A stretch of 35,714 bases of DNA from Rhodospirillales bacterium (lineage in GTDB: Bacteria > Pseudomonadota > Alphaproteobacteria > BOG-932 > Roseiterribacteraceae), in the NCBI GenBank assembly GCA_028291345.1, contig JAQGIF010000257.1, forward strand, positions 1-35,714. Reading direction: 5' to 3'. The notes under the pieces were generated by a model, which saw only the letters and a program-made list of their open reading frames with translations, did not search any database and had not been told where the DNA came from. Positions within the stretch are counted from its first letter, which is position 1. Each line of letters starts with the position of its first letter. Of the stretch, positions 1-35,714 are shown piece after piece. A program made the translations under genes and the position numbers.

Positions 1-99
1 TTTCCGGTTTGGCCCTACAGCGCGGGCTGGGGCTATTATCCGACAGGTGGGTTGAGCCTGTTGATCATCATCATCGTCGTGATTCTGTTTGCGAGATAG
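1..99 (+). CDS. DUF3309-like small membrane protein, C-terminal end only
   Basis: The window opens inside a reading frame that runs from base 1 to a TAG at 97-99. The visible 32 residues have a WPYSAGWGYYPTGG segment followed by a nearly unbroken hydrophobic stretch (LLIIIIVVILFA). This matches the layout of the very short DUF3309 proteins, in which a WPHS/WPYS..WGY..GG motif precedes a C-terminal membrane helix. The function of that family is unknown. The start lies outside the window, so length and upstream context cannot be given. Confidence 0.7.
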   Translation, partial: FPVWPYSAGWGYYPTGGLSLLIIIIVVILFAR

Positions 100-192
100 G
101 CTACTTAAGCGACCACCTTCCGGTATCGTACCGGACAGTGGTATGCTTCTGTAAATTCGGTCGAAAATCGGCCAATTCTTGGGGAGGCAGCC

Positions 193-1917
193 ATGGTCGC
201 CAGTTATGATTGCGTAATTCGAGGTGGGACTGTCGTCGATGGGACCGGGCACGATCCCTTCATTGGGGATGTCGCCATAAAGGATGGGCGCATCGTCGAG
301 GTCGGGCAGATCGCCGGATCAGGCGCGGACGAGATCAATGCGGCCGGCCGGCTGGTGACGCCGGGCTTTATCGATATCCACACGCATTATGACGGTCAGG
401 CGATTTGGTCGTCCCGCATGAACCCATCTTCGTCGCATGGCGTTACGACGGTCGTGATGGGCAATTGCGGTGTCGGTTTCGCGCCCTGCCGCAAGGACGA
501 TCATGACATGCTGATCAATGTCATGGAGGGGGTCGAGGACATTCCCGGCGCCGTGATGTCGGCGGGGTTGGCGTGGGACTGGGAGACTTTTCCGGAATAT
601 CTCGACGCGCTGGATGCCCGACCCCGCGACATCGACACGGCGGCCTATCTCCCGCACTCGCCGCTGCGCGTCTATGCGATGGGCGAGCGTGGCGCGAACC
701 GCGAGGCCGCGACGCCGGACGATCTTGCCCGCATGCGCGGCCTGGCGCGCGAGGCGATCGAGGCTGGAGCAATGGGCTTCGCCACTTCGCGGCTCCATAT
801 CCACCGCACCGCCGACGGCGCGGCAATCCCCAGCTTTGCCACTGCCGAGACGGAATTGCAGGCGATCACCGGCGGAATGAAGGATGCCGGCAAAGGCATT
901 ATCCAGATGGTCATGGATTTCCCCGATGAGAATTGGGAGAATCTGGCGATGCTGCGCCGGCTCGCCCAGCAGTCGGGCAGGCCAGCGACATTCACGATGG
1001 GCTCCGGCAATAGCGGGCCGGAAGGGTGGCGCGAAGGGCTGAAGCGGGTCGAGGACGCCAATGCCAACGGCGTGTCGATCACGGCGCAGGTTTTCCCGCG
1101 CCCAATCGGGCTGGTGCAGGGCCACAATTTGTCGATCAATCCGTTCAGCGAATGTCCGACCTATAAGGCGATGGCCGGATTGTCCCTCGAAGAGAGGATC
1201 GCGGAAATGCGCAAGCCGGAAACCCGCGCGAAGCTGGTCAAGGAAAAGCCCGGCGAGGGCACGATGCTGGCGATGCTGGCGCGCAATTATGACTGGATGT
1301 TCCCGCTGTCCGACCCGCCGGATTACGAGCCGTCGGCCGAGACCAGCGTCGGCGCCACGGCGCGCCGGCTCGGCTTGACGCCGGAGGAGGTTATCTACGA
1401 CATGTTGCTCAAGGATGACGGCAAGGCGATGGTCTATGTCGCGCTGGGCAATTTCTACAATGCAAAGCTCGATTCGGTGGGCGAGATGCTCCAGCACAAG
1501 AATACGGTGCTGGGCTTGGGCGACGGTGGGGCGCATTACGGGATGATTTGCGACGCCAGTTATCCCACCTTCATGCTCTCGCACTGGACGCGCGACCGGG
1601 CGGAAGGGCGTCTGCCGATCGCGTGGGCAGTCAAGGCGCTGGCCCAGGATCCGGCGCGCGCGGTGGGGCTGAACGACCGGGGCATACTGGCGCCCGGCTA
1701 TAAGGCCGACATCAACATCATTGATTATGACAATCTGGCGCTGAACCAGCCGACCGTGGTCCACGACCTGCCGGCCGGCGGGCGGCGGCTCGACCAGACG
1801 GCACGCGGCTATGACGTGACGATGGTGGCCGGCAAGGTCATCTATCGCGGCGGCGAACCCACCGGCGAACTGCCGGGGCGGTTGGTAAGAGGGCCGCAGG
1901 AAATCCGGCCGAACTGA
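193..1917 (+). CDS. N-acyl-D-amino-acid deacylase family amidohydrolase (D-aminoacylase-like)
   Basis: The product is a 574-residue zinc amidohydrolase of the D-aminoacylase/amidohydrolase-3 type, expected to act in the cytoplasm on an amide or cyclic amide bond. The N-terminal beta-sandwich strand (DCVIRGGTVVDGTG) leads into the metal-binding DIHTHYDGQ motif (His63, His65). GVTTVVMGNCGVGFAP follows, whose Cys92 corresponds to the metal-ligand cysteine of D-aminoacylases. A LGLGDGGAH motif near residue 445 supplies the usual late aspartate. There is no signal peptide. The ATG at 193 has a GGAGG ribosome-binding site just upstream. It is first in a same-strand run with a second amidohydrolase and two AtuA-like genes, suggesting one catabolic function. 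Many family members are annotated as deacylases without proof, so the substrate is unknown. Confidence 0.85.
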   Translation: MVASYDCVIRGGTVVDGTGHDPFIGDVAIKDGRIVEVGQIAGSGADEINAAGRLVTPGFIDIHTHYDGQAIWSSRMNPSSSHGVTTVVMGNCGVGFAPCRKDDHDMLINVMEGVEDIPGAVMSAGLAWDWETFPEYLDALDARPRDIDTAAYLPHSPLRVYAMGERGANREAATPDDLARMRGLAREAIEAGAMGFATSRLHIHRTADGAAIPSFATAETELQAITGGMKDAGKGIIQMVMDFPDENWENLAMLRRLAQQSGRPATFTMGSGNSGPEGWREGLKRVEDANANGVSITAQVFPRPIGLVQGHNLSINPFSECPTYKAMAGLSLEERIAEMRKPETRAKLVKEKPGEGTMLAMLARNYDWMFPLSDPPDYEPSAETSVGATARRLGLTPEEVIYDMLLKDDGKAMVYVALGNFYNAKLDSVGEMLQHKNTVLGLGDGGAHYGMICDASYPTFMLSHWTRDRAEGRLPIAWAVKALAQDPARAVGLNDRGILAPGYKADINIIDYDNLALNQPTVVHDLPAGGRRLDQTARGYDVTMVAGKVIYRGGEPTGELPGRLVRGPQEIRPN

Positions 1918-1920
1918 GAT

Positions 1921-2016
1921 CGTCATTGCCAGCGGAGCGAAGCAATCCGGAGCCCGCGCCGTGAAGATGGGCGAGTTGCCCTGGATTGCTTCGTCGCTGC
2001 ACATCTCGCAATTACG
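1921..2016. repeat. Imperfect palindromic intergenic repeat, family A
   Basis: The left arm at 1921-1950 (CGTCATTGCCAGCGGAGCGA then AGCAATCCGG) is the approximate inverse of the right arm at 1981-2016 (CTGGATTGCTTCGTCGCTGC and onward to AATTACG). The AGCAATCC and CGTxATTGC parts are conserved and the middle has diverged. It fills most of the gap between two co-directional genes. Repeats of this kind (ATTGCTTCGTCGC...CTCGCAATGACG) are dispersed in many alphaproteobacterial genomes. The transcript could fold into a long hairpin that stabilises mRNA or attenuates readthrough. Confidence 0.75.
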
Positions 2017-2046
2017 AGATGATAGGAATGGGAACAGGAGAACATC

Positions 2047-3219
2047 ATGGCTGCATCCGACGGCTATCGTTTTATCGACAGCGACACCCACCTGACCGAG
2101 CCGCCGGATGTGTGGACGGCGCGCGTTCCGGCGAGGTGGAAGGATAAGGTTCCGCATGTCCGCTGGGTCGAAGAGACCAAATCGGACAGCTGGTTCGTCG
2201 GAGACAAGAAGATGTTCGATGTCGGCGGAAGCGCCAATGCCGGCTGGCCCGAACCGTTCCCGAGCCATCCACCGACTTTGGCCGACGCCCATCCGGCTTC
2301 GTATGACGCATCAGCACGGCTCAAGTATATGGACAGCATCGGCTGCTGGGCCCAGGTGGTCTATCCCAATGTCGGCGGGTTTGGTAGCCAGGAATTCCTG
2401 AAGATGGGTGATTCCCAACTGATGCTGGCCTGTGTCCAGGCCTATAACGATTTCCAGCGGGACTGGGCCTCGCCTGACCCGCGCCGCTTCGTCACCATGA
2501 TTGCGCTACCATTCTGGAATGTCGAACAGGCGGTCAAGGAAATCGAACGGTCGGCCAAGAACGGTCACAAGGGTGTGCTATTCACGGCCGCGCCGCAGGA
2601 TTACGGCCTGCCGGTGCTGGCCGACCACCACTGGGACCCGCTATGGGCGGCCGCCCAGGATCATGACCTGCCGATCAGCTTCCATATCGGCAGCGGCGAC
2701 TTCCTGGACGAGGCCAAGGACAACTACACACCGAAACGGTTGAAAGCGGACGGCTGGGCCGCGACCTACGCGCGGACGACCACCAATCTGCTGCTCAGCA
2801 ACGCGATGCAGCTGGGCGACTTGCTGCTGTCCGGCGTCCTGCCGCGCTATCCCAATCTCAAATTCGTGTCGGTCGAAAGTGGCATCGGCTGGATACCCTT
2901 CCTGCTGGAATCGACCGACTACCATTTCGACGCAGCCGCAATGGCCAAGAGCCGGCCGGAATTCAAAATGAAGCCCAGCGAATATTTCCAACGCCAGGTT
3001 TATGGCTGCTACTGGTTCGAAAAAGGTGTGACTGACCAGTTGCTGAATAAGGTCGGCGTCGACAAGATCATGTTCGAGACCGACTTCCCGCACGTCACCT
3101 GCCTCTACGGCAATATCGACGAATCGATCGAAGCCGGCATCGGCGATAAATCCGACGCCATTAAGCGTAAGATTCTATTCGACAACGCGGCGGGGCTCTA
3201 CAAGATCGCGCTGAATTAA
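2047..3219 (+). CDS. Amidohydrolase family 2 metal-dependent hydrolase
   Basis: This 390-residue protein fits the amidohydrolase-2 (ACMSD-like TIM barrel) superfamily, which contains decarboxylases and hydrolases of aromatic and keto acids. It starts with the family's FIDSDTHLTEPPDVW segment, where the D-x-H motif replaces the classical HxH pair. Further metal-site segments are DLPISFHIGSGD (near residue 213), VSVESGIGWIPF (near residue 278) and METDFPH-type FETDFPHVTCLYG (near residue 343). The ATG at 2047 follows an AGGAG ribosome-binding site with seven bases of spacing. It lies between the D-aminoacylase-like gene and the AtuA pair and probably works on an intermediate of the same unknown pathway. 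Confidence 0.85.
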   Translation: MAASDGYRFIDSDTHLTEPPDVWTARVPARWKDKVPHVRWVEETKSDSWFVGDKKMFDVGGSANAGWPEPFPSHPPTLADAHPASYDASARLKYMDSIGCWAQVVYPNVGGFGSQEFLKMGDSQLMLACVQAYNDFQRDWASPDPRRFVTMIALPFWNVEQAVKEIERSAKNGHKGVLFTAAPQDYGLPVLADHHWDPLWAAAQDHDLPISFHIGSGDFLDEAKDNYTPKRLKADGWAATYARTTTNLLLSNAMQLGDLLLSGVLPRYPNLKFVSVESGIGWIPFLLESTDYHFDAAAMAKSRPEFKMKPSEYFQRQVYGCYWFEKGVTDQLLNKVGVDKIMFETDFPHVTCLYGNIDESIEAGIGDKSDAIKRKILFDNAAGLYKIALN

Positions 3220-3242
3220 CCATTCATCCAGGCGGAAATCCT

Positions 3243-5045
3243 ATGACTGATAAGATCGTCCGCATCGGCGGCGCGTCGGGTGCGTTTGTCGATAGCGCGA
3301 TTGCGGTGCCGCAGCTTTTGACAGTGCCGGGAATTGACTATCTGATCTTCGATTATCTGGCCGAAGGCTCGATGGGCGTGTTCGGCAGGATGCAGAACGC
3401 CAATCCGGCGTCGGGCTATCTGCCCGATTTCGTCGATGTCCATGTCGGCCCCTATTTGCGGGACATCAAGGCGAAGGGCGTCAAGATCGTCGCGAATGCC
3501 GGCGGGCTGAATCCCGAAGGACTGGCAGACGCATTACGGAAAAGGGCGGAGGAGCAGGGTGTGAAGCTCAGCATCGCGACGGTCGATGGCGACGATCTGC
3601 GCCCGCGCATCGATGAGCTCCGCGCCAGGGGCATCGCCGAGATGTTCACCGGTGCGCCGTTTCCCGAAAAGATACTCACCATCAACGCCTATTTCGGCGG
3701 TTTTCCGATCGCCAACGCGCTGGCGCGGGGCGCCGACATCGTGATTACCGGCCGGGTGGTCGACAGTGCGCTGATCCTCGGGCCGTTGATCCATGAGTTC
3801 GGATGGAAGCCGACCGACTATGACCTGCTGTCGGCGGGCACGGTCGCCGGCCATCTTCTGGAATGCGGTGCGCAGGTCAGCGGCGGCACCTTCACCGACT
3901 GGCAGGATGTGCCGGACTGGGCCCATACCGGCTATCCGGTCGGCGAATGCCGCGCCGACGGCAGTTGCGTCATCACCAAGCCGGAAGGCACCGGCGGGCT
4001 GGTCTCTGTCGGCACCGTCGCCGAGCAGTTGATGTATGAGGTCAGCGACCCGCAAGCCTATTTCGTGCCCGACGTGGTGGTCGATTTCACCACCTGCAAG
4101 CTGAAGCAGGAGGGACCCCATCGCGTCCGTGTTTCAGGCGCCACCGGCTATGCCCCGACTTCCACCTACAAGGTCAGCGTTACCTATGACGATGGCTGGC
4201 GTTCGGTGGCGCTGCAACCGATTATCGGCGTCGATGCGGTGAAGCGGGCGGAGCGCCAGGGGGCGGCGATATTGGAGCGGACACGGGAGATGCTGCGCGA
4301 CCGCAACCTCGCCGACTGGCGGCTGTCTCATATGGAAATATTGGGCAATGAGGCCGGTTATGGCGCACGCTCCAACAACCTCAGTAACAGCCGCGAAGTC
4401 ATCATGAAGCTGGTAGTGGAGCATGACGACAGGCGCGCCGCCGATCTGTTCTGGCGCGAGCAGAACTCCGCGATCATGAATATGTCGGTTGGCACGTCGA
4501 TCGGCTTCGGGGGCATGGCGACGCCGATCACCCAGCATTTCTCGTTCCTGATCGACAAAACGGAACTCGAAGCCACCGTGACGGTCGGCGGCGAAACGCG
4601 GGTCGTGAAGGTTCCGACGGATGGCGGGTACAGGCCCGAACGAACGGTCCGCCCGCCGGTGCCCGCCCCGCCGGAAGGGACGATCACCGCGTCGGTGCCG
4701 CTGGTGTCCTTGGCCTGGGCGCGCAGCGGCGAAAAGGGCAATCTGTTCAATGTCGCCGTGATCGCTCGCCAGCCCGATTATCTGGGCTATATCAGGCAGG
4801 CGTTGACGCCGGCGGCGGTGGCCGACTGGTACAGGCACTTCCTGCCCGATGACCGGCAGGCCCGGATCGATCTCTATGAGGTGCCGGGGATCGGCGCGCT
4901 GAATTACGTCGTGAACGATTCGATGGCCGGCGGCATCAATAAGTCGCCACGGCTAGATTCCGGCGCCAAGGGCATGGCGCAGCAATTACTGGAATTCCCG
5001 GTGCCCGTGCCGGCTTCGGTGGCGGCCGCCGTCCGGGCCGCCTAA
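3243..5045 (+). CDS. AtuA-like acyclic terpene utilisation family protein (DUF1446), copy 1
   Basis: The 600-residue protein has the two-part architecture of AtuA-like proteins. A large DUF1446 domain (about residues 1-450) contains DYLIFDYLAEGSMG, VANAGGLNP, DIVITGRVVDSALILGPLIHEFGW and LECGAQVSGGTF. A C-terminal AtuA-like domain (about residues 475-590) contains LAWARSGEKGNLFNVAVIAR and ALNYVVNDSMAGGIN. In Pseudomonas, AtuA belongs to the citronellol/geraniol gene cluster, but its reaction is undefined. No carboxylase, acyl-CoA dehydrogenase or thiolase of that pathway is visible here. The gene starts 23 bases after the amidohydrolase-2 stop, and its stop is followed three bases later by a close paralogue. 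Confidence 0.88.
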   Translation: MTDKIVRIGGASGAFVDSAIAVPQLLTVPGIDYLIFDYLAEGSMGVFGRMQNANPASGYLPDFVDVHVGPYLRDIKAKGVKIVANAGGLNPEGLADALRKRAEEQGVKLSIATVDGDDLRPRIDELRARGIAEMFTGAPFPEKILTINAYFGGFPIANALARGADIVITGRVVDSALILGPLIHEFGWKPTDYDLLSAGTVAGHLLECGAQVSGGTFTDWQDVPDWAHTGYPVGECRADGSCVITKPEGTGGLVSVGTVAEQLMYEVSDPQAYFVPDVVVDFTTCKLKQEGPHRVRVSGATGYAPTSTYKVSVTYDDGWRSVALQPIIGVDAVKRAERQGAAILERTREMLRDRNLADWRLSHMEILGNEAGYGARSNNLSNSREVIMKLVVEHDDRRAADLFWREQNSAIMNMSVGTSIGFGGMATPITQHFSFLIDKTELEATVTVGGETRVVKVPTDGGYRPERTVRPPVPAPPEGTITASVPLVSLAWARSGEKGNLFNVAVIARQPDYLGYIRQALTPAAVADWYRHFLPDDRQARIDLYEVPGIGALNYVVNDSMAGGINKSPRLDSGAKGMAQQLLEFPVPVPASVAAAVRAA

Positions 5046-5048
5046 AGG

Positions 5049-6854
5049 ATGACCGGCAAAATCGTCAAGATCGGCGGCGCGGCGGGCGCGTCGATCGATA
5101 GCGCCATTGCCGTGCCGCAACTGCTGGGCGTTCCAGGGATCAATTATCTGATCTTCGACTATCTGGGCGAGGGGGCGATGGGCCTGTTCGCCAAGCTGCA
5201 GCAGGCCGATCCGAACTCGGGCTATATGACGGACTTTATCGATGTCCATGTCGCGCCCTATATGAGCGAACTGAAGGCCAAGGGCGTGAAGTTCGTCGCC
5301 AATGCCGGGGCGCTGAACCCGCGGGGGCTGGCGACGGCATTGGCCAAGAGGGCGGATGAGCTGGGGGTGGCGCTCAAGATCGGTGTTGTCGATGGCGACG
5401 ATCTGCGCGGTCGGGTGGAGGAACTGCGCCGCGAAGGTCATCGCGATATGTTCTCTGGCGCGCCGTTTCCCGATACGGTGCTCAGCATCAATGCCTATCT
5501 CGGCGGGTTTCCGATCGCCGCTGCGCTGGCGGAGGGGGCGGATATCGTCGTTACCGGTCGGGTGGTCGACAGCGCGCTGATCCTGGGGCCGCTGATCCAT
5601 GAGTTCGGCTGGAAGCCGACCGATTACGATCTGCTGGCCGCGGGCACGGCGGCGGGGCATCTCCTGGAATGCGGCGCGCAGTCGACCGGCGGCACTTTTA
5701 CCGACTGGCGCGATGTGCCGGATTGGGCGCATGCTGGCTACCCGGTGGGCGAGTGCCATGCCGATGGCACCATCGTGTTGACCAAGCCCGAGGGTTCCGG
5801 CGGGCTGTGTTCGATCGGGACCGTGGCCGAGCAGCTGCTCTATGAGGTCAGCGATCCGCAATCCTATATCGTGCCGGACGTGGTCTGCGACTTTAGCGGC
5901 GTGAGATTGGAGCAGATCGGCCCCGACCGGGTGTCGGTGCGCAATGTGAGGGGATATGCGCCGACCGCGACCTATAAGGTCTGCGTGACCTACGAGGATG
6001 GGTGGCGCGCCGTGTCGGTAATGCCGATTGTTGGGGTCGAGGCGCCGGCTAAGGCCGAGCGGCAGGCGGCGGCGATATTGGAGCGGACGCGCGAGATGCT
6101 GCGCGACCGCAATCTAGGCGATTTGCGCATGACCCATGTCGAGGTGCTGGCGGGCGAGGGCAGTTACGGCGCCCACGCACGAGGCACCACGGCGCGCGAG
6201 GCGATCTGCAAGGTCGCGGTGGAGCATGACGACAAGCGCGCGATCGACATTTTCTGGCGCGAGCAATTCTCGGCGATGATGAACATGTCGGTCGGCACGA
6301 CGATCGGCAGCCTGTCCGGATTCGGCCGCATGCCGGGGCCGGTGACAAAGATGTTCTCGTTCCTGATCGACAAGCCGCGGGTCCTGGCCCGAGTGCAGGC
6401 CGGTGGGCACCACGTGAGCTTCGAAGCTGGCGGGACGGATGTGTTTCGGTCGCCGATGATCGTGCGCCCTCCTGCCCCGACGGAACCGTCGGATGCGGAT
6501 CCAGTGACGACAGTGCCGCTGATCGCGCTGGCCTGGGCGCGCAGCGGCGACAAGGGCGATCTGTTCAATGTGGGGGTGATCGCGCGGCGGCCGGACTGGC
6601 TGCCTTATATCCGTGCCGCCCTGACGCCGGTGGCGGTGGCAGAATGGTACAGCCATTTCGGCCCTTCGCATGTCGACCGCTATGACCTGCCGGGCCTCCA
6701 TGCGCTGAATTTCGTCGTGCACGAATCGCTCGCCGGCGGGATCAACTCCTCGCCCAGGCTCGATGCGGCGGCCAAAGGCATGGCGCAGCAATTGCTGGAA
6801 TTTCCGGTTCCGGTGTCGCCTGGGATTGCGGCTTCTCTAACCCCCTCGAAATAA
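5049..6854 (+). CDS. AtuA-like acyclic terpene utilisation family protein (DUF1446), copy 2
   Basis: This 601-residue protein is collinear with the gene just upstream and, by eye, identical at well over half of its residues. Long blocks are unchanged, such as TGRVVDSALILGPLIHEFGW and KGMAQQLLEFPVPV. It has the same DUF1446 domain followed by the AtuA-like C-terminal domain (LAWARSGDKGDLFNVGVIAR). The start ATG lies in TAAAGGATG, three bases after the previous stop, with the AAGG serving as ribosome-binding site, so the two are surely co-translated. The pair is a tandem duplication that has since diverged, possibly giving a hetero-oligomer or two substrate specificities. No biochemical role can be assigned. 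Confidence 0.88.
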   Translation: MTGKIVKIGGAAGASIDSAIAVPQLLGVPGINYLIFDYLGEGAMGLFAKLQQADPNSGYMTDFIDVHVAPYMSELKAKGVKFVANAGALNPRGLATALAKRADELGVALKIGVVDGDDLRGRVEELRREGHRDMFSGAPFPDTVLSINAYLGGFPIAAALAEGADIVVTGRVVDSALILGPLIHEFGWKPTDYDLLAAGTAAGHLLECGAQSTGGTFTDWRDVPDWAHAGYPVGECHADGTIVLTKPEGSGGLCSIGTVAEQLLYEVSDPQSYIVPDVVCDFSGVRLEQIGPDRVSVRNVRGYAPTATYKVCVTYEDGWRAVSVMPIVGVEAPAKAERQAAAILERTREMLRDRNLGDLRMTHVEVLAGEGSYGAHARGTTAREAICKVAVEHDDKRAIDIFWREQFSAMMNMSVGTTIGSLSGFGRMPGPVTKMFSFLIDKPRVLARVQAGGHHVSFEAGGTDVFRSPMIVRPPAPTEPSDADPVTTVPLIALAWARSGDKGDLFNVGVIARRPDWLPYIRAALTPVAVAEWYSHFGPSHVDRYDLPGLHALNFVVHESLAGGINSSPRLDAAAKGMAQQLLEFPVPVSPGIAASLTPSK

Positions 6855-6866
6855 GGCATAAACTTT

Positions 6867-6897
6867 CGTCGCTGCGCTTCTCGCAGTGGCAATTCGT
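6867..6897. repeat. Degenerate half copy of palindromic repeat family A
   Basis: The segment CGTCGCTGCGCTTCTCGCAG followed by TGGCAATTCGTG resembles the right arm of the repeat at 1921-2016 (CGTCGCTGCACATCTCGCA, ATTACG). The matching left arm is missing. It lies between the second AtuA-like gene and the SRPBCC gene and reaches almost to the latter's ribosome-binding site. Confidence 0.45.
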
Positions 6898-6916
6898 GCC
6901 TAACCGAGGATTTGAA

Positions 6917-7423
6917 GTGCCCGATAATTTCGACCCTATAACCGGATTCGATCCGGCGAATGTTGCGCGTTCCGAAACCGTCGAGATCAATGCTCCGGCC
7001 TCGCTCGTTTGGGAAATCCTGACCGATCTGCCGCGTTACGGCGAATGGAACCCGTTCTGCGTGAAGGCGGTATCGACGCTGGAGATCGGCGCGCCGATTT
7101 ACATGACGCTCGCAAATTTCTGGAACGACCAGCTGGCGCTGAATATCGAATATGTGTGCGCCGTCGAGCCGGAACGAGTGCTGTCCTGGGAGTTGAAGCA
7201 TACGCCGGAATGGCCCTATGCCGCGCGCCGCGACCAGGTGATCACGGCGCTGGGGCCGGATCGCTGTTCCTATTACACGACCGACGAATTTTACGGCGAT
7301 ACGGGCGTGCATGTGATGCGGTTCTGCGGTGGCTGGGTGAAGGCCGCGTTCGACGGCGCGGCGCGGGCGTTGAAGACGCGCGCCGAGGTGATCTACGCCC
7401 ATGGCAATCGCGCTGGCAAATAG
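6917..7423 (+). CDS. SRPBCC family protein
   Basis: The 168-residue product has the START/Bet v1-like (SRPBCC) pattern. An opening strand SETVEINAPASLVWEILTDLPRYGEWNPFC is followed by a strand-rich body with ALNIEYVCAVEPERVLSWELKH and a C-terminal helix containing FDGAARALKTRAE. Such proteins bind hydrophobic ligands in a cavity and include cyclases, hydratases and ligand carriers. The GTG at 6917 was chosen because a GAGGA ribosome-binding site sits six bases before it. An in-frame GTG at 6896 would add seven residues but has no such site and lies in repeat-derived sequence. It is last in the forward cluster and ends three bases from the convergent fusion gene. Confidence 0.75.
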   Translation: MPDNFDPITGFDPANVARSETVEINAPASLVWEILTDLPRYGEWNPFCVKAVSTLEIGAPIYMTLANFWNDQLALNIEYVCAVEPERVLSWELKHTPEWPYAARRDQVITALGPDRCSYYTTDEFYGDTGVHVMRFCGGWVKAAFDGAARALKTRAEVIYAHGNRAGK

Positions 7424-7426
7424 GCT

Positions 7427-9073
7427 TCAGAACCAGCGGAACCATTTCGCTTTGGGCGGGGAGTCATCGGGCTTGCCGTCGAGGTAGAAATACTGGCCGC
7501 CGCCGGGATGCCGGCAGACCCTGCGCATGTCGGCCCGCCGGCTGATCGCGCTGTAATGCGAGATCATCGAGCGCCGCTCCGCGTCCGGCCGATCGGGTAG
7601 AGAGCCGCGATGAACAAGGCGCGAATGCCAGATCAGCACATCGCCCTTGGCCCCGAGAAACCGCTGGGGCTTGAGGCCGGTGCGGGCGATTTCCTGCTCG
7701 AAGAAGGGCGTCAATAAGCGCTCCGACGCCCAAGGCCAGCTGGGATCGTCGCCATTGGCGTAGCCCAGCTTCTCCAGCACCTTAGCCTGGCGAATAACCG
7801 GCCAGCGATGGGATCCCGGCACATATTCGAACGGTCCAGCATCGGGCTGGATCTGGTCAAGGGCGGTCCACACCCCGGCATAGTGCCCGTTGACTTGGGG
7901 CGGGTTGAGATAGTCGTCCTGGTGCCAATCGCGTTCGGTGCTGACCCAGCCGGTCAGGTTAAGATGCAACGCGACCGGCTCGCCCAATAGATGTTCCAGC
8001 ATGTCGGTCAAGGGCTTGTACAGGCACAGATCCCGAATCTCCGGTACGTTCATATAGGGGGTCGATGAAAGCCAGCCCTGGCGGTGCGAGACCTGGCTAC
8101 GGATGGCGCAATAGCGTTCGACCAGATCGTCTGGGATCAACTTGGGCAGAATAACGTAGCCCTGTTCCCGCCAAGCGCGCTGTTCAGGCGAGAGCTTGGC
8201 GACATCAACCTTGGCGCGATCCATCGGGGGCAAGTCGCGGTCATCCACCGCGGCGCTGAGATCGGCCCAAGTGAGCTTGCTTTCTGCCATGCGACGCGCT
8301 TTGACGCGCAGAAATCCGTCATTGTCCGCGCCGCCGAATTGCTCGATGGCGACGCGCCGGAAACCCAGCGTATCGAGAAGTCGCCGCACACTCGCGGGCG
8401 TGAAATAGTTTAGGTAGCAGTTCGGGATGAATAGATTGCTATTCCATCCGGCACGCTTGCTCTCGGAGGAGTTGAAGTTAGGCAAGGTTAGATAGAGAAG
8501 GCCGCCCGGCTTCAGCGCAGCTGTGCAAGCTTCAAGGAAGGCATGGGGGTCGGCGACGAATTGCAGCACGTCGATCGAAATGACGACATCCTGAGACGCC
8601 GGCGGCACCGAAGCCTTTTCCATCGTGGAGATTTCGATCGGCAACCGCAGATATTTTCGGCCGATCGCGGCGACGGCGGCCCAGGGATCGACACCGCGCA
8701 CCGCCCAGCCATGGCTGCGGAACTGCACCAGCACCTGCCCCACGCCGCAGCCCACATCGAGGATCGCCGGCGGTTCGGATGAGGCGACCTGTGTCCGCGC
8801 GGTGCGGTCTAGCTCGGTACTGCCAATATCGGCGACGTAGAAATTACAGGCGCTGTAGTCGAGCATCTCCCAATCGGCATAATAGGCCTCGGCTGAATCC
8901 GCCGAGAAATCCTGGGGTATGCGCGGCCAGATAAAGGTGAAGTCGCAGGTTGCGCAGGCGAATGCCTCGCAGCCGCGATCTGGCGCGGCCCAAACGGGAA
9001 AACCCGCCGGCTGACCGCAGATGGGGCAGGCGACGGACGTGTCGGCCTCGGGCTTCAGCGATCGGCTAATCAT
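7427..9073 (-). CDS. Methyltransferase-phytanoyl-CoA dioxygenase family fusion protein
   Basis: The 548-residue protein joins two enzymes. Residues 16-43 form a CPIC...CATC zinc ribbon of the type seen in surface-glycan methyltransferases. Residues 100-260 are a class I SAM methyltransferase, with ILDVGCGVG (104-112) as motif I and LKPGGLLYLTLPNF as a later motif. Residues about 300-548 are a PhyH-type Fe(II)/2-oxoglutarate hydroxylase with His384 and Asp386 (WHQDD), distal His488 (VHRGS) and an Arg at 500/501 for 2-oxoglutarate. All key residues appear intact, so both halves could be active. Its ATG overlaps the stop of the upstream methyltransferase gene (ATGA at 9070-9073), implying translational coupling. 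It plausibly methylates and hydroxylates the same small molecule or glycan; the substrate is unknown. Confidence 0.85.
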   Translation of the reverse strand: MISRSLKPEADTSVACPICGQPAGFPVWAAPDRGCEAFACATCDFTFIWPRIPQDFSADSAEAYYADWEMLDYSACNFYVADIGSTELDRTARTQVASSEPPAILDVGCGVGQVLVQFRSHGWAVRGVDPWAAVAAIGRKYLRLPIEISTMEKASVPPASQDVVISIDVLQFVADPHAFLEACTAALKPGGLLYLTLPNFNSSESKRAGWNSNLFIPNCYLNYFTPASVRRLLDTLGFRRVAIEQFGGADNDGFLRVKARRMAESKLTWADLSAAVDDRDLPPMDRAKVDVAKLSPEQRAWREQGYVILPKLIPDDLVERYCAIRSQVSHRQGWLSSTPYMNVPEIRDLCLYKPLTDMLEHLLGEPVALHLNLTGWVSTERDWHQDDYLNPPQVNGHYAGVWTALDQIQPDAGPFEYVPGSHRWPVIRQAKVLEKLGYANGDDPSWPWASERLLTPFFEQEIARTGLKPQRFLGAKGDVLIWHSRLVHRGSLPDRPDAERRSMISHYSAISRRADMRRVCRHPGGGQYFYLDGKPDDSPPKAKWFRWF

Positions 9074-9816
9074 GTCAGCTCATTTCGTCGGCGCAGGATC
9101 CATATTACTTCGATACCATTCAACCGCGAAGATTCAACCTCCAGCCCATAGGTGGGAGTTTTCGCGACATAGGCAAAGAGTTCCATCATCGCCGGGTAAT
9201 CCCAGACGTGGAAATGGATATTGGCCCGGATTTGCGTCATGAGCGCAATTTTCCCCGCCGCTTCGTCGCTGTGCAGATCGTCGACGCACCGGACCCATTC
9301 TTCGTAATGGCTCAGCAGCGAGGCGTCCGGCCCTTCTTCGTTGTCGCGGATCAGGTGATCCAGCCGCGTGACCTCGCGGTCCTTGTCGAAGGTGAAGCGC
9401 TTGTCCGGCAGCGCCATTACGGCGATGCCCGATGGCCGGAGCACCCTGGCGACCGAATGCAGCGCCCGTAGCGGATCCTCGACATGCTCCAGCACATGAT
9501 TGGCGATGATGAAATCCTGGCTCGCCGTTTCGATGCCCTTCATCGATTCGAGATCGCTCACCAGGTCGGGGCGCTGAATGTTCGCGACGTCGGGAAACGA
9601 GTTTCGCAGCTTTTCTGCCGGTTCGAAATCGGCATATCTCACAGTGACGCCGTTCGGTACCTTAAGGGCGGAGTGCAAAGCGCCGAACTCGATTCCTTCG
9701 CCGCGAATATAATCGCGGGCAACTAGCGCACGGATCTCGTAAGTGTCGAGTCGGGCCGAGGGCGGTGGGCTTAACCACCGGCGCAACCCGCCCCGTACCG
9801 CATTTGCGAGCTTCAC
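9070..9816 (-). CDS. Class I SAM-dependent methyltransferase
   Basis: The 248-residue protein is a Methyltransf_11/23-type enzyme. It has a somewhat unusual motif I (GEGIEFGALHSAL instead of a glycine-rich DxGxGxG). This is followed by VRYADFEP, the typical NHVLEHVEDPLRALHSVARVLRPSG segment, and VMALPDKRFTFDKDREVT. The last parts recall methyltransferases linked with glycosyltransferases. I chose the GTG at 9816, preceded by GGAG. A frame-open ATG at 9897 would overlap the upstream oxidoreductase gene by 47 bases and add low-complexity residues. Its stop overlaps the start of the methyltransferase-hydroxylase fusion by four bases. Confidence 0.75.
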   Translation of the reverse strand: MKLANAVRGGLRRWLSPPPSARLDTYEIRALVARDYIRGEGIEFGALHSALKVPNGVTVRYADFEPAEKLRNSFPDVANIQRPDLVSDLESMKGIETASQDFIIANHVLEHVEDPLRALHSVARVLRPSGIAVMALPDKRFTFDKDREVTRLDHLIRDNEEGPDASLLSHYEEWVRCVDDLHSDEAAGKIALMTQIRANIHFHVWDYPAMMELFAYVAKTPTYGLEVESSRLNGIEVIWILRRRNELT

Positions 9817-9850
9817 TTTCGCTATTCTCCAGTGGCCGACTCGCGTCGGC

Positions 9851-10720
9851 TCAGGCGAACTTGGAGATGACGTCGTCCGCGTAGCGGGCGATGGCATCCT
9901 TCTCCAGCTGGAGATCCTTGGTGCCGGGGCTGTAGATCTGCCACGGTTGGGTCATGATGCGGGTCACGCCCTGGTCCTCCAGCCGTTTGTAGCCGTCGAC
10001 ATCGAACACATCCATCGGTGTCGCCAGCACGTCGAAATCGTTCGGCTCGCGACCATATTCCTTGCGGTATTCGCGGATCTTATTGATGCTGTCGACGATG
10101 TCGGCGGCCGATTGCAGGTCGGAGAGCCAGCCGTCGCCGATGCGCGCGGCTCGGCGCATGGCCGCCTCGGAAATCCCGCCGACCCAGATCGGGATCGGCT
10201 TTGTCGGCGGCGGGTTCATCTCGATCCGGTCGAAGTTGTAATGCTTGCCGTGATATTCGACATATTTGCCGGTCCAGAGCAGCTTCATGATCTCGACCAT
10301 CTCGTCTGCGCGCTTGCCCCGGGTCGAGAATTCCTGGCCGAGCAATTCGAACTCGTCCTTCGACCAGCCCACGCCGATAGTCAGCACCACACGGTTGTCA
10401 GAGATGACGGCGGCCGTCGATACCGCCTTGGCGACGATGAAGGGGTTGCGCATCGGCAGCACGAAGGCGTTCGTGGTGAAGCGCAGCCGTTTCGTGACGG
10501 TCGCAAAGGCGCCCATCATGACGATCTGATCGGGCCAGTCGGTGAATTCGGGCCAGCGACGCGAGCCGTCGGGCGTGTAGGGGTAGGGGACGGTCAGCGT
10601 CTCGGGATTCACCGTGTGGTCGGACAACGTGATCATGTCCCATCCGGTCTGGTCGGCGGCGATGGCCAATTCGGGCAAATGAGCGACCGGTGTGAAGGAG
10701 CCGGATAGAGCGAACTTCAT
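9851..10720 (-). CDS. LLM class (luciferase-like) flavin/F420-dependent oxidoreductase
   Basis: The 289-residue protein has the bacterial luciferase-like TIM-barrel signature. It begins MKFALSGSF, followed by ELAIAADQTGWDMITLSDH, VLTIGVGWSKDEFELLG with GKRADEMVEIMKLLW, and PIPIWVGGISEAAMRRAARIGDGWL. This pattern matches the subgroup usually annotated as F420-dependent (TIGR03619-like). Many proteobacteria lack F420, so FMN may be the real cofactor. A GGGGATATC leader gives a good ribosome-binding site before the ATG at 10720. It heads a reverse operon with two methyltransferase genes, which suggests oxidation plus methylation of one substrate. Confidence 0.85.
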   Translation of the reverse strand: MKFALSGSFTPVAHLPELAIAADQTGWDMITLSDHTVNPETLTVPYPYTPDGSRRWPEFTDWPDQIVMMGAFATVTKRLRFTTNAFVLPMRNPFIVAKAVSTAAVISDNRVVLTIGVGWSKDEFELLGQEFSTRGKRADEMVEIMKLLWTGKYVEYHGKHYNFDRIEMNPPPTKPIPIWVGGISEAAMRRAARIGDGWLSDLQSAADIVDSINKIREYRKEYGREPNDFDVLATPMDVFDVDGYKRLEDQGVTRIMTQPWQIYSPGTKDLQLEKDAIARYADDVISKFA

Positions 10721-10848
10721 GATATCCCCAAGATTGCGGTCCGAATTGCTGCGGGACGGCGCGCGTCCCGGGTGGACGATTGACTAGGCCCACCGCTTCC
10801 GGCGGTCCAGTGGGAAATCGCATAAATCGATTTCCAGTTTTATTTCGA

Positions 10849-10873
10849 GGAACCTAAACAGTTGGCAGATGTT
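10849..10873 (+). promoter_or_regulatory. Candidate EcfG-type promoter (GGAAC-N16-TGTT)
   Basis: GGAAC at 10849-10853 and GTT at 10871-10873 are separated by 17 bases, giving GGAAC-N16-TGTT. The alphaproteobacterial general-stress consensus is GGAAC-N16/17-CGTT, so only one base of the -10 element differs. It lies 54 bases upstream of an EcfG-like sigma-factor gene, the expected place for an autoregulatory promoter. Confidence 0.65.
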
Positions 10874-10926
10874 CATACAAGCACAACGGAGATTTTATCC
10901 GTGCATTCGTAAAAATTCAGAGGCCT

Positions 10927-11514
10927 ATGGATATGCAAGCCCCGACCCCCAACCCGGCCGACGGCACTTCCACCAAGACGCTCTGGGAGCGCCGCGCTTT
11001 CGAAAAGCAGTTGCTGAACATCATTCCCGACCTTCGCGCCTTCGCCCGCTTCCTGGCCGGCAACCCGACCGAAGCCGACGATCTGGTGCAGGACACCGTG
11101 GTCCGCGCGCTGAACGCATATGACCATTTCGACCTGAACACCAACATCAAAGCGTGGACCTTCACGATCCTACGCAACATCCGCATCAACTCCTATCGCA
11201 AGCGCCGCTTCGAGGAACTTGACGACGCGACGATGGCCACCATGTCGGCCAAGGCCAACCAGGAAGACACTCTGGAGCTGAAAGAGGTTCTGCACGCGCT
11301 GGAAAGCCTCCCGACGGCCCAGCGCGAGGTCATTTCACTGGTTCGCGCTAGCGGCCTTTCCTATGAGGAGGCGGCCGAGATCATGGGCTGCAAGCTCGGC
11401 ACCATCAAAAGCCGCGTCAACCGCGCCGACGCCGCACTCCGCGCCGCCCTGGGCGCCGATTTTCGGGGCCCGCGCGCCGCCCGCCACCCTTCGGTGGACG
11501 AGGCTCGCGCCTGA
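10927..11514 (+). CDS. ECF RNA polymerase sigma factor, EcfG-like
   Basis: This 195-residue sigma-70 family protein has region 2 (about residues 28-95: IIPDLRAFARFLAGNPTEADDLVQDTVVRA...IKAWTFTILRN) and region 4 (about 118-172: LESLPTAQREVISLVRASGLSYEEAAEIMGCKLGTIKSRVNRA). These blocks resemble EcfG, the alphaproteobacterial general stress sigma factor held by the anti-sigma NepR and released by PhyR. Neither nepR nor phyR is visible nearby. The ATG at 10927 follows AGAGG; an ATG two codons later is possible. The candidate promoter at 10849-10873 suggests it is controlled by itself or by another EcfG. A strong hairpin follows the gene. Confidence 0.85.
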   Translation: MDMQAPTPNPADGTSTKTLWERRAFEKQLLNIIPDLRAFARFLAGNPTEADDLVQDTVVRALNAYDHFDLNTNIKAWTFTILRNIRINSYRKRRFEELDDATMATMSAKANQEDTLELKEVLHALESLPTAQREVISLVRASGLSYEEAAEIMGCKLGTIKSRVNRADAALRAALGADFRGPRAARHPSVDEARA

Positions 11515-11536
11515 TCGCTCGTACAAATCTGCCGCC

Positions 11537-11572
11537 GGAAACGCCTCCACGCAACCGCGTGGGGGCGTTTCC
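11537..11572 (+). terminator. Hairpin terminator after the sigma factor gene
   Basis: A 16-base stem (GGAAACGCCTCCACGC paired with GCGTGGGGGCGTTTCC, one G-U pair) closes a four-base AACC loop 22 bases after the sigma-factor stop. A real U-run is missing; the downstream bases are GTGTGGGTGACTATTTTCG. The stem is strong enough to act as a terminator or 3'-end stabiliser. Confidence 0.7.
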
Positions 11573-11673
11573 GTGTGGGTGACTATTTTCGTTTAGGACT
11601 GGGATCGACTTAGCTGCTAAATACCGGCGTCGATGCGGCATAGACCGCGATGACAGGGGCGGGGCTAACGCAG

Positions 11674-12210
11674 ATGAATGAGCACTCTTTCGGATCGATC
11701 AAACAGATTGCCTATCTGGTCGAGGATCTGGATTCCAGCCTGGCGAACTGGAGCCGTTATTCCGGCATCGGCCCGTGGACGATCTATAAGAATGTCACAC
11801 TCGTCGGCTGGTGCCGGGGTCACGATACCACTGTGACGATCGATGTCGGCCTGTCCTATCAGGACGGGGTCCAGATCGAGATCATCCAGCCGAAGAGCAA
11901 GACGGTCTCGCCGTATCAGCATTCCGACGGCCGCACGATGGTTGGCATGCACCATATGGCCTGGATGACCCAGAATTTCGACGAAGACGTAGCCAAAGCC
12001 AAAAGCCGTGGCCTGACGCTCTGCTTCACGGCATCCAATCCGGTGTCGCAGGTGGCGTATTTCGAATCCGCGAACGAGCCCGGCATTCTGTTCGAGTTCA
12101 TCCACGTCAACCCGGTGATCCAGGACGCGTTCGACCAGGGCGTCGCCGCCTCGCACGACTGGGACGGGCGCGAGCATTTACTGCAAGTCATCGATTTCGC
12201 GGCGATCTGA
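11674..12210 (+). CDS. VOC (glyoxalase/bleomycin resistance) family protein
   Basis: The 178-residue product has the paired beta-alpha-beta-beta-beta modules of VOC metalloenzymes. The first module begins GSIKQIAYLVEDLDSSLANWSRYSGIGPW. The second begins MVGMHHMAWMTQNFDEDVAKAKSRG and ends EFIHVN. Histidines in HHMAWM and an acidic residue near the C-terminus (FEFIH) are candidate metal ligands. Members of this Glyoxalase_4-like group include methylmalonyl-CoA epimerases and lyases of ring-cleavage pathways. The ATG at 11674 was preferred because the protein then begins right before the first module; an in-frame ATG at 11650 would add eight residues. Neither has a good ribosome-binding site. 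The flavoprotein gene starts three bases downstream, so the two form an operon. Confidence 0.8.
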   Translation: MNEHSFGSIKQIAYLVEDLDSSLANWSRYSGIGPWTIYKNVTLVGWCRGHDTTVTIDVGLSYQDGVQIEIIQPKSKTVSPYQHSDGRTMVGMHHMAWMTQNFDEDVAKAKSRGLTLCFTASNPVSQVAYFESANEPGILFEFIHVNPVIQDAFDQGVAASHDWDGREHLLQVIDFAAI

Positions 12211-12213
12211 ACC

Positions 12214-13680
12214 ATGGCTGATTTCGCAAAGCCGAACCTGCTCCGGGCCGCCGACGTCCTGGCCTGGACCGATGAAGCCGATGTGGTCGTCGTCGGGCTG
12301 GGGATGGCCGGTGCCTGCGCCGCGATCGAGGCTCGCGCCGCCGGGGCCGATGTTCTGGTGCTCGAGCGCGGCAGCGGCGTCAGCGGCACTACCACCAATG
12401 CCGCCGGCCATTTCTATCTGGGCGGCGGAACCCCTGTGCAGGTGGCATGCGGGTTCGAGGACACCGCGCAGGACATGTACGACTATCTGACCGCGGTGAC
12501 CCCCGACCCGGCGCCGGAGAAGATCCGCCTCTATTCAGACGAGAGCGTCGAACATTTCCATTGGCTCGAGGCGCATGGCGTGCCGTTCGACCGCTCCTAT
12601 TATCCGTATAAGAGCGTGGTGCAGCCGACCCGCGAATGTCTGATTTGGACCGGCAACGAAAAGGTCTGGCCCTATATTGAGCAGGCCAAGCCCGCGCCGC
12701 GTGGACACAAGGTGGCGTTCGACGGCGAAGAGGGCGGCGGCGCGCTAGCGGTCCAGACCTTGGCGGCCAAGGCGCAGGGGTTGGAGGCGCGCGCCTTGTT
12801 CGATGTGCGCGTGCGCGAGCTGATCGCCGACGGGAGCGGCCGCATTGTCGGCGTGCGGGCGACGCGGTTCGAGGAAGTCCTGCTTATCAAGGCGCGCCGC
12901 GCGGTGATGCTCGCGGCCGGCGGATTCGGTATGAACCTGGATATGGTTGCGCATTACGTGCCCGACCTGTCGCCGCCGACCTTCGTCCAGGGCGGCCCGA
13001 ACGACGACGGGACCAGCATCCTGCTCGGCATGTCGGCAGGCGGCGATGTCCGCAATATGGAAAAGCCGTTCATCACCTGTCCGTTCTATCCGCCCGAGCA
13101 ATTGCTGAAAGGCATATTGGTCAATAAACACGGTCAGCGCTTCGTCGCCGAAGACAGCTATCACAGCCGCAGCGCCGTGATCTCGCGTGAGCAGCCTGAT
13201 GGCGTCTGTTATCTGATCGTCGATGCCACAATCTTCGCCTATCCCCGCTTTGCCAAGATGATGAACCAGCAGTTGGTCGATGGCTGGGAGACGATCGCCG
13301 AGATGGAGGCGGCCTTAAGCCTGCCGGCCGGTTCGCTGGCCAAAACGCTGGCAGAATATAATTTCCATGCCGAAGGCGGCGAGGACCCGGAATTCCATAA
13401 ATATCCGGACTGGGTCGCGCCGCTGACGAATGGCCCTTATGTCGCCTTCGACCTGTCGGTCGGCAAGGCTGTTTATACCGGCTTCACGCTCGGAGGCCTT
13501 GCGGTGTCGGTCGATGCCGAGGTGCTGACGCCGGATGGTAAGCCGGTGCCGGGCCTGTATGCGGCGGGTGCCTGCGCCTCCAACATCGCACAGGACAGCC
13601 GGGGTTATGCCAGCGGCACCTGCATCGGCGAGGCGTCCTTTTTCGGCCGCCGTGGTGGAAGGCATGCGGCACGCGCGTGA
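12214..13680 (+). CDS. FAD-dependent oxidoreductase (fumarate reductase/KstD-like flavoprotein)
   Basis: This 488-residue FAD_binding_2 flavoprotein has the N-terminal dinucleotide fold VVVVGLGMAGACAAIEA (Gly28-Gly33) with Glu51 as ribose ligand. A LAAGGFGMN segment lies in the middle. The C-terminal FAD segment is TPDGKPVPGLYAAGACASN...YASGTCIGEASFFGRRGG. This is the architecture shared by fumarate reductases, 3-ketosteroid dehydrogenases and urocanate reductases, which catalyse dehydrogenation or enoate reduction. There is no signal peptide. It follows the VOC gene by three bases. A role in oxidising a cyclic ketone or CoA-ester intermediate is plausible but unproven. Confidence 0.85.
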   Translation: MADFAKPNLLRAADVLAWTDEADVVVVGLGMAGACAAIEARAAGADVLVLERGSGVSGTTTNAAGHFYLGGGTPVQVACGFEDTAQDMYDYLTAVTPDPAPEKIRLYSDESVEHFHWLEAHGVPFDRSYYPYKSVVQPTRECLIWTGNEKVWPYIEQAKPAPRGHKVAFDGEEGGGALAVQTLAAKAQGLEARALFDVRVRELIADGSGRIVGVRATRFEEVLLIKARRAVMLAAGGFGMNLDMVAHYVPDLSPPTFVQGGPNDDGTSILLGMSAGGDVRNMEKPFITCPFYPPEQLLKGILVNKHGQRFVAEDSYHSRSAVISREQPDGVCYLIVDATIFAYPRFAKMMNQQLVDGWETIAEMEAALSLPAGSLAKTLAEYNFHAEGGEDPEFHKYPDWVAPLTNGPYVAFDLSVGKAVYTGFTLGGLAVSVDAEVLTPDGKPVPGLYAAGACASNIAQDSRGYASGTCIGEASFFGRRGGRHAARA

Positions 13681-13722
13681 ACTGACAAGCGCAATTAACG
13701 CCTCCCCTCTGGCGCTGCGGAC

Positions 13723-14211
13723 GTGAATCGCATGTTCGTATTGGCGGCCACGTCCGCGGTTATTTTTCTGATGTCGGCGGTTCCGACTGCCGGACAGCCT
13801 GCATACCCGGCCTTCACGACAGATCCATCCAAGGTAGAAACGGAGTCTCAGGATCAGGCCTGGAAGAGAGACCTCGACAAAGCATGCCGGTATCTCAAGG
13901 GTACGCGAACTCCCTCGGAGTCGGAGGCGCAAGAGTGCCGACGTCTGGCCGACCAGGAGCCTCGATGCCTTGGCTATAGGGACTTCGCCTCGATTTATTT
14001 GCGAATGAAGGATGATGGAGCCGTGCCCACAGATGTCGCCGAAGGATTAGCGTCTATGGAGAAGAATACCGAGCTATATCCCCGGGATTTTTTCAACGCG
14101 GTAAGGCGACTCTATCAAATCATCTTCTTCTCTGACCGTAAAAATCTGGGGACTAATGAACAGTTCAGCGAACGTGCGTACCGTGCGTGCATGTCGGGGC
14201 CCTTACTTTAA
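13723..14211 (+). CDS. Secreted protein of unknown function with four cysteines
   Basis: I do not recognise this 162-residue protein. It begins with a signal peptide (MNRMFVLAATSAVIFLMSAVPTAG, likely cleaved near residue 24). The rest is a hydrophilic, mostly helical chain with four cysteines in the contexts KACRYL, QECRRL, PRCLGY and RACMSG, suggesting two disulfides in the periplasm. Base composition and codon use look less GC-biased than in neighbours (many AT-ending codons in 13980-14160), which may point to separate acquisition. The start is a GTG at 13723; an ATG at 13732 is an alternative. It lies between the flavoprotein and the PQQ dehydrogenase on the same strand, with no clear functional tie. 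Confidence 0.6.
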   Translation: MNRMFVLAATSAVIFLMSAVPTAGQPAYPAFTTDPSKVETESQDQAWKRDLDKACRYLKGTRTPSESEAQECRRLADQEPRCLGYRDFASIYLRMKDDGAVPTDVAEGLASMEKNTELYPRDFFNAVRRLYQIIFFSDRKNLGTNEQFSERAYRACMSGPLL

Positions 14212-14303
14212 GCGCTTCGGCTAAGACCTCGCGGGCGGGGGATGGCGGCTGAAGGACAACGCTTCGGAGGCCCTTGCCAACCGTGCGCTTGAATGGTTTC
14301 GTG

Positions 14304-14341
14304 CCCGAAAGCCGCCAAGAAAGGGCGGAGAGATTTTCGGG
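14304..14341 (+). promoter_or_regulatory. Possible leader hairpin before the PQQ dehydrogenase gene
   Basis: CCCGAAA (14304-14310) can pair with TTTCGGG (14335-14341), and the inner CCGCC can pair with GGCGG, forming a two-part stem. The stem's right edge touches the GGGGAGGG ribosome-binding site of the gene starting at 14352. It could influence translation, but the evidence is only this pairing. Confidence 0.3.
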
Positions 14342-14351
14342 GAGGGCGGTC

Positions 14352-16184
14352 ATGAAGCTGCTGACGGCAATAATGTTGTGTCTTGCGTTTTTCGTCGGGC
14401 GGACTTCGTTCGCCGAACCCGATGGCGGCAAGCTTTTTGCTGACCGTTGCTCCGGCTGCCACGACCACGCGCGGGGGCGCATTCCGCCGCGTTATATGCT
14501 CAACCGGATGTGGCCCGATCAGGTCGTGACGGCGCTGACGACCGGGCCGATGAAGCAGCAGGCCGCCGGCCTCAGCCAAGACGATATCAAGGCGCTGGTG
14601 TTCTTCCTGACCCGCATGAAAGCCGGCGCAGCCGAACCCGATCCGAAGGCCAATCTCTGCGCCCGGGCCGCCGGCCCTATCGATTTCAAGCGACCAGGGT
14701 GGAACGGCTGGGGCCACGATATCGAGAATACCCGCTTCCAACCCGAACCTGGCCTTGCCGCGCAGGACGTGCCGCGCCTCAAACTGAAATGGGCCTTCGC
14801 CTATCCCGGAAGCCAGACGATCGGGCAACCGGTGGTCGTCGGCGATCGGCTGTTCGTGACCGCCGTCAACGGCCGAATGTTTTCGCTCGACGCTAAGACC
14901 GGATGCACCTTCTGGAGCTTTAAAATGGATACACCGGTCAAGGCGGCGGTCACCATTGGACGCATGAAAGGCGACAGCTCCTCGCGCACCGCCGTATATT
15001 TCGGCGACATGGACGGCTTCGTTTCCGCGATCGACGCTGCGGACGGGCGGGTGCTGTGGAAGGCCAAGGCCGACCCGCATCCACTGGCCCAGGTCCGCGG
15101 TTCGCCGACGCTCTATCAGGGGCGGCTCTATGTGCCGATTTCGTCGGCGGAAGAGAGGGCGAGCGGCGACCCGGGCTATTCGTGCTGCACCTTCCGGGGC
15201 GGGCTCGTCGCGCTGGACGCCGCGACAGGAAAGATCATCTGGAAAAGTCATACCATCGTCGAGACCCCGAAGAAGATCGGAAAGAATCCGGCCGGGACCG
15301 ACATATACGGCCCGGCCGGCGGATCGGTCTGGAACGCGCCGACAATCGATGTGAAGCGCCGGCGAATCTATGTCGGCACCGGCAATTCCTATAGCACGCA
15401 GGAAAACGCGGCGACCGATTCCGTCATGGCGTTCGACCTCGATAGCGGCAAACGGCTCTGGTTTACCCAGGCCACCCAGCATGACACCTGGGTGGTCTGC
15501 ACGACGCCAGGGACTGGCAACTGCCCACTGGACATCGGGCCAGATTTCGATTTCGGCAGCTCGACGGTGCTGCGCACGGCATCCAACGGCAAGCAGGTGA
15601 TCCTCGCCGGCCAGAAAAGCGGCGCTGTCTATGGCTTCGATCCCGATGACAATGGCAAGATCATGTGGCGCGTGCCGCTCGGCGTCGGCGGCGCATTCGG
15701 TGGCGTCGAGCATGGCATCGCCGCCGAGGGAGACAAGGTCTATGTCGCGATCTCCGACGTGATGGCGACAGTCGCCGCCGCGCCCGAACAGCTCGTGCCG
15801 CACAAGGCAGGCGGGATATCGGCGCTAAACATCCTGACCGGCGCCGCGATCTGGCACACCGCCGCGCCGGAACCGGTCTGCGGCTGGGGCAAGGAAAGCT
15901 GCTTCGCGGCCCAGCCCGCGGCGGTGACGGCGATCCCGGGCGTTGTGTTTTCCGGTTCGCTGGACGGCCATATCCGCGCCTTCGGCGCGGCGGACGGCAC
16001 CGTGGTCTGGGACTTCGATACTGGCCATGGGTTCGATGCGGTGAATGGCGCGAAAGCCGATGGCGGCGCGATCACCGGCTATGGCCAGATCGTCGCGGGC
16101 GGTACGCTCTATTTGAATTCAGGCGGCGGCTATCACGGGCCGCCGGGCAATGCGCTGCTGGCGTTTACAGTCGACGGGAAATAG
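14352..16184 (+). CDS. PQQ-dependent quinohaemoprotein dehydrogenase, polyvinyl-alcohol dehydrogenase-like
   Basis: The 610-residue periplasmic enzyme has a signal peptide (MKLLTAIMLCLAFFVGRTSFA), a short cytochrome c domain with the haem motif CSGCH at 33-37, and an eight-bladed PQQ propeller. The propeller shows repeated blade motifs such as GRMFSLDAKTG, GFVSAIDAADGRVLWK, GLVALDAATGKIIWK and GHIRAFGAADGTVVWDFD. A vicinal cysteine pair (YSCC, 278-279) matches the disulfide ring next to PQQ in quinoprotein alcohol dehydrogenases. The order haem domain first, propeller second is that of sphingomonad PVA dehydrogenase, whereas most quinohaemoprotein alcohol dehydrogenases have haem at the C-terminus. 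The ATG at 14352 has a strong GGGGAGGG site; an in-frame upstream start would hide the signal peptide. No PVA hydrolase gene is adjacent, so the true substrate may be another secondary alcohol. Confidence 0.85.
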   Translation: MKLLTAIMLCLAFFVGRTSFAEPDGGKLFADRCSGCHDHARGRIPPRYMLNRMWPDQVVTALTTGPMKQQAAGLSQDDIKALVFFLTRMKAGAAEPDPKANLCARAAGPIDFKRPGWNGWGHDIENTRFQPEPGLAAQDVPRLKLKWAFAYPGSQTIGQPVVVGDRLFVTAVNGRMFSLDAKTGCTFWSFKMDTPVKAAVTIGRMKGDSSSRTAVYFGDMDGFVSAIDAADGRVLWKAKADPHPLAQVRGSPTLYQGRLYVPISSAEERASGDPGYSCCTFRGGLVALDAATGKIIWKSHTIVETPKKIGKNPAGTDIYGPAGGSVWNAPTIDVKRRRIYVGTGNSYSTQENAATDSVMAFDLDSGKRLWFTQATQHDTWVVCTTPGTGNCPLDIGPDFDFGSSTVLRTASNGKQVILAGQKSGAVYGFDPDDNGKIMWRVPLGVGGAFGGVEHGIAAEGDKVYVAISDVMATVAAAPEQLVPHKAGGISALNILTGAAIWHTAAPEPVCGWGKESCFAAQPAAVTAIPGVVFSGSLDGHIRAFGAADGTVVWDFDTGHGFDAVNGAKADGGAITGYGQIVAGGTLYLNSGGGYHGPPGNALLAFTVDGK

Positions 16185-16200
16185 TCAAAATTATTAACCA

Positions 16201-16305
16201 GTCATGGCCGGGCTTGACCGGGCTACCACGCGGTTCCGCTAGCGCCTATGTTGTACTTTCGCGCGTGAGGCGCCGCGTGGATAGCGGGTCAAGCCCGCGC
16301 ATGAC
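16201..16305. repeat. Palindromic intergenic repeat, family B
   Basis: The left arm (16201-16233, starting GTCATGGCCGGGCTTGACC and ending ACGCGG) and the inverse of the right arm (16273-16305, GTCATGCGCGGGCTTGACC ... ACGCGG) match along about 33 bases with few differences. It occupies the gap between the convergent PQQ dehydrogenase and isomerase-like genes. The motif GTCATGxxCGGGCTTGACCCG is a well-known type of dispersed alphaproteobacterial palindrome. Here it could act as a two-way transcription end. Confidence 0.8.
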
Positions 16306-16322
16306 GTGGTGAGAGAGGATGT

Positions 16323-17111
16323 CTACCCGACAATCGCCCGCGTCCCCGCCACCGCTCGGCGCGCCCGCTCGGCCGCGCCGACACCGGCCTCGCGCAGGGA
16401 TTTCAGTGGCACCTCGACACCCAGGATGATGTCATCGGGCAGGGCGGCAATGAAATCCACCAGGGGGAATTCGCCCTCACCGGGAATCTGGCGCTGCTCA
16501 AAGCCTTCGTCGTTCCATTCCTCGCGGGCGAGCCCGGCGGGGCCGTCGCAGATTTGGGCGTAGCCTATCAGTTTCGGGTCGATGGCGCTGATGTCGGCGG
16601 GCGTGCTGCCGGTGCGGGTCAAATGCAGTATGTCGATGGTGATGCCGGCATTGCGCTGGCCGGAGTCGGTCACTAGCTGCACGGCGTCGGCCAGGGTGCG
16701 GACCTTACCCATCGAGATGAACTCGACATTGACCTTCAAGCCGTATTCCGCGCCGGTCCGGCATAGGTTGGAAAATTTATCCAGGGTGCGGGCCGGTTCC
16801 GGATCCCAGGCATTGATCGCGACCAGCGAGGTAGCGCCCAATTCGGCACCCAGAGCCACGGCGGGGCGGAAATCCTCGACGACCGCCTCGGCTGTCAGAT
16901 TGAAGCATTCCATGTTGCCGAGCCTGACGCCGGTTTCGCGCATCGCGCGGAGGGTTTCGGCGCGATTGGCCTGGGTCACCAGGGGCAGTTCGGCCTTGAG
17001 CGGAAGCTGCGTCCAGAGGCTGACGTAGGGGATGCTGAGTTCCGCTGCGATCCGCACCAGTTCGGCCGGCTGTACGTCGAAGATCGTGAGATGATCGAGG
17101 GAGAGCTGCAT
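16323..17111 (-). CDS. Sugar phosphate isomerase/epimerase family TIM-barrel protein
   Basis: The 262-residue product fits the xylose-isomerase-like/AP endonuclease 2 TIM barrel. The tell-tale parts are MECFNLTAEAVVEDFRPAVALGAELGA, YGLKVNVEFISMGKVRTLADAVQLV with its Glu metal ligand, NAGITIDILHLTRTG with Asp and His, YAQICDGPAG, and the closing GVEVPLK. The family includes isomerases, epimerases and dehydratases acting on sugars, inositols and small keto acids. The gene starts two bases after the SDR stop, so it is the last member of the three-gene reverse operon 16323-18855. I cannot name a substrate. Confidence 0.8.
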   Translation of the reverse strand: MQLSLDHLTIFDVQPAELVRIAAELSIPYVSLWTQLPLKAELPLVTQANRAETLRAMRETGVRLGNMECFNLTAEAVVEDFRPAVALGAELGATSLVAINAWDPEPARTLDKFSNLCRTGAEYGLKVNVEFISMGKVRTLADAVQLVTDSGQRNAGITIDILHLTRTGSTPADISAIDPKLIGYAQICDGPAGLAREEWNDEGFEQRQIPGEGEFPLVDFIAALPDDIILGVEVPLKSLREAGVGAAERARRAVAGTRAIVG

Positions 17112-17113
17112 GG

Positions 17114-17923
17114 TCAGCCCGCCGCGCCGAAGGCGGCGTAGACTTCGCCGATCGACGGGTTGCGGCGCAATGTCTGGCCGCCATTCACCTGTATTGTCTG
17201 GCCGGTGACGAAGCTGGATTCGTCACTCGCCAGCCACAAGGCTGCGTTGGCGATATCGAGCGCGACGCCGGTGCGCTGCAGTGGGATTTCGCGGGCATAG
17301 AGCTTGGCGACGGCGGGGAAGTCCAATCCGCCGCCCGACATCGGCGTGTCAGCGGTGCCACCAGGCGCGATCGAGTTGGCGCGGATGCCTTGGCCGCCAA
17401 ACTCGTGGGCAATGGTGCGCATCACATGATCCATCCCGGCCTTGGTGCCCATATAGGCGGCATGGTTGTCGAACATGATCGTTGCCGTGACCGATGAGAT
17501 CTGCATAAGGGATCCGCCGCCCTTTCCCTCAATCAAGGGCGGCATGGCTTTCACGAGGGCCTGAAAGTATTGGAAAGGGCCGGTGAACTGGATCGCGGCC
17601 ATCAGCTCCAGATCTTCGCGGGTGGTTTCAAAGAATGGCTTCAGCAGACCCCATCCAGTCGCGTTGATACCGACATCGATACGGCCGAAGCGGTCGAGCG
17701 TGGCCCGGATCAGCCGCGCGATGTCGGCCGCGACGGTGATGTCGCAGACGCATGACGCTGCGCCGATATCCAACGCCGCCTGCTCAAGCGGTTCCTGCCG
17801 CCGGCCCGCAACCATCACCTTGGCGCCCTCTTCGACCAATCGCTTGGCGATGGCACAGCCCATATTGCCGGCAGCAACGCCCAAGACGACCGCGACCTTG
17901 CCCTCTACGCGTCCTGTGCTCAT
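17114..17923 (-). CDS. SDR family oxidoreductase
   Basis: This is a 269-residue short-chain dehydrogenase. The cofactor loop is the variant GVAAGNMGCAIAKRL (AxxxGxMG) rather than the usual TGxxxGIG, which is typical of atypical classical SDRs. The catalytic Ser (QISSVTA) and YMGTK (YxxxK) are in place. The tail LASDESSFVTGQTIQVNGG is standard for the family. The ATG at 17923 overlaps the stop of the 3-hydroxyacyl-CoA dehydrogenase gene (ATGA at 17920-17923). The reading frame stays open far upstream, but that stretch is antisense-free coding DNA of the dehydrogenase in another frame. It likely reduces or oxidises a keto/hydroxy intermediate. Confidence 0.87.
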   Translation of the reverse strand: MSTGRVEGKVAVVLGVAAGNMGCAIAKRLVEEGAKVMVAGRRQEPLEQAALDIGAASCVCDITVAADIARLIRATLDRFGRIDVGINATGWGLLKPFFETTREDLELMAAIQFTGPFQYFQALVKAMPPLIEGKGGGSLMQISSVTATIMFDNHAAYMGTKAGMDHVMRTIAHEFGGQGIRANSIAPGGTADTPMSGGGLDFPAVAKLYAREIPLQRTGVALDIANAALWLASDESSFVTGQTIQVNGGQTLRRNPSIGEVYAAFGAAG

Positions 17924-18855
17924 GGTAGGTTGTCCGCTTTCGCCTTCAGTAGCATCAGTTCCAGCAAGACTTGGTCGCGGTCCCGGGCGATCACGTCGAT
18001 CGATTGACCCGCCAGTTCGTCGTCCGTGCCGGCCACGAGCTTGGCCTTCAGCGCATCGTCGAGTACGACCTCGCGCATGTCGGCCCACCAGCTTTCGATC
18101 GGCGGTCCGAGATGGTCGAGCACATATTCGAGACCGCCCGGGCCGCCCGACAGGTGGAGGTTGAGGAAGGGGCCCAGCAGCGCCCAGCGAAGGCCTGGCC
18201 CATGGGCGATGGCGGTGTCGATATCGGTGACCGAGGCGACGCCCTCGTGCACCAGCGAAAAGGCCTCGCGCCACAACGCCGCCTGGAGGCGGTTGGCGAC
18301 ATGGCCTTTTACCTCTTTCTTCAGGTGGATCGGGCGCTTGCCGACGGCGGCATAGAATTCCATCGCGGTTTCGATCGCGGCCGCCGACGTCGCCTTGCCG
18401 CCGACGATTTCGACGAGCGGGATGAGATGCGGCGGGTTGAAAGGATGCCCGACCAGCACCCGCTCCGGCCGGGCGCAGGCAGTCTGCACCTCGCTGATCA
18501 GGATGCCGGAGGAGCTGGTGGCGATCACGACGTCCGAGCGGGCGGCGGCATCCATGCGGTGATAGAGCTCCCGCTTGATCTCCAGTCGCTCCGGCCCGCT
18601 TTCCTGGATGAAATCGGCGTCGCGCACCGCGTCTTCCAATGAGGCGGTGAAGGTCAGCCGCGATTGCGACGCGCCCGGAGCCAGCCCCAGGCTTTCCATT
18701 GCTGACCAATGGCGGGCGACGATGGCGCGCAGCTTACCCTCTGCATCCGGGGCAGGGTCGGTGGCGACGACGTCCAGCCCTTTGGCCAGGAACAGGCTGG
18801 CCCAGCTGGCGCCGATGACGCCGGTGCCGACCAATGCGATTTTGCCGAGTTTCAT
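17920..18855 (-). CDS. 3-hydroxyacyl-CoA dehydrogenase family protein (L-carnitine dehydrogenase/lambda-crystallin-like)
   Basis: The 311-residue NAD-dependent enzyme has an N-terminal Rossmann fold (KIALVGTGVIGASWA, Gly10-Gly15). The catalytic segment VLVGHPFNPPHLIPLVEIVGG follows, then KGHVANRLQAALWREAFSLVHEGVAS from the dimerising helical domain. Only one C-terminal helical domain is present, as in carnitine dehydrogenase and L-gulonate 3-dehydrogenase, so a free hydroxy acid may be the substrate rather than a CoA ester. A GGGAGGG site precedes the ATG. It leads the reverse operon and is divergent, by 58 bases, from another SDR gene, suggesting a shared control region. Confidence 0.87.
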   Translation of the reverse strand: MKLGKIALVGTGVIGASWASLFLAKGLDVVATDPAPDAEGKLRAIVARHWSAMESLGLAPGASQSRLTFTASLEDAVRDADFIQESGPERLEIKRELYHRMDAAARSDVVIATSSSGILISEVQTACARPERVLVGHPFNPPHLIPLVEIVGGKATSAAAIETAMEFYAAVGKRPIHLKKEVKGHVANRLQAALWREAFSLVHEGVASVTDIDTAIAHGPGLRWALLGPFLNLHLSGGPGGLEYVLDHLGPPIESWWADMREVVLDDALKAKLVAGTDDELAGQSIDVIARDRDQVLLELMLLKAKADNLP

Positions 18856-18913
18856 ATCCCTCCCCCCAGATGGTGCGGTAACATGCCGGAAACTGGTTCA
18901 CGGGGAAACACAG

Positions 18914-19786
18914 ATGGCTGAGAATAATGAAGTGGCGCTGGTCGGTCTGGCCGGAAAGGTCGCGCTGATCACCGGCGGCGGGGCGGGCATCGGCCGCTCC
19001 ATCGCCGAAAGCTTCGCGGCATTCGGCGCGAAGATCGCCGTGATCGAGATCGATGCCGCGCGGGCCGAGGCGGTGCGCGGCGCGCTGGAGGCGGCGGGAG
19101 TCGAGGCGCTCGTCGTTGCCGGGGATGCCGACAATGTCGACACGGTCAACGCGGCGATGGCCAAGATCGAAGCGAAGTTCGGCAAGCTCGACATTCTGGT
19201 CAATAATGTCGGCGATTTTCTGAAGATGGGCGGTCCCTTCGGCAATTCGACGGAGGATCAGTGGGACGCGCTCTATCGCGTCAATCTGCGCAACATGTTC
19301 GTTGTAACGCGTGCGTCAATTCCCTTGCTGCGCAAGGCCGGCGGCGGCAGCATCATCAATGTCTCGACTATCGAGGCCTTCCGCGGAATTCCCAAGCTGA
19401 CGGTCTACGGTGCGTTCAAGGCGGCGATCACCGGCTTCACCCAAAGTCTGGCGGTGGAACTGGGGCCGGACCACATCCGGGTCAACGCCATCGCGCCGGA
19501 GACCACCAATACCGAGCAGGTGAAGGCAACGCCACGCGTGCCGCCGGCTAACAAGGATTACGTCAAGCATTTCTTCCCAATCGGCCGCTTCGGCGAGCCG
19601 GAGGATTGCGCCGGGGCGGCGATCTTCCTGGCTTCGGACATATTGTCCGGCTGGGTTAGCGGCACGACCATCCATGTCGATGGGGGGGCGTTGGCGGCCG
19701 GCGCGTGGCTGCAGCTGCCCGACGGCGGCTGGACCCATCTGCCGATCATCGACCGCGACGGCTATGCGCCACCAAAAAGCCAATAA
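18914..19786 (+). CDS. SDR family oxidoreductase
   Basis: The 290-residue classical SDR shows the TGGGAGIG cofactor loop, LDILVNNVGDF, IINVSTIEAF with the catalytic Ser, and YGAFK for the Tyr/Lys pair. It ends in a C-terminal WVSGTTIHVDGGALAAG block. Asp-like residues after the second strand (VIEID) favour NAD(H) over NADP(H). A C-terminal extension of about 25 residues (LPDGGWTHLPIIDRDGY) is longer than in most SDRs. The ATG at 18914 follows GGGGA with suitable spacing; upstream in-frame ATGs lie inside the divergent gene and were rejected. It is probably co-transcribed with the EthD-like gene 13 bases downstream. Confidence 0.87.
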   Translation: MAENNEVALVGLAGKVALITGGGAGIGRSIAESFAAFGAKIAVIEIDAARAEAVRGALEAAGVEALVVAGDADNVDTVNAAMAKIEAKFGKLDILVNNVGDFLKMGGPFGNSTEDQWDALYRVNLRNMFVVTRASIPLLRKAGGGSIINVSTIEAFRGIPKLTVYGAFKAAITGFTQSLAVELGPDHIRVNAIAPETTNTEQVKATPRVPPANKDYVKHFFPIGRFGEPEDCAGAAIFLASDILSGWVSGTTIHVDGGALAAGAWLQLPDGGWTHLPIIDRDGYAPPKSQ

Positions 19787-19799
19787 GGGAAAAAACTCG

Positions 19800-20435
19800 A
19801 TGAAAACCATCGGCCTGATGCCGAAGCGGCCGGATATTTCGCGTACCGCGTTTCGCGAACATTACGAGGATCGCCATGCGCCGCTCGCGCTGGGCAAGTT
19901 CCCGTTCGAGAAGTATGTCCGCAACCACGTCGTCGTCTCCGATCCCGATCCAGTCGGCTTCGACTGCCTGTCGGAATTCTGGGTCGAGAATCTCGCCGAG
20001 ATATATAGGATCATGGCCGGCCCGATTGGCGACATCATGCGCGAGGACGAGCTGCGCTTCACCGATCAGCCCAATATCGGCCCGGCGGTGGCGCACGAAA
20101 TCCATGTCGCCGGTCCGCCGCGCATCGTCGATGATGGCATCTCCCATAAGGAAATCCTGCTGATCCGCCCCGCGCCGGGTATTTTAAATAAGGCTTTCGT
20201 GGACAGCGCGGTGCAATGGGGCACGGCGCTGGCGGACGGTGCGGATGGGAGGCTGCAGCGTGTCACGATGGACACGCTGATGCCGTTCGAAGGTCGGCCG
20301 TTCCCGGATTTCCAGGCTCTTCTCTATGGCTGGATAGCAGGGCAGGGCGGCGAGCTCTATGAAGCCGCGCCGCCCGACACGATCGAGATTTACGGCCGGC
20401 TCAAGACCGAAGGGGTTGAGACGCGATTTTCTTGA
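19800..20435 (+). CDS. EthD domain-containing protein (dimeric alpha-beta barrel)
   Basis: The 211-residue protein starts with an EthD-type ferredoxin fold (MKTIGLMPKRPDISRTAFREHYEDRHAPLAL...FWVENLAEIYRIMAGP). It continues with a second half of similar size (HKEILLIRPAPGILNKAFVDSAVQWG...ETIE-like TIEIYGRL). It therefore seems to be a duplicated EthD/Dabb protein. Such proteins include decarboxylases, cyclases and accessory proteins of ether and alkane oxidation. An AAGGGA site precedes the ATG at 19800, only 13 bases after the SDR stop. Its 3' end overlaps the convergent ACT-domain gene by 35 bases. Confidence 0.78.
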   Translation: MKTIGLMPKRPDISRTAFREHYEDRHAPLALGKFPFEKYVRNHVVVSDPDPVGFDCLSEFWVENLAEIYRIMAGPIGDIMREDELRFTDQPNIGPAVAHEIHVAGPPRIVDDGISHKEILLIRPAPGILNKAFVDSAVQWGTALADGADGRLQRVTMDTLMPFEGRPFPDFQALLYGWIAGQGGELYEAAPPDTIEIYGRLKTEGVETRFS

Positions 20436-20835
20436 AAGAATTTTCCCGCATCATCTTTTCTAAAATCGCCATTGCCTCCTCGGCACGGATTTCCAGTACG
20501 AAGAGGTGATCGTGATGGAAGCCGGAGATGGGATTGACTGCGATCCCGGCCGCCGCCAGCCGCGCGGTGATCGCGGCGAGAAAGCCGACGGATTCGAGGC
20601 TCGAATTTATGTTCAGCGTGATCATCCGCGACGGGAAGGCTGGGGGCAGGCCGACGGCCTCGACCTGTTCGGCTGGTGCGATCAAAGTTATGCCCTCGGC
20701 CTCCTGGAACATCATGATCGGTGCGATACCGGCGGGGATCGCACCGCTGGGCGGGATGGTAACGAACACGAACAGGCCCGGGCACAGGCGCGGCTGCATC
20801 GAGCGGATCAAGGTCGTAAGATTCGTTTCGCTCAT
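20401..20835 (-). CDS. ACT domain-containing protein (ACT_3/DUF2241-like)
   Basis: The 144-residue protein follows the plan of the ACT_3 family. An N-terminal half contains LTTLIRSMQPRLCPGLFVFVTI and FQEAEGITLIAP. A C-terminal ACT fold contains MITLNINSSLESVGFLAAITARLAAAGIAVNPISGFHHDHLFV. ACT domains usually bind amino acids and regulate enzymes; the role of stand-alone ACT_3 proteins is not established. I chose the ATG at 20835 because family members begin a few residues before the LTTL helix. A frame-open ATG at 20916 would add 27 unrelated residues. It overlaps the convergent EthD-like gene at the 3' end. Confidence 0.82.
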   Translation of the reverse strand: MSETNLTTLIRSMQPRLCPGLFVFVTIPPSGAIPAGIAPIMMFQEAEGITLIAPAEQVEAVGLPPAFPSRMITLNINSSLESVGFLAAITARLAAAGIAVNPISGFHHDHLFVLEIRAEEAMAILEKMMRENSFKKIASQPLRS

Positions 20836-20937
20836 TTCACGGCCTTTGAGGACGCGTTGGACCAACAAGCGTTGGACTGCCTGATCGCAATGGCATAGTT
20901 CTGACATTCCGTGCAAATCGGGTCTGGGGGAGGCGTC

Positions 20938-21905
20938 GTGCGAAGGTCTGTCGGATTTTTGGCGTTCGCCGCTCTATTCGCCGTCACCACCCAAAGCCGA
21001 GCCGCCGATGTCCCGCCGCCTTGGGCCTTTGCCGTCAATCCGCCGATCACGCAGCTCGCGCTGCCGATCACCGATGACGGGTTGCCGAAGCATGTCGCCG
21101 GCAGTTCGCTCGGGCTGACCCTTGCGCAGGTCAAGGAGCCGTTCAACGTTCCGGACTGGCACCCGGATAATCATCCACCTGCTCCTGATATCGTCGCCCA
21201 TGGCCGCAAGCCAAGTGTTTTGGGTTGCGGTTTCTGCCATCTGCCCAACGGTTTGGGGCGACCGGAGAATGCCGGGCTGGCTGGGCTGCCGGCCGGCTAT
21301 ATCGCGCAGCAGATCGCCGATTTCCGGAGCGGGGCACGGCAAAGCGCGATCGCCGATTTGGCTCCACCTAAGCTGATGGTGGCGATCGCCAAAGCTGCGA
21401 CCGACGATGAGGTGAAGGAGGCTGCGGCCTATTTCGCATCGCTGGATCTCAAGCCCTGGATCAGGGTGGTCGAGGCCGCGACCGTACCGAAAAGCCATGT
21501 CGCCGGCTATATGTTGGTTCCCGATGCGGGAGGCGCGAGGGAGCCGATCGGGCAGCGCATCGTCGAGACGCCGGAAAACCTGGCGCAGACCGAATTGCGC
21601 GATTCAGGGTCGGGCTTCGTGGCCTATGTGCCGCCGGGAGCATCAAGAAAGGTGAGCAGCTGGTGAAGAGCGGTGGCGGCAAGACCACGCCGTGCGGCGT
21701 GTGTCACGGCGTCGACCTCAAAGGATTGGGACCGTTGCCGCCCCTGGCTGGACGCTCGCCCAGCTATATCGTCCGCCAGCTTTACGATTTTCAGCATGGC
21801 GCGCGCGCTGGGACGTGGAGCCCGTTGATGCAGGCTGTCGTCAGGGATCTTAAGCCCGAAGACCTGGTCGACATCGCTGCCTATACAGCGTCGCAGCATC
21901 CCTAA
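20938..21905 (+). pseudogene. Dihaem c-type cytochrome gene broken by a -1 frameshift
   Basis: The first frame (20938-21666) encodes a signal peptide (MRRSVGFLAFAALFAVTTQSRAA), a haem site CGFCH, and a body ending GFVAYVPPG before running into a premature TGA. The second haem domain continues in a different frame from 21639 (SIKKGEQLVKSGGGKTTPCGVCHG ... to TAA at 21903-21905). The two halves join perfectly if one G is missing in GGGAG at 21636-21640. The protein would then be a periplasmic dihaem cytochrome of about 322 residues. The GTG at 20938 follows GGGGGAGG. Either the gene has recently been inactivated or the base is a sequencing error; both halves retain intact haem motifs. Confidence 0.8.
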
Positions 21906-21958
21906 CGAAAACGGGCCGGCCTGATGGGGCCGCCCCGCATGATCGGAAAGACTGAGAT

Positions 21959-22519
21959 TTAGCCCTTAGCGGCGAGCGACGCTTCGATCGCCTTCTCGAC
22001 GTCCGGGGCGTCGGGCTTCGTCTTGGTCGGGAATTCGGCCACCAGATTGCCGTTCCCGTCGATCAGCAGCTTATGGAAATTCCAGGCGGGAACGGCGGGG
22101 GTGCCGCCGACGGCGGCCGCCCATTTATAGAAGGGATGCGCCTCGTCGCCTTTGACGTCATATTTGGTGGTCAGCGGAAAATCGACGTCGTAATTGCCTT
22201 CGCAGAACTTCTTGATTTCGGCATTCGAGCCGGGTTCCTGCCCGCCGAAGTCGTTGGACGGCACGCCCAACACGATCAGGCCCTTATCCTTGTATTTCTT
22301 ATAGACGGCTTCGAGCGCGGAATATTGCGGAGTGAAGCCGCATTGCGAGGCGGTGTTCACGACTAGCACGGTCTTGCCCTTGAACTCCGACAGCGGCATC
22401 GGCTTGCCGTCAATGGAAACGAAATTGAATTGATGTGCATTGCCGGCATCGGCGGCCAGTACCGTGCCCGTCGAGGCGAGCGCCATGGCTGAAATCAAAG
22501 TGAGGGCGGGTGCGCGCAT
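21959..22519 (-). CDS. Glutathione peroxidase family protein, exported
   Basis: The 186-residue protein begins with a signal peptide (MRAPALTLISAMALASTGTVLA) and continues as a full glutathione peroxidase fold. The catalytic segment VVNTASQCGFTPQY carries Cys60, encoded by TGC, so it is not a selenoprotein. It is followed by the LIVLGVPSNDFGGQEPG glutamine motif and the WNFHKLLID tryptophan motif. The expected job is thiol-dependent reduction of peroxides in the periplasm; bacterial members often use thioredoxin-like donors. AAGGAAGG precedes the ATG. It lies 76 bases downstream of lptD on the same strand and may be read with it. Confidence 0.9.
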   Translation of the reverse strand: MRAPALTLISAMALASTGTVLAADAGNAHQFNFVSIDGKPMPLSEFKGKTVLVVNTASQCGFTPQYSALEAVYKKYKDKGLIVLGVPSNDFGGQEPGSNAEIKKFCEGNYDVDFPLTTKYDVKGDEAHPFYKWAAAVGGTPAVPAWNFHKLLIDGNGNLVAEFPTKTKPDAPDVEKAIEASLAAKG

Positions 22520-22595
22520 GAGATGTTTCCTTCCTTGAAATCTGGATCAGTCGGTTGGGCGGCTCGAGCGGCGCTCCGAAATTGCGATTGTTTCC

Positions 22596-24809
22596 TCAGT
22601 GTATGCTGGGTGTCGCGAAAACACCAAGATTCTTGAGCGAAAAGACAAGTTGTACCGAGGTGCCCGACGTACCGCCGACCAGCAATGTCTGGTCGTGGCT
22701 GATATTGAGCGTGAAGGACGAACAGTCGTCGCTGTAGCCCGCGGAGAGGCTGTAGCGCAGCACGGCCCTGGGGTGGCTGAGTTCTGCGGTTTCGCCAGCC
22801 GTTACTGACCAGTTCTTGTCGAATTTGTAATAGGCCGACATAGTCAGTTCGTTACGCTCGGTCGCGACGAAGTTCGGAACGGAAACCTGACCGGCAAAAA
22901 GATAGGTGCCGTAGACGCCAATATTGTCCGGGCCTATCCGGAAGTTCACTTCCTGCAGGCGGTCGGTCTGGAAATTATTCGAAAACTCGAAGCGATAGTC
23001 GATATCGAAATATCTACCCGGCACCATCTCGAACTCCCCGACGAAATCGGAAAAGCGGGTCTGAAGCCCGGAATTGGGCGGGTAGGGATTATTGCCCGAG
23101 ACGCGATAGCTTTGGCCCAGGAACAGGGTCGTATAGCCGGTACCGAGATTATAAAGGCCCGTCTTGACGCCGTACGTCACGCGCGATCCGCCCTCGAACC
23201 GATCGACGCCAGGGAAACGATTGCCCGAGAACAGGTTTGCCTGATCGAGCTGGATGTCGTTGCTGTCTTCGTTCGGGATTGCGCTGTCGTTGGTATAGGT
23301 CGGCGAGGCCACGACCGATACGATCGGTTCGACGATCAGGTTCGCGTAGCCGATGGGCCGCTCCAGCGGATAGCTCGTGACCGCGTATGCCTGCGGGAAG
23401 AATCGTCCAGTGCTGCGCTTTACCGTGTTCAGCCCGGTCACTGGATCGGGCGCAGGGCTCTGGGTCCAATAATAGTCGGTTTCGGCGGAAGCGTTGAGCG
23501 TGGTCACCAGCCCGATATCGCTGATCAGCTTGCGGCTCCAGCTCGCATTGTTGGTAAACCGCTCGACACTTTCACCCGGAGAGCGCTGCAGCGCCAGGAT
23601 GCTGCCGCTGTCGGCCCACCGGCCGCCAAGCATTTCGCCCGGATCGCCGAAGAAGGAATAGGTGATATAGGGCAGCGCGACCGGCTGGTTCGAGTTGATG
23701 TTCGCCCGCAGGTCCTGGAACGAATAGAGGCTCGCATTGATGTAGTCGCGGCCATAAAACCCCTCCGTAAAGAGATGCGTCGGCAGCACCTGAAGGGAAG
23801 AGTAGCCATATTTAAGGACATAGATGTTGTCGAGCGAGCGGGCGAATTCGAACCCGGCCCGCCAATTGTCCGACAGATCGAACTCGCCATTGCCGAAAAT
23901 GTGCCCGCGGACGGTTTTCTCGTCCGGGTTGGGCGTGTTGTTGGGGTATTGCCGGATATTCGATTCAGTGATGCTGCCCGACAGCTGAATCTGACCGGTA
24001 GAGAAACGCTCGCGATACTGACCGCCGATCAAAGGTCCTTGATGGGTGAAGTACGCGGCTTCGAGCACCGCATCGATGTCCGGCGCGATATCAACATAAT
24101 AGTTGACCTTCAAGTACCCGCCGAGCTGGCTTCGATAGCCGGGTAGCACACTCAAGATACCGCTCGCGCGCTTGACGCTAGGGTCGTAGGTCGAAAAATA
24201 CGGCGTCCAGAGGATCGGCAGCCCGTCGATCTGGAAAGTAGCATCGTGGTAATAGATGCGCTTGGTCTCGGTGTCGTGGATGACCTTGACCGCCTTGATC
24301 TGCCATGTCGGCGGCTGGGTCGGGTCGTCCTTGCAGAGCTCGCAAGGCGAATAGATCCCGCGGTGGATAGTCGTGACGTTTCCGTCCTTCTCCGCCTCGC
24401 GTCCGGCCATGCGCGAATTGTCGGCCAGCAGGCTGGACACATTGCGCATGAAGGCCTGACGCATATCGTCGGTGATTTCGAGATAGTCCCCGAAATTGAT
24501 ATTGCCCTGGTCGTCGACCAGCTTCACGTCCCCGGTCGCGGTGACGATATCGGTTGATTGATTCCAGATGATGTGCTCGGCCAGCAGCATCGCGCTGCCC
24601 TGGACCAACTCGACATGCCCACTAGCGGAGACGGTGTTGTTGACGTCGTCCTTGGTCACCGTGTCGGCGGATAGCACGACATTCTTCTCGGTTTGATGGG
24701 AGCCGGCGGCATAGCTAGTTTGTGCGACGATCGCAGGCGATGCCAGTGCCAGCGTGGTCAGACCAAGCGAAGCCAGGCGGGTCGAAGCGCGGGAAATGCG
24801 TTGCGGCAT
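22596..24809 (-). CDS. lptD: LPS-assembly protein LptD
   Basis: The 737-residue protein has a signal peptide (ending near SYAAG), an LptA-like jellyroll (NVVLSADTVTKDDVNNTVSASGHVELVQGSAMLLAEHI...TGDVKLVDDQGN), and a long beta-barrel domain with IDGLPILWTPYFSTYDPSVKRASGILSV. The final strand (SVQLVFSLKNLGVF) fits the BAM signal of an outer-membrane barrel. LptD with LptE inserts lipopolysaccharide, or comparable glycolipid, into the outer leaflet. The mature protein appears to have three cysteines (CELC and one in DDCSSF), fewer than the four of the E. coli protein. ATG 24809 was chosen; a TTG at 24821 is possible. The usual companions surA, pdxA and rsmA do not follow; a peroxidase gene does. 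Confidence 0.9.
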   Translation of the reverse strand: MPQRISRASTRLASLGLTTLALASPAIVAQTSYAAGSHQTEKNVVLSADTVTKDDVNNTVSASGHVELVQGSAMLLAEHIIWNQSTDIVTATGDVKLVDDQGNINFGDYLEITDDMRQAFMRNVSSLLADNSRMAGREAEKDGNVTTIHRGIYSPCELCKDDPTQPPTWQIKAVKVIHDTETKRIYYHDATFQIDGLPILWTPYFSTYDPSVKRASGILSVLPGYRSQLGGYLKVNYYVDIAPDIDAVLEAAYFTHQGPLIGGQYRERFSTGQIQLSGSITESNIRQYPNNTPNPDEKTVRGHIFGNGEFDLSDNWRAGFEFARSLDNIYVLKYGYSSLQVLPTHLFTEGFYGRDYINASLYSFQDLRANINSNQPVALPYITYSFFGDPGEMLGGRWADSGSILALQRSPGESVERFTNNASWSRKLISDIGLVTTLNASAETDYYWTQSPAPDPVTGLNTVKRSTGRFFPQAYAVTSYPLERPIGYANLIVEPIVSVVASPTYTNDSAIPNEDSNDIQLDQANLFSGNRFPGVDRFEGGSRVTYGVKTGLYNLGTGYTTLFLGQSYRVSGNNPYPPNSGLQTRFSDFVGEFEMVPGRYFDIDYRFEFSNNFQTDRLQEVNFRIGPDNIGVYGTYLFAGQVSVPNFVATERNELTMSAYYKFDKNWSVTAGETAELSHPRAVLRYSLSAGYSDDCSSFTLNISHDQTLLVGGTSGTSVQLVFSLKNLGVFATPSIH

Positions 24810-24925
24810 GGACCGGATCAACTCAGTATGAACTCAAGCACCGTCAAACCTGTCCCGCGAAAGTGGAAGCCTGTCAATGGCGGGCAGATGAAAACAAGGC
24901 GGACAAGTAAAAACGGCGATCCGGC

Positions 24926-26407
24926 CTAGGCTCGGCGGGGGCGGGGCGCTACTTGGAGGAAGGCCGGAATGCGATTGCCGAAACCGACGACAGTCTCCGG
25001 TTCATCCTGGTCTTCATACTCGCGGCGCCTGCGTCTCGGCTCGGTCGCCATGCGGGGCGCGGATTCGGCCCTCGGACGTTCTGGCTGCGAATGTTCTGGG
25101 CGTGAGTGTTCCGGCCGCGCACGTGCGGGGCGCGCCGCGCGTTCCCGCCGAGGTGGGGTATCGGCGGTTTCGGCCTCGGCCGCCGTCGGTCGTTCCGCGC
25201 CCGAGTCGCGCGGCTTGCGCTCGGGCCGACGCCGTGGGGAGGATGAGGGCGCGCGATCCAGGTTCTCGGAATCGGCGGCGCCGACCGCGAAGCCGTCCAG
25301 CGCGACTTCAGGGATCTTCGTGCCGATCAGCTTTTCTATTCCGGCGAGGAACTTCGCGTCGTCGCCGGTTGTCAGCATGAACGCCCTACCGGACATGCCG
25401 GCACGGCCGGTGCGGCCGATGCGGTGGACATAATCTTCCGAATGGGTCGGTACGTCGAAATTGAAGACGTGGCTTAAGCCCTTGATGTCAAGGCCGCGCG
25501 CGGCAACATCGCTGCAGACCATCAGCCTGAGCTCGTTGGCCTTGAATTTGGCCAGCGTCTCGGTACGGGCCGATTGCGCCATGTCGCCATGCAGTGCGCC
25601 GGCATCGAAGCCGTGGGCAACCAGCGACTTATGGACGATTGCTACATCGCGCTTGCGGTTGCAGAAGATCAGCGCGTTCTTGACGTCTTCGGATTTGATC
25701 AGGAAGCGCAGCGCGGCCCGCTTTTCCGCGTGAGACACCCGAACCAGCGCCTGGGTCACGGTGGTCGCGGCCGAGGCCGGGGGCGATACCGAAATCTCGA
25801 TGGGGTTATTGAGGAATTGATCCGACAGGCGGCGGATTTCCGGCGGTAAGGTGGCCGAGAACATCAATGTCTGCCGATTTGGGCGCAGCTTCGAAACAAT
25901 CTTTTCGATATCGGGGATGAAGCCCATATCGAGCATGCGGTCGCATTCATCAATGATCAGGAAGCGTATGTCGGTCGGCAGGATATTGCCGCGCTCGATC
26001 TGGTCGAGCAGGCGGCCCGGCGTCGCGATCAGCACGTCGACGCCGCGATCCAGCTTTTTCGTCTGGTCCGACATCGACTCGCCGCCGATCAGCAGCACGG
26101 TGTTCAGCTTGTGGTATTTTCCATAGACCGCGAAACTCTGCTCGACCTGCGCGGCAAGTTCGCGCGTCGGTTCGAGGATCAGCGACCGGGGCATGCGCGC
26201 CTTGGCGCGCCCGGCCGCAAGCGCGTTAATCATCGGCAAGGTAAAGCTGGCTGTCTTGCCGGTGCCGGTCTGCGCGATGCCGAGAACGTCGCGTCCCTCC
26301 AGGACATGCGGGATCGCCTTTTCCTGGATGGGCGTCGGGCTTTCATAGCCGGCTTCCGCCAGCGCGCGCAGCGTCTCGGGATGTAACCCCAGTTCCGAAA
26401 ACAACAT
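24926..26407 (-). CDS. DEAD-box RNA helicase (RhlE-like) with DECD motif
   Basis: The 493-residue ATP-dependent RNA helicase shows all core motifs: the Q motif SPTPIQEKAIP, motif I AQTGTGKT (45-52), PTRELAAQ, TPGR, motif II as DECD (153-156), SATLPPE, and in the second lobe VAARGLDIKGL and HRIGRTGR. The third position of motif II is Cys instead of Ala, a known variant that still supports catalysis. A low-complexity tail from about residue 390 is rich in Arg, Pro, Glu and Ala, with repeats like RPEHSRPEHSQPERPR. This is typical of RhlE-type RNA-binding tails involved in ribosome assembly or RNA decay. The ATG at 26407 was chosen as the first methionine before the Q-motif region. Confidence 0.9.
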   Translation of the reverse strand: MLFSELGLHPETLRALAEAGYESPTPIQEKAIPHVLEGRDVLGIAQTGTGKTASFTLPMINALAAGRAKARMPRSLILEPTRELAAQVEQSFAVYGKYHKLNTVLLIGGESMSDQTKKLDRGVDVLIATPGRLLDQIERGNILPTDIRFLIIDECDRMLDMGFIPDIEKIVSKLRPNRQTLMFSATLPPEIRRLSDQFLNNPIEISVSPPASAATTVTQALVRVSHAEKRAALRFLIKSEDVKNALIFCNRKRDVAIVHKSLVAHGFDAGALHGDMAQSARTETLAKFKANELRLMVCSDVAARGLDIKGLSHVFNFDVPTHSEDYVHRIGRTGRAGMSGRAFMLTTGDDAKFLAGIEKLIGTKIPEVALDGFAVGAADSENLDRAPSSSPRRRPERKPRDSGAERPTAAEAETADTPPRRERAARPARARPEHSRPEHSQPERPRAESAPRMATEPRRRRREYEDQDEPETVVGFGNRIPAFLQVAPRPRRA

Positions 26408-26651
26408 TAGAGAAGCATTGCTCCTGTTTTCCGCACAGCGGAAGTATGACTGGATTCCGGCGCAATCGCATCGCGCTCGCCAAAACCCGCACTGACATGC
26501 GCCACTCGGCGCCAAGTTGTGCGGACAATTGGTGATCGGGCGCGCGAAGTCAAATGGCAATGGGCTGTTAGCCACCTACCGATCCGTTATTATCACAAAC
26601 TGCAATAAAATATCAGCGCCGAAGGCGATTTTCTGCACGTAGCGAGGCATA

Positions 26652-27347
26652 ATGCCAAAACCAACCTTGATCCTGCTGCCTGGGCAGCTTTGCGACGCCG
26701 CGCTCTGGGAATCGCAGCGCCAGGCGCTCAGCGATATTGCCGATATCAGGATCGGCGACCTAACGCTCGACGATAGCGTTGCAGCGATGGCGGGGCGGAC
26801 GCTGGCCGATGCCCCGGCTCGTTTCGCACTCTGCGGCCTGTCGCTCGGCGGCTACGCCGCCTTCGAAATCATTCGCCGCGCGCCCGAACGCGTGACACAT
26901 CTGGGATTGATGAACACCTCAGCTCGCGCGGACGCCGAGGAACAATCCGAACGGCGCGAACGCAGTGTGCGCGCCGCCCGGATCGGCGCGTTCAAGGGCG
27001 TCACGCCACGCTTCCTTCCCACCATCATTCATCCCGATCATGCCGCCGACCCAGCAATGGCGAAAATCGTGCTGGAGATGACGGAGCGCGTGGGACGGGT
27101 TGCCTTCGAATCCCAGCAGCACGCGGCGATCGGCAGGCCCGACAGCCGAGCGCTGCTGCCGTCGATCCGCTGCCCCGTCCTGGTGGTCGGCGGACGCGAG
27201 GACCGGGTGGCGCCACCGCCGCTTCAGCAGGAAATCGCCACCGGCATCGCCGGAGCCCGCTTGGAAATTCTGGAGACCTGCGGCCATCTCGCGCCCATCG
27301 AGCAGGCGGACGAAGTCAATCGGCTGATGCGCGCCTGGCTGAGTTGA
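26652..27347 (+). CDS. Alpha/beta hydrolase
   Basis: The 231-residue protein has the hydrolase nucleophile elbow CGLSLGGY with Ser64, Asp184 in VVGGREDRVAPP, and His212 in CGHLAPIE, forming a complete catalytic triad. The N-terminal LILLPGQLCDAALW resembles the oxyanion region of small serine esterases and lactonases. There is no signal peptide, so it is likely cytosolic. The ATG at 26652 follows GCGAGG with good spacing. Its 3' end overlaps the convergent HAD-hydrolase gene by 32 bases. The substrate is unknown. Confidence 0.85.
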   Translation: MPKPTLILLPGQLCDAALWESQRQALSDIADIRIGDLTLDDSVAAMAGRTLADAPARFALCGLSLGGYAAFEIIRRAPERVTHLGLMNTSARADAEEQSERRERSVRAARIGAFKGVTPRFLPTIIHPDHAADPAMAKIVLEMTERVGRVAFESQQHAAIGRPDSRALLPSIRCPVLVVGGREDRVAPPPLQQEIATGIAGARLEILETCGHLAPIEQADEVNRLMRAWLS

Positions 27348-28005
27348 CCTGTTCCAGCAGCAAACGCACATCATGCAGGCTGTCAGCGATCTTCAGAGAC
27401 AAGTTCCGCATTTCGTCCGTGGCCTCCAGAAGGTCCGGCACCATGATCGTCATCATGCCCGCGGCATGGGCAGCGCGGACGCCATTATGCGAATCCTCCA
27501 GGGCCATGCAGTGGATCGGGTCGACGCCCAGCTGCGCGGCCGCGGTAAGGAACGGATCGGGGTGGGGTTTGCCCCGCGCGTAGTCGCCGGCGGCGACGAT
27601 CGCCTGGAACCGCGATTGGATTTGATTGCGACCAAGCTGGAGCTCCACCGCAAGATGGCTCGACGAGGTGGCGACGGCCCTGGGGAGACCTTCGGCATCG
27701 AGATAGTCCAGGAGTTCGACGACGCCGGTCTTGAGCGCTACGCCGACTTCGTCATGATGCGCGCGCGCATGCGCCCATACCGCATCATTGAAGGCGTCGA
27801 TCGGAAAATCCTCGCCGAAATGCTCGATCGCCACGAGCCGACTGACCGGCCCAGGTAAGCCGACCATGCGCAGGAAGACGGATAGCGGCAGGTCGCGGCC
27901 ATGCGCCTTCGCCACATACATCATGGAGTCGCGAAACATGGTTTCGCTATCAACCAGAAGGCCGTCCATGTCGAAGACAACGGCATGGACCGGATGGGGA
28001 AGCAT
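27316..28005 (-). CDS. HAD family hydrolase (beta-phosphoglucomutase/phosphatase-like)
   Basis: The 229-residue protein has HAD motif I VVFDMDGLLVDSE (nucleophile Asp12, acid/base Asp14), a C1-type helical cap, motif II as ATSSS, motif III Lys in GKPHPDPF, and motif IV ALEDSHNGVRAA. This is the layout of beta-phosphoglucomutases and sugar-phosphate phosphatases. The gene begins directly where parE ends (parE TAG at 28006-28008, then ATG), so it is read with parE. The two need not share a function. It overlaps the convergent alpha/beta hydrolase at the 3' end. Confidence 0.87.
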   Translation of the reverse strand: MLPHPVHAVVFDMDGLLVDSETMFRDSMMYVAKAHGRDLPLSVFLRMVGLPGPVSRLVAIEHFGEDFPIDAFNDAVWAHARAHHDEVGVALKTGVVELLDYLDAEGLPRAVATSSSHLAVELQLGRNQIQSRFQAIVAAGDYARGKPHPDPFLTAAAQLGVDPIHCMALEDSHNGVRAAHAAGMMTIMVPDLLEATDEMRNLSLKIADSLHDVRLLLEQVNSARRASAD

Positions 28006-30000
28006 CTAAACGTCGAGGTCCAGATCCCGGACGAACCGTGCATTCTCCTGGATGAAGCGAAAACGCGGTTCGGCGTTGCGCCCCATCAGCCGGTCGACCA
28101 GCCCGGCAGCATCGCTTCGGCCTTCTTCGCTATCGGCAAGGGCGACGCGGATCAGCGTGCGCTTTTTGGGGTCCATGGTCGTGTCGCGCAGTTGCACCGC
28201 CGGCATCTCGCCTAGACCTTTGAACCGGCTGATCTCGACCTTGCCGCGCTTGTTGGCGGCTTCCGCCAGGATGCGTTCCTTGTCGGCGTCGTCGCGGGCA
28301 TAGACCGCGTTGTTGCCCTGCACGATGCGGTAGAGCGGGGGCATGGCCAGAAACAGCCGCCCGTCGCGCAGCATCGGCAGCATTTCGCGATAGAAGAAAG
28401 TGATCAACAGCGAGGCGATATGGGCGCCGTCGACATCAGCGTCAGTCATGATGATCACGCGCTCATAGCGCAATCGGTCCGACGAGAAGTCGCGGCCGCT
28501 GCCACCGCCCAGCGCCAGGACCAGGTCCTGGATTTCCTGATTGGCGCGCATCTTGTCCAGGCTGGCGCTGGCGACGTTTAGAATCTTCCCGCGCAGCGGC
28601 AGGATCGCCTGGGTGTCGCGATTTCGCGCCTGCTTGGCCGAACCGCCGGCCGAATCGCCTTCGACGATGAACAATTCGGTCCCATCAGGGGTCGAGCGGG
28701 CGCAGTCGGCCAGTTTGCCCGGCAGCCTCAGCTTGCGCGTCGCGCTTTTGCGCAGCTGGTCCTTATTATCCTTCTTGCGTAGCCGGTCTTCGGCCTTGTC
28801 GATCATTCTGTCCAGCAAGGCGCGGCTGGCGGCCGGATTGGCGATCAGCCAATGGTCGAAATGATCCTTCATCGCCTGTTCGACGAGGCGCGTCGCCTCT
28901 GCGGACGCCAGCCGTTCCTTGGTCTGGCCCTGGAATTGCGGTTCGCGGATGAAGATCGACAGCAGCGCGGCTACGCCGGCCATGACATCGTCGGCGGTCA
29001 GCTGCTGGGCCCGCTTGTTGGCCACCAGTTCGCCATAGGCCTTCAGCCCACGCGTCAGTGCCGCGCGCAACCCCTGCTCGTGCGTGCCGCCCTGGAAGGT
29101 CGGGATGGTGTTGCAATAGGAATGGACGAAGCCGTCCTCGTCCTCAGGCCACGCGACGGCCCATTCGACCTTGCCCTGCGTATTCGGCAGATCGACCAAC
29201 CCGGTGAAGGGCACAGGGGTGAGGCAGGCGCGCCCATCCAGGTCGCTGTCGAGGAAGTCGATCAGCCCGTTAGGGAATTTGAAGGTCTGAGACGGCGGGA
29301 CATTGCCGTCAGGGGAGAGGAGCGCGGGATCGCAGGTCCAGCGGATTTCGACGCCGCGCTGGAGATAAGCCTTCGACCGGGCCATCCGGTAGAGGCGGGC
29401 GGGTATGATCTTCGCGTCCGGCCCGAATATCTCAGGATCGAAGTGGAAGCTGACCGATGTGCCGCGCCGGTTTTGGATGGAACCAAGTGTCTGCAATTTC
29501 TCCTGCGGTACGCCTCGCGCATAACGCTGGCGGAACAGCTGCCGGTCGCGTGCCACCTCGACCACCAGCCGGTCGGAGAGCGCGTTCACAACCGAAAGCC
29601 CGACGCCATGCAATCCGCCCGAGGTCGCATAGACCTTGCCTGAGAATTTGCCGCCGGAATGCAGCGTGGTCAGGATCACTTCGAGTGCCGATTTTCCTGG
29701 ATAGCCCGGATGCTCGTCGACCGGTATGCCGCGTCCATTGTCGCGGACTGTCACCGTGCCGTCGGCGGCTAGCTCCATCTCGATCCAGCTGGCATGGCCG
29801 GCCACCGCCTCGTCCATTCCGTTATCGAGCAGTTCGGCGACTAGATGGTGCAGGGCGCGCTCATCGGTGCCCCCGATATACATGCCGGGCCGGCGACGTA
29901 CGGGCTCCAGCCCCTCCAGCACTTCGATATCGTGCGCGGAGTAGGATTCGCCGGGCTGGTTTTTGGGCAGTTTAACGGTGGACTGGAAGAGATCGCTCAT
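28006..30000 (-). CDS. parE: DNA topoisomerase IV subunit B
   Basis: The 664-residue type II topoisomerase ATPase subunit separates replicated chromosomes together with ParC. GHKL ATPase motifs are [22 protein letters not shown] and [17 protein letters not shown]. The transducer domain follows. The TOPRIM domain has [18 protein letters not shown] and [11 protein letters not shown]. The C-terminus has the [20 protein letters not shown] block. Length and the YATSGGLHG form favour ParE over GyrB, which is longer in alphaproteobacteria. The ATG at 30000 was chosen, giving the common MSDLF start; a GTG at 30024 is in frame, and neither has a clear ribosome-binding site. parC is not in the window. 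Confidence 0.92.
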
Positions 30001-30059
30001 GGCACGAATATGCTGAGACGCCACGCTGAACGCAAGCAGTGCGGTTTAAAGGAACAATT

Positions 30060-31444
30060 CTACACAACACTTAGTGGTTGCTCCGAGGCATCGGCTATCG
30101 CAGCGTGCAGCGAGACCCGCACCGCCATGCACTGGCCGTGGGTGCTGATGATGTCGAATTGCCCGCCATGGAGCTCGACGATCGTCTTGGCGAAAGGCAG
30201 GCCGGGGCCCGTTCCCGCATGGGCGGGCCGATTCGACTGTTTCACCTGCATAAAGGGCTTTAGCGCGGTTTCGATGTCGTCGCGGTCTATCCCAATTCCG
30301 GGTTTAGATAACCTCGATCTCGACGGCGCCGACCTCGGCCTGTCTTCAGCGCAAGGTGATCGTGCCGCCCAAGTCGGTGAATTTGATCGCGTTCGACTGC
30401 AGAATATAAATCACTTGGCGCAGCCGCGTGTCGGCGACTTCGGCGAACCGCGCGCTCTCGGGCACATCCAGGACGAAGTGCAATTCAGCCTTGTGTGCGT
30501 GTAGCTGCATGACGCTGAAGCATTCCTCGAGCGGCGCTCCGATATCGGTTCGATCGAGATCGAGTTCGAGATGCGACGCCTTCCGTCTTGGCCAAGTCCA
30601 AAATCGTGTTGATGATCGACAGAAGATGCTTGCCGCTCACATGGACGTCATGGCCGTAATCGAGATAGCGGGCGGTGGCCAGCGGGCCCAGCGCCTCTTT
30701 CTTGAGCATTTCGGCGAAGCCGATGATCGCATTCAGCGGGGAGTGCAGCTCATGACTCATATTGGCCATGAAAACCGATTTCGCGTCATTGCCGGATTCG
30801 GCGATTTCTTTTGCCGTGACGAGTTCTTCGGTCAATTTCTCAGTTGCGCATGCGAAGGCCGAAGATATCGACGATCCAGCCGTTCAATAAGCGCGCGGTG
30901 CCGAACAGCAGCCCGAGATTGTCCAGGATGATCGTTCCGAGCAAAGCGGAATCGGCGGTTTGGCGGCGAAGATCGCGGTCGCGAAGGCGAGCAGCGGAAA
31001 GCTGGTGAAAGCAGCTACCGCGGGTGGATAGGAGCCATAAGTTATTGCCTTCCCGGCGGTGAGGCCGGCGACCCATATCGCGATCAACATCTGGTGTTCG
31101 ACGTCCGGAGGCACGAAGACCTGGAATGTCATATAAGCGGTCAGCAGGCCGGTGACGGTGAGCATGGCTGTGAACAGCGGCCCCATCGCAGCGTCTCTCC
31201 GTTGTGCGCGGCCGGCGTTTATAGATGTGCCAGAGCAGCTTGCGGATCATGATCCAAGCGAGTGTTGCGGCCGTCAGCCGACGAGCACCCTATGGCTGAG
31301 CGAGTTGCACAGCGCCCCGGCGATGATCAGGTTGAAAATGGCCGTCGTCACCAGCGACGATTGAGAATGAAGCCATAACCGCACAAGCTCGGCTTGCTGG
31401 CGCTCCGCCTGAATATTATTGACCGCGAGGCGCGCGATGCTCAC
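30060..31444 (-). pseudogene. Decayed membrane sensor histidine kinase
   Basis: Pieces of one histidine kinase lie in order but in changing frames. They are an N-terminal segment with a first membrane helix (31444-31274, ending in TGA); LAWIMIRKLLWHIYKR (about 31277-31190); several membrane helices from MGPLFTAMLTVTGLLTAY (31186 to about 30945); and LLNGWIVDIFGLRMR (to 30840). Next come the H-box FMANMSHELHSPLNAIIGF (about 30838-30590), the N-box LRQVIYILQSNAIKFTD (to a TGA at 30346), and the G-boxes PGIGID and GTGPGLPFAKTIVELHGG (about 30305-30060). At least five frame changes or stops separate them, too many for sequencing noise alone. The phosphoacceptor His is still readable. No response regulator gene is adjacent. 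Confidence 0.8.
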
Positions 31445-31616
31445 GTGAGAAGGCGCTCGGGCGATATGCGATGGAGATAGGCCGCAAAATTTCCGCTAAA
31501 TCATAATGGTTTCGGGAAGCGAAAGGGAGAGATTCTTCGCATGGCGGAAGGGACGCCGCGCAACGCTCCTTCTTTTGCGGCGTTTGGTCTTTGGCAAGAC
31601 ATGATTCCAAGACCGG

Positions 31617-31985
<369 letters not shown>

Positions 31986-31997
31986 TCACTCGAATGA

Positions 31998-32013
31998 AGC
32001 AAACGGCGTGCCA
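31998..32013 (-). promoter_or_regulatory. Sigma-54 (RpoN) promoter for the P-II gene
   Basis: On the reverse strand the sequence reads TGGCACG-CCGT-TTGCT, a perfect match to the -24/-12 consensus TGGCACG-N4-TTGCW. It lies about 43 bases upstream of the P-II start codon, leaving a leader of roughly 30 bases. An NtrC-type enhancer site was not clear in the next 150 bases. Confidence 0.85.
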
Positions 32014-32185
32014 GTTCAGCGCAGGGTTTACGGGCTTTGTGCGTAAGAGAGAGCGTTACCGCTCCAGGCCGACGGTAATCCAAGCTTCCATGGGGAGCGG
32101 CGAATGTTATGCCGCTGCTCCAAACATGAACGAATACGAATCCCGATACGGCCGCCGCTTAGAATGCGGAGCAGTTGCTCAATTA

Positions 32186-33388
32186 TTAAGCAACGGCCGC
32201 GGTGCGCCGGGATTCCATATTTTCGACGAGGAAGCGGTTGATCCGGAACAGGGCTTCTTCGATCTGTTCGGTGCTCGTCGCATAGGACAGGCGGATGTAG
32301 CCTTCGCCAAGCGAGCCGAAGCTGGTGCCGGAGAGCAGCGCGACGCCCTCTTCGTTGAGCAGCCGCGCCTGAAGGTTGGCAGACGAAAATCCGGTGCCGG
32401 AAATATTCGGAAATGCATAGAACGCGCCCGCCGGCATTGTGCAGCGAACGCCGGGCAGCGCCCGCAGGCCGGCGACGATGATGTTGCGGCGCTCGCCCCA
32501 GGCCGCAACCATGGCCTGGACGGTGTCCTGCGGTCCCTCAAGGGCGGCGATGCCGGCATATTGAGTCGCGTTATTGACGCAGGAATGGCAATTGATCGCC
32601 AGCTTAACCGCGTGTTCCACCAGAGATTTCGGCCATACCGCATAACCGAGGCGCCAACCGGTCATCGAAAAGCTCTTCGACCAGCCATCCAGGAGGATTA
32701 GCCGGTCGCGCAGGCTTTCATAAGATAGCAAGCTGAAATGGGCGTGGCCGTCATAGATGATGCGGCTATAGATTTCGTCGCTGATTACCGCGACGTTCGG
32801 GAACTTTTCGAGGCCCTTCGCCAGCCGGTCCAGCTCGCCGCGATCCAGCACGCCGCTGGTCGGGTTGGCTGGGCTGTTCAGGATGATCGCTCGGGTTTTC
32901 GGCGTAATGCGGGACAGCACGTCGTCGGCGTCGAACGAAAAGCCGGTGGCCTCGCTAAGCGGATACGCGATGGGGGTCGCGCCCGAGAAGGCGATAATCG
33001 ACTCGTAACCGGGATAGGCCGGATTGGGGTAAATGATCTCGCTGCCGATCTCACCCAGCATCTGCAAGGCGAAGAACAAAGCGACCTTGCTGCCAGGCGT
33101 CACGGTGATGCTTGACGGGTCGATCCTGACGTCGAAGCGCCGGCCGAGATCGGCCGAGATTGCCTCGCGCAGCGACAGGATTCCGGGCGCGGCGCTATAG
33201 CCGTGATGACCGTCTACAATCGCGCGCTGGCCGGCTTCGATGACATGGGCGGGCGGCGGGAAATCGGGTTGGCCGATGCACAGATTGACGATCGACTTGC
33301 CGGCGGCGGCGAGAGTTTGCGCCTTCGCGAGAATTTCGAACGCTGATTCCGTTCCCAGCCGTTCCATCCGGCTCGCGATTTTAAGCAT
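32186..33388 (-). CDS. Pyridoxal phosphate-dependent class I/II aminotransferase
   Basis: The 400-residue fold-type I aminotransferase shows NLCIGQPDFPPP near the N-terminus, PNPAYPGYES, the NSPANPTSGV segment (171-180), the SDEIY cofactor motif (203-207), and WSKSFSMTGWRLGY with the Schiff-base Lys238. The layout is that of aspartate/aromatic aminotransferase family I-gamma. The ATG at 33388 is favoured because MERLGTESAFEIL normally lies close to the N-terminus; the frame stays open further upstream without a ribosome-binding site. The amino-acid specificity cannot be fixed by eye. Confidence 0.9.
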   Translation of the reverse strand: MLKIASRMERLGTESAFEILAKAQTLAAAGKSIVNLCIGQPDFPPPAHVIEAGQRAIVDGHHGYSAAPGILSLREAISADLGRRFDVRIDPSSITVTPGSKVALFFALQMLGEIGSEIIYPNPAYPGYESIIAFSGATPIAYPLSEATGFSFDADDVLSRITPKTRAIILNSPANPTSGVLDRGELDRLAKGLEKFPNVAVISDEIYSRIIYDGHAHFSLLSYESLRDRLILLDGWSKSFSMTGWRLGYAVWPKSLVEHAVKLAINCHSCVNNATQYAGIAALEGPQDTVQAMVAAWGERRNIIVAGLRALPGVRCTMPAGAFYAFPNISGTGFSSANLQARLLNEEGVALLSGTSFGSLGEGYIRLSYATSTEQIEEALFRINRFLVENMESRRTAAVA

Positions 33389-33492
33389 GATAATAACGCA
33401 TTCCGACCCACCGGCTTTCGCCGCGGGAGCTCCAAGGTTTACCAGAACCAAATCGCGTAGCGCGATAATGTGGCCCGCGCAAGGCAACTTGC

Positions 33493-33533
33493 CGGACTTT
33501 AGTCCGAATCCCGCTATGCGTTTCAAGCATAGC
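33493..33533. promoter_or_regulatory. Two small inverted repeats in the aminotransferase upstream region
   Basis: CGGACT-TT-AGTCCG (33493-33506) and GCTATGC-GTTTCAA-GCATAGC (33513-33533) are two perfect dyads seven bases apart. They lie between the aminotransferase start and the tRNA-His gene. They may be operator sites for an unknown regulator, or the second may be an RNA hairpin. No consensus that I recognise applies. Confidence 0.35.
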
Positions 33534-33607
33534 AAAAGACCGGCTGGCCGGAATTTCGGTCGCACTGCTTGACGCAGGACCGCTGCACGGGATACCACCC
33601 GCCCCAT

Positions 33608-33684
33608 GGCGGCTGTAGCTCAGTTGGTAGAGCCCTCGGTTGTGGTCCGAGTTGTCGTGGGTTCGAGTCCCATCAGTCGCCCCA
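33608..33684 (+). tRNA. tRNA-His (anticodon GTG)
   Basis: A full cloverleaf can be drawn. The acceptor strand GCGGCTG pairs with CAGTCGC (one G-U). The anticodon stem CTCGG/CCGAG holds the loop TTGTGGT with anticodon GTG. The T arm GTGGG-TTCGAGT-CCCAT is intact. The extra G at 33608 opposite discriminator C at 33681 is the G-1:C73 pair unique to histidine tRNAs. The CCA end (33682-33684) is encoded. Confidence 0.97.
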
Positions 33685-33694
33685 TTATTTTGTC

Positions 33695-35212
33695 ATGAGC
33701 ATGACGCAAGCATCCTGGTCGCCACTGGCCTGGTCGTTGCCACCTGATGCGCGTTCCCCAAACGCATTGCTGGATGTTGCGTCCGCGCGCGCGATCGACC
33801 AGGCGGCAATCGCCGCGGGTACACCGGAAATCGATCTGATGGAGCGGGCGGGGGCGGCGACCGTCGCGGCGATCCGTGCCCGCTGGCAGCCGGTCTCGAC
33901 GCTGGTGCTGGCCGGGCCGGGCAATAATGGCGGCGACGGCTATGTCGTCGCGCGGCTGCTGGTTGAGGCCGGCTGGCAGGTGCGCATCGCCGGCGCGTGC
34001 GCACGCGAGCGCCTGTCGGGTGCCGCGCGGATTGCCGCCGATCGTTGGCAGGGCGCGATGCGGGCGATCGATCCCGACATTCTGGATGGAGCCGAACTCG
34101 TGGTCGATGCGCTGTTCGGCACCGGCCTTCGCCGGCCGCTGGACGGGGCACTGCGCGCAACCGTTGAAGCGCTGAACGCCCGGCCGGTTCCGGTGGTCGC
34201 GGTCGATATCGCCAGCGGCATCGACTCAGATACTGGCGCAATCCTGGGCGCGGCCGTGAAAGCTAACCTGACGGTTACGTTCTTTCGCCGCAAGCCGGGG
34301 CATTTTCTTCTCCCCGGCCGGCTCAACGCAGGCGACATCGTGGTCTCGACGCTGGATGTTTCGGATGCGGTCTACGCCGCTATTCCGGCCTCGCTTTTTG
34401 CGAATACCCCCGATCTGTGGATTGCCGATTTTCCCTGGCCGACACAGGACAGCCACAAATATACGCGGGGCCACGCCATCCTGCTCGGTGGAACGGCGAT
34501 GACGGGCGCGGCGCGTCTAGCGGCCCATGCGGCGCAGCGGATCGGCGCCGGGCTGGTGACCATCGCCGCCGATCCCTCCGTCGTACAGCTTTATGCCGCC
34601 TGGCGCGCCGATCTGCTGGTGACTGCGCTGCCGAGCGGCGACTCATTTCGGGATCTGCTGGCCGACCGCAGGCTGAATGCGGTCCTGCTCGGGCCCGGTT
34701 CAGGTTCCGACGCGCGGTTGGAAGCGGCGATCGCGGCCGCGTTGGATGCCGAAGTCGGGCTGGTGCTCGACGCCGATTGTTTCCGCATCCTCGCCGAGCG
34801 TGCCAACGGGCTGCTGGAGCGGTTGAATGGCCATGTCGTCATGACCCCGCACGAAGGGGAATTCGCCCGCCTGTTCGGCAAACCGGCCCCGCGTTTGCCG
34901 GCCGCTTTGAAGGCCGCGCGGGAGATCTGCGCGACGCTGGTCCTTAAAGGGTCGGACACGATTATCGCAGGCGCTGATGGCAAGGCGGTGATCAATACCG
35001 GCGCGCCGCCCGATCTTGCGACCGCCGGCAGCGGCGACGTATTGGCCGGCCTGATAGTCGGTCTGGTGGCGAACCGATTGCACCCGATGCTCGCCGCGAC
35101 CATTGCCTGCTGGGTTCATGGCGAAGCCGCGTCGCTATTCGGACCCGGCCTGCTGGCGGGCGATTTGGCTGACCTCGTCCCTCGTGTTCTGGCCGTCCTC
35201 AGGGCACGTTAG
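33695..35212 (+). CDS. nnr: Bifunctional NAD(P)H-hydrate epimerase / ADP-dependent NAD(P)H-hydrate dehydratase
   Basis: The 505-residue enzyme repairs hydrated NADH and NADPH. The N-terminal YjeF-type epimerase (to about residue 215) has LVLAGPGNNGGDGYVVARLL and VVDALFGTGL. The C-terminal ribokinase-like dehydratase has YTRGHAILLGG, LLGPGSGSD, LDADCF, VMTPHEGEFARLFG and the catalytic-Asp block TAGSGDVLAGLI. The ATG at 33695 is only 10 bases after the CCA of tRNA-His, with no ribosome-binding site; ATG 33701 is an alternative. The mRNA must either start inside the tRNA, be released by tRNA processing, or be leaderless. Confidence 0.92.
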   Translation: MSMTQASWSPLAWSLPPDARSPNALLDVASARAIDQAAIAAGTPEIDLMERAGAATVAAIRARWQPVSTLVLAGPGNNGGDGYVVARLLVEAGWQVRIAGACARERLSGAARIAADRWQGAMRAIDPDILDGAELVVDALFGTGLRRPLDGALRATVEALNARPVPVVAVDIASGIDSDTGAILGAAVKANLTVTFFRRKPGHFLLPGRLNAGDIVVSTLDVSDAVYAAIPASLFANTPDLWIADFPWPTQDSHKYTRGHAILLGGTAMTGAARLAAHAAQRIGAGLVTIAADPSVVQLYAAWRADLLVTALPSGDSFRDLLADRRLNAVLLGPGSGSDARLEAAIAAALDAEVGLVLDADCFRILAERANGLLERLNGHVVMTPHEGEFARLFGKPAPRLPAALKAAREICATLVLKGSDTIIAGADGKAVINTGAPPDLATAGSGDVLAGLIVGLVANRLHPMLAATIACWVHGEAASLFGPGLLAGDLADLVPRVLAVLRAR

Positions 35213-35223
35213 CCGAGCGGATC

Positions 35224-35240
35224 TGCGTCATGCTGACGCA
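35224..35240 (+). terminator. Possible hairpin after the NAD(P)HX repair gene
   Basis: TGCGTCA-TGC-TGACGCA is a perfect seven-base stem with a three-base loop, 11 bases after the stop codon and followed by TCCCATTTTC. The U-run is weak, so it may be a terminator or a protein-binding dyad. Confidence 0.35.
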
Positions 35241-35341
35241 TCCCATTTTCGCCGTGCTATGATTAACGCTGCACTGCAAAAAAAGGAAAACACATTTAAT
35301 TTAGTGTAGTTGGTTACTCGATCTATTTGCGGGACGACATA

Positions 35342-35581
35342 GTGTTCACGACCCGCCGGCCACAAGTACCCAATGTCGCGAACGGCGCGAGTTTTCATGG
35401 ACGCAGGGGCCATGAAATCTTGGAAACTGTGAAGGTCATCAATGTTTCTCCCGATGCCGCCGGAATTCTCCATGTTCGCTTTAACGTGAAGATATCCAGT
35501 CCACGCATAGCGGACGAAGATCAACGGACGCCCTCGCTCGAATATTTCCGTCGGCTTTATGGCGAAGCGGTAATCGTCTGA
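35342..35581 (+). CDS. Small hypothetical protein
   Basis: This is a possible 79-residue protein from GTG 35342 to TGA 35581. It starts VFTTRRPQVPN (the first residue read as Met) and ends SLEYFRRLYGEAVIV. I do not recognise it. Third codon positions lean to G/C but less than in the neighbouring genes, and an overlapping reverse reading frame (35228-35617) is also open, so coding is not certain. It follows an AT-rich stretch (35260-35310) that could hold a promoter. Confidence 0.35.
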   Translation: MFTTRRPQVPNVANGASFHGRRGHEILETVKVINVSPDAAGILHVRFNVKISSPRIADEDQRTPSLEYFRRLYGEAVIV

Positions 35582-35613
35582 TGATTTCAAACGGCCGCCG
35601 CTTACCCGCCGCA

Positions 35614-35714
35614 TCAAACTTTGCGGCGCCCCATCACGACAAGCACACCGCCGATCAAGATCGCGGCGATGCCGGCGGCCGGATAGATGAAGACGTCGTG
35701 CTCCTTGTCCGCCG
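35614..35714 (-). CDS. Small membrane protein, C-terminal part only
   Basis: Reading inward from the right end of the window on the reverse strand gives ADKEHDVFIYPAAGIAAILIGGVLVVMGRRKV and then TGA at 35614-35616. A hydrophobic helix of about 20 residues is followed by a basic GRRK tail, so this is the end of a membrane-anchored protein with the C-terminus in the cytoplasm. The family cannot be named from this part. Confidence 0.55.
   Translation of the reverse strand, partial: ADKEHDVFIYPAAGIAAILIGGVLVVMGRRKV

Follow-up and report, generated by a model that had tools for sequence, protein, structure and literature searches.

What does a single polypeptide that joins a four-Cys ribbon, a SAM methyltransferase, and a PhyH-type oxygenase do, which genes belong with it, and is it a natural fusion at all? 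These questions are raised by two overlapping genes, here called MT1 and FUS, in a stretch of 35,714 nucleotides from a Rhodospirillales bacterium (contig JAQGIF010000257.1), hereafter the window. The genes and the predicted domains of FUS are the following (window coordinates).

9070–9816, minus strand: MT1, predicted class I SAM-dependent methyltransferase, 248 aa; 60–63% identical to the Rokubacteriota copy
7427–9073, minus strand: FUS, 548-aa fusion of a four-Cys ribbon, a SAM methyltransferase, and a PhyH-type Fe(II)/2OG oxygenase (all predicted); ATGA overlap with MT1
8851–9028, minus strand: N-terminal ribbon and linker of FUS, approximately residues 16–75; Cys16/19/40/43 kept in the homologue from locus L007
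8291–8783, minus strand: predicted methyltransferase domain of FUS, approximately residues 97–261; motif I at 104–112
7470–8272, minus strand: predicted PhyH oxygenase domain of FUS, approximately residues 268–535; H384, D386, H488, R500

FUS is read from a single intact frame without an internal stop (ORF 7427–9073, minus strand). Pfam domain calls were judged against curated cut-offs, and both FUS domains exceed them: Methyltransf_23 covers residues 98–241 (E 3e-19, 69.8 bits versus a cut-off of 27), and PhyH (PF05721) covers residues 355–490 (E 3.2e-19, 70.5 bits versus 22). Motif I of the methyltransferase domain, ILDVGCGVG (residues 104–112), is of the DxGxGxG type and, taken with the profile, predicts a class I SAM methyltransferase. 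H384, D386, H488, and R500 are invariant in a 27-sequence alignment, the last two by alignment column, and R500 is likely the 2-oxoglutarate-binding Arg. The profile, the HxD...H facial triad with this Arg, and the modelled double-stranded beta-helix fold together predict a PhyH-family oxygenase. The cysteines at positions 16, 19, 40, and 43 and motif I are found in the Rokubacteriota homologue (L007) as well, and the ribbon would be expected to bind metal. The three-domain layout and all key residues named in an earlier sequence-only reading of this DNA (Cys16/19/40/43, motif I, His384/Asp386/His488) are present.

MT1 starts with GTG at 9816, with GGAG 10 nt upstream, and its match to Methyltransf_11 (Pfam, 39.7 bits versus a cut-off of 21.2) predicts another class I SAM methyltransferase; its family marks are a variant motif I, EFGALH, and an IHFHVW motif. 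The same reading had noted that FUS starts within the stop of another methyltransferase gene, correctly: at the ATGA junction the MT1 stop TGA overlaps the FUS start ATG. Judging from this overlap, FUS is translationally coupled to MT1. The promoter and terminator scan yielded nothing above chance. A 16-bp inverted repeat, GCCGACTCGCGTCGGC, is seen at window positions 9835–9850, between the stop of the next, luciferase-like gene and the MT1 start and near the right border of the insert described below; it is not a called terminator.

The fusion could have been produced by an artificial merge of two genes at the domain joint, e.g., by a missing base. This is ruled out by an independent fused homologue in another phylum and by stand-alone oxygenases that align from the joint. 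A scan of ~85,000 species genomes returned a single further fused protein, 58–59% identical over residues 10–532; its source is a Rokubacteriota MAG (L007, QHRT01000061). The other bacterial matches of that scan are oxygenases alone, and their N-termini (TFADLS...) align exactly from the joint, residue 268 on, which indicates that an entire stand-alone oxygenase was attached to a methyltransferase in the fusion. A tree with an unresolved backbone places the two fused oxygenases together in a clade (support 100/99), separate from the viral and the stand-alone bacterial ones. The fusion, as judged by these comparisons, is genuine and rare, where "rare" is qualified by the use of six exact peptides in the scan and hence by its limited sensitivity. 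At E <= 1e-30, FUS is found in no other genome of the 385 sampled in the class of the window and in none of the 94 other genomes of the phylum of the Rokubacteriota MAG. There is likewise no match to FUS in INPHARED or in the plasmid collections, and carriage on a plasmid or a known phage was rejected.

The pair in L007 has the same gene order, and its MT1 copy (63% identical) ends one base before the FUS copy begins. The search for the same domain order and its neighbours gave one fused homologue with the same partner. The luciferase-like gene, which lies next to the pair in the window, does not adjoin the Rokubacteriota pair. The pair is followed after 4 bp by the N-terminal domain of a UDP-glucose/GDP-mannose dehydrogenase. 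This nucleotide-sugar dehydrogenase (L007 5937–8489) is cut after ~195 residues and runs into a peptidase-like gene of the opposite strand, possibly because the contig is a chimera or because the dehydrogenase gene is broken.

To our knowledge, methyltransferase–oxygenase fusions are known only from orthosomycin antibiotics, and a literature search gave nothing relevant on a FUS-type fusion or on phage oxygenase–methyltransferase modules. In a Foldseek search of the PDB with the FUS model, three chains of EvdMO1 (6ec3) rank top, with both domains aligned over 478–494 columns (E 3.7e-15 to 2e-14, ~16% identity). EvdMO1, a structurally solved methyltransferase–oxygenase fusion of everninomicin biosynthesis, is cited in PMC10338323. 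Like FUS, it combines in one chain an N-terminal SAM methyltransferase with a C-terminal Fe(II)/2OG oxygenase, and it serves the pathway of an oligosaccharide antibiotic. By the modelled structure, the FUS architecture is therefore not new in kind. At the same time, 6ec3 is not listed by phmmer and is not among the best 60 of 83 profile matches; the modelled EvdMO1 chains have ~414 residues, so that the N-terminal ribbon of FUS is probably absent there; and FUS is paired with MT1, with no orthosomycin cluster in the window or in L007. The remark that no described system is known with exactly this set holds in part only, as EvdMO1 is a solved fusion of the same domain order. Compared with EvdMO1, several features are new: FUS carries a ribbon and is remote in sequence, it is paired with MT1, the pair has passed from one phylum to another, and the oxygenase family is repeatedly found coupled to methyltransferases in phage contigs.

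The two halves of the model differ in quality: pLDDT is above 90 over most of residues 270–530, in the oxygenase domain, and ~40 in the methyltransferase domain, which is modelled poorly due to few aligned relatives (a two-row alignment). The whole-chain TM-scores to EvdMO1 are accordingly low (0.25–0.35), given one poorly modelled domain and free domain placement. A direct hand-over between the FUS halves should not be assumed. A domain-level structure aligner gives Z ~20 to EctD, proline hydroxylase H11, GriE, and SnoN. These PhyH (PF05721) oxygenases (EctD, SnoN/SnoK, KanJ, H11) share with FUS the fold (rmsd 2.5 to 3.5 A over ~200–227 residues), the HxD...H iron site, and the counterpart of Arg500; they differ in sequence (15–21% identity) and in substrates, and the solved ones are stand-alone.

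Which genes form a unit is indicated by two sibling genomes of the same genus, G001 and G002, at the following site.

7397–9842, no strand: stretch missing from G001 and G002; window 7396 = L055 8934 and 9843 = L055 8945, likewise in G002 (L056)
9851–10720, minus strand: F420-type luciferase-like oxidoreductase (TIGR03619), an old neighbour outside the cassette
6896–7423, plus strand: SRPBCC/polyketide-cyclase-like gene, the other flank of the site, common to the siblings

In G001 (L055) only ~11 bp correspond to these 2.45 kb of the window, and it keeps the tandem AtuA, SRPBCC, luciferase-like, sigma factor, glyoxalase, and FAD genes in the order of the window. The luciferase-like gene is 94% identical to that of the window in G001 and 84% in G002; in both it has no MT1–FUS between it and the SRPBCC gene, and FUS is not found elsewhere in either genome. 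Since the luciferase-like gene keeps its place beside the SRPBCC gene without the pair, synteny rules it out as a member, and the set consists of MT1 and FUS. It was true, but misleading, to say that this gene precedes both others, and the three-step operon that would methylate, hydroxylate, and oxidise one molecule is not supported: the gene stays without the pair in both siblings, and none lies beside the L007 pair.

On this comparison of gene order, MT1 and FUS form a two-gene cassette that was most likely acquired in the lineage of the window. Base composition was rejected as a sign of foreign origin: FUS (GC3 75.2%) is ordinary for the window, even though the lowest value belongs to MT1 (70.7%), so that the evidence for such an origin is the empty site. 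The borders carry no phage gene or integrase, and no direct repeat or target-site duplication (no shared word of at least 7 bp). The ordinary composition of FUS and a genus sample of three genomes would also suit a cassette ancestral to the genus and lost twice, by the siblings; we regard this as improbable, as two siblings of unequal distance, by the identity of their luciferase-like genes, both lack the pair, and no second FUS is found at E <= 1e-30 among the 385 genomes sampled in the class. Window 3243–6854 carries two tandem AtuA-type genes with 67% mutual identity, tandem also in G001, and three more copies are found elsewhere in the genome.

The possible target is suggested by the relatives of the two methyltransferases. 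The ribbon-methyltransferase domain of FUS has a match at E <= 1e-15 in 14 of 398 genomes of the phylum (window's own included). Ten neighbourhoods were fetched; a glycosyltransferase is close to the relative in six (L110, L111, L112, L113, L116, and L118), and a sugar-nucleotide-type transferase is beside it in two (L115 and L117), the assignments of these glycan-gene neighbours being Pfam-confirmed for the genes tested. The ribbon-bearing Methyltransf_23 enzymes of glycan loci (L096–L108) resemble this part of FUS in the methyltransferase and, in most, the four-Cys N-terminus (25–37% identity), but have ~300 aa, are free of a fused oxygenase in the cases examined, and adjoin glycosyltransferases. 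A relative of MT1 on a Bradyrhizobium plasmid is followed by an overlapping glycosyltransferase gene, with an ABC transporter pair nearby. In the window itself MT1–FUS has neither a glycosyltransferase nor a sugar-nucleotide gene among its detected neighbours; the earlier statement that the pair has neither a glycosyltransferase nor a biosynthetic core beside it is borne out, though relatives of both methyltransferases adjoin glycan genes.

We give about an even chance to the reading, drawn from the gene neighbourhoods of relatives, that the cassette is a glycan-decorating methylate-and-oxidise unit, with the FUS active sites serving one saccharide in turn, in trans. The cassette would have arrived by horizontal transfer between the SRPBCC gene and the luciferase-like gene. 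MT1 and the FUS methyltransferase would methylate sugar hydroxyls, either in a glycan (surface or extracellular) or in its activated precursor, and the FUS oxygenase would hydroxylate or otherwise oxidise that saccharide too, with both active sites of FUS acting successively on a single substrate, as proposed for EvdMO1-like fusions. O-methylation is the commonest reaction of such methyltransferases. A sugar target is suggested by the glycosyltransferase and nucleotide-sugar neighbours of the methyltransferase relatives; action in trans, with the glycan itself produced from another part of the genome, is suggested by the lack of an adjoining glycan-synthesis gene in the window. Further points in favour are the viral oxygenase–methyltransferase pairs described below, some with a GT2 upstream, and the top structural rank of EvdMO1, with its oligosaccharide pathway. 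If the shared target is a glycan, the cassette offers a small testable unit for methyl-plus-oxidative sugar decoration and a handle on the role of many 2OG oxygenases in phage genomes.

Several observations count against the glycan reading, among them the lack of an adjoining glycan gene in the window, the truncation of the L007 dehydrogenase on a possibly chimeric contig, the poor model of the methyltransferase domain, and the ordinary GC3 of FUS. Hydroxylases of amino acids and ectoine, besides glycoside-acting enzymes, are among the closest folds other than EvdMO1. Further, a stand-alone oxygenase is present in 12 genomes among the 299 from a single order (the order of an Acetobacteraceae MAG), with no methyltransferase of these kinds nearby; hence, the family does not necessarily require a methylated substrate. 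On a Ruegeria contig, transposase fragments (L010 8759–9475 and 11489–11938) are seen on both sides of a stand-alone oxygenase gene.

The main rival is that the pair tailors a small secreted natural product (peptide, polyketide, or aromatic) from another locus, the luciferase-like enzyme adding a third step; we consider it rather unlikely. Both enzyme classes, PhyH and class I methyltransferases, often serve in tailoring; SnoN, SnoK, GriE, PtlH, KanJ, and EctD are among the top folds near the FUS oxygenase; and the luciferase-like gene lies 34 nt upstream of MT1 on the same strand. However, that gene does not travel with the pair, as the siblings and L007 indicate; no biosynthetic core is seen in the window; and the methyltransferase relatives adjoin glycan genes.

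Viral contigs hold further oxygenase relatives. At 13 of 23 IMG/VR oxygenase loci a methyltransferase gene lies directly downstream on the same strand, with gaps from -4 to 254 bp, seven overlapping, although several of the 23 contigs are near-identical or related and the 13 are not independent cases. L070–L072 and L074 have a second methyltransferase gene, upstream of the oxygenase, and L069 and L070 have a family 2 glycosyltransferase gene at an upstream position; methyltransferase assignments were Pfam-confirmed for representatives. The phage pairs (e.g., L070, L078, L079, L085) have an oxygenase of the same family, 45–51% identical, with a coupled methyltransferase gene; they differ from FUS in being separate genes, in the order oxygenase then methyltransferase, and in the methyltransferase family. 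L070 (9387–11331) and its relatives form methyltransferase–oxygenase–methyltransferase triplets with 4-bp overlaps each and a GT2-TPR gene before them; the PHROGs profiles do not match the oxygenase or the downstream methyltransferase of these triplets.

Accordingly, the cassette might be a captured phage-derived module, in which the oxygenase–methyltransferase pairing decorates virion or host surface glycans and perhaps alters phage adsorption. Besides the viral pairs, two IMG/VR relatives of MT1, each standing alone and oriented against its neighbours, agree with this. Still, we think it unlikely: the fused form is found at none of the 23 IMG/VR loci, no ribbon-methyltransferase was confirmed in viral contigs, a viral query finds no phage relatives in INPHARED, and neither the insert borders nor the INPHARED and plasmid searches with FUS link the pair to a phage.

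Returning to the glycan-decorating unit, a more specific version of it is that FUS would O-methylate a sugar, after which the FUS oxygenase would convert the new methyl to a methylenedioxy bridge, a hydroxymethyl, or a formyl group, on a bacterial surface glycan and not on an antibiotic. We assign it little probability, and we know of no methyl-oxidation product of this type in bacterial envelopes; if true, MT1–FUS would be a two-gene cassette able to transfer and to confer a modification new to them. A role in anti-phage defence, suggested by a match of the PADLOC mad2 profile to FUS 99–248 (E 1e-10), is rejected as very improbable, as only the generic methyltransferase region is covered (profile 290–427 of 492) and no other defence gene is seen beside FUS.

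Two oxygenase relatives have features of their own. The stand-alone one at L058 5145–6554 (G660) carries an extra N-terminal stretch of ~190 aa in frame, and the oxygenase–methyltransferase pair of the IMG/VR contig L079 is preceded, two genes upstream, by a tryptophan-halogenase-like gene (469–2019; Pfam E 2.6e-106).
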